64,000 nt of DNA from Cloeon dipterum (lineage: Eukaryota; Arthropoda; Insecta; Ephemeroptera; Baetidae): assembly GCF_949628265.1 (NCBI RefSeq), contig NC_088786.1:25379681-25443680 (forward strand). The letters are read 5' to 3'. The notes beneath the pieces are model-generated. The model saw nothing but the letters and a program-made list of their open reading frames with translations, did no database searches and had not been told where the DNA came from. Positions within the stretch are counted from its first letter, which is position 1, and the number at the start of each line of letters is the position of its first letter. Of this stretch, positions 1 to 64,000 are shown piece after piece. Both the position numbers and the translations under genes were made by a program.

Positions 1-942
1 GGCTGGTTTTTCAGGCGCTGGTCCATTATCAACTCGAGCCCGTTTAGCCGCTCGCTTTGCCTCCAGTTCTTTCAAAGCTGTCGCTCCCTTGACCCGTTTC
101 TTTCTTCCTGTGGCTAAATATCAAGCTTTTTTAAGTATGATGTTGTTGTTATGCAGTTATATATTTACATAAGACTTTAACTGCTTCCTCCTCAGATGAA
201 GAACTTGCAGAGTTTCCGCTTGATTCCTCAGAGCCTCCTGATTTGCTTGACCTGTTAGATTGAAACCTTCATGTCAGATTCAGTGACCAAAGTAAAACAA
301 ACATACTTTGGAGTAATGTTCTCATAGTCATCCTCATCAGAACTCAAAACAAGCTTTTTGGTTTGCTTTCGCTTTTTTCCTATGGGTGAGCCATCGTCGA
401 CGCAAGCAGATTTTTTCCCTTTTTTGACCGGCGTGGTCGAGAGAGGTGATTTTGTGCTAAACAACAAGTAGCAATTTGGTATAGTCAGTTTGGCATTGAT
501 GACTTGTTTTGCCAATGCTGGCGAGGTCTTGCTGATGGAAGACAAGAGGCCTCGGAAAAAGGGCAAACCAATCATTCTCACCGCTGTTTGCTCTTCGGCT
601 CATTGTCGACTTTTGTAGTTTCGGTGTCATTCTTTTCCTCTTCGACCTTCTTTTTTTGGACAGAGAAGAAACTCCTATTGGCATAATAAGAAGATTCTAT
701 TAATTAGATAAACAATAATATATAAAATACTTTTTGCAGAAAGAGAACACAAATAGATCAAAGTTAATGTGTTGTCAATATGATATCTTCGTATACTATC
801 AGGAAATTTTGAAAGAAGTTATTAATATGTATTAAGATATACTACGCACTTAAATGATAATCCTTGATAGTAGAAAAACTCGCAATACCATAAAGACACG
901 ATAAATTTGAAAAAATACTCACGTAATACTGCGCTGTGACAT
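1..942 (-). CDS. LIG1: DNA ligase I-like protein, N-terminal part (runs off the left edge)
   Basis: Coding exons on the minus strand read 923-942, 582-674, 307-456, 169-251 and 1-113, and all junctions keep frame. The protein begins MSQRSITSFFSVQKKK. This contains a PCNA-interacting (PIP) box of the Q-x-x-I-x-x-F-F type at residues 3-10, nearly the same as the extreme N terminus of animal DNA ligase I. What follows is disordered and charged: a lysine-rich stretch, an acidic Ser/Asp patch (LVLSSDEDD), a Ser/Glu-rich patch, then a basic stretch ending in alternating Lys/Arg/Ala. The ligase catalytic domain is not in the window, so the name rests on the PIP box and on composition. MSH6 also has an N-terminal PIP box and is the main alternative. 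If it is ligase I, it joins Okazaki fragments in the nucleus at the replication fork. The donor at 168 is chosen because it is the one that keeps frame into the last visible exon. Confidence 0.6.
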
Positions 943-1203
943 TTTCACAATCACAAAATCACAAAGTTCACCAGTCCAAGCAGGCTAAGGCTATAGTAGC
1001 TCTGCAGCTGGAGAATTGCCCGCGTAAATAAAGCTGTCTGCGCAGGCGTGTCAGATTAGCGCTGGTCCATTGGAAATGAAGTGGCGCTAACTCGGTATGC
1101 CTGTGGCTGGCGCGGTGCTCACTGTCACAGCACACTACTCGCTTCCCAAAGGGATAAATTTTAAGTTTAGTGTGGTGCGGGAGTCTATATAGTCCTTTCG
1201 ATC
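943..1203. promoter_or_regulatory. Shared head-to-head promoter of the ligase-like gene and P5CR
   Basis: Only 261 bp separate the start codons of two divergent genes. The segment is more GC-rich than the AT-rich sequence on either side. It must hold both 5' UTRs and both core promoters. No TATA box is obvious. That it is one bidirectional promoter is inferred from spacing. Confidence 0.6.
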
Positions 1204-4200
1204 ATGCTGAAAATTGGATTTCTAGGCTCTGGAAAAATGGCTCAGGCCTTGGCAAAAGGGTTTATTGCATCAGGTGAGAGATTTCAATTTATTGCATCAT
1301 TTTAGTGGGACTGTTTCATTTAGTGATCAATAACATCAATAATATGGGTTGACTAAAATTATTCAAAATCAATTAATACAGCTTCATTTTTCTTCACTAA
1401 AATTATGAAAAACAAAACATTTTGACAATTGAAAAGTTCCAACTGTAAAGGGAATGCCATGAGCTCTAAATAATCCACTTTTTCGAAAATAACCCGCAAA
1501 AGTCGCATTATTAATTTTCGATAAATTCCATAAATTCGTTTCTTCTTGAACCCACGCACTTAGCTGTGCACCATTTATTTTTGTCTTGCCTAATGACCTC
1601 GCGCTTTTGTTGCGACCTATGACACGGAATAGTGTGCTTTTAAGATAACAAGAAAAAAATGTGAAAGATCTCACACTATAAACAAATCTCAAATTATTAA
1701 ACAAAATCACACAGGTCTTACAAAAGGAGAGCATTTGATTGCTAGCTCTCCGCCAGCGGACCAAAAATTTCTAAATGAATTTAAGGTAATTTTTCTAATT
1801 TTAGCGATCAAATGGTTTGTAAATAAATTGCGTGATTTCGATTGCAGAGTTTTGGTGGAAAAACTACCCACGACAACAAAGAAGTTGCTGAAAATTCCGA
1901 GATATTGATTCTGGCTGTGAAACCGTTTGCAGTGACTTCCGTTTTGGACAGCATTAAAAGCAATTTTAGCAACTCGCATTTGCTGATTTCAATCGCCATG
2001 GGAATTAAAATCGACACGATGGAAAAAGTAATAATCTCATTTACGACAAAGGATTTAAATTGTATATTATAGAGAATAGAATTCGTAAATGAACGATGCA
2101 CGCTAAATGGAAGGAGGGCTTTGCTCTCCCGGAGCAGAAGCACTGCGTTAATTAATTTGTCCTTCAAGACCAGTTGCGGTGCGTCAACAGCAGCAGTAGC
2201 TCCAGTGCCTTCTTTTTAAGCTTATGTTTATCACACTTAACACTCAGATTATCCAAATGAACGCTGATGCAAACGAGATCCTATAAAATGTGCAGTCCCT
2301 TTTAAATAAAATTTCAAAACTTGATCTTCTTAGTGTCTTCCTGGTAAGTCACGGGTTATGCGGGCAATGCCGAACACCCCAGCAGCCGTTGGAGCGGGCG
2401 CCAGTGTCATTTGCGGAGGTTCGCACGCCAGGCCAGAAGATGTGATGGTCACAGAAAGACTCATGACTGCCGTGGGCACGTGTAGAACAGCGCCCGAGTC
2501 CAGTTTTGATGCAGTCACGGCGCTTAGCGGCTCTGGACCCGCATACGTAAATATTACTTAAATTTGCATTTAGATTTTTTTACAAATTCGTTGCACCTAA
2601 AGAATAAATGGAATAAATTTATTGCGTCATCTTACTTAAAATAAACATTTTTAAGTGAAAGGAAAACAGAGTCATCAGCTTATCGTCATTCGGATGTATT
2701 ATTTTTTGTCTCATTTCCTATGGGTAATCGTGATTCAAAAATATTAGTCATTAAATTTCCAAAAGATTGAAAACTAAATATTTGTATTTGGTAATTTAAA
2801 ACGACCCCGTACAGGTAGACATCAGAGCCAGCCGCGCCGCGCCGCGCCAGCCGACTCAGCCGGTCCTTTTCTCGAGCCGCCAGCCGCCGACCTTTTTAAT
2901 CGGCTCAGCCAGCTGAGCCGCGCCAGCCAGCCAGCCACCCATAATTTTTATCTTTTCCATTTTTTCATTTCACGTGCCCCAAAGTTAAAAAAAAACTTTG
3001 CACCGTTCTCTGTTTCATGGAATTTTTTTCGAAGTAGTTCGTACTCAGTAAGTCGACTGTCTTAAAAAACGCTGTTTTTCTTGTGAGTTGCAAATTTATG
3101 TAACTTGCAACCGCATTTTTCCTCCGCAAAACCGCATTTTTTTCGGAAAAACCCCCAATGTGCAAAAAACTGTTTTAAGCGTTTTTTCTGCAATTTAGAG
3201 CATTTTTTAAATAACACATGCATTTTTATGGAAAATTCTCATGATGGATAATAAAAAACAGGGATTTTTACAAAATCAGTATAAAAGCCACTGATGGTTT
3301 CACTAAGAGTCTGAACATTTTAACTCTTCGATCATCGCAAATTTCCAAAATTTCAGCTTTTTACGGCGCGAAATATGACTTTTTAGGGGTTAAAATCTGA
3401 AAAATACGCGAGACCCCAAAACTGGGGGTTTGTTGCCAGCTGATTTTTTGCACATTGTGAAATTGGCGAACCCTGTTCGCAACGTGTTTTTCCAATATGA
3501 AAACCGATTCCCACCTAATTCGCTTCTTTCATCTTAAAATTTCATTGCTTCTTCATTCCTAAAAAATATAAACTTAAATTATGGCCATTTGAAAGGAAAA
3601 ACAAAAATGTAATTCAAAAAACTTAATTTTAACATTACTTTGTCGTCCATTTTATAGCATACTTATAGCTTACCAGGGTTCCCCAATTTTGCAATGTGCA
3701 AAAATTAACCACTATTTTTTGCGTATAATACCAGCGGTAAAATCCTCCAGATTTAGGTTTTTCTGCATTTTTTCGAAAAACCCAAAAATGGTCACATTTC
3801 GTGTCAAAAGTCAGAAATTTTGGAAAATTACGATGACTTGAGTGTTAAAATTTTCGGTCTTTCAGAGGAATTAACCCACCGATTTTTTAAGTATCCCTAC
3901 TTTTGGTCATCCAGCATCATGAACATTTTTGAAGTTCTATAAAAATGCATGTGATTCAGAAAAAAATCGCAAAATTTCATAAAAAAAAACTCTAAAATAT
4001 TTTTTAGCAATGCAGTTTGTTTTTTTTTCCGGTAAATGCGGGTTTTTGCGATCGCTGCAGTTTACAGCGTGTTACACGCATCGCGTAAGTTGTTAGTTCC
4101 GATTTTTGAGTTATGCAGTCTTAAAAAGCACATGAGCCGGCTGCAAGCCAGCCGCCAGCCGAGCCGATGAAATTTTGCCAGCCAGCCGCCGATGTCTGTA

Positions 4201-4721
4201 TTGACGGCTCGGAGCCGGAAAGCCAGCCGCCGATCAAAATGCGGGCGGCTCAGATGTCTACGTACAGGCGTAGACTAATATTTTTTGACTATTGATAACA
4301 CTCACTGCTGGATAAAAAACCAAAGAGTTTTACTTTATTATTTATCACACACTTAAAAAAATGCAATTTTCGTAGATACTGGCTATGATAGAAGCCTTAT
4401 CAGACGGGGGCGTAAAAATGGGTCTACCCAGAGACCTGGCCACCCAGCTAGCGATTCAAACAACTTTAGGGGCGGCGACTATGGCCAAATCGTCGGCAGA
4501 GCACTTGGCTGTTCTGCGAGAGGCAGTCACGTCCCCTGCAGGTGAAACGAATTCACTGATTTTTCGTTTGCAGATTTTTAGTAATGAAGCGTGTTGTTGT
4601 CCAAACAGGTTCAACCGCAGCGGGATTGCACGTGTTGGAAAAGGGCGGAATTAAAGGCTGCATTGCTTCGGCCGTGGAGGCAGCCACCGAGAGGTGCATT
4701 CAAGTCAGCTCAAAATACTGA
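1204..4721 (+). CDS. P5CR: Pyrroline-5-carboxylate reductase
   Basis: Six exons: 1204-1273, 1715-1785, 1848-2027, 2334-2546, 4376-4541 and 4609-4721 (813 nt, 270 aa). The enzyme reduces pyrroline-5-carboxylate to proline with NAD(P)H, the last step of proline synthesis. Residues 3-13 (KIGFLGSGKMA) form the Rossmann dinucleotide-binding loop. They are followed by LILAVKP, the MPNTPA motif, the TALSGSGPAY motif and the family signature around IEALSDGGVKMGLPRDLA. The C terminus, through the AVEAATER motif, forms the helical oligomerisation domain. The protein lacks an N-terminal targeting extension and the longer C-terminal tail of PYCR1/2, so it most resembles the shorter, cytosolic PYCR3 type. 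The start is the first Met, directly before the nucleotide-binding strand. Intron 4 (1.83 kb) is much larger than the others because it carries the foldback element at 2815-4261. Confidence 0.96.
2815..4261. mobile_element. Non-autonomous foldback transposable element inside P5CR intron 4
   Basis: The ends are inverted: the left end reads GTAGACATCAGAGCC and the reverse complement of the right end reads GTAGACATCTGAGCC. The 6-mer GTACAG lies directly outside both ends (2809-2814 and 4262-4267), as expected for a target-site duplication. Inside, GC-rich AGCC/GCCGCC-rich outer blocks (about 2815-2941 and 4131-4261) flank an AT-rich core that is itself a long imperfect inverted repeat. Matching arm segments include 3210-3270 with 3893-3960, 3310-3400 with 3780-3870, and 3443-3478 with 3675-3708. 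No transposase-like reading frame is present, so it would depend on an enzyme in trans. The superfamily cannot be decided; a 6 bp duplication does not point to one. It lies wholly within the intron and leaves the splice sites intact. Confidence 0.82.
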
Positions 4722-5408
4722 AAATTCTTTACGGTTAATGTTATTCGCAAAAATGTTATATTTTTTACCTTCTCTAATGCGAGAAATCTGAAAATATTGA
4801 GTAATGATATTTAAGAACGATTTTGGTTCTAATTGAAAATAGATCTTGATGATAACTTTTTATAAAGCTAGAGAGGTGCAAGGATGATTAAAACAAACTA
4901 GTTTTCTTAACGACAAATCGAAGTGTATTTACATATTTTCATTTAATGATGGGAACGCTATGTATGTATTTAAGTAACGACTGAGATTTTCACCAATTTG
5001 GTGATCACACCCAGCGGTTCATCTGATTCGACATATTATTTTCCGAGTGTGGGTCAAACACTGCATAAAACAGAAACTCGCACTTGCAAAACCTTTGGCT
5101 AAGTAGGACAGTTATGGATTTCTATTCTCCACAATTCTTTCTCGTCTATCTGGCCTTTGTGAAATCACCAATCCACCGTCATCTCGATTCTCACTTACTT
5201 TTAAATACAATATTATTGGTTTTTCAGTCGTTGAATATATCTCTAGTTGCAGAACAGCACTATAAAAATCATTCACAACTTCTGGGGGCGCGTTTCAGCA
5301 GAATGAAATCCAAAAAAGTGAGCAAACGTAAAGGAACACACAAGGTTCACGCCTTCCAAGGTGTATTCGCACTGTGGCAGCAGCTTCACTTGTTTTTTGG
5401 CTGTCGAA

Positions 5409-5418
5409 AATAAATAAA
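5409..5418 (+). terminator. Poly(A) signal for P5CR (two overlapping AATAAA)
   Basis: Two overlapping AATAAA hexamers lie about 690 nt after the P5CR stop. They are the first canonical signals found downstream on the plus strand. The segment 4722-5408 is therefore read as 3' UTR; it has no other recognisable content. Confidence 0.5.
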
Positions 5419-5636
5419 TTTGACATATGTACGTGACGCCGGTGCCACAGTGCAGACTTTTTTCTTTCGTTCGAATGTGCACTAGGGTTCTCCCTTCTCC
5501 ATTACAATAATAGCTTTGCAATTATTTACACACATGCGGTATATAATATAAGAATCACATAATAGTTAAAATTCCATCCAAAAATGGCAGCAAGAGGCAA
5601 GAGTGAGCACAATCTATGTAATAAAAACACAATTTT

Positions 5637-5642
5637 TTTATT
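5637..5642 (-). terminator. Poly(A) signal candidate for the TMCC gene
   Basis: TTTATT on the plus strand is AATAAA on the minus strand. It is the first canonical signal seen downstream of the TMCC stop at 7022. It would give a 3' UTR of about 1.4 kb and explain the gene-free stretch 5650-7021. The TMCC and P5CR transcripts would then end about 200 bp apart, tail to tail. Confidence 0.4.
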
Positions 5643-7021
5643 CATTCGACTTGAAATATTACACTGGAAATTCTTAAGGTAGATAGTTGAAAGAGGGATT
5701 ACGAGATTGTGGTAGAAAATGTGTTCTGCCAACTAGAGCCCGATACAGTGAAAAGCATAGCTTCCTTCAAAATTCTAACATCAAAAATTACATGATAATT
5801 TTCTGCGGGATTTTCATTTGTTCAGATCAAGCGTACCGAACGAACTTTAGGTGCCTTGACATGTCCTGCCACGTGTGTGCTAACCTCACCCAAAATATGT
5901 ACAAAGCTGAAATTCGTAAAATAATATACACTATTACGAATGGTCGTTCAAAGCCGCACTGTCATGTTCCTCCTTCTTTCGGGATTAATTGACACTACAT
6001 ATTCGTTTATAGAGAGCTTGGTTTAATTATCCATTTTAAAAGCGTCGTAAGGCTATAACCAGATAAAACTTGTGTTTCTCTACTGCCATTTCTAGAGCAC
6101 TGCACATAATAATTGTAACTTTTTTCAATGTAATCCTAAAATTATCACACTAATTTGCTCATTTTCAGACTCCAGTTATATTTTCAATACATGAGGATGG
6201 ATATAAGTTTTCATGTGTGTCTGGTAGGTTAAATACGCAAGCTGAAGCTTCTCTAAAAATTTATGCGAATCAAATCACATTGTGCAAAGCAAATCACTTC
6301 ATTGTACATTCTTTCAAACTCTTGGGAACAAAAATATTTTACGGGGGACTGCGTCACTTACAGTATTGGTAGTATTCGTGAAAGTGTTGAATGTATTTTT
6401 GATGACACATGAAACACTTCTTTTTGTCCATTTTCTAGCCAAAGTAAAAACAGATGATGGTGTTGATAGCAATGAAGCAGCTCGATACTGTGAGATTAAA
6501 TAAAAATACTTCAAGTCGCGCCACTCATGTAAACCTGGAATGCTGTGGATCACCATCAAGTAACATTTTGCATTCATTTCAAACGTAAGCTTCTGTGATG
6601 TTGCCGTTTAAAAAAACTAATAGTTAGTTCAATAAATTATTAACAAAAAAGAAACTTTAAATTTCTGAGTATGTAGCCTGTTGATATTGAAATTTAAAAT
6701 GAATGTTTAAAATGCAATCAATTAACAAGTGAAATCAAAACTAATAAATCTAAAAATGCCTCAATGAGTGATAAAAATTTTTGGAATCATTATTCCAATT
6801 TGTAAAGTTAAATGACGCTGCAAGAAGACAAAAGCAAAATGATCGACCATTAGTAGAATTTCCGGACATTCGAATAACTAATTTGAGGCCACACAAATAA
6901 AATTTGTTTCCAATCATTGCAGCCCTGTTTGTTTAAGTTTTGCTAGCTTGCAGGAATCTGTAGTTACTAAGTATAATATATTCGATCACTCACTGAGTGT
7001 TGAATTATCACTTTTGCTTTC
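5643..7021 (-). other. Presumed 3' UTR of the TMCC gene
   Basis: AT-rich sequence with only short, non-conserved reading frames on both strands. It lies between the TMCC stop codon and its nearest poly(A) signal. I see no repeat, RNA gene or conserved protein in it. Confidence 0.4.
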
Positions 7022-10000
7022 CTATTTTCCAGTAACAGCATGCTTAATGTGTCGCATAATGTGATCGCCAACGTCTCTCACTTCTGGCCACTGTTTAATT
7101 ACAAACACCACCCCTCCGATGAGTAAAACTGTTGAAAGGACACGGAGCCTGCAAAAAGAATGGCATTTAGTTTTTAAAATTTTGTCAAACATTAGAACTG
7201 TGAATACCCAATGCTATCCGAGCCTTAAAAAAATGCAATTTTACGCAGCATATGATTGAAAGATTTCCAAACAAAAAATAGGAAATTGAGTTTGCGCAAA
7301 ATTACAATGCGGGTAGTCACAAGTAAATGTACAAAAAAACTGTCTTCAAAAGCTTACCTTGTTTTGAGGAATGGCATGACGATTCCTGCCGTTGTAGCTA
7401 CAAGTAACAGCACAACCTGCAGAACCGTGAGGACAACGTTGATCAATTTGACGACAACAGCCCGCGCGTTGGAATTGTTGATGCCCTCCAGGGTGACATA
7501 CTGTTGGTGCTGGTGCTGTTGATGCTCCATTTTTGATATCTGCAAAAAGGAAAATAATTAGGAACCTATTATCAGGCGTTTCGCGCAGTTGATTACCTTG
7601 GTTTGACAAGCCTCGAGTATCTCGTGAATATCTCTTAGTCTCTCTTCACTTTGGTACTGCACCTTCTCCTCTGAATCTGCCACCTGCGTTTTGAGGTTCT
7701 CCACCTCAGTCTGGTGGAGCTCAGTCAGGTCGTTGAGCTGCTCTTCAAGACGCTCCACTCGAAACCGTTCATCTAATAAAGATTGGCTTGTAAACTGCTG
7801 TTCAGCAAGGACGTTACTCTGAAATGAGTAAAAATAATTGTTATCAATTTCAATTACAAATATTTTTGAAGCAGAATTTAAAGGCCTTAGTAAAGTAATC
7901 ATTCATTGTCGTTGCACAATATTCAAGAAAATTATTAGCCAGTTACAAAATTTAATTAGTAACGAACCGAACATCCCACCTATATCATTAGTTCCCCCAA
8001 GTCGTCAGCAACAGTTTCATGTAATGACTTTGAAAATCTCAACTAATATTTTGCCACAGAACTCAAATCAGAAGCTCGTGAATACTACTTGGCGACAGAG
8101 CTTACATTAAGAAATTATTTTCTCAAATAACCAACTGCTCTTTCAATTGGAATTGAAAAAGCTTTGACTTGCCATAACGAGCTACAAAATGACACAAGTA
8201 CCAAATTTTACCAACAGTGAAATCAATTTGAGTATGATTTAAATAACATTCTAGATTTACTGAAATTACTCCAATATTAAACTATTCAAACAAAATACAG
8301 AATGAAAACTTTTGGCACCTGCTAACTTGTAAAAATCAATCATGATTTGCCTGCTCTGAAAATTTGCAAAAATAGCTTGGTCATAACGTTGCTAAATATC
8401 TAAAACACAGATAAGTGTCTTGATAGCAAAATAACTGTGAGAGTAAGAAGTGAATCAGTGGTTGCAACCATTTTGCTTTGAACACAGTGGAGAAAATACA
8501 AAGACAGAAAAGTTGCCTTCAGAAAACTTAATATTTAGCAAATCAGCACAATACAATGATACAAGGCTTTGCGGAGTTTGAAATCACCATATGTGGTTGT
8601 AAGCTAATAGTGCTTCCAGCCTTAGAAGTGATGTTGTACGAACCTTGGTCAAAAAAGTATTGCTGTACTTAAGCACCCCATATATTGAGTAATTTGGCAC
8701 TAACATCTTTTAGTGTGCATAGAAACGACAAAATTAATTAATTACACGTTAGATTAAATAAGAGAAGGATTAACACAATCTAAGTCAAATATTCACCTTA
8801 AGTGCATCAAAGTCTGCTCGTAGTGTGCCAAGTTCATCTCTGAGGGCGTGAACTTCTTCTAAAATTCTTCCTAAATCTATAGATCCGGCAGACTGCGAAC
8901 CAATGTTTGTTAATAACTAGCGATTAAAACAGCAACGGGAAATTTACTTCGGAATGCTGGTGTCTCGGACTAGTTACATGGTGCGTCTGTTGAGGAGTCG
9001 GTCCAGCGTCTCCCACGTTGGATGCATTTTGGTGAGGTGGTGGAGGCAGAGATTCACTTGTGGCTGAGGAACATTCAGAGGCTCCTTCTTCAGAGCCGTG
9101 AGGAAACCGCGCTCCAGCAGAGCCACTCGAGTGTTGGTGCGATGAAGCGTTCGGCGGCAGCGTGGCAGACCCGTGGTGGATGCGCTGGCTCTGCTGTGAG
9201 TTTTGGTCTTCTTCGCTCCCCCCAGACTCGTCGATGCCTGAGCACACATTCAGTGTAAATAAAAATCGGCACACAGAGCACGTCAACGTGCCAGCTTACC
9301 TGTGTAAAACGCTGATTTCCCTATGGAGTTTATGTTGTCGGCACTACCAAATTTGTTTTTTATCAGGTGTGCGAACTCCCGTGGTTTGGACATGACAGTT
9401 CTGAAAAACGTGGTTATCTGATGTAGCACTGAACGATTCAAGTGAAAAATATTAGTGGGGAATGATTTGTTCAACGTTAAGTTATCTGAAATTTGTTTAG
9501 ATAGTTGGAGGTTAGCAAAGGCGAGGGAGGACATGCGTTTTTAAAAACGTCTTGAGAAGGGAAGAAGTGGTTTAGCAGCGACATCGAGGGGCCAGCCTAT
9601 AGTTAGTACACCATTAGGAGCCACAGGAAAAAAGCTTGTCATGATATGCAATGCAACTAAATGAAACTTACCCTGAAAAACCTGTAATTCCATCTCTAAT
9701 GTTGCCACCAACATTTCTGCAATGAATGAAGCAGACATTTTCTTTTTAGCAAAGAGAGAGGGATCTGTTTTTCATGCACTGGCTGGAGCAATTAGAATGC
9801 TGATGGATAATTGGTACATATGAAGGAAAACGGGTTTTCTCTGGCCTAAAGAGTTTAAAATTTAGCCAGCAGGCACATCTGATTGATTTTTCCATCGACA
9901 AGCGGTACACTTAAAGCACACGAGGAAAAGCATTCTCAAACATTGCAAGGGGCTGACTCTAATAGTGCTCAATGAATGCGACATGCGGCAGAAACTCACT

Positions 10001-13000
10001 TCAGTCCTTGCCCCATGTCTCTGAGGACTTCCCTAGGTTGTCGGTGGTGGTGATGAGAAGATGAACTGTCTGAGCCTCGACTGGAGCCTGCTTGGCTCGC
10101 CATGGCCACCATGTTCTCCGTGTCTCGCAGTTTTCGGTTGTATCCCTCCAATTTGCGCTGCAGCACAGCTATCACTTGCGCCGATTTTTGGTTCTTTTTC
10201 TCAAACATGCCTTTGATTCTATTTAGCTGCTGTTTGTCTGCACTCATAGATAATCTCAGGTACTCGTTTACGTTATCTAGGTGAAAATGGGAGAGTTAGA
10301 CCTTCTCGATAAAACAATGACAATGATCAAGTACCATCTCTAGTATTTTGCTCCTCTGTAATTTGATCTTTGATGCGCATGATTTTGTCTGTTAACCTGG
10401 TAATGGCGTTCTTTGCCTTCTGAAGATCAGGCGTTGCACTAATTTCGTCGCTGCCACCGGTGCCCAATATTTCCGCTGACCCGTTGGCGGCGCCAGCTAC
10501 AGGAGTCAACTGAGAATCCTGCCAAAGAACACGTGTTTAATTGTTGATAAATGCAACCTGAGGCGTTTAAAAATGCTACTCACGACTTCGTCATCGCCCA
10601 GACCAATGGCTTCTTGCGAGCCGACGCTGGTGGCATGCAGGGCGACCGTGCGGGCCGACGGTGTGGAGTAGATGATGTTGGACGCCGTGTCCCTGCGAGG
10701 CGGTCCCGTCTGAGGAGTCTGACTGGCTGACTTGTGGCCGGCATCCTTGCTGCTGGGCGTAGAAGCGGCATGCATTTTCGAGTCAGTGCTGTGTTTCCTG
10801 TGGCAAAAGAGCAGTTTCACCATTGTGAAATAAATGTGGAGCGGAAGGACAGAGGTTGGTTGGGTGGACTGAATGGCCCGCTATCTAGCTTTCGCATCTA
10901 AGCAGACATTGACCAAATAATACTAGGAGGACGCACACAAATGCTTATACATTTAGTATTATATGCATGCACATATATATGTCCGAGGCAATAATGGCAG
11001 TCGCGAGTTAACCCTTTTGACCTGGCGTGTACCCCATTGTTTGAACCAGCGAACAGAGTTCCATCGTCTGACGGGTGCGTGCCATTAGAGCAGGCGGAAT
11101 GCCGCTCCAAGGAATGTGGGTGCTCGTATTCTCACACGCTAGCAGCCAAAACGATAGTGCCTAAGTACTTTTAAGTATTTTTCCGCAGCAGGAGAACATA
11201 TTATAAATATTCTGAACTTTCTGAAAGCAATTTAACAAGCACACAAATTAAGCCTATTTTTAATATCGACTTTTATGTAACTATAGCATGGCAAATAATA
11301 CTTTCAAATGCAAGCATACGACTTCAAGAAAAAAAGAATTAAAATTATGAAACCTTAATATCAGCATTACGAAGACATGATTCCAGAAACTTTGCATGAA
11401 TTTGCCGTGAATTTTATAGATTTTGAATTGTCCTCCGTTCTTTTGCTTTGGACGAGCTTTGGAGAGGAACGTGAACAAGACGCAAATATTCAAGGGCATA
11501 ATTATATTTTTCCAACGGCTCCTTAACTATTGTTCGCTTCCAGGATCTTTTGTAGTCGGCATTTCTTTTTTATTTCTTATGATATAGAAAAATCAGAAAA
11601 TACAGACGTTTTTCGTTTATGCCGTTTTTTACGGTCTGTAACCTCATATTTTTCATCTCATCAAGAAATTAGCAGACTTTTCATTAATCCAAGTAAGTCA
11701 ATGAAAAGCTTGATTTCATTTAAGTTTAAGATAGCAAACAAATAAGGAAATTTAGTGCAAAAAATATATAGGGCGAGTAGATTGGTAAAATGTTAAGACA
11801 CCCTGTGTGCTATTATTCATTTAATCACAAGAGCACAGTGCGTATTAAATGACATGAGTAATCTAGATCATTTCCAGATAAAAAGCAAGCCGCGCCAGAA
11901 CAAATAAACGCAGCTAGCACACTCATCACGCAAAAAGCAGGCTCTTTGTTGCGAACTACTGAACAGAAGATGAGATGTTTAAGGGCTGCGCTCAGAGTAA
12001 CCGACTGAAGGACAACAAAGAAGTGTACTATTCAAGTGCGATTCCAAATAACAGAGCAGAGAGGAATAAAAAATAAGAGGAGGCAAGCGAGCGAATTATA
12101 GGAGTGAGAGTGTGCCAAGAAACGAGTCGGACGAGTCACTTACACAGCAACCATAATCATTGGAAACCAGGAAAACGACACCATTGAAATAATCTCAAGT
12201 CGATGCTCCTCCAGTGTTCCGATTTAATCCCAGCTCGAGGCATATGCACACAGCCTCTTAGTGCACCGATCGCATGCACAGATGAGCAACAAATAATATT
12301 TTCGTAAATAGGCGTAGCACTAGAGTTTTGACCCCGACGACGCGAGATCTTGCACTAGTGATTGGTTGCATGAATTGATTGCTTGTAAGACTTCTTTAAT
12401 TCGCCAAATAGGTTGGCGGCAGATTTCTGCACGTTGCTTCATCGTAATAGTTTGATTGACAAGGTGGTTTATCGGGCGGAAAAGAAATGTTATTGTTGTT
12501 ACTCAACAAAAAGGAGAATTCACTTCATTTCATTGCGGTCATATAGGTAAGGATATTGTCGGATCCTATCTCTACTATATCCTAAGCCATGAAAGTGTGA
12601 AAATGACAATGCTTTAAAACATTGACAGTTTATATTTACTCGGGATAAAAAAGTAAAATAATTGTAATCCCAATCCTAATTTAAAATCTATTTAAAAAAA
12701 TCAATTCTGCAAATTGTAAACAAATTATTAATAGTTTTGAAATAAGCAAAATCCTTGAGTGACAAGAACCGCTATAGAAATGCGAATAAAGAAAATAAGC
12801 GTGCTTTACTGGGAGGCGGCGAGGAAAACGAACAGGGAGTGCAGAAACTGTTGAGTCCTTTGATTGCAACGGATACGGGCGCCGCCAATGCACAGTTGAC
12901 TCTGACAATGGGTGCACTACTCGACTGCAAATAATCGCACGCGACGCTGCTCGCTCCGCGCGCCGAGTCAATGCCGTCGAGCAGGTCTGCGATTTGTTGT

Positions 13001-14858
13001 TTGCATTCGTCACGGTGCAAGCGAGCAAAAGCGAGCCTCTCTCGCTCAATCAGACGTCTTCCCGACTTATGCAACCCTTTGGGCCAGCGAGAACCGCAGG
13101 AGGCCGGCTGCGGAATGTGGCATTGAGAAAAGGCACTGATTATTCAAGCGCACCCATTGTTTTTATTCCGTTTCGTCCGCTTTGCGCACTCTGCGTTTTT
13201 ATCGCGATCGCTGTTTTTGGCGTTTGCCGCAGCATTTTTCCTCCCTTTAAAGGGGCTGGCATTGTTGTGAGCTAAATTTTTCAGCGATTCACGCCGCTTT
13301 TGTGCTGGAATTGAAAGCCCGCAGGCAACACCATGAGCACACGTCGCTCGAATTTGCGTCACTAGAATTGCAAGAACATTTTTTTTAATATTTTGCCCAA
13401 TGGTATGGCCACTTGCATGTGGCATATTGAAAGTTTTACAATAATTTACGTTTTTGATAAAAGTTAAAATACACTTATGAGTTAACAAATGCATGGTGTA
13501 CTCACACTAGACGCACAAGAGAATAATATAAATATTGTCAATTTATAAGACAAATATTCATTTCATTCAATGCACTTGATCTGTTCTGAAATGCCGTGGA
13601 AGCTTCAATGAGAATGCCAAGACCTCCAGCTTATGTCGCTGCTGAGGATTATTCGGAATTAAGTGGCAGCTTGGGAATTTCTCTATAGCACAATAACATG
13701 ACAAATGATCGATTTGCGTGCATACTCGGCAGGACGGACAAAAAGCTACAATAAAGGGAGCGGTGCGGCACTGGCACAAAATGCGAACGAGTATCATCGG
13801 TAAAATCATAAACACCGCCACAGGCTCGTGAAAAATGGCCGTGCAATATTCGCTGCGCAAAAATGGCCACTTACCCTTGGGTTTAAAAATGGGCTTACGC
13901 GAGTCGAAAAACACAGGACAAGCAAAACGCTAATTACTAGTGCCAGTCTAATTAAAGGGAGGCTATAAATTCGCCATTGCTGATCAGAATATCAATATAG
14001 CCACTCAATTTTAATTTGGACGGTTAAAAATCTAAATTTAATAGTATTTTAAATCAACTTAACTCCCAATTTACTTTTAAGTTACGATTAAAGAAAGACA
14101 CAGCGATTGTAATTCTACAAAATACAAAGTAACTTAAAGAAGAAAGGCATTCCCTAGTAACAACAGACAACCCTTTAAACAAGTGTTGGCTAATCAGACC
14201 TTCCCATGGTTTTCATCAACAGTTTTACTTTAACTTTCGTTAACTAGTTGGTTTCAAATTTTAAAAGTGGAAATATCAATTATGTAATTCTTATTAAGTG
14301 GTGGATCAAAAACCTCTGCGGCCCTTAGCTATTTTCCTTGCACTTGACAAAGTCAAAAGAAGGCGAAAAGCCTCGATTGAAATCTTTTCACGAGCCTACT
14401 TGCTAGCTAGTACGTGTACTTGAGTAGACTACGGAATGAAGATAGGAAAAAGAAAAGGGAAATCAATTGGCGCTGATGGAGTGAACCTGGCAGACAGAAA
14501 ATAAGAGAAAACAGACACGCTGCATGGAGAGAGAGAGAAAGTCAACGGGGCGAACGGAACGAAAACAACACGAGAGAAGAACGCAAAACAAAACCAAAGG
14601 AGAGAGGAGGAAGTATAGCTAATGAGAGATGATGAGAAGAACTTACTGAACCGTCGTGTGCGGCTGATTGGGACGCACAAACGGTTTATTTAGAGACGGT
14701 GAGACGGCGAGGACGGTGGGTGAGGGCGATATCGAGGGTGAGACGGAGCTGGAGGAGTGCTGGGGCTGCACGGGGGACAAGAGGGGTCGGGACGGGGACG
14801 CGCTCCGGCTCGAAGATTTGGAACTCGAGTGAGTGGAGGCGACTTGCAAGGTGTCCAT
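7022..14858 (-). CDS. TMCC/Dementin-family transmembrane and coiled-coil protein
   Basis: Eleven coding exons on the minus strand: 14647-14858, 10584-10797, 10335-10518, 10000-10276, 9672-9716, 9300-9400, 8948-9237, 8797-8892, 7597-7818, 7358-7539 and 7022-7148 (1950 nt, 649 aa). Residues 1-150 are disordered and rich in Ser/Pro. Residues about 170-270 form a conserved helical region ([17 protein letters not shown], then [10 protein letters not shown]). Next come the family blocks [26 protein letters not shown] and [20 protein letters not shown] (to about residue 334), a Ser/His-rich linker, and a C-terminal coiled coil (about 445-560). Two membrane segments follow, at about 575-605 and 610-628, ending in a short basic tail. 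Family members are ER membrane proteins with the coiled coils facing the cytosol; fly Dementin is the likely counterpart. The 45 bp exon 9672-9716 is real: it supplies a conserved block and keeps frame. An in-frame TGA lies 24 nt before the chosen start. Confidence 0.93.
10798..14646 (-). other. Intron 1 of the TMCC gene, with possible alternative 5' exons
   Basis: The intron is 3.8 kb. GC-rich stretches around 12,900-13,300 and 13,570-13,920 stand out from AT-rich surroundings and could be internal promoters. A strong donor (CCAAGG then GTAAGTGG, minus strand) ends at 13877 in phase 2, the phase needed to join the exon at 10797. A purine-rich (GA/AAAC) stretch lies at 14,500-14,620. No conserved protein-coding sequence is recognisable. 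Confidence 0.4.
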
Positions 14859-17692
14859 CGTCCCGCCGCAATCAAGTCCTCATCGCCAAACTGGCTGTTC
14901 ACAGAGAAACATGATCTCAATTTGCGTTTTCCGTGCGACCGGCGAGGGGGCGCCCGATTTGTGAGTGGAATTTGTCCATCGACCCTTGCACTGTGTAAAC
15001 AAACGGCCGCAAGGTTAATTTTAAAATTCTTTAGGCGCATCTGTTTTTCAGCCTCTAAAACACGGCTGGCTGAAAACGTATAAGGAACACTGTTAAGTCG
15101 ATTCTTTGTTCCTGTTGCTCTAGATTCCATGGCAACAGAGCTGTTAACCCGCGCTTATCTCGGCAGAGGCACAATCTTTTCTAAAAGCAGTGAGTAATCC
15201 AATATTAGCGAGAAACGCTCAAGCAGGTTTGATATATGATGATGATGACGTCTGCAGCAATGTTAGGTGTACTGTTTATGGGATTAGCAAAAATCTGACA
15301 CGACGCTCATTGAAAAAGCCTAGTCTGCGGCTGGTCATCACGAATAAAGCTGACCCGCTAAGCGAAAAAATATTCGCTGCTTGGCCCATTGCCTTATTAT
15401 ATAAGCAGCACTTCCATTTAATTTTGATCGAATTACTCACGATTTCGAAAGAGTCAACAGCCGCGACACGCGAGAAAAACTTCAAAATTAAATGTTCTGA
15501 TTCATTCTAATTTACGAACTGCGTCTCAGCAAAAGTAACATCCACCGTTTAATAGCTGCCAAACGTTATAGGAATAAAATACAAACATCGTTTTCTTTCG
15601 CTTGAGAGAACAATACAATAATCTTGACATCGTATGTGTCACATCGTGTGTCAGTGAGACAACCAAATACAACAATGTCTTGTGGTATTCCTTGTACGGA
15701 TTGATAAATTTTAGAAAGGAGAATGAAGACGCCAAAGCATAGGATTTATTGGCTCTATAATTATTATGCGAGTTGCGACTTATTGACTAATGACTCACAA
15801 TCAGTAAGTTATACCATTCTTGAAGCAGTTGCAATGATTGCAAATAAATTAAGTTTGTTTACAAATGATTTTTTACCTGAGAACCCCATCCAAAGTCTTC
15901 TTCGGTAAGTCATGAAAATATAATTATAATACTGCTTATAAAAATGGCGTTTTTGTCGAGAACGAGGTTGAATTGTGAATTTGTTAAGACCAGACGCAAG
16001 TTGTCATTTTGATAAGACGGCGGGAGGGAGAAAACTTTTGAAAAGAGAATTACAATGGCAATGTCATTGCTGCGTCAACATCCAATTGCATTACAATATT
16101 TGCCTTCCGAATCTTACATAAAGTTATCGCTTGAATGATGATGCTAATCGTGTCACATTACTTTCGCAAATAAATATAAAATACAACACCGTTGAGGGTG
16201 AAACTCGAGTTTGAATGTCGAAACACAATTAATGAAGGCCGTACAAGACTTTACTCTGAGTACAGCTGAACTTCTCGTGCACCCTTTGTTTTAATATTAA
16301 TAGAAAACCCCAAATTTCAAAGAATCAGAAACGTAGCCTAGAACAAAATGAAACTAGATTCCAAACTGTTTAAAAAATTCCACTCACAAACCGAGACATG
16401 ATCGACAAATTGTATACTTGTGTGGCCGTAATTTAAGTGGGTGGGAAATAATAACAAACCTAAAAAATGTGTATGATTAATCCAGGTAAATCGAAACATA
16501 CAGCAGAGAGTTATAATACGTTCCAAGTGTTACGCGTGAATCCGTAATCTATGAAGTGCGCGGTATCTCTTTCTGGGATGAATGGCAAAGATTTGTCAGG
16601 TGCCAATCAAGGCAAGAAAAGTATTCACCAGGTGGGCACTAACAATTATTATCAGCTAAGGGCGATAAAAAGCAGTGTTTTTGCCGTGAAGATTTGTCGC
16701 ACCTTTCAATATCATCCACTAATATTAAATGAGTGTGAAAGTGAGATAAGAATAAACTCGTGAATCACAGCTTCAAACAAATCCAAGCGTGCAACTACCA
16801 AAGGTACCAGCCAAAACCCCGATCGAGATGGTTACTCAATTGTTGTGCAGGGTTCCAAAAACAGATATGTATGTAACCGCAAAAATCATGCACAGCCATG
16901 GGTCTCTTTGTGTTATTGACTGAATACTGTACACACAAATAAATCGATGAATGGGCGTACGGGGAGGCTGGTTAAAAATTAATGAAGGCTCAACGCGCGC
17001 CTATCGACGAATATATTTGTGTTCAAGTACGGCGAAATTGGACGGAACCAATTGTTGCGAATAGCGCTGCACCATCATCGTATTGTTAACTCACCCGAAT
17101 CTGGTTCAATCAATCCTGTGGGACACATCAAACTCGTCGTTGCGGAAAGCACATCATCGAGGAAAGCTGCAGATTTCGTCAAGTCGGCGCCGCAACAAGT
17201 CAAATTAAGAGAATTAACATGTTACTGTTCGTCTAGCGATCCGGCGAGAACAACTTTTTGTACATTTTAGGTCTCAGTGACACGGAACGTCATGATTCTC
17301 GTTCAGTAGGTGTGCGACCAGCCAAACACGCCCACGGAGCCCTGCTGCAATCGAAATTTCGAAAATTTCGGAGCCACTAAAAGAAACACTCGGCACCAGT
17401 CGAGAAGGGCTCGGACGCTAAATTGGGGACTTAAACCACACGGCTTAGGGCTGATCCAGGCTGAATTGCTGTGAAATTCGATATATAAAGTTGCATTTCT
17501 GCACGCACAGACGGTCACTTTGGCAACGCTGCCGCATCTATCCACAAGCCTCGACGGCAACGCCTCCTATACGCCGATTTAGCAAATTTTTGTTCACAAC
17601 AATCTCTCTGCTCTCTTCTCTACTATACTGCGCTTCTAGTCATTCATTCTAGACCGATCTCAATCACAACAAGAAAACAGACGTGCAGAACA
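14859..17692. other. Intergenic region between divergent TMCC and ISCU genes
   Basis: It holds the TMCC 5' UTR (about 14,859-15,130, with an upstream ATG in another frame) and the ISCU promoter close to 17,650. The rest is AT-rich with scattered short reading frames that look like chance. I recognise no RNA gene, repeat array or conserved protein here. Confidence 0.4.
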
Positions 17693-18463
17693 ATGGCTTT
17701 GGTTCGTGTGGTTTCCCGGTCTCTGTCGGCTAATTTGACCAAGAATCCCTCGTTCAGTGCTCCTCAACTGTTCTACCATCCGAATGTAAGATAATTTAAC
17801 AATTTTTCGCTGTCTATGACCGCAAATAATGCGAGCGCTTTTGTCACGTGAATTCAACAAAGTGCATAATAGGTTACATAACACGTCGTAATTGCGCATT
17901 GCAGATATTTTAGATATTTTAAATTAATACGTTCTGACTTTATGCATATACATATGTCTCTTCTGCCAGGTGATTGATCACTATGAGAATCCGAGGAACG
18001 TTGGCTCGCTGGACAAGAGCGATTCTCAAGTGGGCACCGGCTTAGTTGGAGCACCAGCCTGTGGTGATGTCATGAAGCTGCAGATTAGAGTTGACGAAAA
18101 TGGCAAAATCATTGACGCTAAATTCAAAACATTTGGCTGCGGTTCAGCAATCGCTTCTAGTTCCTTGGCAACAGAGTGGGTGAAAGGGAAATCGGTAATC
18201 AAATTGGCTAAATGAGGAAATTTAGTTTCGCAATTAATTCATTTTGCGTTTTAGGTCGAAGAGGCTGCCAAATTGAAGAATACTGACATCGCAAGGGAAT
18301 TATGCCTGCCTCCAGTTAAGCTGCATTGCTCAAGTAATGATTTAATTATTGCAATCTTTGCCCTCTTAATTGAAGCTAATTTAATATTGTTTTTCCAGTG
18401 CTGGCAGAGGATGCTATCAAGGCGGCTTTGTCAGATTACAAGGTTAAACAGAAGAAAGCTTAA
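17693..18463 (+). CDS. ISCU: Iron-sulfur cluster assembly scaffold protein ISCU, mitochondrial
   Basis: Four exons: 17693-17785, 17970-18194, 18255-18333 and 18399-18463 (462 nt, 153 aa). It is the scaffold on which the NFS1 complex builds [2Fe-2S] clusters in the mitochondrial matrix. Residues 1-26 are basic and hydroxylated with no acidic residue, as expected of a mitochondrial presequence. The mature domain starts near FYHPNVIDHYENPRNVGSLD. The cluster ligands are visible: Cys62 and Asp64 in GAPACGDV, Cys88 in GCGSAI, and His130/Cys131 in KLHCS. LPPVK at 124-128 is the site recognised by the HSPA9/HSCB chaperones. The start ATG is the first Met and gives the expected presequence. The gene ends convergently with AIMP1. 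Confidence 0.97.
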
Positions 18464-18701
18464 AGATAACTCAATCTCATCATCGACTAAACGAACACGG
18501 TCCATTCAGAAGGGAATTCTACTGAGCCTGTTTGAATAATTGCAAAGTTAACAACCTGCATTACACTATTATCATCTGCAAGTGAGAAGAACTTTGTATC
18601 CGTTTATTATTAAGAGAGACAGAGCTATATTTGACTCTGAGAAATTGTAAATATAGTAGAAATCTCCGCGCGGCAAGCTGCGCATCTTAAATGTTAACAA
18701 A

Positions 18702-18707
18702 AATAAA
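18702..18707 (+). terminator. Poly(A) signal for ISCU
   Basis: AATAAA about 240 nt after the ISCU stop and about 35 bp before the AIMP1 stop codon on the other strand. ISCU cleavage would fall at about 18,717-18,737, directly against the AIMP1 3' end. Confidence 0.65.
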
Positions 18708-18740
18708 ATAATATCTGTTGAAAACCATAATGCAGAGCAT

Positions 18741-18746
18741 TTTATT
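18741..18746 (-). terminator. AATAAA overlapping the AIMP1 stop codon
   Basis: On the minus strand the last sense codon and the stop (AAA TAA) form AATAAA with the next base. If used, AIMP1 would have a 3' UTR of only 10-30 nt. A second minus-strand AATAAA (plus-strand TTTATT at about 18602-18607) lies inside the ISCU 3' UTR and may be the one used instead. Confidence 0.45.
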
Positions 18747-20059
18747 TTATGGGCACGCCAGCTAGACTGGATGTTGTGATGTCCCCTTTTCCAGGAACGA
18801 TCAGCTTCTTTCCATCAAAACCAGCAACCAAGTCTGGCCTGGTTCTCAGCTTAGCAGCCACTGCCTCCCACACTTTGGACTTGAGCTGGGTGTCTGGTTG
18901 CCCAGCCTCCTCTCCTTCCAGGGAAACTTGGTCACCTGGTGCGGCGCCTGCTGGAGGGATCAGCACTTCCACTTTGCCTCCAGGTTCACTGGCACACATG
19001 ACCATGGCCTGGGACACGATGCCTCTCATCTTTGCTGGCTTTAGGTTGCAAAGCAGAATGACCAGCCGGTTTTGCATGTCTTCTAGAGGTACTTTTCCAG
19101 CGAGGCCACTGACGACAGTTAACGGAGTGCCTGTACCAACATCAATCGTCTCCAGGTAAAGAGAATCTGCATCAGGGTGCCGTTCAGCTTTCGTGATCAA
19201 GCCAACCCGCAGATCAAGCCTTGTTACATCGTCGTCAGCTAAATTGCAAATCAAATTTTATTAGTAACTAATCAACAATATAGCTGATAGGGTATCAACC
19301 TTTTTCAGGTTGTTTTGGTGCCTGTGGCTTCTTTGCCTTTTCCTTTTTCGGTGCTTTTGGTTTATCTGCTGCATTTAGCTCATTAGAGGGGCCTTTCTCC
19401 TTCTTCTCAGGCTTCTGCTTGGTTTCCTGCGCATTTTCTTTAGGCAAAGCTGGAGGGTCTTTAGCTTCAACCTTCAGAATCGAGGTGTTGCCAACAGTTG
19501 GAATTGGGACCTTAAAAATATGAGTACAAAAAAGTGCTGAGCTTTTGATGCCTATGGAAAAGTCACAGTTTTCGCCGCAGAGTTACAGTTTTCGCCACTC
19601 CTACTTTTACATGGGATTCTCATTAGAACTGGCGAAATGTGTAACCCAGCAGAAACCGTAACTTTACCATATATTACACTCATTATTCATTTTAATTTAC
19701 CTGCTTTTTTCCATTTTTTACTTCTAAATCAATGAGCGATTTCCTGCAGATCTCAATTTTTTTCGCAAGCGCGATGTTTTCCGCTTCAAGTTCAGCTGCT
19801 TGGGTGTTTCCTTTGTTGTTAACGTTATTAGAGCAGTGTCTCTTGATTTCATCAATCTATAAAAATAAATTTTGCGTCATCAATTTACCCCTAGAATTGA
19901 TACAAAACCAAGTAAAAATTAAAAAGTCACAAAGTTTATTGTTTCATTAAAAAAAAAGAATGGAGAAAAAACCTGCTGAAGTAGATGAGCAATCATGCCC
20001 TCTGCAGCGATGGCACGATTTTCCAATAGTTGGACCACACTAGCTGATGGAGATGCCAT
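18742..20059 (-). CDS. AIMP1: AIMP1 (EMAP-II/p43), multi-tRNA-synthetase complex component
   Basis: Four exons on the minus strand: 19973-20059, 19701-19856, 19300-19510 and 18742-19238 (951 nt, 316 aa; animal AIMP1 is about 310). Residues 1-80 are helical with heptad-like leucines and should pair with arginyl-tRNA synthetase in the complex. Residues 82-150 form a Lys/Pro/Glu/Ala-rich linker. From about residue 155 (DVTRLDLRVGLITKAERHPD) begins the EMAP-II OB-fold that binds tRNA, with the diagnostic VVSGLAGKVP and NLKPAKMRGIVSQAM motifs, followed by the C-terminal extension that ends GVPIK. The start is the first Met of exon 1. It shares a 313 bp promoter region with SOD1, head to head. Confidence 0.94.
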
Positions 20060-20372
20060 CCTAAGGATACTAAGCAAACGAAAAGTCGAGGGAAAAATTT
20101 TGAGAAGTAATTTGTTAAACTGGTTAAAACTATTATTCGGGGCAAATAATTTATGCAGTTAATTCCGCAGTGCTTTTGCTTTGTTTTTGCTTTGCGAGAG
20201 TATTGTACTGGGAACATGTGGAAAAGATCACGTGACCTCATCCTGCGCATGCACTCGTCGGTGCCGGGTGCCGGGTGCAAAAGAATAGAATCCTCTCGTT
20301 CTCTTTTGTACTCTACCGGGTCTCTTCGTTATTGATATTTTCAGAAAAAATTCTTCCAGATATCATCCGAAA
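20060..20372. promoter_or_regulatory. Shared head-to-head promoter of AIMP1 and SOD1
   Basis: Start codons of the two divergent genes are 313 bp apart. The segment contains both 5' UTRs. It includes a short GC-rich duplicated motif (GTGCCGGGTGCCGGGTGC at 20261-20278). No TATA box is evident. Confidence 0.55.
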
Positions 20373-21182
20373 ATGGCTGCAAAGGCTGTATGTGTGCTGA
20401 ATGGAGAAGTTGTGAAGGGGACGGTCTTCTTTGAGCAGACAGTAAGTCATTTTTGTTGAAAATCACTTCGACAAAGTGGTTGTCCGGCCGTCACTCCCCA
20501 AATAATCAATGACTCAAAAACCTGAGTAAGAAGTGCCCAGAAGCACAATGTGCTGTATGATAGATTAATTTATGATTTAATATATTGTAAAACATTTCAC
20601 ATGTATTGTGTCAACACAACGTGCAACATAATCGTTTTCTAATTTTACACTGAAGCTTTCGGTTCATAAATTATTCAATAATGACTTTTTCGATTGTGTA
20701 ATCGTATTTTTTGTTTCAGGGTGAAGGTGCGCCGGTTAAAGTTTCTGGTGAGGTCACAGGACTAACAAAGGGATTGCATGGATTCCATGTCCATGAATTT
20801 GGAGACAATACCAATGGTCAGCACATTTTAACTAATATTTTAGGAAAATGTCTCTAAATAAAGCTTATCCTATACTTATGAAGGGTGCATCAGTGCTGGA
20901 CCTCATTTCAACCCTCACGGCAAAACGCATGGTGGACCGACTGACGAAGAGCGTCATGTTGGTGACCTGGGAAACCTGGATGCTGGTGATGATGGCAAGG
21001 CTGCCATTAACCTGACAGACAGTCTGATTTCTCTCTCTGGAGCCCACAGCATCATTGGCAGAACTGTTGTTGTTCACGCCGATCCTGATGACCTCGGCAA
21101 GGGAGGCCACGAGCTCAGCCCAACCACCGGCAATGCGGGCGCCCGAGTTGCTTGCGGCGTCATTGGCATTGCTAAAGTGTAA
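20373..21182 (+). CDS. SOD1: Cu/Zn superoxide dismutase, cytosolic
   Basis: Three exons: 20373-20441, 20720-20816 and 20884-21182 (465 nt, 154 aa). It converts superoxide to hydrogen peroxide and oxygen. All metal ligands are present: His46, His48, His63 and His120 for copper; His63, His71, His80 and Asp83 for zinc. The structural disulfide pair Cys57/Cys146 and the active-site Arg143 are also in place. Both family signatures are visible ([11 protein letters not shown] and [12 protein letters not shown]). There is no signal peptide, so this is the intracellular form. The start is the only Met near the N terminus and gives the usual [11 protein letters not shown] beginning. Confidence 0.98.
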
Positions 21183-21378
21183 ATTTCTTGCCAATGATGC
21201 CCTGTGTAACCGGCAATGATACAAGGTTTTTATCTGTTGCAGAGCAACATTGGGCCCAAGTAAAATTTGATGATTTTATCTCTGTACCATTCCCAAGTGC
21301 TTAGGCTCTGGCAGTTAATGCCTTTTCATTTCTTTATCATTTATATCATACTGGAACATAAAATTATTCTTGTGCTGA

Positions 21379-21384
21379 AATAAA
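21379..21384 (+). terminator. Poly(A) signal for SOD1
   Basis: AATAAA about 200 nt after the SOD1 stop, within the range expected for this gene. Confidence 0.65.
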
Positions 21385-21515
21385 GATGAAAAGGAAACTA
21401 TTTGTTTTGATGATTCCTTTTTGGAGGCCATGAGGGTTACCAACAGTTTAACTAGGTTCATACAATATGTTAATGGCATAAAGCAAAGCATGACACTTAT
21501 CAGGAGCTGTGATAT

Positions 21516-21521
21516 TTTATT
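21516..21521 (-). terminator. Poly(A) signal candidate for Bora
   Basis: TTTATT on the plus strand is AATAAA on the minus strand, 540 nt downstream of the Bora stop. The segment 21522-22057 is then the Bora 3' UTR. SOD1 and Bora transcripts would end about 130 bp apart. Confidence 0.5.
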
Positions 21522-22057
21522 GCACTTTGATGATGGTTAGGAGAAACCTTGATACAGATTTGCTTTTCAGTTTCAATTTACCTGTAACTTAAATTGAGTT
21601 GAAAGCATAAAAATGATGCCAAAATTCAATTAAAGGTAAAATTTTCTCTGATGGCAAACTTATGCCAATGGCTACCACAAACTTCTTTAGAAGTGACTGA
21701 GCTTGTGGACAACTGAGCATTTATAAATTGAGGAAGTCAGATTAGTTAATATGACATGGCACACATTTTCTGGTTAGATCAAAGAGGTACTTGAGAGATG
21801 AAGAATTCTATTTTAGGTGGATTTGATGCTGTGATCTCAAACACAAACCATTCATGATTATTATATGTGTATAATTTTCATTTCTTAAACAGACATGTTG
21901 TCGATTGCATTTCCAACAAGAGTTGAATCACTTGAACCATCAGGGCTCAATATATATCTCTTGTTTTTAGAGGGCTTAATTTTCCCAGCATTGAGCATCA
22001 AAATGATATGAAACAAGAAAACTCTACCTTAAAACGGCAGTGGTCAAAAAGCAAAAA

Positions 22058-23934
22058 TCAGTGACTGCTTGGAGTTGATGAACCCAAGTGCGGCACCCAT
22101 GGCTCTGAAGGCAGAGTGTAATCAGGCAGACGGCTATGGAAGTGGTGGGCAAAGTTGATGCTGCTCGTCTCTGTAAGGTAGCCGTGGTCTGTTGACTGGC
22201 CTTGGAAACCTAGATGCCCTGGCGCGAGACTATCCATTGTTTGGTCATCAAACGCAACAAGAGGCTGGAATGACGCTCCAGAATGCGAAACTCCATATGA
22301 CTGATGGTTGGCAACTTGTTCGCCGAGATCAAGGCTCATGTTACCATCTAAAAAATTAAAGTTCTAAGTTGATACCACACAAAAATAGCATTTTGCCGTA
22401 ATAATATCAATTGGAAAGTACCAAAAACTGAATAGATTGCACATCGTTTGCCTCTATTTTGAAGGCGTTTTTCTTCAATTTTTTTCAACTAGTTACCTTT
22501 CAAAGAAAGTGAGTTTCTAGATTCTCAATTTAAAGCAAATTATAAACTTAACTTTATGATTGTGAGAACTTTCGAGGCTGTTTAGAATATTATTTAAAAA
22601 ATTTTCAACCACATTTTTTCAGGCGCTTTCTTAGTGAACTAGTGACTTTCATTTCATTCAGCTCAGGTGCCACAAAAAACATACCTCTCTCTTCCTGACT
22701 GGCAGACAAGCTTTTGATTGGAGACATTGTTGGAGATCGAAGGACACTGGAGTCCTTGTCAGTTCTAGATAATAGCCCTTTAGAGGTTGCCATGCTCTGA
22801 AATTTTGAGAGATTGTTGCATTTTTGGCAATACGCAAGATCCCAGAAAATGTATTTACCACAATCGGGCTTGAGGGGCAATTTGTATTATCCTCCATCAT
22901 GAATGAGAGCTTTCTCCTGAGTCCACATTGAGAAAGAGACGAAGAAAATGATTCATTACTCTCATTATGTACTTCCAGCATAGACTCTGGACTAACAAGA
23001 ATCCCTGAATCCTGGAAGAGGCAATTAGAAAATATTCTGTCATATCAAGAAAATCACTTACTCTGTTAAGATATGGCATCAGTGCGTTTTCCAAATCAGG
23101 AGGCAAAATTGGAGGCAGAGTGAGCATTGTTTGAGATGCCGCTGAATGAAAATGATTAGGAAACGTCAAAACAAATTATTCACCTATTTACCATCCTTGC
23201 ATGCAGCAGAGAAAGTTTTTGCGTATTTGACTACTTTCCCATTCTCTTGCCAAGGACTGGGCACGATTTGCGTCTCTCCGTTCCAAAACCTAAATTTGAA
23301 GCGTAAAAACTTAAAGGTTGAATAGATGAAAATTACGTGGCCAGAGCATTCTCAATTTTAGACTCAGTTTCTGGGTCTTCACGAGGGATTAGGTGCTCAG
23401 GGTCTTCATCTATTAATACTGGCTTCATCCGAGAAATATCTTCAATGGGCCAGTCAAAATTATCACCCTTAAAAAGAGTAGTTGTGAGGCTTGTTTTCTT
23501 TCTCACTATTAATATGAACTTACATCAAGGCTCTTGGTTGGACTTACAACGGTATTGAACACATTAGGACTCCAGATCGGCAATTGCAACCTAGATACAT
23601 CAGCATCAGTGCAAAATGGATTGCGCGGGATGACCTTGGGGGTTTTTGGTGTGGGCTGTCGTCGAGATGATAAGGGTGTTGAACTGGTAGGTTTGTGAGC
23701 ATCAGAGGTTTTGGTGTTTTTAGAAGTAGGCGTCTGACAATACGTTGTTCTACTGCTAGGTGTGGTTTCCATTGCACGTCCTCTTGTTCCCATCTCATCA
23801 CAACCATTTTCCTCTTGAATCTTTGGCAGCACACATTCAAAGTTGCTTATATCTTCTAAGGCCCTATGCTGTCGAACTATGCCAACAGGCTTGTTAGGAC
23901 TCATTGTCCTCTTCACTAAGGCTGAGCTAAGCAT
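22058..23934 (-). CDS. bora: Protein aurora borealis (Bora), Aurora-A/Plk1 activator
   Basis: Seven coding exons on the minus strand: 23524-23934, 23337-23467, 23192-23289, 23062-23141, 22859-23011, 22685-22796 and 22058-22347 (1275 nt, 424 aa). Bora is a disordered mitotic-entry factor; after CDK phosphorylation it lets Aurora A phosphorylate Plk1/Polo. Diagnostic blocks are RNPF near residue 105, RLQLPIWSPNVF (115-126), NFDWPIEDISRMKPVLID (from about 140), IVPSPWQE (189-196) and LPPILPPDLENALMPYL (about 222-238). The first 100 residues and the C terminus are rich in Ser/Thr-Pro, including many SP/TP CDK sites. The start is the first in-frame ATG after an acceptor at 23945, so the 5' UTR continues in an upstream exon. 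Shorter than human and fly Bora (about 540-560 aa), mainly in the C-terminal half. Confidence 0.92.
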
Positions 23935-24595
23935 CTTTGTCCCTCTGAAATTTTTTTTATTCACTTAAATTAAGTGAACAAATTTTTTCAAAAAATTAAT
24001 TGAATGATAACGCTTATATTTTTCACCTTACACTCATGATATTATGTATATTTTTTTATATTAAAAAGGCTTAATGCGCTGTTTAAATATATATTAATTG
24101 CTTTATTTTATTTAGCTTTGATGCTTTTAGCTTTTTAATATATAATATTGTAAAATGTAAAGCTTTTGTACAGCAAAAATATATGGGCCTGCATGAAATG
24201 GAATGAAGTTAACAAGAAAGAGAAAGAAAATTCCAAATATTCGAGTGTAGTGTGGAATAAACTGGTCCAAAAATATTTCAAATGCCAATCAAACCCAAAC
24301 TTTTCCAGCCTTGCATTTGAAAGAGAGCGATTGTTTAAAATGCAACAATGAGTTTCACAAACTAAAACGATGCATTATTTGAAAAGTAAGTCAAGTGACG
24401 AAAGAAAATATTGCATATTTCAATTTTAAAATCGGCGGATAGCCGTTGACTTTGGGCGCCGAGCACTGAAGCTGTTTGTTTACATAATATATAATATCTG
24501 GCGATCATTCAGGAATTTGCGAAGATATCATGAAAGGAGGAGGCTTAAATTGGGCCTCAAAAGTTGCGAACTGTCATGAATCTTTCATTTCTTAC

Positions 24596-24690
24596 CGTTA
24601 CGACTGCCAAGCACAAATCTGAAACGAAAAACCAAATTATCTTAGTTCTAGTCAGTCAGTTGGGAGTCGGTTTAGCTTTTATAGCTTTAG
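24596..24690 (-). other. bora: Likely 5' non-coding exon of Bora
   Basis: A good donor (AACG then GTAAGAAAT, minus strand) ends at 24596. The acceptor at 23945, 10 nt before the Bora ATG, pairs with it to give a 651 bp intron. The upstream limit is uncertain. An acceptor-like TTTCAG lies at about 24,620, so this could also be a small internal exon. Confidence 0.45.
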
Positions 24691-26019
24691 CAGAGTAGCA
24701 GGCACATTGACATTACCAGCAGGCAGCACAGCACACCTCCCACTACTCCCAGTCGCGAGTAGTTCTGTTGGTCGTTTCTGGATACGAATCACTGATTGGC
24801 GGAGTGGAGATGAGACCTGTAACGAACTCAATTTTGGCTCGACAGCCCGCGAAAAGATCACATCTCGTGCTTTGTGTTGATTCATGGAATTTACATGGTT
24901 GGAAGGACGTGCGGCATCAAATTGGACAATTTGTCCATTTTTTGCAAGTTCTCTGGCTCAATTTAATGATCTTTAAAGCACAAGAAATACCTTCAAAATT
25001 TAATGAATGATTACTTTCACCTAGCGATTATCATGACAACAAATAAGAGCTTGATTTTTATTTTTTAATTTCTTTCGATAATTTCAATATAATATTTTGT
25101 TTTTTAAAAACTAGGAAAAATTAAAACTAAGGTTTTCCAATACAAGTTCATTTTTTTCTTCCATTTCTTTATTCTTGTGGTGTGCTGATTCATTACATCT
25201 TTGATTTTGATCTCTTCTCAGTTAAGAATTGGTGACAGCTAGTATCTTCAATTATTGATCAATTGATATATAGAATGGAATTTGGAAATAATTGAACATC
25301 TTGTGATTTTCAAATATATATTTTTTCATCGTCGTAAGTTATTTTTAACTTGAAACTAAACAATGCACACACGCACAGTATCGAAATTGTAACTCGCACT
25401 GTGTTACAGACACACTTTACATATACATTACAAATTAAATGTGTGGGTTGCAACAGCTTTTGTACTTCTCTGAGATGCATAATCCCTCAAAGATTACACA
25501 TGGAGGTAGGTGATGAAATTCTTAAAATTATGTTAAATACGGCTTACAGCTTCAATCATTGGACATAAATTAGCGCTGTTGTTTAAAACTACACCAGATA
25601 TCTGCGATATAAAAATGAGAGCCCTGCCATAATTTTCCTCGAGTTGATGTATCACATTTTTCAGGGACTCGCTTCTAAAATTAAAAAGATTGAATTTTAT
25701 ACAAAAATAAATGAAATTCCATATTTCTAGAGAATAGAAGATGAATAAATAATAATCACACCTTTGGTTGTTTAAATAATATAAAACTGAAACAGCTGCC
25801 CTAATGTTTACGACTGCAGAGAACAAGATGTTTCTCATTTCTACAAAAATTATACCTAATGTCCTGGCCTAGATATGCGCATTGCCTAGTGAGTATTTTT
25901 AATGTAATTTTGAGTATACAATGAAATATCCTAAATTTCGTATGACTAATTTACCAGTTTTTTTCGACGACTTTTAAGTACTTCATTTAATTTGGTGGAC
26001 AACAATCAACTATGGCATC
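24691..26019. other. Intergenic region between Bora and the 3' end of Notum
   Basis: It should contain the Bora promoter and the Notum 3' UTR. A minus-strand ATTAAA (plus TTTAAT at 25986-25991) lies only about 30 nt past the Notum stop; AATAAA on the minus strand appears again near 25,167. The sequence is AT-rich, with no conserved coding sequence. Confidence 0.4.
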
Positions 26020-29000
26020 TCATTTTTCCTTTTGGGTCAACATGTTGAGAAGGTCTTTGTGTTCCATATTATGAAGGGTGTCCTCGTCGACTCCAAACGC
26101 ATTGAGCATGGTGTCCATACTCATGCCGAATGACTTTAGCAGATCGAGAAAATCAATCCCTTCTCCTAGAAAATCAGGTGGAAATGATTATCTATTTTCC
26201 CCACTCCAATATAAAATGTTACCTGTGTACGGGTTGTACAACTTTGGACATGTGAGACTGCACTGGGGCCAGCTGCAGCTCTGGAAATCTCGAAACTTGC
26301 ATTGACCATTCAGCGACCTGTGTCCTCGTCTGTTATTGTAGTTAAGGTCTCGCTTGCTATTCTTGCCTTGGTCCTTTCTCTTTTTTCCTAAATTTTGAAT
26401 TTAATAACACGTTCAGATGCATAGGACTAGCACAAACCTCCATTATTTCGTTGATTGAGCTTGTCACGTTTATTGTCCCTATTTTTCTTATTCTTGTTTT
26501 GACACCGTCTTTCGCCTTTTCGACCGTTCCCGTTTCCGTCCTGCTCATCTTTTTCCTTGTTTTTTCGATTCCGCTTGCACCGATTCTTTTTTCCCTTGAT
26601 ACGCCTATTGGAAAGATCTACGTTGGTCCTAGTCACAATCTTCCTAGTTTCCGCTGGTTGGTCAGCCAACATGTACGACAGCAAGGTTGAGCTGGAATTA
26701 GAAATATTGCAGCTCACGCTGGTTTTACACAAATAAATAAATTACTTGCGGGGGACGCCATGTCTGTGCCTGGGTTGATGCTTGTTTTTCAGGGGGCTGA
26801 ATAAGTGCTTGTTGGCGACCTTATCCGTCAGTTGCAATTCCCAACAAGCTAGAACCTCTGGCAGACTGTGCATGTTGATTTGCACGTGTCTCCAATCTTT
26901 GGATGTGAGAACAGTGTGAGAAATGCACGGTGGCACAAAGAAAGACCTGTTATGATTTTGAGTTAGGAAGTGTCGCAGATTAACGTTTTCTGTATGGGCT
27001 TACGTGACATTTTGCATCGATTTGCGGAGGCTTTGCCCCATCGCATAGATGTAATTCCATTGCTTCCTTGTGGTAGGAGGTCCGACATTATCAGCAGCAA
27101 TTTGAACCTCGTCAAAGAGCCACTGGAAAATAAATAGTGGCGCTGACGCCAAAATAGCACAATTAACACCAATTCATGGGAAGTTCCTGCTTTAAATCAG
27201 GTTATTTATTATTATCACCAACGTCAGTTGGTAATAATCATATTACTTTGAGAAACTTACTTTTTATCGATGGGTAGACAGACTGGCCAAAGAAGCACCT
27301 CCATTTTTCGTGTGGGTGTTGAAGGGCACAGTTTTCTGGCACTTGGGCATCCCAGAAGTTCATCGCTCTTTGAATGACCATTGTGGCTGGGCCGGCCTTG
27401 CATGTTCCCTGTTCCCTGCACTCTGAATCGGGTGAGTTGGGGAAGGGGGCCCTGTCGATGAACCATCCTGAGTCAGACAGGCCCCTCACATCCAGTCTTG
27501 GAGCGGATTCGCGCAGAAAATCTGCCACTCTGTCCAAATTAAGCATGACTCCAATCCCGCCGGCACTGTCCACACATCACAATAACCATTAATAACGCTG
27601 TAAGAAAAAAAAGCATCAAAAGTGTCTTTACCTGCTGCCTGCCAAAATGAGTTTGGTTCCGCTAGTGAGCCCCCGAGGAAGGAGGTCGCTGACCACCTGA
27701 CTGACTATGTAGGAACCCATGAAGGATAATCTGGAGAAGTTATCTGAAGTGAAGTTAAAGCGCAACTTCCAAGGATAACCCGAAGCGCCAGGATCAGGAC
27801 CTGTAGCGCCACTCCACGAATCACTTGAGCAGTAGGGAACCAACCTAAAAAATTTGAGCGTGGATTTTATTTACGCCACGACACATCTATCAGGTGCATA
27901 TTTTCACGAGCAAAAAATTACTAGGAAAAACTCTTGCTGAATTACAATGCACGTGAGCGACTTAAAGGGTCTTTGAACATAGCAGGAAACTTCAATCAAA
28001 ACATTGTGAGCGTTCATGCACGGAAAAAGATTTATTATTAACGAGCGATGCAGGAACTTACACGTGATTGGAATTCCACCAGTAGGGATTCTCGTCCGAG
28101 TTTGGCGACAATATTCCTCCAACTGCAATAAAAAAAGGGATCAAGTGAACCACATTAATTCAGATCCCTGCTCTCTCAGCTATAAGAGAGCGGAGCCAAC
28201 ATCAAAGTGCCGCGCGCGCAGCTTTTTAAACAAGGAGAGTATTTAAATTCAGTAGCTGGCTCAAGTCAATATTGACACGCGGCACTTGGAAATGAATATT
28301 ATGTATGAGCGTGATGTGGCGTGTGTGTGTACCAATAAAATTTATATCTTTACCATGCCGAATATCAGTCCAATTTTTCGAGCTCATGAGGTATGGTGAC
28401 TTCTCCCACCGGTAAACACAAGAGGCATAATCGGAGCAATAATAGCCACCTGAAGAGGAAATGAACAAACATCCCTATTGAAAAAGAAATCTTAATATTT
28501 AAAATTTGTCTTGATATTACCTTCCAGGAATATGATCCATCTTCTGCTCCCTGGAGTTTTTCTGATGTAGTAGCTAGAAAAACCAACAAAGAGCGTTGTC
28601 ATCAATCTTCTTTTGAATGAACTTCCCAAAAATAGCGTGAGAGTGGCAATTTCTGATTGCTTCATCATCGCACGCGTTTTATTTTATTTATTTTTTTTGT
28701 GGAGGCAGCTCGTTTGTTTGCCTTTGAAGACCACCCTGCAACTGCCCTTTGAAAAACCGCTCTTTCAATAAAAATTTCATGCGTTTCACAATATTTATCA
28801 CCAAGAGGACAAATATCTCCAGAGAGGGTGTTTCTTTATTTTTTACCGCCGCTGTCATTAATAACAAAAAGCATTAACTCACCCTGCAGGCGACCCGTCA
28901 TTGCAGGTTACTCTCCGGTCAGTCAGATTAACACGGCGCATTCCTAGACTATAATCAGGATCGAACTGGCTCTGAAAAACAAACATAGACCTTTTCAAAG

Positions 29001-32000
29001 CACCTGCCGCGAGGAAGGAATTCATTCGCATTAAAGAAGTGCTCGTTATCGTCAAGTGAAACAATGGAAACTTTAGAGATTCATTACTATACTTGTTCAT
29101 TTATCATCAATCAGCCTATTGACTGAGAATTTTTGTAAATTTACTTATGCAAGCAAATGGATTTTTATTATACACTTACCCTTAGCAATGTGTTTTCATT
29201 GAAAACGGGACTAAAGTCGAGAGGATCCGTGACCACCTTGTTAGTACTCAACCCAGATACGTCTTCAGCCTGTCCTGAAGACATCATGAGTGCCAACGCC
29301 ACCATCAGCCAGGAATAGAACCGAACGCACTGCAACATAGAAAAGATACAGGTGTTGCGAGCATGTACTGAAAATTACTAGCGAGCGGAATACTAATGAG
29401 CTAATTTTCGAGCATACAATACACGCAGGCGTTGATGCAAATATGTACGAGCGGTGGGGATTAATAGGCACGTACATGCGTGTAAATCCTTCAGAAAGTG
29501 TTATATTTTACCGAGAAACGCGAGAGGCGCATCCTTTTGTGTTTTTAATAGCTTTTACAATGAAAAAGCTCTCGACGTAGTCGTCTCTCACTCTCATACG
29601 CGGAAGATCATTAAGGAAGACGTAAAAGATAATGATGATGGGTATAATATCTTTTTAATATAGCTCACAAAAATAATGATCGGCACAACAGGTTCCTTTT
29701 TCGAAATCGAGCACCGCTCTGAGATAATACTGTTCCAAAAATTAGTAAATTGAATTCCGCTTAAGATGAACCCTTTTATATGTATATCCGTGCCGCACCG
29801 CGCTTCTCGACGTTGGTTCCGGCCGAGAAAAGCTTAAGACAAATACGGAGCGTTATAATAAATCACGTGCAAGAGAAAATAAGCAGTGGTCTTTCAAACG
29901 GTGCGCCAACTAGATTTCAATTTGGCTCTTAGCAGGCGGCTGCTGGAATGTAAAAGGAGTCACAGCGAGTTTAATTTCGACGGTGCCCGCGCAGATAAAA
30001 AAGCATTAGTGCGACTTCTAGAGCCGGCGCGCAGTTAAAAATGTTTCAGGTGCCGGTACAAATTCCATTTATGATTTTAACAGCAGGTAAAATCGCCATT
30101 TTCCAGCAGCAGCAAATCCGAGGCACGCACTTTTATCGCGGAGAACGAAGGCGAACGAACATTTTCCATCAAGCAGAAAGTGTGCCACAAAGATCAAAAA
30201 CGCCGCCCGACAGAAGTGTGAATACAAAATAGCGTAGCCGCGCAGTGACACGGCCGTTTAAGCGGCAACATTTTTATCCGCTGCCGCTACCACGCGATTT
30301 CCGCAAAAGCTTCCTCGCGATGGTAAACAGATAGCAAAAACCGCCAATAAAAACTAATGTAAAACATTCCCGCACGCCGCCCGATACACGGATATGTATG
30401 TATTGCGGGCTGCCACTAAAAGCGCAATAAAATTGGCAAGAGAAAATCAATTAATGGGGAATACAAATTGGTCACGTGGTGCCGACTGCGTAGCAACTTT
30501 TCTCGGCGAGAGCGCAGCGCGCAGATATTTATACAAGAGCAGCGTGGCACAGGCCGCGCGCGGACTCGTTTTTATGTAATAAGAAAGCTATTTAAGTGAG
30601 TGATTGGAGTGCGGCGCCTCAAAAGAAACCAGAGGCTTGTGTGCTACACACATGAAATTCTCTCGCTTGCCCGTTGCTTCGCAGCCTCCGCCGCCGCCGC
30701 CGCAGCGATTTTTTCCTACGCGCTGCTTCATCAGTCGTCGTCTTGAGTTACTCGCGAAATGTTGTTGGCAATCAGCGATTTCACGATCTCACTCTAGGTG
30801 GGCAGCGGGTCGACAGCTGATTTGACCAGAGCCTTTGTTCTTTGCCGGCATCAAGGACATTCTTGGTTAATATGGCCTGTACGACACCTCGATGGCATTG
30901 AACTCAATTATTGCCACAATCATAATAAAAACACGCCGCAACACAATTTCCAGCGGCAACGGCAACGGCAGCAGGCCGGGCGCTGCAGCGCTCTAAATAG
31001 TTTCTACAACATTTTGACCATTTTCGCTCTGCGAACGAGAAAATCAATTTTCTATCCAATCATATTTGCCTTTTTAAAGATGAAAATACCTCTGTATTGA
31101 TATTGAATCTGAGTCATTCTAAAAAGCACTTTTCAATAAATCTGGTAACTAAATGTTCTCGTAAGTAAAGAGCTGCTGTGTAGCACGAGGCCAATCATTC
31201 CACTTCACCGGAATTAATTAAACTTCGGCGGTGCCAGTGCAAGCCGACGAAGAGCAAAACAAATTGGAAAGCACGTTTCTGAGTTTATTAATGGGCAACA
31301 TTTCCGCTGGAAAAGCAGCGTTGATAAGTTTTGCTATATATATCTAATCCGGCTCTCCTCTGGTATAGCGGAAAGTTTGTTGTTGCGATGGAAATTAATT
31401 AAAGGCGCGATGCTCGAGTTACCTTTCGCTCTCAACTGATTTCTGCTCAGTCAAGAGAGAAATAAGGAATAAGGCCTTTGCACTGCGCGGGTATTATTTT
31501 GGCAAAAGGAGGCGAGAGGAAATGAAATTGCTGTGAAATTGGAAATGCGTCCCGCTCGACGACAAAGCTATACAATCGGCCGTTTAATAATAAGCACTTC
31601 TCTTCCAAAATTCATATATTTTAGAATTTCTCGCCGAAAGTAATTTTCTCAAAAAACAAAATCAAATATAAAAAACTTCCTAACAAGGCAGGAGAGGCTT
31701 CCAATTATCGACGAGAACCAGGGAATACACGCTCGAGGACGATTTGGCGTGCGGTGCCTTTGATTTTTTCGCGCTCGTAATTAATTTCCCGCACGCACAA
31801 GCCGCGCGGACAATGGGCCAATATTCGCGGGCGAGAGGCATCGGAGTTGGAAAAGTGTCAGCAGCAGCCGCTACGCTTCAAAATTTGGGCCGGTGGCAGC
31901 GGCAGCGCGAATCACAATGAAAAGCATCTCGGTTAAAAAATGTGCGGAACGAGACAAAAGCGGCAGCAGCCGGCCAGACCCACTACGACGTGTTTTGTTT

Positions 32001-35000
32001 CCTCATTCGAAAAGCACAATGGGCCAAATTAATTAATCGGCGCGATGGGAGGAACACGCATTTCGTACGGCGAGTGTGTGTGTAATGATCAAAAGGTGAC
32101 GTAATCCATAATTGAAATGAAATATAGCGCAAAGGAGAGGGGCTGTGTCACGAACACGGAGCAGCGCCACGAACCGCTCACTCGCTCTTGGGCTACCGGT
32201 CTTTGAAGAAAGGCCGCCTCGAATGTGTCTTAACGCGCGCACCATTCATATATTTATATGTATAATACTATGACACACACACGAAAGAGCGAGAACCGCG
32301 CGCGGTGGAGGGGTCTAATGACCAATGCAGGTGTTAAATCATGGGAATCTCGCCCGCCGCTACTTTTGCCGCCGCTGCAGGTAAAATGCATAATTCAAAA
32401 ATAATCATCCAGCTCCCAAAAGCTACCTGAATTGTTTTTTTTTGGAAAAAAAACTAGCCGCGCGCCTGACTTTTTTTTCACGCAGGCAATTGATACAGCA
32501 TCCCTCCAATTAAGGAGCGCGACCGAATCCGCTTTATATTTTTTTAACAAATTCTCTCGATCTCACCCTTGATGCCAATTATATACTCTTATTTATATGG
32601 CCTGGGCTGCCGCCGCCGGATTTATGTGTGTGAGTGTGCGTGGCAGCGAAGCCTAAATTGATTCTAATGCGAGATCGAGCTAGGCGTTGTTGGGAAATAA
32701 TTTTGATTGCTGCGCTTCTGTGGAACCGCAGAGCTCACAATCCCAACAGCAGCCGCAAAAGTGTGTTTATAGCATTTCTGTCAGGAGTTCTGATGAAATT
32801 TTTTTAGAGCACTACGTTTAGTTTGGCCGTATTTGATTTTATCGAGCTGCCCAATACCTTATATACTGACAGCAGGTGTTCACTTCCATGGGCTATTTCA
32901 TTTTTTAAGTATACAGGTGGCCTAAACAAATATTTATTTTAAAATGTTAAATTTTTATTAGTCTGGGCTCACTTTGGCTTTGTCCTCCAGGGCAGGGTCT
33001 TAACTCGCCTGCTTTCCTGAAGTGTCACCCTTCCTCACATGATTTTTATTTGTATTTGACTTGTGATAATAAAATTAATGTGTTTATAACAAAGTGTGAG
33101 AGTAAATATTAATAATTAATAAATAAAAACAAATTTTTTAGATATATCTGAATTGTTCCCATTCAATTGCCATAATGTATGACAATCAATGAAAGAATAT
33201 AATAAAGAGCAAAAAGGTTTGCTAGATTGATTGTGTAGAATAATATCTTGGCTCAATTTTTAATTCTTCTTTTTCTGGCCTTACATTTTCTAATGCCCCT
33301 TATTACCTCCCAGCAACATATATATACATGCGGGTAAAATTCGATTTTTATATTACTTTAAAATATTCAAAATATTATGAAAATTCAGCAAATAATTAAA
33401 CACAGCCAAATTTTGTTGAGCGCTCCCAAGCGACACAATATCGCGGATGAAATTTATTCTTCAGAAATGATTGATTGAATAACCCGCGCCTTTGCCTTTG
33501 TTTGAGGATCACTGAACTTTCTAATTTTCATTTAAGTTATTCCTTCTGATGAACGCCTTAACGCCCACGAAATGCTGAACCCGAGGGAGTACACCAAGCA
33601 GTGCAGCGCATGATGTATAACAATTTCTGGATTCTCCAAACATGGTTCGAGCGCTAATCTATTTGTCGCTCATATTTAGGACGGCGTTTATGGCTGCAAC
33701 CCACAGGTAACGTACATATAATATAGTATTAAACGCGCGGCTTAAATGCAGAGTGTCCCAATTTTTGCCCATTAAAAAATAATGCGTATCAACGTGACGG
33801 CAAAATGAAACCGAGGCGCGAAGAGTGTGTTATTAATTGGCTGTTAAGTCATTAGGCACGCGGGTCGTGGATTTCAAAATTAGCCATCTCCCTGCCGGCC
33901 GGCCAGCAGCACAGGCCGGGCTGTTATGCAAATGAGGATAACTGTTGACAAGAGAAATCTGCTGAATGCAAGTGATGGTCATAAATCTTGCGCTCTGATG
34001 AGAGGCGGCGGCGTTGATCAATGTGTGCGTGCCCACGCCGGGCTGGCGCGCGTTATTATTTGCGCGCCATTGACCCGCTCCGTGTGCTGTGCGTAATTGC
34101 CTTTTGATCACGTGACTGATTGCACTTTAATGAGCCAAAACTGTGTCCCGCTGATGGCGTGCTAATATGATTGGCTCGACGGCCGGAATTGGCGCCGACC
34201 GGACACGCATGCAGCAGATGATGTGCCCGCGCGGTCCGTGGGTGTAATCATTGTTTTGGAAATATCTCGGCCGATCTTGCTGGCGCCTTCCTCAAATCTG
34301 CCCCGACAGCAAAGACACAATGGGCATTCCTCGCGGAGCAGAACAATGCGTCGGATTTAGTCGAGATATAAAACTGCTAAGGGCCGTGATATTTCAAAAA
34401 TTATAATTGGCTCAAAGTAGTCCGCACTCGGAGCGGGAGCGGAAAAGTATCGGCCGTTTCTATTTTTCTCGAGTCGGTCAAAACCGAAATTCACTGCGGC
34501 GTGGCAAAGGCTCAGCGCGGGCAAAAAACCTCGACAAAAGGCGACGGTTCTCCAGCAGCTTAAAACTTTTAAAGCCGGTGTACGTGAGTGTTTACAAGGT
34601 AAACAAAAAATGCAGCTGAGTGCTCCACTTTCGGACGGGCATAAAACACTGCGGTGAGCGCGACTCCTTGGCTCGCTCTCCGCATTTTATTCAAAACTCA
34701 TCTAATTGTGTACAATTGCGGCAGCGACGGCGGTGGCGGCTTTGCTGCTGCCGCTGCTGGAAAGGTAGGAGGAACGAAGAGTCTATTTATTTAACAGCAG
34801 TCGCACAAAAACAAACTACAGCGCGCGAGGAGCACACAGGAAGAAATAAAAAAGAACAGCGAGAGCGACCAGCAGCAGGCAGGCGGCTATTTATCGAGAA
34901 GAGGAGCAATAAATTTGGCTCAATCAGCACGGGTCCATATAAGTGTCATTGGGCTGCGTTTTGGGGTTAAACAGGGGGTGCCAAGTGACTAATCGAGGAG

Positions 35001-36002
35001 GAGAGAGAGAGAGCCTGCGAGAGAGCGAGTGAGAGAGGGAAGAGGCATCGCGCGCGGCATCCACAGCCATACTAAAGAGATCCTTTTCTTTCTTTTCGTT
35101 TCTTATTCTTGGCGGCAGGGATCAAAGGAAAAATCTCAGATCGCCTGAGGCTAGGTGTGGTTGGGTGCGTTTGAAGTTTGCCGACATATGTTTATTATCC
35201 CCACGGCAACATTATATAGTTCAAAAGGATACCCTCAGTCAGATCAGCTCCAAAATAAAAATTATTCTAAATGTCAGATATGCTAGGCCAGATTTCTGGG
35301 CATTCTTTTTTATTCTTTCCTCGCTGACTGCGCGCGCGAGTATTATCATACACACAAACGCGGCTGCGGCGGCGGCGCGCGAGTGTATAATATGCGCGCA
35401 TAAACGGCCACTTTGGCCCATTATCGTCCTCGGCTAATAGCTTTTTACTAGATTTGATTGGGCCTCCCTTTTAATTTTGTTTGATTTCGACGAGGAACAG
35501 CCGCAGCCACGCACGTACGTGCACGACGCGTCCGACACGACTTTCGGCGGCTTTATCTCGCGCTCTCGTCTCTTCCTTTCTTTCTTCTTTCGCTCGGCTC
35601 TCGCGCGCGCACACGTGACATCTTAGGAATCTTCGCTTGTTTACATCCGTGCAGAATCACCGCCGATTAAAATTCTAGCGCGCCGTCGAAATATTTTAAA
35701 TGAGTTGTCACCCGCGGAATTTGGAAAATGTCCCCGCTCGCGCAATATGCTCGTGGTGTGCGCGCACGATAAAAAGCAGCTCTCCGCATAGATTTTTTTA
35801 TGATTTTATTAAAAGGTGGTGGCCAACAAAAATGGATAAGGCATGCGAGTCACGCAAGCGATGCTGCACAAGTATGAAGAATAACGACGAGAGCAACTGC
35901 GTTTTCGCCACATGTGTCACCGCGCGCGCGTCCAAAAATAAAACAAAACAAAATAGCGATCGCGGGTCAAGATGAAAGAGAATTAAGAGAGATACTCACC
36001 AT
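26020..36002 (-). CDS. Notum: Notum, secreted palmitoleoyl-protein carboxylesterase (Wnt deacylase)
   Basis: Coding exons on the minus strand: 36000-36002 (ATG only), 29180-29329, 28883-28971, 28521-28573, 28354-28449, 28062-28122, 27632-27844, 27247-27565, 27004-27122, 26746-26946, 26438-26691, 26223-26387 and 26020-26165 (1869 nt, 622 aa). Notum removes the palmitoleate from Wnt proteins and so switches them off outside the cell. Residues 1-22 are a signal peptide (MCVRFYSWLMVALALMMSSG then QA). The alpha/beta-hydrolase fold starts near VTCNDGSPAGYY. The catalytic triad is visible: Ser222 in GSSAGG, Asp332 in WLFDE and His378 in CISHT. The Cys-rich motifs of the family are present. As in fly Notum, a long tail follows the fold: a very basic Lys/Arg/Asn stretch (residues about 447-520), a Cys-rich block (CSWPQCSLTC) and a hydrophobic C-terminal helix. 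The junction before WLFDE is atypical. Confidence 0.94.
29330..35999 (-). other. Intron 1 of Notum
   Basis: The intron is 6.67 kb, far longer than the other Notum introns. It is richer in GC than the downstream gene-poor region and has many short GCGC/GCGGC tracts. No conserved coding exon is visible on either strand. It contains candidate TCF sites at 31757-31764 and 35110-35128, a poly-purine GA stretch near 35,000-35,040, and a CCG-rich block near 30,690. Confidence 0.55.
35110..35128 (-). promoter_or_regulatory. Bipartite TCF/Pangolin site (HMG site plus Helper site) in Notum intron 1
   Basis: Read on the minus strand, CCTTTGATCC (HMG-domain site) is followed after two bases by GCCGCCA (Helper site for the TCF C-clamp). 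Both match the published insect consensus closely, with the same orientation and short spacing. It lies about 1.2 kb downstream of the inferred Notum start site. Function is inferred. Confidence 0.55.
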
Positions 36003-36325
36003 TATTACAAAAATCAACACACACAAGCACGCGGACGAAAAAAACACGATCCTCCTGGATGGGGAAATGTTGGCGACCTGTGGTGGTACCGCGCTGATTA
36101 CGATCAATTGGAGGGCGGTTGAGACGAAATTTCACTCGCGATCGTCCGGTAGAGTGGTCCCGAGGCCGCTATTTGTGCATTTCGCAGGTGTCCATGCGCG
36201 GGCCGAGGGTGTCACACTCATTTGACCGAATTTGAACTTCGCAACTCACGCACGCAGGCTGGCTGTCTAGCTAAGGCGCTCGCTGGGGCAACGTGCGAGC
36301 GCGGCGCAACTCTACTACCGACTGA
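36000..36325 (-). promoter_or_regulatory. Notum: Notum 5' exon and core promoter
   Basis: The exon ends at 36000 with a strong donor (AATAATG then GTGAGTATC, minus strand). The final ATG joins exactly in frame to the acceptor at 29330 (TATGTTGCAG then TGCGTT), giving a perfect signal peptide. A minus-strand TCAGTCAGTC at 36318-36327 fits an arthropod initiator, with a long GA tract 65 bp further upstream (36391-36489). No TATA box is seen. Confidence 0.65.
36132..36221 (-). other. Upstream reading frame in the Notum 5' UTR
   Basis: An ATG at 36221 opens a 29-codon frame (MSVTPSARAWTP and onward) that ends in TGA at 36132. It is in the same frame as the Notum start codon, 73 codons upstream, with no other stop between the TGA and the Notum ATG. 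A second, overlapping uORF of 8 codons begins near 36195. Confidence 0.5.
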
Positions 36326-36386
36326 CTGATTCCCTCTTCGTTCCTTCCTTCACTACGGCAGCTCCTGCCACTCTACTACACGCATC

Positions 36387-36390
<4 letters not shown>

Positions 36391-36476
<86 letters not shown>

Positions 36477-36489
36477 CTCTCGCTCTCTT
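36391..36489. repeat. CT/GA dinucleotide tract next to the Notum promoter
   Basis: An uninterrupted CT run spans 36391-36473, followed by slightly interrupted CT to 36489. On the Notum-sense strand this is a GA tract just upstream of the inferred start site. It could bind GAGA factor and keep the promoter nucleosome-free, or it may be a simple microsatellite. Confidence 0.9.
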
Positions 36490-39400
36490 GTTATTGCCGC
36501 CGCTGCTGCCGTGGCTCAAAGGTTGCTGCATGGTTTCTCTTTTGTGCTCTCACAGGATGAAAAGGTGTCTTATGTCTTGTAATCCTCCGTCCTTACAATA
36601 ACGCTCATCCCTTATTCTATCTAGTGACTCCTTAAACCCCTTGTACCTGCAGTCCACGTCAGGAAGAGTTGGTTCATTCCCTTGACAGATTTTTCACCTC
36701 AATTGAATCACGGCAGGGAAACTTGCAATATGTGTTACGAGCAATTTGCCGAGAGCGCCATTAAATGGAAAATTGTTGACAAAAAGTCAAGTTGAAGGAG
36801 CAAGCTGGCGCGTTTGGGCGGCGGCGGAGGCAGGAGAGGCGCCGGCAGGCAGCGTCTGCTGTGACGGAGATTGATTTTACTGCTGTGGAATTATATTTTG
36901 AGCCAAATTGAATTGGAAATGTAAATGGCTTTTAGAAAGCATGTGCCTCAGAAGCTTTTACATCCAAAGGGCTCGGGCGGCAAATTTCGTATCAAAAGAC
37001 CTTTTCACCGGCAAAATGCAATAATAATAATATCACAAGACTGCTTTATTTGGTTTGGACTGCGCTTGAAGTGCTTTTTCAGCCAGCAAATCGCCCTGCC
37101 TTTTTTATCCTTCTGGCCTGAATCAAATCAATTAGTTCATTTGCATCCGTCGAATTAAATGACTTTGCATTCAAATCCCCTGAATTTATGAATGCAAATC
37201 CATTCTATGCGTCGTCGTGTATAACTCGTTGCGCGCGTGCATCATAAATAATTCATCATTTGCAGCGTGCACAGCAGCAGGAGTGGAAATCTCATTTGGA
37301 ATTTAATTAAAAGTTATCCCAAAACGAATGCACAAGTTTCAACGCAGGCGGCGGCTCCACCGGCATGCCTGAAAAACAAAAGACCCACCTCTAAATTTCA
37401 TTCCTGCCACTCGTCTCGTATGAATTATATATTTTTACTATCGTTTCGATTTTCCTTTGGCGGCGGTGTCCTTTCATTTTAATACATTAATTCTAGTAAG
37501 CCTTTAAACAGCCCGAAAGCAGTGTTTTATTTATTTTACATTTTGTGACATCAAAAACCGTGCTATATTACTGTTGAATTTATGTTCAGGCTTTGTGAAT
37601 CTTTGTGTTTGTAAACTCTTATCTAGATTTTGTACGATATTATATATATATTTCCCGGTGTGTTTCAGTGCGTTCCGTTTGTAACCCTATACCTGCGCGC
37701 CGCCGACTCCAACGCACTCTCGTGAAAAATGCTATCCGCTCCATCAAAAGCATATAACCCTATTAATATTTCTCAATTAATTTACGTCTTTCCATATCAA
37801 ATTACGGCAGGGCTTGTAAATCCTTTTTAAACGCACCGCAGACAAATTCCTCAAAGATATACGACTTATGAGTATACATTTATTATAGTGTTGTTTGTTA
37901 TGGCTTTCAAATTAATAACAAAGCAAAAAAGAACGTTAAAATTGTGAATAGAATCTTAAGTTTAGTGTCATACGGCATTATTACAATATGGATTATGTTT
38001 TCTCGGAAGTTGATATCCTTCGAGCTCTTTAAATAATAATTTATTAGCTTTCAATAAATTTCTGGTTTCGCTGTCAAAAGTAAATATTTGCCTCATTTAT
38101 CTGTAATTATTTAAATAATAATAATAATTTCGAGATCATCTGGCATATCGAATTCAATTGAGAAATTCTGTTGCCCTGCTGGCCCGTAACAATAAACAAA
38201 GTTTAAAGTTTTTAAAGTCATTTAATTTCAAGCAGCAAGGACGTTTAAGAAATATTTTAAAATTAAGTATTGCTGCTGGTTGTTGGGAGAGCTAAAAATT
38301 GTCAAAATGCGAGAGGCTAAAAAACTTCTTGCTTCCCCCAAAAGCGCACTCAACAGTCCATATATATACAATTATGGCAAGTTTAGTGGCTCCCTTTCCG
38401 TCGTATTTTCGCTCAGCAGATTTTCCTAGTTGCTTTTTTCCAACTCTGCATTCGACAAAGAGCGAACAAGAGTGGTACTCGGCGGCAAAGCGTCTACCAG
38501 GCAGAAAGGAAAAAGTTTTCTCCGCTTTTGTGGTGGCGTGTGGCGGTTGAGGGCGGTCTCCTGAAAAATTTCGTGTGCACATGCGGCGCGCATTTTCATT
38601 TTTACACTCGAACGCGTGATGTTCATTCAAGTATGCGCAGCGTGGATCTGAATTTAAAACTAAACACATATTCTGAATAAATTTGGTTCTGAATTCCGAG
38701 CGGTTGTAATACAGGCAGCGCGGCAGCATTGTGATGCTAATAAAAATAAAACCATCAAAGAATAGGAGCGAGATGTATTATATGGAGAGAATGAGAATAG
38801 GGAGGCGGCGGCTCCTCTGAAGTCCTGAATTCTGATATCATGCATTGTGGATATCACAGTGTGGTTATGAACAACAAAAAAGAAAATACAAAACAGCTCT
38901 TTCGCTTCGCCATCAGGAAAATGTACAAGTGTGTGTGTGCGCGCTGATCAAAAATGAGAATGTGGGAGCTGCTGCGCGTTAATTTACAAGTGGAAAATTG
39001 GGGGGCGTGCATTCTGTGCATAATATTTTTGTCGAAGCTGTTCAATACAATGGTCGGCAATGTTTGTTCAGGAAAAAATGACAAAAAGTAAAGAGAATTT
39101 GCAATGCCTCTTTTGAATTCTCAAGATAAAGAGAATTTCTAGGAAAAACTTTCAAAAACTGCAGTCATAAAAATTTCTAGTTGTTTTTCAGACTAATTAT
39201 AATCCCCAATGAAGAGGATAAAAGACGCTTTATTATGCGAGGTCGTGTTTTTCTTTTTGAAAGTAACTGGCATGCGCCCCCAATATTATCAAAACAGCTT
39301 GAATGGCTTCAATGGAATTTTATCAAACAATGGTGTTATGTCGCTAACTTGCCGTGACTTTACTTGGAACGATGTTTTGATGAAACTTTTCTGAATGGCC

Positions 39401-41780
39401 TTTGACTGTCGCAGAGTTCACTAGAAAAAAACCTGTATTCAAAAAGAGAACAAATATTTTTTCCAAAGCAATTATGCTTCCGGTTTAGTTTTTATTCCGT
39501 CAATTCCCTTGCGGGTGAATTGTGATTTTATCATAATTTAAACAGTACAAATTATATCCAGCAGCAATAGAACAGGTGCCAAAACTCTAACCTGATCTTC
39601 AAACCCTCGTGAAGATATCCAAAGAGCACAAATCATACTATATAAATATAGTCGTCTAACCTTCAAATATCTTGCCTATTTAAAATGTATAGAGAACTAC
39701 TCAATTGAGGAAATTAGAAACCTTTAAACCAAGAGATTCTTTTTAAGTTTGATTTTTCAGCCAAAAAATATCTTTTAGTCCATTTTCCTGAACAAACGAT
39801 TTTACTTTCCGAACAGTCATGCAGTTTCAAAGCAAGTTTTAGCTATAGTCATTTATGAGGATCGTTTCGAATTAACAAAAATTAAATACAAATATTACAA
39901 ATTTGCATCTAAGAATAATGTAATTTGCTGAAAAATGTAATTCTTTTAATAAAGTTTAACAAAAATTAACAGATTTGGCGGCGCTTAATTTTTGCTTGAA
40001 AAAGAGCACAGAGTGCGAAAGTTGAGCGCTGCTCTTGATTGAAGCAAGGACGAAGGGTAGACATTTCCATGCTCACGTGTATACATTAAACATGCAGCAG
40101 CAAACGATCTGAAAGCTGCGAGAGAGCAAAGCAACCACGTGTCTGATTAGCTCGGCGGCGCATACATGAGTAGTGAAAGAATAAAAGTGCCGTCGCCGCG
40201 GTAATTATACATTCATGCGATAGCAACAATAAATCTCCCGGAGCCGAGCGCATAAATTTATAGTCGCGGCCGCGATCTCGTTAAAAATAAATGAGCTCAG
40301 TGTGCCTAATTTTCTCCTAACAAGAAAAGTTTCGCTTTGGCGCCATGCAGGCGTCATATCGTGATGGATATGGCATTTGCCTCTTGGCTCACTCCGCGTG
40401 TGTGCTCACTCTAAATACATGTATTCAGGCGCAACAACGGCGGACCGTCCGCTTTCGCACACTGCATGGACCAGCTAGTTGACCCACGGGCTGGTCGAAT
40501 AAAATTGCACACCTCGTCTGGACCAGATATTATAAATAAACACATGCTTTCGTTCGACACTTCAGCAGAAAAAGCTCGCGAGTTGCCGCACATTTTCGCT
40601 ATCCTGCATCAACAAAACCGCGCAATTGGGGCCAAATTGAAATTCAAATTGCAGAGTACTTGTTGTCAAACTATTTCTACACCGCAGAGTTGTAAAGAGG
40701 ATTGTGTCGTCGTATTGAACGCAGTCCGTGCCATTCACGCGACACTTCTCCGACTGCTAGCTAAAAATAAAACTGCTTCCTGCGTGCACTGTGACAGACT
40801 GATGGTCTGCTGTTGAATTGGATGTAATTGCAACCACTAGGCTCTCATTATATTTGACTGGCGAGGGATATTCTACTGCAGTCGCGCCGCTTGGATATTT
40901 AACCCGTGCGCCTTGAGGGAGGATCAGCGTTTCAAAAGACCACTTCTTTCGTCTTTTTCCATTCATCATGCGTTAAAGCTATATTTAAAAATTGCAGAGC
41001 CAACTGTTATAGAAAACTCGTCCAATTAAAAAGAGTTTCCTTTTTTATCTAATTTCTAAATGACTGCTGCCTGGGAAGCCGTGTCCGAGCATGGACAGAA
41101 ATTAAATCATTTGTTGTTTTTTATCATATTGTAGAGGGGGCAAAAATTATAAGCAGAAAATTCATTATAAAACATTATTCGTTTCATTTTTAAAATAAAT
41201 AAGTTTTATTCGTTCAAATGCCTATTTCGGAAGAAATTGCACAATTTTCTAAATTGGTAGACGTAAAAATATTTTTGTGCAATAACTTGAGGTATCGGCT
41301 AGTTGTCAGATCTTTGAGGGGTAAAGGATAGGTTTTTTGTGTTTAGATTTCAAATATTGTTGAAATTTTAGTTTATATAAGCTCTATTGTTCAATGATGC
41401 TGAGATTATAACTGAGTTTCAAAAATGGACATCGAAAGAAGAGTTAAATCTCCGACTTACAAAATATTGAACCTACACTGTGGGAACCCTTGGCCATCCA
41501 GTTTTTTCTGTGTTTCCCCTAACAACAAATGAGCCGGACCACAGAGGAAGCATGTACCCCAACACAGCCAGTATCTATATAGGGATGTAGCTCAATTGTG
41601 AAAATGAACATTTCTTTTTTAGGTTAACGATTCTTTGAGGGGAAAACGTACAAGATTTACGGCAATGGATGCCCTTTAATTTCTTCAAATATCATTTGTC
41701 ACTCAGTCAGGGTGTGGAGAAATAACATGAAAGTGCACCCTAGTGGGCCGCGCGGTTTGTCCAACGGTCAACAACCTTTT

Positions 41781-41822
41781 AAGGCAACTGAAAATTATTT
41801 AAAGGCAACTGAAAATTATTTT
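41781..41822. repeat. Two-copy tandem duplication of a 21 bp unit
   Basis: The unit AAGGCAACTGAAAATTATTT plus one base occurs at 41781-41801 and again at 41802-41822; the copies differ only at the last base. This is a recent local duplication by replication slippage. Confidence 0.9.
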
Positions 41823-44800
41823 ATTTCTGGCATCCTTTGGTGCTCCTTGAATTGAAAATGGCGAGTATTGCGCTAAAACTCCGAAAATGTTCCTGTCATT
41901 TATCTGGGAAAAAAATCTCTGAAAATTGGAGACGGGGCTTTATTTAACGACAGAGGCATAAATTTTATCTGGCGCAGCACAACAAAAATCAAGTCCATCA
42001 AAAATTTCCTCGTTTGTCAAGGCACTTTGTGTGTGCCGCCTACCCAAAAATGCTGTTTTTACATCACCCCATAAAATTAAGCTGATGATAGATAAAAACA
42101 ATCAAAGCCACCGTAATTTATAATACGCCACAAAAGCCCCCGCCGGACGCAGCGAGGAAATAGTTTCCCTGTATAAATATTAAAAGGCACTTTCGTCGAC
42201 GCTGGAATTAATTTCCTGAAAAAGCACTGAAGTCACGTGTGATTTATTTTATGGGGCTTCTGGGGCATTAATTAAACCAAAGTCAGGTCATCAAAATATT
42301 TCGCCGCGGAAAATATGAAACAAATAATCGAGATTCTTTTACATTTTTGCGCTATTAATCATGGTCACAGCGAGAGTGATCAAGATAACGAAGACACAAA
42401 AGGACAGCCGCCGCTCTCAAGGATTCATTTTTTATCCTCATTGATCTAACCCTCGGGACGCAAAACACATTAATTTTCTCTGCTTCTCAATGTCCCGATT
42501 TTTCTCTGAAACTTTCCACAAACTCTTTGTGCCCAGCTATTGACACAATGTTGTTATATGCAACGAAATCTACTTATTGTTGTGAAATATGATAAAAAAT
42601 TCAGCTTCATTTAAATGCCAATCTTATAGGAAAAATGTTGCAACATTAAAGAAAACGCATGCTAAGAATTCCCAGAACAAAAACTTATTATCTGAGAATA
42701 AATCGATCATTCAGCAGGATATTAAATGGAAGCCTCTAAATCTATTAACTCTAATCCATTTCATTGGCAATTATATTAGCCGCTGCAAGTTTTTGAGCTT
42801 TTTCAAATACGGAACAATAATTTTTTACCATAGAAATCTTATTGTATAATACTTCACAGAGAGAAGTTACTCATTTAGGGAAATCTCGTTGAAAGTAATT
42901 GAAAACTGGCATGAAAAACTTTATACAGAGAAAATTGCCGAAATCTTAAATTTTATTGTATTTAAGCTTACTCTCTTTTCATTATTGCACTTTTTAATTT
43001 TTAAATATTCAAAACAACCAACCCAAACGTGCGAACACTCAAGCCAAGATTGCAAATTATTCTACTCATTTCCATGCATTAATCCCCTTACATTTCAAAC
43101 TCTTAAGATCAAAGCCTATAATTAAAAATTGTAAACAAGCCATTCGGCAGTTGTAATCTTTTCTTTTCTCGAGGGCTCTGAAGCAAATTCGCCTCGAAAG
43201 GAATATATGAATGAGAAAAGCAGAACTGACATCAAAGTTGTAAAACGCGCGACGTTTTGCATTTTTGGCAGATAGCTGGCGTAAGGCTGTTTTAGCCACA
43301 GCAACGTCTGGAAAAGAGGGAAAGCCAGTCGCCTCTCAGTTTTTATTCTGCAAAGGACTCTTTTCCTGTTGCGGGGCGGCAGCCGAGATGGAATGTTTAC
43401 ATAATGCTGCTCCCCATTCTTTTGGCGCCTTTCTTCTTGGCTGGATTTGACAGCAGCTCTCTTGCTTTTTGAAAACCTCTTCTGCGCGCTGACAATGGCC
43501 GGTGGTACAGCACACGGTATATACACTCACGCACACATTTTGTATTTCGCCGTATCTTCACTCCCTCGCGCGCTGCATTATTGTATTATTTATTTTACTA
43601 CTCGTGCGCGCCGCCGCACAATGCACTGATTTAAACGACGCAATATCGGCGCTCGCTCTTCACGTTTTTCCTGCTCTGATTGTGACTGATGCAAGCGGAC
43701 GGCACACCACACACACACACTTTAAAAGGGATTTCTTTTCCGAAAAAGCGCACTAAAAGTTTATGTCACTCGCTCTAATGCCGCAATTAAGGAGAATGAG
43801 GAAAAAGATGCCGCCTTTGAAATGTGCGCCGCTCTCATAACGAAATGCGCTTTCTTTTGTCTCTCTGTCTGGTCGGCACCTTTCTGGACTGAGATGATCT
43901 ATGTTCCTGAGCAATTATTTCATAATAATGTAGAAAAAAATTGAAATAGAACGCAATAGGCGGGCAACACTAAAATTAATACAGTTTAAGTTTTGCACAG
44001 TCATATTTTGCTTGCATGACTGATTTAAATGTGATACTTTTCGCCGCAGAATTATACCGTTTGTAACCATCGTTTGGTTCATAATGAAATATCTGATATA
44101 CGCAGAAAATACAGGCACGTCGAGTGAAGACATGTTGATCTTGAAAATATATTCTCGCCAGTTCATATTTAATATTGAAATTGTTTCAGTCTCGTATCAT
44201 CCACATCTTAATAGAAACAATGTCCCCCATATTTTTTAATAATCAGGTAATCCTAACTCGCAAACCTTTCTTAATTTGGTCAAAGCTGGAATTGCAGCGT
44301 TGCTTAAAGCTATTTGAATTCGCTAGTTTGTGGTCAGGAAAATTACTAAATCGTGTCACAAAAAACCGATACTAATTTACTATAATATTTCCCCGTGTCT
44401 TTTGTGTGTGTGAGTGCCAATTTATTCTGACAGCAGCAGCGAGTGATGTTATGTGAAGAGAAAAAAGCAGAACACACGCTTATTAAATTCACGAAAAGTA
44501 TAGAAGAAAAAGAAATACAGCTAACTCTATCCTCTTTTGGTGGTGGCAGGCAACATATTTCGATATAAATAAATTCGATCTCTACAAAAAATATTGTGTT
44601 CTTGTTAGGAATTGTGAGTTTGAATGATTAAGTAAGTGGCAAAACCTTAATTGTGTTATACGTGGATATTTTAAATCAGTTTTGGTCTTATTTGTGTAAA
44701 TTATTTTGCACAAAAGATCTTAAAATTTGGATAGTCTCGAGTGAAAATCATAAATTTTGTGGCATTGAATACTGTTCTGTTAGAAAAACAGAACAAATCT

Positions 44801-47800
44801 TCCTCAAAAAAGAAGATTTTATGGTGGCTGCTGCGGTGGCCTTACTCGCAACAGCCACAATTGTATCCTTAAAAACCGCCGACATTTGTTGGCTCCCAAA
44901 AAAGAGCAGCTCCTGTACCACTACACTTCTTTATCTAAATGGTTTTGTTAAATAAGAAATTTTTTAGTTTCTATAGATTTCGGCTAGGTTTTAAGTCTAC
45001 TCAGCGGGACTCACCTTGCTTGTATGCCACTCTATAGAGGTCTAGCTGGAGGTTAAAAATTACAGCAATACTGCGATGTATGAGTCTCGTAAAATTTGAG
45101 CGCGTAAAATTTTCAATAAAAAATCTGTTTTCTACAGGAGAAACGACCAGAAAAAGATGTGACCATTATTTTCCATGATAAACGACGGTATTTACCATGA
45201 TAAAAGAAAAAAGCGGAGTGGAAACTTTTATAACTTCTAAAATTTAAAAAAAGCAAAACATTTGTCTCAGTGGTATAGGTTGTGTGTTTATGTTTATGAA
45301 TGTGACGGCGGCTTTGCCTAGTTTCCACCATTGATTTTTTTATGTAGAGATTTTTCATCCCCATGGGTTCCAGCAAAAGGAGACAACAGGGGTCAAAGTA
45401 GTATTTTTACAATTGGAAGGGCTTTGGGTGTGCCTCCTTTACGGAATACCGACAAAAGAAGAAGTCATATCTTGGGAAAACTTTTTGGTGCACTAATTCA
45501 TTGGACTCACCTGACATAATATTACTTATGTTGTCTTTGAAAAAGCAGCGACTGAAGGGTGCCGAAAATGCTGTTTAATTAAAGCGTGGAACGCTTTTCA
45601 TTGGCACTGTTAACACGGAGATAAAAGACAGACTTGCGCCCGAGCCGATGTGTGTGGTCCGATTTTTGGGCCGAAACAGTGTAGGCTTGTTAACCGGCTC
45701 AGGTACCACAAGCCGAATGGGCCGCCTTGTTAGAATTAAAATGTTTTTATTATACCTGCATGTAATTTAATTAAAAGATCGTATTCTCCGGCGTGCCGAC
45801 CGGCCGGCCGAGTTTTATTGCGGCTGATTTGGAGGAAAATTTATGACGCGCCTGCCGGGTCGGGGGAGTGCTGATGAGACGCTGGAGATTTGAATGAAGG
45901 CACGCCGCTTTATGGTAATTCGCCGCTGCAGTCGCGGCGGCGGCCAACTTCTTACGAGCGGAGGCCGCGCGCATTTCGGTGGGTAATTTGGATGAAGCGT
46001 TTTTTACTCCGCGCGCCTCCCCACCCATCCACCTTGTTAGTAAAAGAAAAGGTACCGACACGAGAGCGCACCGTTCACAATCTTGGCTGCCCTTTGAAGT
46101 AATCATTTATGTTTATGCTGATCAAAACTGAAAACTTCCTTTTTTAATGCGCCATCATAAAAAACGCAACGTCCAGATTTCCTCGATAGTCAGCCCAGGT
46201 GACCACACTCAAAACTTCCTCGTTGCTTTGAATACTAAATTTTAGGTTTCAAATAATACCCTAAACAGTGCAAGCAGCGAAAGAATGATTTTATTACTCT
46301 TCAGTTCATTTTCTCGTTTGCTAACATTTTTATTGAAAATTTAGCTCATTTGCTTTATTTCTCAAAACGGTTTGTATATTGCTCACAATCAGCATGCCTT
46401 TTCCCTCCAGTGATTTTCGAGTTTCAAATATATTTGCATGAAGCTTTTGACTCCTAGTGCTTTGAGCTCGCACTAAACATCAATAAGTTTGTTTTCTTTT
46501 CTAGAGCGACGATTTGCATCACGAACGGAACTCTTCAAAGGCACAGGTTATTTTTATTCCCCTCGAGGGCATTTTCCATTCTTCTGCTGGTTACAATAAT
46601 CCTCGTTTGTTGTAAGCACTGCCTTTGATATTCTTCTCATATCTCTTGACTCCACTATTCCCTCCCGCATTGCAACAGATTGATGAAATTAAGGTTCATT
46701 CCACCATTAATCTCTAGTTAAAGGAATTCTGGAAAGGAAACCTGGTATTGCACATTGCACGCATGGATTTCTTTTCAAGTCATTCACTATGCTCTCATTG
46801 TTTGTTTGTTCTTTTTTTCAAAAGAGACCCAAGCTGTTCTCTCTATATTGCACTAAGAAAGCGTGGAAAATCACAATGTCCAAACAAACCGAAACCAATA
46901 TATCGCAAGATTTTAGGTCCATTTTAGATGAAGCAGAGAAACAATTTGTTTTTTTTTTTCATTAAAAGTAACGAAAATATGCCGTCTGTAACACTTCTTA
47001 CTATGCGAGGAAGAAAGGATAATTGGCTCTTTAAAAAAACTTTGTGTGCCGTGTGTGTGTTCCTTTTTTCTCTTTCTCTCTCCCTTTGGCATGTAGTGGT
47101 CCTTCCTTGTGTGACAATGGAAATAATGAGAAAGGAGAAGAGTGGCGGCGTATCTAAATATTTCAGAGTCACATAGGAATGTGCCTGTGAATCACATTCT
47201 GTGCAGTGAAAAAGCTGACGAAGTGCCCCTTTTTACAACTTGATAAGTCAAGCCGCTCTTGACGTGCCAGAGCAAGAAATAATTTTCATATTCAAACATA
47301 ATGTTTATTGTTTAATTTTCCTCACTCTCGAACTTGTATTTCTATTTTAGGAACTATTTTAAAATTTCACTCGTCTCCATGGGGCAGGGGCGAGTGACGA
47401 AGTAACGTATAATTTATTTAATCAGGCGCTCCTAAAATGTGACTCACTCGCAAGTGCTATTTTTAAAGTTCCCTTAATGCTGAATGATATTTTATGAATG
47501 AGAGAAAACAAGCACGAAAATATAATTGCTATTTTTACAGAAAGTAAAAATATTGATTATTGATTTCCTTTTATTCGAAACAGTACTAAATGTGTGTTGT
47601 AATAAGGATAGTTTAGCTCTAAGTGAAAATTTGAAGAGCATAATTATAACTAAATATTAAACGTTATTGTATACTGGAAACTGCTTCGGACCAGTATACT
47701 TTACTGGCTAAATAAAAATTCAAAACCATATGCAGATGGAGATAGTTTGACTCACCGGTCCTATAAAAGATTGACAGCAAACATTTCTGAGCAAAAACCG

Positions 47801-50800
47801 TAAAGACGATGAGTGACTGAATTTAATTAAACCTGCAGCACTCGCCCTACCTCTTACAACAATTCTTAATTCTAAAAACTCATTTTCATCATGCCGTGAA
47901 TCTGAATATTGAAGAAAAGATTTTGTTTTGGTCGTGGAGCACCTGCTGCTGATGAGCCCTGGGAGGCCAAAACAGATGTTGTTCTGTATGAGAGCGAGCA
48001 AAATAATTTATATTTTCAAATTGTAACTTCTGGCCTCCCATCATGTTTCAAAATACTTGCAAAATGAAGTTTCTTAAAATTGTCTCGTGATAGGTTATGT
48101 TTGATTCATCAATTTTACCATTGTTAACCAAATTATCAACCTTTTTAAAACTATCAAATAAGGTTGAATAAAAAAATTAATTTATCTCAAATAAAAATTT
48201 GAGTCGTAACGTCAAAAAATGTATCTACAATAATATTTGTTTCATTGTAAGAGCGAGAAGTTTTTAATTATTCATACCTAAAAGAAGCACAACGTTAACA
48301 AAAAGCCTTTTAAACCAGAAAACCCATCGGCGTGTATTACACTTTGCATATTAGTTTAAAGCATTAAAAAAGGCTTCATCTGCTGCTCTGTCGGACAGTG
48401 ATTTGATGCTTTGATGAAGCCAACAGGTTTCCTTTCCTCCAAGCCGAATCCATCATCATCTTTGCAGGGAGAGATAATTTTTGTGAAGGCTGCATTGGAG
48501 CCATAAATTTTGTGGCCAAATGAGGCAGGCCCTCTCCCCTGACTGACTTTGAGACGCCTATAACGCATTTGTAGGCCGCGCGTATATGTGCGCGAGGAAC
48601 GAACGTATAACTGATTACCACCGCACATCAAGCAACACCTGTTTTATAAGAAATTATCGCCGCCGCCGAATTTCCAGCAGCTACCAGCGTCGTTTCTTTG
48701 ATGCCCCTGCGCCCCGCCACCGCTCCGCCAGCCTTTTCACACAGGATAATAAGATAATGCGGCGGAGCATCAATTTGCACACTATGTTGGGAGGAGGGAA
48801 GCTGCGGGGAAAATCTGCCTCCGCTGCTGCTGCTGCTACTGCTCTCGTGAGTGGCGGCACGCAAGACGCAAGCGGCGGCGAAGAAATGCGATTTTAGCAG
48901 GAACGACAGGAGAAATACATTTTTGTGGCTGGGCTCAAAAAATAATACACGGTGCTGCGGCTGCAATGTGCGGGCAGCTCAAATTTCAAAAGGGAGCCGC
49001 TCTCGCGGCCTGCCTGTAGCAAGCAGCTCCAATTTTTCTCTGATCTGCTTACTCTCTATATTCTCTGCGCGAGAGGCTGAGTACAAGGGTTCTGCCAGCT
49101 TGCGACACACCTTAAATTTCCAAGTTGTAGCGGAAGTTGTTTTCACACTCCAAACGTAAATCATCGCTGGCAGCAAATCACTGTCAACTCTCTAAGGAGT
49201 CGAACCGCAGCAAGGCTGCAGAGTAATCCAAAGAACCAGCACACTCAATCAGTGCATATCTGTATTTAGAGGAGGAGGCTATGTGGAAGATTAACTTCAG
49301 ATAAATTAAAAAAGGGGAGCAAAACTAGTTTCACAATTTTGATTTGATATGGAAAAGACAATTCCGGCTATATAACAATAAGTTTGTGTATACGTGCTGT
49401 TGAATTCTCTAAATTATCGGTTGGTATAGCTTTGCGTGGTTCCATTCAGGATGCTATAAGATATTAGGGAAAATTAAATAGCACTGTACAGCGGTTGTTT
49501 TAGCCCCTTTAGGCCTCATCAGCAGTTCTCTATCTCCAAAATAAAATTCATACCGCAGTATATAGCGACCGTTGAAAACGTCTTGCATTATTAAAAATCT
49601 AAAAGAGGAAACGAGTAACGATATCTTGTCAACCCTGCCATTTGCCCTCCCTCACAAAAATTCACTTGTCGGCGCTTCCGCCACTACAAACTGAAATATC
49701 ATTGTTGGGATAATTCCCGTGATTGTAATAGGTGGCAGTATGCAAAGGTAAATCTCACCTTTACTGCACCTTCAGCCCCACTACATAATTAGACTCGCAC
49801 AGAAGCAGTCGCATCTAAATGTTGTCTCTGCAACCTGAATTGGAGAGACAGTGCGAAATCAATCCAAAAGGATTTATATAAAATCACTGAACCCAATACG
49901 GGGTAAGAAATAATTGTATTTGTCATTAGTTAGATGTCAAAGAAAATGAAAAAGGTCTGAGTAAAACAAATTTTAAGATAAGCTGCTTTTCCTCTACCAC
50001 ATTTTCATTCAGGAGTTCTTTTGCGCAACTTTTATGGTCTCATTTGTGTCTGAAAACGCCCGCCTCCATAAATAAACAAACAAATTTTCAAAAGCTTTTG
50101 AGCCGGAAAACGTATAAAGGACAATGCGCGGCCGTGCCAGTTTGTTTCGAGCTGATTATGCACGCGGCTTCGTTTGAAAACGGAAAACGAAATAAAACAA
50201 GCAGCAGGGCAGTTTCCAGTGAAAATTTATTCATAAGCCTTGGCGGGCAGGTAAAAAGCATTATTCGTGAAAGCAGGCAAGCGGTGTGGCCGCGCACAGC
50301 ATCTCACAATAGCCTGTCTATTCTGTATCATAGAGTCCCATCTAATGCACATAATATTGTCACAGACAGTCATCAATCAACCTCGAGCGCACAGCGTGTC
50401 ACACCTTCGAATATTCATAAAGTGTCTACAAAAAGATCCGCGCGCCTTTCATCTAAAGCGGCCCAAAAATGAAAGCTGGCAAGCCTTTTGTCCAGAAAAT
50501 ACTGCGCGCAGTATGCATTCTTTTTCCCGCCCAGCGTGATTTTCGGGGACGTGATATTCCGACAATTTTGTATTTTATTGTACATGACTAGAGCAAGAAT
50601 AAACAAGAATAATAATAACAAATCTCAAAATCACAATTGAACGGGATAGTTTGGCAAGGAAAAAACCGTTGACACTGGTCTGCGGCTTTCCCTCAATTTC
50701 TTTTATTCGGCCATTCTTAGAAACAAACGCAGGAATTATTTTCCTCGCGGTTTCTCATCCGACCCGAAAAAGGAAGCGTGGAGCTTTTCTCGCGAGGGAA

Positions 50801-51005
50801 ATACATCGATTTCAGCGGAGCATGACACTTTTTTAATATATTTTTTTTCTTGCCGCATGTCAAGGCGTTAGTCAGAAAAATGTCACAGAAATCAGTTATT
50901 ATAGAGGGAAGGAGGAGATGGAGGAGCGATGCGCGCGTGATGTGTGGTTTAAAAATGACTGCACTTGGATTGTGGTTTAGATTATATCTGCGCTGGTGTG
51001 GTGAG

Positions 51006-51022
51006 CCTTTGATCTTGCCGCT
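51006..51022 (+). promoter_or_regulatory. Candidate TCF/Pangolin site with a near-Helper motif
   Basis: CCTTTGATCTT at 51006-51016 equals the preferred insect TCF HMG-site sequence. It is followed by TGCCGCTC, one change from the GCCGCC core of a Helper site. It lies between Notum and the 59 kb promoter. Function is inferred. Confidence 0.35.
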
Positions 51023-51899
51023 CGCCACCCCAGAATGTCACATCCCCCAGAGAGCCCCATTTTGTGGGTTGACAACACAAAAGACGCATTTTCATTTTAT
51101 CATCGAGTCTAATCTTTTACCTCTGAAGCGTGAGCACTTAAATTTAAGTGCGTATCCCCAAGGGCTTGCGATCCTTGCCTTGCGTATATTTTTTTAATAT
51201 ATTTCTGCCCTTAGAAATCAAGCTATTTTAATTTCGATCGTTGCGTACCGCGCTTTGCTAGCATACATTTATTTGCTTTCTAATTAAACATTTAAATCTA
51301 GCAATAAGTGATTAGCATTTTTTATATTTGTATTAAACGTGCAGATACCAGCTTTTTTCACAAGTATTTTTTACTGCAAAGTGTCAACACACTGTGCGCA
51401 ATTTTATGTTTGGTGATCTGCATCTATCCTAACTTTGATAAAATTTACCGAATTTACAAAATGTAATGCACAACTCTCCATAGGCGAAAGAAAACAGGGA
51501 ATTATATATGAGAAAATTGTTAACATTCGCAATTTCCTCTATTCTACATTTAACAATTGTTCAATTTTTTTTCTTCGCTTTGTGTGCATGATTTGCGATT
51601 TTGTCACGTTTTCCTCGCTCGTCAACCTTTGCATTGCAAATATATTTTACTCTTAAGATAGTGCTCCGAGAACCCCAAATAAAATGAATTACTACTGTAA
51701 ACATTTGCTTTGGGGACAACTATGTAAGACACAGCATGACTAAATCCAGATTTGAATTTCGGATGGTGAAAAACACGTGTATTAACACGTTAATTTAGGC
51801 CCGAAAACTAACCCCCGGAGACATGACGAGATAAGATCCAACCCCTAAATAACCGCTAACCTCAGAGAAATCAAAATTAGTCGTGATAAAACATCAAAT

Positions 51900-52620
51900 C
51901 TTCTCGAAATCTGTTGAACAATATCCAAATTTCCGGGTACTTCATGTTTCGTCGGGATGCAAAAAACTGAAAAACCCAGGTTTTCAACTTTAAGTCCAAT
52001 TACTCGAAAAAGAAAAAAATATATTACAATAATTTTTGATCTTAAAATGGGGTATATTTTGATACTTAATATTTATAAAATCATGAAAAAGATTTTTCCT
52101 TCGATATGTAGTGATTTTTTACTTTAAAATCATCGTGACTTTGACCTCATAGTTGGTAAAGATCACAAATTGCTTTGCATATCATGAAACTTAGACACCA
52201 AAGTTTCAATTTATTTTAACCAAAACTGGAGTTACGACCGTCTGATAAAAACTTGATTTTTCAAAAAATCCCGAAAAATCGCTAACTTTTGAACCCCTGT
52301 AAAATAGGCATCTCTTGGAATTTCAACCTAATAATTTAGGGTTCAACATTGATCCACTAGAGCAACACCTCCACAAAATTTTTTAAAGATCTGAAGACAC
52401 ATATGTCATGCGAAGAGGGGTTTTTATAACAAAATAATTATTGAGTTTTTTACATTCGTGGGCATATATAAAAGACGGTAGTAGTTAAATGTTTAATAAC
52501 TCTATTTTTAATTTTTGATAGCGCATTTTCGATCATATTTTTTTTTTGTTGATAAATAAAAAATCTAAAATTATAATAACATCCGAGTTAACTGTCTAGT
52601 GTTATCAATTCAAATTCGGA
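51900..52620. repeat. AT-rich block, possibly a decayed repeat
   Basis: A block of A/T-run sequence with phrases such as CTAACTTTTGAACCCC, unlike the surrounding unique-looking DNA and similar in texture to the core of the intron 4 foldback element. No clear terminal repeats or target-site duplication could be found. Whether it is multicopy cannot be told here. Confidence 0.25.
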
Positions 52621-52624
52621 GGTG

Positions 52625-52648
52625 CTATATTGGGGCAGCGCAATATAG
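52625..52648. repeat. Perfect short hairpin (8 bp arms, 8 nt loop)
   Basis: CTATATTG and CAATATAG flank the loop GGGCAGCG. It sits exactly at the right edge of the AT-rich block and could mark an element end. Confidence 0.6.
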
Positions 52649-55600
52649 AGCAGTCTAGAATTCACGGCCGAAAAAAGCAGATCGTTTTTTCCAGAGCTGG
52701 GAAAGGGAGACATCTTTCGCCGACACAAGGAGTTTCATTGCGCTGACGAGCTGCCAGTATTTTACGAAAGAGCGCACCTCTCGCCACTTGCTTGACCAAA
52801 TGAATTTTTTCTTATTCCACCTTGCTATGACTATAAAATATATTCGATATAAACTCACTGTGTACCATATATAAAATGAAGTCTCTATTAGACTACAAAT
52901 GTTTTGATTTAAATAATAATATCCAGTTTCAATAATTGGTTGTTTACTTAAAACGACTCTTTCGAAAGAAATTAATTATTATTAAAACCTTTGCAATATG
53001 TCGTGATTATAAATTAACACGTGAGCGTGCGTGCGTTTCTCTCATCTGTCGTGCGCGATAACGTGGACCATTAGCAATATGTCATTTAAATCGTGTCAGC
53101 GAAAAGCAATTACAACGGCGAATAACTCAATAGCGCTGTTCGCGCGCGTGGATTTGACGGGTATATGGATGGGTGGTCTGCGGCGAAAATTAAATTTGAG
53201 GTATAAATGCACTAATATTGAATCAGATCACGATCGCAACCCCTTGTTTGAAGAGAAACGTTTCGCTCGTAAATCTCAGTCGAGATGGTCTGGAGTGGAG
53301 CCAAAAATGGCACACAGACAACGCGCGCGCTATCTTCCCTGCTATTCTGCCGGCTATGCACCGCCGCGCCGAGATTGTTTCATATTTTCATTCGGCACAC
53401 AAAAAGCAGGGCCTCTGTGAAAAGGGAGGGCCGGGCGTCTTTTGTATTGAAAGACGCATCCACTTTTTACCGCAAAAGCACAATTCAGCCAAACATCCAA
53501 ACGGGGTGGCTCAGCAGTTATTGTCTTTGCGGATGCCCAATTTTTAATATACTTGCGTCATCACGCTCCATAAAGCCGGCGTTGGAAATTGCCCTGCATA
53601 TTATACGTCTTCGTTTGCGTGCGGAATTTCTACTCGGCTTGATTTTACTCTTGAGCTGAGCTCAAACTTTTTATATCTTAATCAGATCGTTTATTGTCTG
53701 GCCGAGGCGCAGAGGAGACGTCCTAGCGCGCACCACGTGCCATAAGCAGTTGCGGGCAGGCGATATATAGTCAAATAACGACGAGAGTAATGCGAAATTT
53801 TATGTTCTCTGCATAAAAATCGGCGTTCGATGCTCTTCCACGCAGCTATTCGCCGGAACAGACAAAAACATCTTCGGCGCCAATGTTGCAGAAGTAAAGC
53901 AGCGCACATTGCTCTTTCCGCGTGCGTCAACACCGCCCGTATTTTCGAGTCCATCCCAATTTATGGATTTTTTTGTTTTGTTTTGCTCACCGTGCAAGTG
54001 AACAAATCGCGTAATTGCTGATGGTAACAAAAGAACCCTTTGTGCTTGTGATGGCAAATAAATAAGGGCGGCAGAGGACGTTATCAAATTTGCATGCCGC
54101 ATGTTAACAGCGAAAAGGCACTTAAATTAGTCACCGCGGGGCCATGGATGCACGAAAACACGCACGAACTCTTTCGCGCATTAAAGTAAAAAGCAAGCAC
54201 TGCTGCCTTTTTATTTCGCCATAGCGTGCCGCACCGAAGAAAATCGATGCAGTCGAGCGGGTTGCATACTTGTCCACCGCGTGCATGCAAGTGTAATTTA
54301 GTTGACGGGCTAAAAAATTAATTACCGTCCAGCCACCGAGTAAGAATTTGCTTCCTTTACGCTCTACCGGACACTAAATTAGCGGAAAGGTGCGTTAATT
54401 TATCACTTTGGCCAACCCTTCTCGGCTTTCCTCCTTCGTGCGCGCATGCAGAGATTCATTTTCTCGGTCGCGTCACTGCTGCCGCCGCCTGCGTTTGCAA
54501 TCAATCAAGTGTCTGTGCTCAAGTGGCCGGATCACCTTGCGCGATTTGTCAAATTGCACTTGCCTACGGTTTTTCGTCTTAACTGATGCAATACATGATT
54601 TTCTCATCTCTCTCAAGCAGAGTTATTTCCTTGCGGTGCGATTGGCGGAACGAGGAAGTTGACGGCGTAATTCCAAGAATTGCGTAATCTTGATCAACCC
54701 CCTCAATTCACAATTTCTTACGTGCTTTTGATAATTGAGTTTTAATCTCTGTTACGGCTTTATTAATTGGATAATTTTTTATCCTCATTTTCCTGTTGCC
54801 AGATGTTTCTCAGCAAAAGAAAATCAGTTATATATAAAAACTGAAAACACTCGTTTAGTGGGAAAGCGTTCCAGAACAACTTTTACCATTGGAATTGGAT
54901 TTATTTGTGGCTATACTTGTGACCGTAATTTCTCCCTTGCTTTATAAACTTTTCAGATCACACAAAACCAAGAAAGACCTAGTTAGAATACAAAAAATCT
55001 TTAAAAAATATCATAATGAGAAATGGAACAGCAAGGAAAATGAAACAATAACAGTAAAATCAAAATTCATAATAAAATGAACGATAAATACCAATATATT
55101 TTGAGCGGCAATCAAATTCACTTTAAATATTACCATACACATAAATATCACCGAAAACAAATCATTCAATCAATTTATTACTTTATAGCGAGGGAACTCC
55201 CTTTTACGCCTCTGCGATTGTGACGATCACTGACATTTAAAACTGATAAAATCTGAGCAGTGGCTAAAACAATAAAAATATTAAAAAAATCGTTAGATTA
55301 CACAAAAAAGTAGCCACCCTTAGCCAAATACTCTGAAATTATCAGCTAAAATATAAACCTTCATCACGAAGCCCTATAAAGAAAATGTTTATATAGTTTT
55401 TTCTAGTGGTATTGCGGTGGCTCATTGTCAGTGCGCCAAGAGAGACTAATTAATCGTTTTGTAGTGTTTTAATAGCAATTTATATTCATTTATCGCAATT
55501 ATTTCTTTTATTTATTTGATTTATATTGTATCTAATAGAGAATCAACATCTATTATTTGTGTTATATGTCTTGACTGAGCTACCTTTTAAAGTAGGAAAT

Positions 55601-57448
55601 ATTTATTCAGGGCATGCAATTTAGTTCCCAAAACCTATTTTACAATGGCTATACTACCAGAAGCAAAAATCAGGCATTAACTTTACTGTCTGGCTATTCT
55701 TTACAGCATGAGGGTTCATGTTAAACAATAATTGCGACTTTTGCTTTCAATCATGCATAAGAAAAACATATTTAATAACTTACTGAAAAATAAGTAGCAG
55801 TTCATAAAAATGTTTTCTTAGAAAAGGTGTTCCACCCACACCTCCACCCTCTCTAGAGGAGCGCCGTAAACTTTGATCTTTGCGATGGATGAACAGCATC
55901 GCATGCATTAAGTTTTTAGCGTGAGCACCAGAGTTTCGTAATGAAATTCCGGCCTCCTCTAGCCAACTTCAATTTAAGAGAATGACGGAACAAAAATCAC
56001 GGTAGATCACTAAAAGCGATCATTATATGAATGTAGAAGTGGACGAGAAATTTTCCAGCATGGAGTGCCTCTAGGGAAATTTATTTAATCATCTCCTCGG
56101 CAGCGCTCCAGAGCCAGTTCAAGATTTTCCCAGCTGCAGCTGCGAAGCTCCTCTGCCAGTTGGAATACATTATTGCTATGCCGTCTGGCAGATGATTCTC
56201 GATTGCCATCGGTGCTTTGTTCTTTGTTTGTTTGCTTTTAAAAGATAGCCAATTACACTCAAGGACGTTGTTCTAATAATACAGCAGTCGGAGAAAGAAC
56301 TGCGCATAACAATGCCTGCAGAATGCGTAATTTTTGCAAATGTCATATCGAGTGGATATTTAATTATTTACCTCACTAAACGCGGAAATCGTGATTGTAG
56401 AAGACAACTCGCTGCATAAAACGCGGCCATCGGCATTGATTAGTTGTTCTTCGAAACGGAAAAATAAACGGAGCGATAAAATTCAAAAGGAGCAGATCGC
56501 TCTAAATGCAAAATAAAACATCGTTCATTTATTCATTCTATTTTCATCGGCGACGCATTGTGTCATCAACGGAAGAGGAATGGAAAAATATGTGGCTGCT
56601 CGCTGGGATGAAATAACATAGCGAGTTGCTGCCTCTGTTGTGCATATGCAGGATTTTTTTAGCACCGGAGTTATCTCGACACAAAGGTGACACAGGAAAA
56701 CATTAATATCCCGTCATTCAACAGATCGCGACCATCAATCACCTTTCAACAAATAAGACTGATGCAAAGCAAAGTGGCGAAATATATAAATTACTATTCA
56801 AAAATTTCACCCACGTCGCCTAAATTGAGCCTTCGAGCTGAAAGAGCTGATAAAATTGGATCCCTGGGATGAATGGCAATAGAAATCGTGTTTGCTATAG
56901 CGTGAGCGTAGCGCGGCTCCATGATTTCTTTTCAAAATAAATTGATCGGCCATTATGGGGGTAAACCACCATCGGGAAGTTTTCTCTAAACAAAAATGCA
57001 TTGGAAACATTAGAGGAATTTATAATTTAATTGATATATTTTATTATTTAAATAATGGTTTTATTTAAATTGACTGTAAAAGAAATGGAAAATGTACCAC
57101 ACTTGAGAAGTTTAGTTGGTTTATATTTTCCCACATATTAGTCGTTTTTATAAAGAAAAAAGTTAGTCTTAAATGATATTCATTAGTCGTTTCATTCCAA
57201 CGAGCAAAATAATACTTAATATTTGTTAAACTTCAATTATTTAACTCTCAGTCAGGACTTCAAACAATTTTCAACATCTATCAAAAATATCAAATGTGTT
57301 ATAAGCTTAAAATAATTATTTAAAATATGAAAGTAGCACATTTGAACTATTGATTAAAAACAAATTTGCAATCTTCGCTTTTTGCTAATGAAAAGACTTT
57401 TTGTCCCAAAATTTAAAAGTACAAAAATTTCATAATTTCTCAGTTGAA

Positions 57449-57574
57449 ATCGTATGCAGCTTCCTCGGTGCATAAAGCTGTTTATTTTTCCTTATTTCCA
57501 AAGAAACGCCCTGCTATAGATAATCAGAAAAATAAACAGCTCGCAATACACCGATGAAGCTGCATTTATATGAT
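57449..57574. repeat. Long imperfect stem-loop, about 126 nt
   Basis: Left arm 57449-57489 (ATCGTATGCAGCTTCCTCGG and onward) pairs with right arm 57528-57574, whose reverse complement reads ATCATATAAATGCAGCTTC and onward. The arms share GCAGCTTC-TCGGTG and AGCTGTTTATTTTT with a few mismatches and small bulges. The loop is about 38 nt. The size and imperfect pairing are compatible with a microRNA precursor or a small foldback repeat. Confidence 0.6.
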
Positions 57575-58980
57575 ATTATATTTATATTTATTCCTCTTAC
57601 ACCAAATTATACATCAAAATATACATTAAAAAAAGAGTGAAAATGCACTTGAAAAAGTGATCAGGTCGTTAAAACCCGGCAATCAAGAGATAGCCGAGCC
57701 AAACAAGGCCTATGCTAAAATACTGTCAAAAACACTTTAAAATTTTTGCCACAGATGAACTTTAATTGCGGCTGAAAAATAATGACAAAGTACCTCGCGT
57801 GTTTCTGCCTACATTGGCATCCATGTGCAATTGTTTTAATTAAGTTGAAAGTCTATATTTATTCTTTTTCACTTGTACTTCATTTTTTTTCTTTGTCAAA
57901 ACCTAAAATATAAGACCATTAAATTTACGTAATGTTTATTTATCAGGCACGAATTATTGCAACTGACATTGAGAACAGACTTGGTTTACCCCAAACATGT
58001 TTAGCACAATAAATAATACATGTCGCGTTCTTAAAAATTGAGCTGCGCGTCTCTTTCCCATTCAAATTGTGCACTCTCATTCAGGTCATGTTCACAGCAG
58101 GGCAAAGTTTCGTTTCGTTCAGTCGGCGAAAAACTGCGGCCCGCGCGCGTTCTATTCATCCTCTTTATTGACTCTGATTCAGCAAACGGGATCGTTCCTT
58201 AACTCGGTTAGACTCGGATATCTTGGGAAAAGGAAAACGCTTGCAATTTACCGCCCGCCCGCCGGTTACACGCATTGAAAGAAAATTGGCCGTGGGATGA
58301 GGAAAAGTTTGCCTGCGGCGCCACGTTAATATAACACATGCGGCATTTCCTACTCGCGGCGTAATTAATAAAATGGGCCCAACCCACACATCAAGGTGAA
58401 AACGTGCGCTGTGTACAGTACTTATACATATTGTGGTGGCGGGCGTATAGGGGATGGGACGACGCGAAGGCTTGTTTGGCTTTGTAAGGCGAGCCCCTTG
58501 GTGAAGTTGAGCAAGGAGATGGTTAACACTTCTGTGTGCACTGCTCACCGCGAAAAATTTAACGACGCCAGTTTGCATTAAGAAGTTAGACTTTGCTTTT
58601 AGTGCGTGAAAATAGGGAGAGAAAAAGCGTTTGACAGTTGAACAGCGGCAAAATTTCTTGGTTTTCCGCTCGTTGCTCTTTTTACTGCCTTTTGTCACAC
58701 CGCCAATCTCCCAGGAAATTTATTTTTCTTCCGAGAAGAGCGGTTTAAAGATTTTACTACTTAAGCCCCCTTTAAGGGGAGCACAAGCTGTCACCAGAAT
58801 GGCTTTTACTGCTCTTGCGAAAAAGAACGACGGCACGTTTTCAATTCCGCGAAAAACTTCCCGAACGCAGGACAACCGTCGGTCCGATGCCCTGCGCGCG
58901 GTTACAGGCAGACAAGCTCTGCTTGACCTGCACTTTTAGTCGGAGCTTTTTTCAAATATTGATAACACGCCCGGCCCACC

Positions 58981-58982
<2 letters not shown>

Positions 58983-59024
<42 letters not shown>

Positions 59025-59031
59025 CTCTCTC
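58983..59031. repeat. CT dinucleotide tract upstream of the 59 kb promoter
   Basis: Uninterrupted CT from 58983 to 59020, then CGCTCTCTCT to 59031. It ends about 48 bp upstream of a candidate initiator, mirroring the arrangement at Notum. Confidence 0.9.
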
Positions 59032-59078
59032 CGCTGCGAACTAGACGACGCGTGCGTCTAAGCCTCTGATATTAGCAG

Positions 59079-59084
59079 TCAGTC
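59079..59084 (+). promoter_or_regulatory. Candidate initiator (TCAGTC) for a plus-strand gene
   Basis: TCAGTC matches the arthropod initiator. It lies just after a CT tract and 157 bp before a signal-peptide start codon. No TATA box is evident. Confidence 0.4.
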
Positions 59085-59235
59085 TCTCCTTTGTACGTCC
59101 GCGAGCGCGGTGTGCTCGCCTCGTTCTCCGCTATTGTAGCTGCCGCTGCCTTTGGAGGCGGCTCGAGCGAGGGTGGCTTGCCTGTCATGCCTCGAGTTGA
59201 CTTCTGCCCCCACCAGTGACTTCAACCCTAGCCTG

Positions 59236-59293
59236 ATGTCCATCCTCAGGTTGTCACTAATCTGCTTAACGCTCATCTTAGCGTTTCAAACTG
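59236..59293 (+). CDS. First coding exon of an unidentified secreted or membrane protein (signal peptide only)
   Basis: The ATG at 59236 opens MSILRLSLICLTLILAFQT, a typical signal peptide: short basic n-region, hydrophobic core of about 12 residues, polar end. It is followed directly by a good donor (ACTG then GTGAGATC) in phase 1. An in-frame TAG at 59137 shows that this is the first Met of the frame. A short uORF (10 codons, from 59187) lies in the 5' UTR. GC content is high between 59030 and 59290 and falls at once after the donor, as at a promoter-proximal exon. No later exon of this gene is seen before 64,000, so intron 1 would exceed 4.7 kb. The product cannot be named from the signal peptide alone. 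A small minus-strand frame over the same bases is taken to be its shadow. Confidence 0.55.
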
Positions 59294-62200
59294 GTGAGAT
59301 CTAATTTTCCCTCCAAAATTGGAGCATATTTAATCACTTGAATAGCAAAATTTGTCATGATTGTTGGAAAATTATCCCTTTCACTGTCATTTTTAACATA
59401 AGCCAATAATGGTGCTATGGACATTTTCATGAAATTTTCAGATTATGGTAATCTTTAAATGGTTTTTTAGAGGTCCATCCGCGGTTTGTTGTATATCAGA
59501 ATCAAAATATTTCTGTTGTGGGTTAGCTGGGTATTTTACAACACACATTAAAAAAATATCCAAAAAATTATAAAATATCAATTACTGGAGAGAGAGGGAA
59601 AAATTAGACAGTTCATTGATGAGTTTTTGACTGAATGTACGTTCATTGTTATCTAGTAATTTGTAAAACGAGCTAGATTAAGGCGAAATATTGAATAAAA
59701 TGCTGCTAATGCTTTTTTTTAATTTTTATTGCTCCGTCATCTTGATAGCATTTAGTGCTTTAAAAACAAATAGTTGCCAGGATTTATTCCACAGGGCATC
59801 ATAAAATTTTCAGTGTCACGTCAACAAAAAGTAAACAAACCTCGAAAAAATCCAAACAAAAACATTTTCTTGCATTCGAAGCAGGTATCGACGCAATCGA
59901 GAAATAGTCATGCATGTTTCGCCTCTTATCTTAGGAAAAACGCAGAGGCATTACTCCACGTCTCATTACATTAGCTGGCGCCGTTCGTGCGGCACTAACT
60001 TTTCATTTCTGCGCCTTAAAATATCGTTATTAGAACGGCTCGCGTGCATTGTTTAAAAAGTGCACACAGCAGGTGAGTGTGGTGCGCCTAAATTATCGAT
60101 TCCTGCAAGCAGCACGGCAAACGAGCGCGAACCAACAAGCCCTTTGCTTTTATCGCACGGTGATATAAAACACACACACACACACACACACACTCGTCAG
60201 TTTTGCGATCCGCCCTGGCCTCTATTCAGTCAGCCGTCATGAAATTAATCCAATTTGGTTCCGAAAGGCGCAGTTTTGTCTTGGCTTTGCGCCTTTGACC
60301 TTTCCCTCCGAAAACAAAATTGGCTCGGCTTAGCGGGCGTTCAATCATCCCTTCTGCTCTTTTTTATTATTCAGGCAGAGATCCGCTGATAGTGATAGGC
60401 AAGTGGACAATCTGCTGAAGGAGATCAGAATTAAATTATTCAAAGGTGGCCAGACTGCGGTAGACGAATTCTTAAATGAATTATTCAGGCATCCGGCAAA
60501 TATGCTTTTGCGAGCCGCCCACGCGCACTTCACACAATTGGCTGCATAGGAAATGACAGGCGCAATATCAACAAACGCCGCGCGCTCGAAGTTCTATTAA
60601 GGGATATTTTCTGGAGGGATCGGGCGTAAAGGAAATAAGCTGGATGCGCGCTGTTACTGTCCCGCTCGCTTCTCTGCGAACGCATTTCGAACGATTTATG
60701 ACCTCTCTGATAGAATGGATTTCGGTTATCCACCTGCTGTGCCCCAATGGATCGCCATTTGTTCTGCAATAAAAGCCCCTTCAGCTTTTGCTGCGAGGAC
60801 CGAAATAGCACGCCGCCGCGCTAATTAAAATTGCCAAAACGACGCATTATAAATCGGCCGGCCGCCTGCCACGATTGGACGTTTTACCAGATGGAAATTA
60901 TGTATTCCTCCAACGCTTAAACGTTGGCCCGTCGTGCGAAATGCAGCTTTTTAAGAGCTGTCTTGCTTTGAAAGGATTATTATTTTGAGAGCAAAGAGGA
61001 TTAGTTTTGTGTATCATGAGCACGCTGGGGGATTTCAAAGTTCCTTCGCCTGCTTTTATTTTATGAGAGCCGAGCTGTAACGTCAAACAGAATTGTTCAT
61101 ATACTAATGAACTCAAGTGTATGCCAATATGTTTTAATAAAATTTACTAGCAAGAATGGGTTTACAGAAAAATCTCTCACCGCACTGGCATGGAACCGCA
61201 GCCGCAACAAACAAATTTAATTGCCAATCAAAAGTGCTGTTTTTACAGGGATGAATATTGCTATATTTTGTGCATAATTATTTTAGCATATTCAGATGGT
61301 TTTTTATTCGTATAGATGGGTTCTCAAAATTCTTTTTACCATTTTTTCAATGCGATTTTCCTACCAAAATTTCCAATGGCTGAAATTCTTCCCCGTTTTT
61401 TTATTTTTGCTTCAATTAAGAGCTCCTAGGTGAAATTCAAATATTTTTATTGGAATGGTAAGCTCTATATAAGAATGGGAAAAATTTGGGAATCTTCCTG
61501 GCAAGATATTAGTAGTTGAGAACTGACTACATTGCTGAACAGGGTCGGCTAAATCTTCTTCAAAATCTTTTGAGAAGATTGTGCTAAAAACCCGTTTTAA
61601 TATCTCACTGAAAACTTTTATTATTAGTTCCGCATGAAATCAATTTTCTTGAAAAGCAAATTTGAAATGTCTCAAAAATGCGTGAAAAAGCAGAGTATAC
61701 AATCAAGAATACGATTACAAGTGTTTTTATATAGGATACATGCATATTTTGTTTTTTATTCTTCTTCTTTTATAAAGTGAAACATTAATGAAATATTACA
61801 ACACTTTAAAATAAAAGATGTTTTCTCATGACTGAGGACTTTTCACATTAACTACGTAGGACAGAGTAGACAGTTTACGGCAAACACGATTGATAGCAAA
61901 TGTCATTTCACGCCGCTCTAATTCTTAATTACTATATAACTTACTCTATAACTTAACATATTCATGCCTGAATGCTCTCTGCAAAGTGAAAGAAAAACTT
62001 ACATGCTGCAATCTATGAGTGTTGGTGGCAGGTCAAACTAAGGCTATAAACTTCTCTGAAAGAAACGATTTTATATATTTATGGAGGCTCCGCCAGTGTA
62101 TTATATTAAATTTGCAGACAGTTTTGGACTCTAAAGATGGTTATAAACGATTTTAATTGTGGCTCAAAAGTCGGAAATTTGCGTGATGCATGCTAATTGG

Positions 62201-64000
62201 GAATCAGAAAGTTAATGGGAAGCGGAGAGAAAAATATTCATTCCAAACCCTATCATAAATGTGATTTTACAATAGACTTTAGTGTAAACATTGTTATTTT
62301 CTTCTCGGCTCGTTATGAGGCACGACTGTAAAGACCAAGTTAAAAATTTTGCATTCATAAAAGAAGAAAAGTTTGGAAAGAACAAAAGGAAACGATCCTA
62401 CAAAATAATAAACTGGGTAGAAAAGAAGTCTGTAGCGAAACGACGTCGTCGCCGGCGAGCTGAAATCATTTATTTCAACTCGCGCGGCCCCATTTTGCCT
62501 TCAAATAACTTTTTCGCTTTTGTCAGGTTGATTAATGCAGCGCGCAAGCGAGCTAATTTTCAGCGCGCATTTCCTCTCTTTATCCACGGCTGGAGGAGCA
62601 GCATCAAAAGGGACAGAGAGAAGCATTGTTTCAGTTTTGACGCAAAACGACAGAGCCACGAACGTGGAATTAACGCGCACGCCGCCCTTTGTCATCGCGA
62701 GCCAGGCGAGGGTAAATATGTATAATCGTTAGTGCAGCTGGCGCGCCACCTCCGCCCCCGCCAATTATCGTCCAATTAGCCGCCGCAAATCTCAAACCAC
62801 GCAAGCCTATTGTCCCATTCTGAGAAATCACGTCCAGCCGGATTAAATGGCGCGGCGAAGATGAAACAGACACGTACCCGTATTGATTCAGTAGCGCGCA
62901 CTTTGTTTGATGAATGAGCGTGGAAAGAAGTTTGCACATTAATTCCCAGATACTGGAGCAAGCGCGGATTTATTTATGTATTTGTTTTGCACCGTGCGAT
63001 GATAACTACAAGCACGAATTTGCCAACTCAAGCGTAATTCAAACAGGCAGAGCAGCACATGCAAGTGAAGTGTGTTGTGAATCATTGTCATTGCACAATT
63101 TAATTTATTCAAGTTCAAGAAACTTTGGTTCCTCGGGGATCTGTCAGTTCCCCGATATGCCATTGGGCAAAATTGTAATTTCACGCATGTCAGTCCGGAA
63201 TTTCATATTAAATCTGGCGTTGAAGGTTCTAGCTAAGGAGTTCTCGCTTCGCAGATTACCCTTTGGAAATAGTATGTTTACCAGCATAGGGATATTAAAT
63301 ATCGCATTGATGAACGAAGTTTATGCTCAGGAAATTGCCAAATCATTAATTTGTTAGAAATTTTCAGAGCATTTGTGAGGAGGCAAAATGCTTACGAAAA
63401 CTCCATCCAAGTTTTCGCGAGAGATCTTTTTCCCACTTTCATCCGTGCCAAGAAGGGGCATTTGATAAAATTTTCAGTTGCGAGATAACTTTGTGATTCC
63501 GAGAAGAGGAGGGAAGATTTTCAATCGGCACAAGTTCATAATTCTGCGCTGCTGCAGGCTTCGTCCCCGCTCAAATATTTAAATTAGATCACCAAGAAAC
63601 TCCTGCAAATCCTTAATCGTGGACTTTATTAGCTAGAGAATTCCCGCAAGAGATCCGCAGGAAAGTTAACGGGGAACGAGCGTGAATCTTTTTTAGTCTT
63701 CATCCCCTAGCAGTCATATAGCGTCATTTCCATGATTCCAGGCCCACGCACAGTTCAAAAGTTAATACCCCCTCGCGGCCATTAAGCTCCAAAACCCGCA
63801 ACGTTAAATGTCATGTGAAATTGAATATACAGTGAAAATGCAAGAAAATATAACTGTTTTTAATAATATTATAAATAAGCCTTGTGCTAAAGGCCTGTTG
63901 AAGAAAATGGTAATTTAAAATTTATTTTGACGAATCGTTGGAATTTTGTTAGCTAAATCTAGGTCCAGTATAAACATCATATTTTATAAAAAACAGCAGG
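59294..64000 (+). other. Presumed intron 1 of the 59 kb gene
   Basis: AT-rich sequence with GC-rich islands near 60,200-60,850 and 62,450-62,900. It contains a CA microsatellite. The reading frames present (up to 147 codons) show no recognisable domain and no convincing splice context. No RNA gene was recognised. Confidence 0.35.
60171..60193. repeat. CA dinucleotide microsatellite
   Basis: An uninterrupted CA run of about 11.5 units. Confidence 0.9.

Follow-up and report, generated by a model that had tools for sequence, protein, structure and literature searches.

The question raised by this locus is what kind of mobile DNA lies within a host gene of Cloeon dipterum (Ephemeroptera; Baetidae), and by what means it moves. 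The window, the whole 64,000-nucleotide stretch that was analysed (NC_088786.1, positions 25,379,681 to 25,443,680), contains an insertion that the initial annotation described as a large foldback transposable element flanked by a 6-bp target-site duplication in an intron of the pyrroline-5-carboxylate reductase (P5CR) gene. The element is intronic in this gene, with the boundaries judged by eye from the sequence. The placement is upheld by the downstream P5CR exon (4376-4540, + strand), which matches P5CR_dimer (PF14748, E 1e-16); the upstream exon, placed by eye at 2349-2546, gave no match when searched alone against Pfam. Elsewhere in the window, a TC dinucleotide repeat of 49.5 copies (36390-36488) is the sole tandem array scoring above 100.

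Sequence reading together with an end search places the insertion, TAGACATC...GATGTCTA, at 2816-4260 (1,445 bp), with ends at 2816 (+) and 4260 (-). The terminal inverted repeats read TAGACATCAGAGCC on the left (2816-2829, + strand) and TAGACATCTGAGCC on the right (4247-4260, - strand), and the inverted tips extend over about 20 bp. The sequence CGTACAGG stands with the same letters at both flanks, 2808-2815 and 4261-4268; when the flanks were compared at lengths of 4 to 12 bp, 8 bp fitted and the other lengths did not. Both the inverted ends and the identical flanks first noticed at this site are therefore present, and the duplication is 8 bp long. The GTACAG taken earlier as a 6-bp duplication is the inner part of CGTACAGG, since the G and C adjoining TAGACATC had been counted as inverted repeat, and the novelty deduced from a 6-bp duplication falls with that length. 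The boundary is fixed by the other copies, because their flanks match for exactly 8 bp outside TAGACATC. The longest open reading frame inside the element encodes 66 amino acids, and no transposase gene is present within it.

A search of the host assembly (190 Mb, 10 contigs) for copies of the element, which had been proposed as a check, retrieved at least 13 further long matches at 90-97% identity, two of them being the arms of one composite locus. Diverged and partial relatives are also many, from about 66% up to 95% identity, the latter for pieces of L034. The search scored the best 40 of 796 candidates, so that all copy numbers are lower bounds. Ends matching TAGACATCWGAGCCRSCC with at most one mismatch occur 108 times in the genome, compared with 2 for a reversed-pattern control; the tests based on position used 100 listed ends of the 108. 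Alignment of the 18 two-ended copies longer than 1.2 kb revealed two main subfamilies. That of the window comprises ten copies (the window included) which are 94-98% alike, the window copy being 95-98% alike to the nine other two-ended members. The second consists of five copies 90-95% alike, together with L032 at 85-87%, and the two subfamilies are 78-85% alike. The two further copies in the alignment, L036 and L039, share their target-site duplication and flanks and represent a single insertion that was duplicated. Common ends, copies across the genome and the lack of a transposase gene inside the window element bear out the proposal of a dispersed non-autonomous family.

The fetched loci contain 32 two-ended pairs, with two mismatches allowed in the ends. 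An exact 8-bp duplication flanks 19 of them (18 independent, L036 and L039 being counted once), and in none of the 32 do the flanks agree at a different length between 4 and 12 bp. The 13 non-exact pairs comprise two with one mismatch, one with two, two with three, and eight with five or six; 11 pairs, with 2 to 6 mismatches, thus fall short even of near-perfect. Outside the 32 stand the loci with one or zero ends, the locus L038, in which two possible end pairings give 6 and 7 mismatches in the flanks, and two far-apart pairs of ends on C3, where comparison of the flanks found no duplication.

An empty site is preserved for one copy. L016 is inserted within another repeat, and its flanks, joined with one ACCATGGC, restore that repeat without interruption; the site with a single ACCATGGC is kept in L037, L045, L046 and L093, at 85-90% identity. 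This empty site made the already strong transposon reading slightly firmer, and the family, including the window copy, is very probably a non-autonomous cut-and-paste DNA transposon. The interrupted sequence belongs to a second dispersed repeat, about 450 bp long and ending near TGTCAGGG...GCTGACA, whose copies are 88-90% alike and which is found in L037 (about 940-1387), L045 and L046 (445-887), L093 (1840-2283) and on both sides of the element in L016. Because the repeat lies inside the element in L037 and the element lies inside the repeat in L016, the two families must have overlapped in their periods of activity.

The duplications also display a target preference. The set tested contained 20 sequences, namely the 18 independent exact duplications and the left copy of the two with one mismatch. 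The pattern nnYRYRnn, with YRYR at positions 3-6, occurs in 11 of the 20, compared with 5.6% of window 8-mers (p 2e-9, for a pattern that was seen first and tested afterwards), and the central pair is RY in 15 of the 20 against a background of 24%. YRYR ranked top among 80 scanned four-position patterns, and the next two (7e-8 and 9e-7) are the registers adjoining it.

Whether the element works as a foldback depends on its inverted arms. The GC content is 0.67 over the first 100 bp, stays at 0.23-0.45 through the middle and rises to 0.59 and 0.62 in the two final bins, which confirms a two-zone build in which an AT-rich core is flanked by GC-rich blocks. Inverted arms had been described as matching across nearly the whole length. 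An inverted repeat beyond chance does exist: the best inverted match within the element scores 71.6 bits, a value reached by none of 200 dinucleotide shuffles (largest 48.2). It is patchy, however, and does not approach the whole length. The main arms lie in the AT-rich core, where 3161-3391 (+ strand, 231 bp) is 67% identical to the reverse complement of 3779-4009 (- strand); inner arms of 31 bp at 3445-3475 (+ strand) and 3674-3704 (- strand) pair at 90%. The GC-rich subterminal blocks are not clear inverted arms, and their AGCC arrays run on one strand: the left block (2816-2950, + strand) carries 11 AGCC and 1 GGCT on the + strand, and in the right block (4126-4260, + strand) AGCC likewise keeps mostly to that strand, with 10 AGCC and 3 GGCT. 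Aligned to each other, the blocks score 27 in direct orientation, 25 inverted and 20 inverted without the tips; 200 shuffles of the right block gave a mean of 15.9 and a maximum of 26, so that the scores hardly separate a direct from an inverted arrangement. Long inverted repeats reaching up to the ends, which define a foldback element, are not found in this one, whose long arms sit in the core.

Comparison among the copies indicates how far the arms matter. Of the 18 long copies, 15, drawn from both subfamilies, have a self-inverted arm pair at 66-71% identity; none was found in L032, L036 and L039. The other 14 two-ended pairs vary: the arm pair occurs in L034 and in the halves of L061 (67-72%), L064 is a palindrome of its own ends (89%), the inverted match is down to 28 bp in L060 and 21 bp in L042, and the arm pair was undetected in nine (L062, L063, L065, L066, L067, L068, L070, L077 and L078). 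Three of these armless copies, L062 (835 bp), L063 (455 bp) and L077 (691 bp), carry perfect 8-bp duplications, which argues that the arm pair is dispensable for transposition and that folding back is not the working principle of the family. Since copies of the window element's subfamily are 94-98% alike and the arms within long copies only 66-71%, the arms diverged before the copies spread. They look like an old relic of the origin of the core rather than a functional part.

Two of the loci named above have unusual architectures. L061 (C2:30704878-30709811) holds two truncated copies in inverted orientation, with their ends outward, a 1.5-kb spacer and no duplication; its arms, which run for about 1,525 bp and take in 220 bp of flank, are 99.7% identical, and the locus may be read from its sequence as a recent inverted duplication or a composite. 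L064 (C1:37167812-37169808) has two right ends facing outward, and its flanks are inverted repeats too, with the same open frame, as would be expected if the locus arose by inverted segmental duplication or by ectopic exchange.

The arms had also led to the suggestion that a transcript through the element would form a very long hairpin in the P5CR pre-mRNA, a possible source of siRNA. The RNA of the element has a predicted minimum free energy of -419, compared with -325 +/- 12 for 20 shuffles (z about -8), and 217 of the 475 pairs in the predicted fold span more than 400 nt. If transcribed, the intron is thus likely to be structured. That a hairpin of this predicted stability would yield siRNA with a regulatory role is nonetheless highly improbable, since the main arms share only about 67% identity and predate the dispersal of the copies.

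A family of this kind would need a transposase from elsewhere. Profile searches of the genome identified 13 hAT (PF05699), 18 P (PF21787), 9 MULE and 1 Merlin-type transposase domain matches; Zisupton/KDZ and the two domains DUF4371 and hAT-like RNase-H (PF14291 and PF14372) gave none, and control genomes were silent for these as well. Searches by ends and by transposase domains found no autonomous relative that shares the ends of the family. The single Merlin-type match lies away from the listed ends. Some matches deserve mention on their own account. One P-type domain (L080, C3:1833103-1833510) sits in a 611-aa open frame and is possibly an intact P-type element or a domesticated gene. Five MULE matches of equal score, in 392-aa frames (C1:23191775, C3:2302727, C3:18641548, C3:34585713 and C3:35136858), suggest a recently active Mutator-type element in the genome.

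Only one of the 41 matches falls within 10 kb of any of the 100 listed ends. It is a decayed hAT (C4:33358307) with a core fragment of the family on one side and the complete copy L028 on the other. This position would suit the remains of an autonomous partner. The 3' end of the decayed hAT, however, which is common to L049 and L052, reads TAGAGCACTG... inward and not TAGACATCTG..., and has GC-rich GCGGTT repeats inside; moreover, the 3.2 kb at L049 contain no sequence of the window element's family, and L028 has no matching duplication. A partnership is accordingly very unlikely, and the decayed hAT is most likely another family that landed there.

Other loci were considered as autonomous copies and rejected. 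L060 (3.46 kb) consists of element pieces in which no transposase was found, L034, at 3.13 kb and with a perfect duplication, is an element carrying inserts, and L061 (4.53 kb) is the inverted pair of truncated copies. The pairs L071+L072 and L073+L074 (C3 8.79-8.94 Mb), which resembled 13-kb elements, are units of a tandem array without duplication, each stretch being bounded on either side by a right end of the family. In L069 and L079 all ends face one way, and L076 has a single end. Nine of the 100 listed ends are clustered at C3:8792498-8935224 (L071-L075), where the two stretches examined prove to be adjacent units, each some 20 kb long, in which family right ends flank a 13-kb stretch. 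The open frames of the hAT and P loci, compared with all other loci, gave repeat-like matches only: a frame from L054 matches the family's own core, the L052 frame matches GC-rich repeats, the L088 frame has a 30-aa match in L069, apparently a non-coding repeat present in both, and the L093 frame is the dispersed 450-bp repeat. Queries with L078 and the interior of L064 matched further repeats. A general search of the transposase loci for inverted ends with 8-bp duplications returned two weak, chance-like matches.

The superfamily was approached from the ends and the duplications. The hAT end consensus is YARNG, with the fifth base usually G; the family ends, TAGAC, fit in the first four bases and not in the fifth (C). 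The local hAT family (L049, L052, L054) ends in ...CTCTA, with GC-rich GCGGTT repeats just inside; its three loci have TAGAGCACTG-type ends, and the DNA of L049 and L054 is over 91% alike. The 8-bp duplication, the TAGA start and the resemblance to these local ends speak for hAT. The YRYR bias departs from the hAT targets of both the Ac and the Buster type, and YRYR was seen in 0 of 5 flanks at local hAT ends, with the alignment ends taken as element ends. The window family shares the 8-bp duplication and short inverted ends with the local TAGAG hAT and with hAT-derived MITEs, of which mar of Drosophila is reportedly one; like the local hAT family it has repeats just inside the ends, and like the MITEs it is non-coding. 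It differs from them in its fifth base C, its YRYR bias, and its length of 1.4 kb with inverted arms. Because of the strict 8 bp, as also described in hAT elements (PMC3942097, in excerpt), and the likeness to local hAT ends, we place hAT first, as the most likely superfamily on a tentative footing, and claim no membership.

P elements begin with CA and have a known target of YYRR at the centre. The family ends do not begin with CA and its target is YRYR, and all 18 P-type matches are more than 10 kb from the 100 listed ends, the nearest at 23 kb. These points weigh against a Galileo-like non-autonomous element with a foldback look, moved by a P-type transposase. P-type domains are nonetheless present in this genome, in 18 matches including the 611-aa frame, and P elements and their MITEs are described as making 8-bp duplications (PMC1562414, in excerpt). 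Galileo, as presented in the sections seen of PMC3573991, is a foldback-like P element with chimeric copies whose flanks do not match, much as in L061 and L064. According to the same sections, Galileo has 7-bp flanking sequences and long, internally repetitive inverted ends, whereas the window family has short ends and 8 bp. A P-type origin comes next after hAT, as a possible but doubtful placement.

Still less probable is a Mutator-superfamily foldback resembling Tetris or Tm1. The genome has MULE domains, and Tetris, a foldback element of Drosophila virilis that was suggested to be Mutator, is comparable in being modular and in that its autonomous copy was likewise not found (PMC4079207, in excerpt). 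None of the 9 MULE matches, however, is within 30 kb of a listed end. The exact duplications are 8 bp in 19 of 19 cases, with none of 9 or 10, and the varying length typical of Mutator is not seen; by the accounts available in part, duplications are 8 or 9 bp without apparent preference in Muta1 (PMC5225508) and vary from 8 to 10 bp in Tetris (PMC4079207). In the literature, which was consulted by description, Tetris and Galileo came closest among foldback-type elements.

We infer cut-and-paste movement in trans from the ends, from the duplications and the empty site, and from the absence of coding capacity; what the AGCC arrays do, and which superfamily is involved, we infer as well. A transposase supplied in trans would recognise the ends TAGACATCWGAGCC... 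and probably also the AGCC arrays just inside them, and the element would be excised and then inserted at 8-bp staggered cuts with a preference for nnYRYRnn. We know of no family that combines a strict 8-bp nnYRYRnn target with same-strand AGCC arrays at both ends. It is conceivable, if unlikely, that a transposase group as yet uncharacterised moves the family, with the strict, palindrome-like 8-bp target as its site and the same-strand arrays as its binding platform.

With hAT as the tentative first choice, searches for the family and its classification should rely on the ends and the 8-bp target motif, the foldback arms being dispensable. Apart from the question of target choice, the finding is routine repeat annotation and concerns an ordinary kind of mobile DNA. 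If the transposase is found, the YRYR bias together with the same-strand arrays would offer a testable case of target choice.
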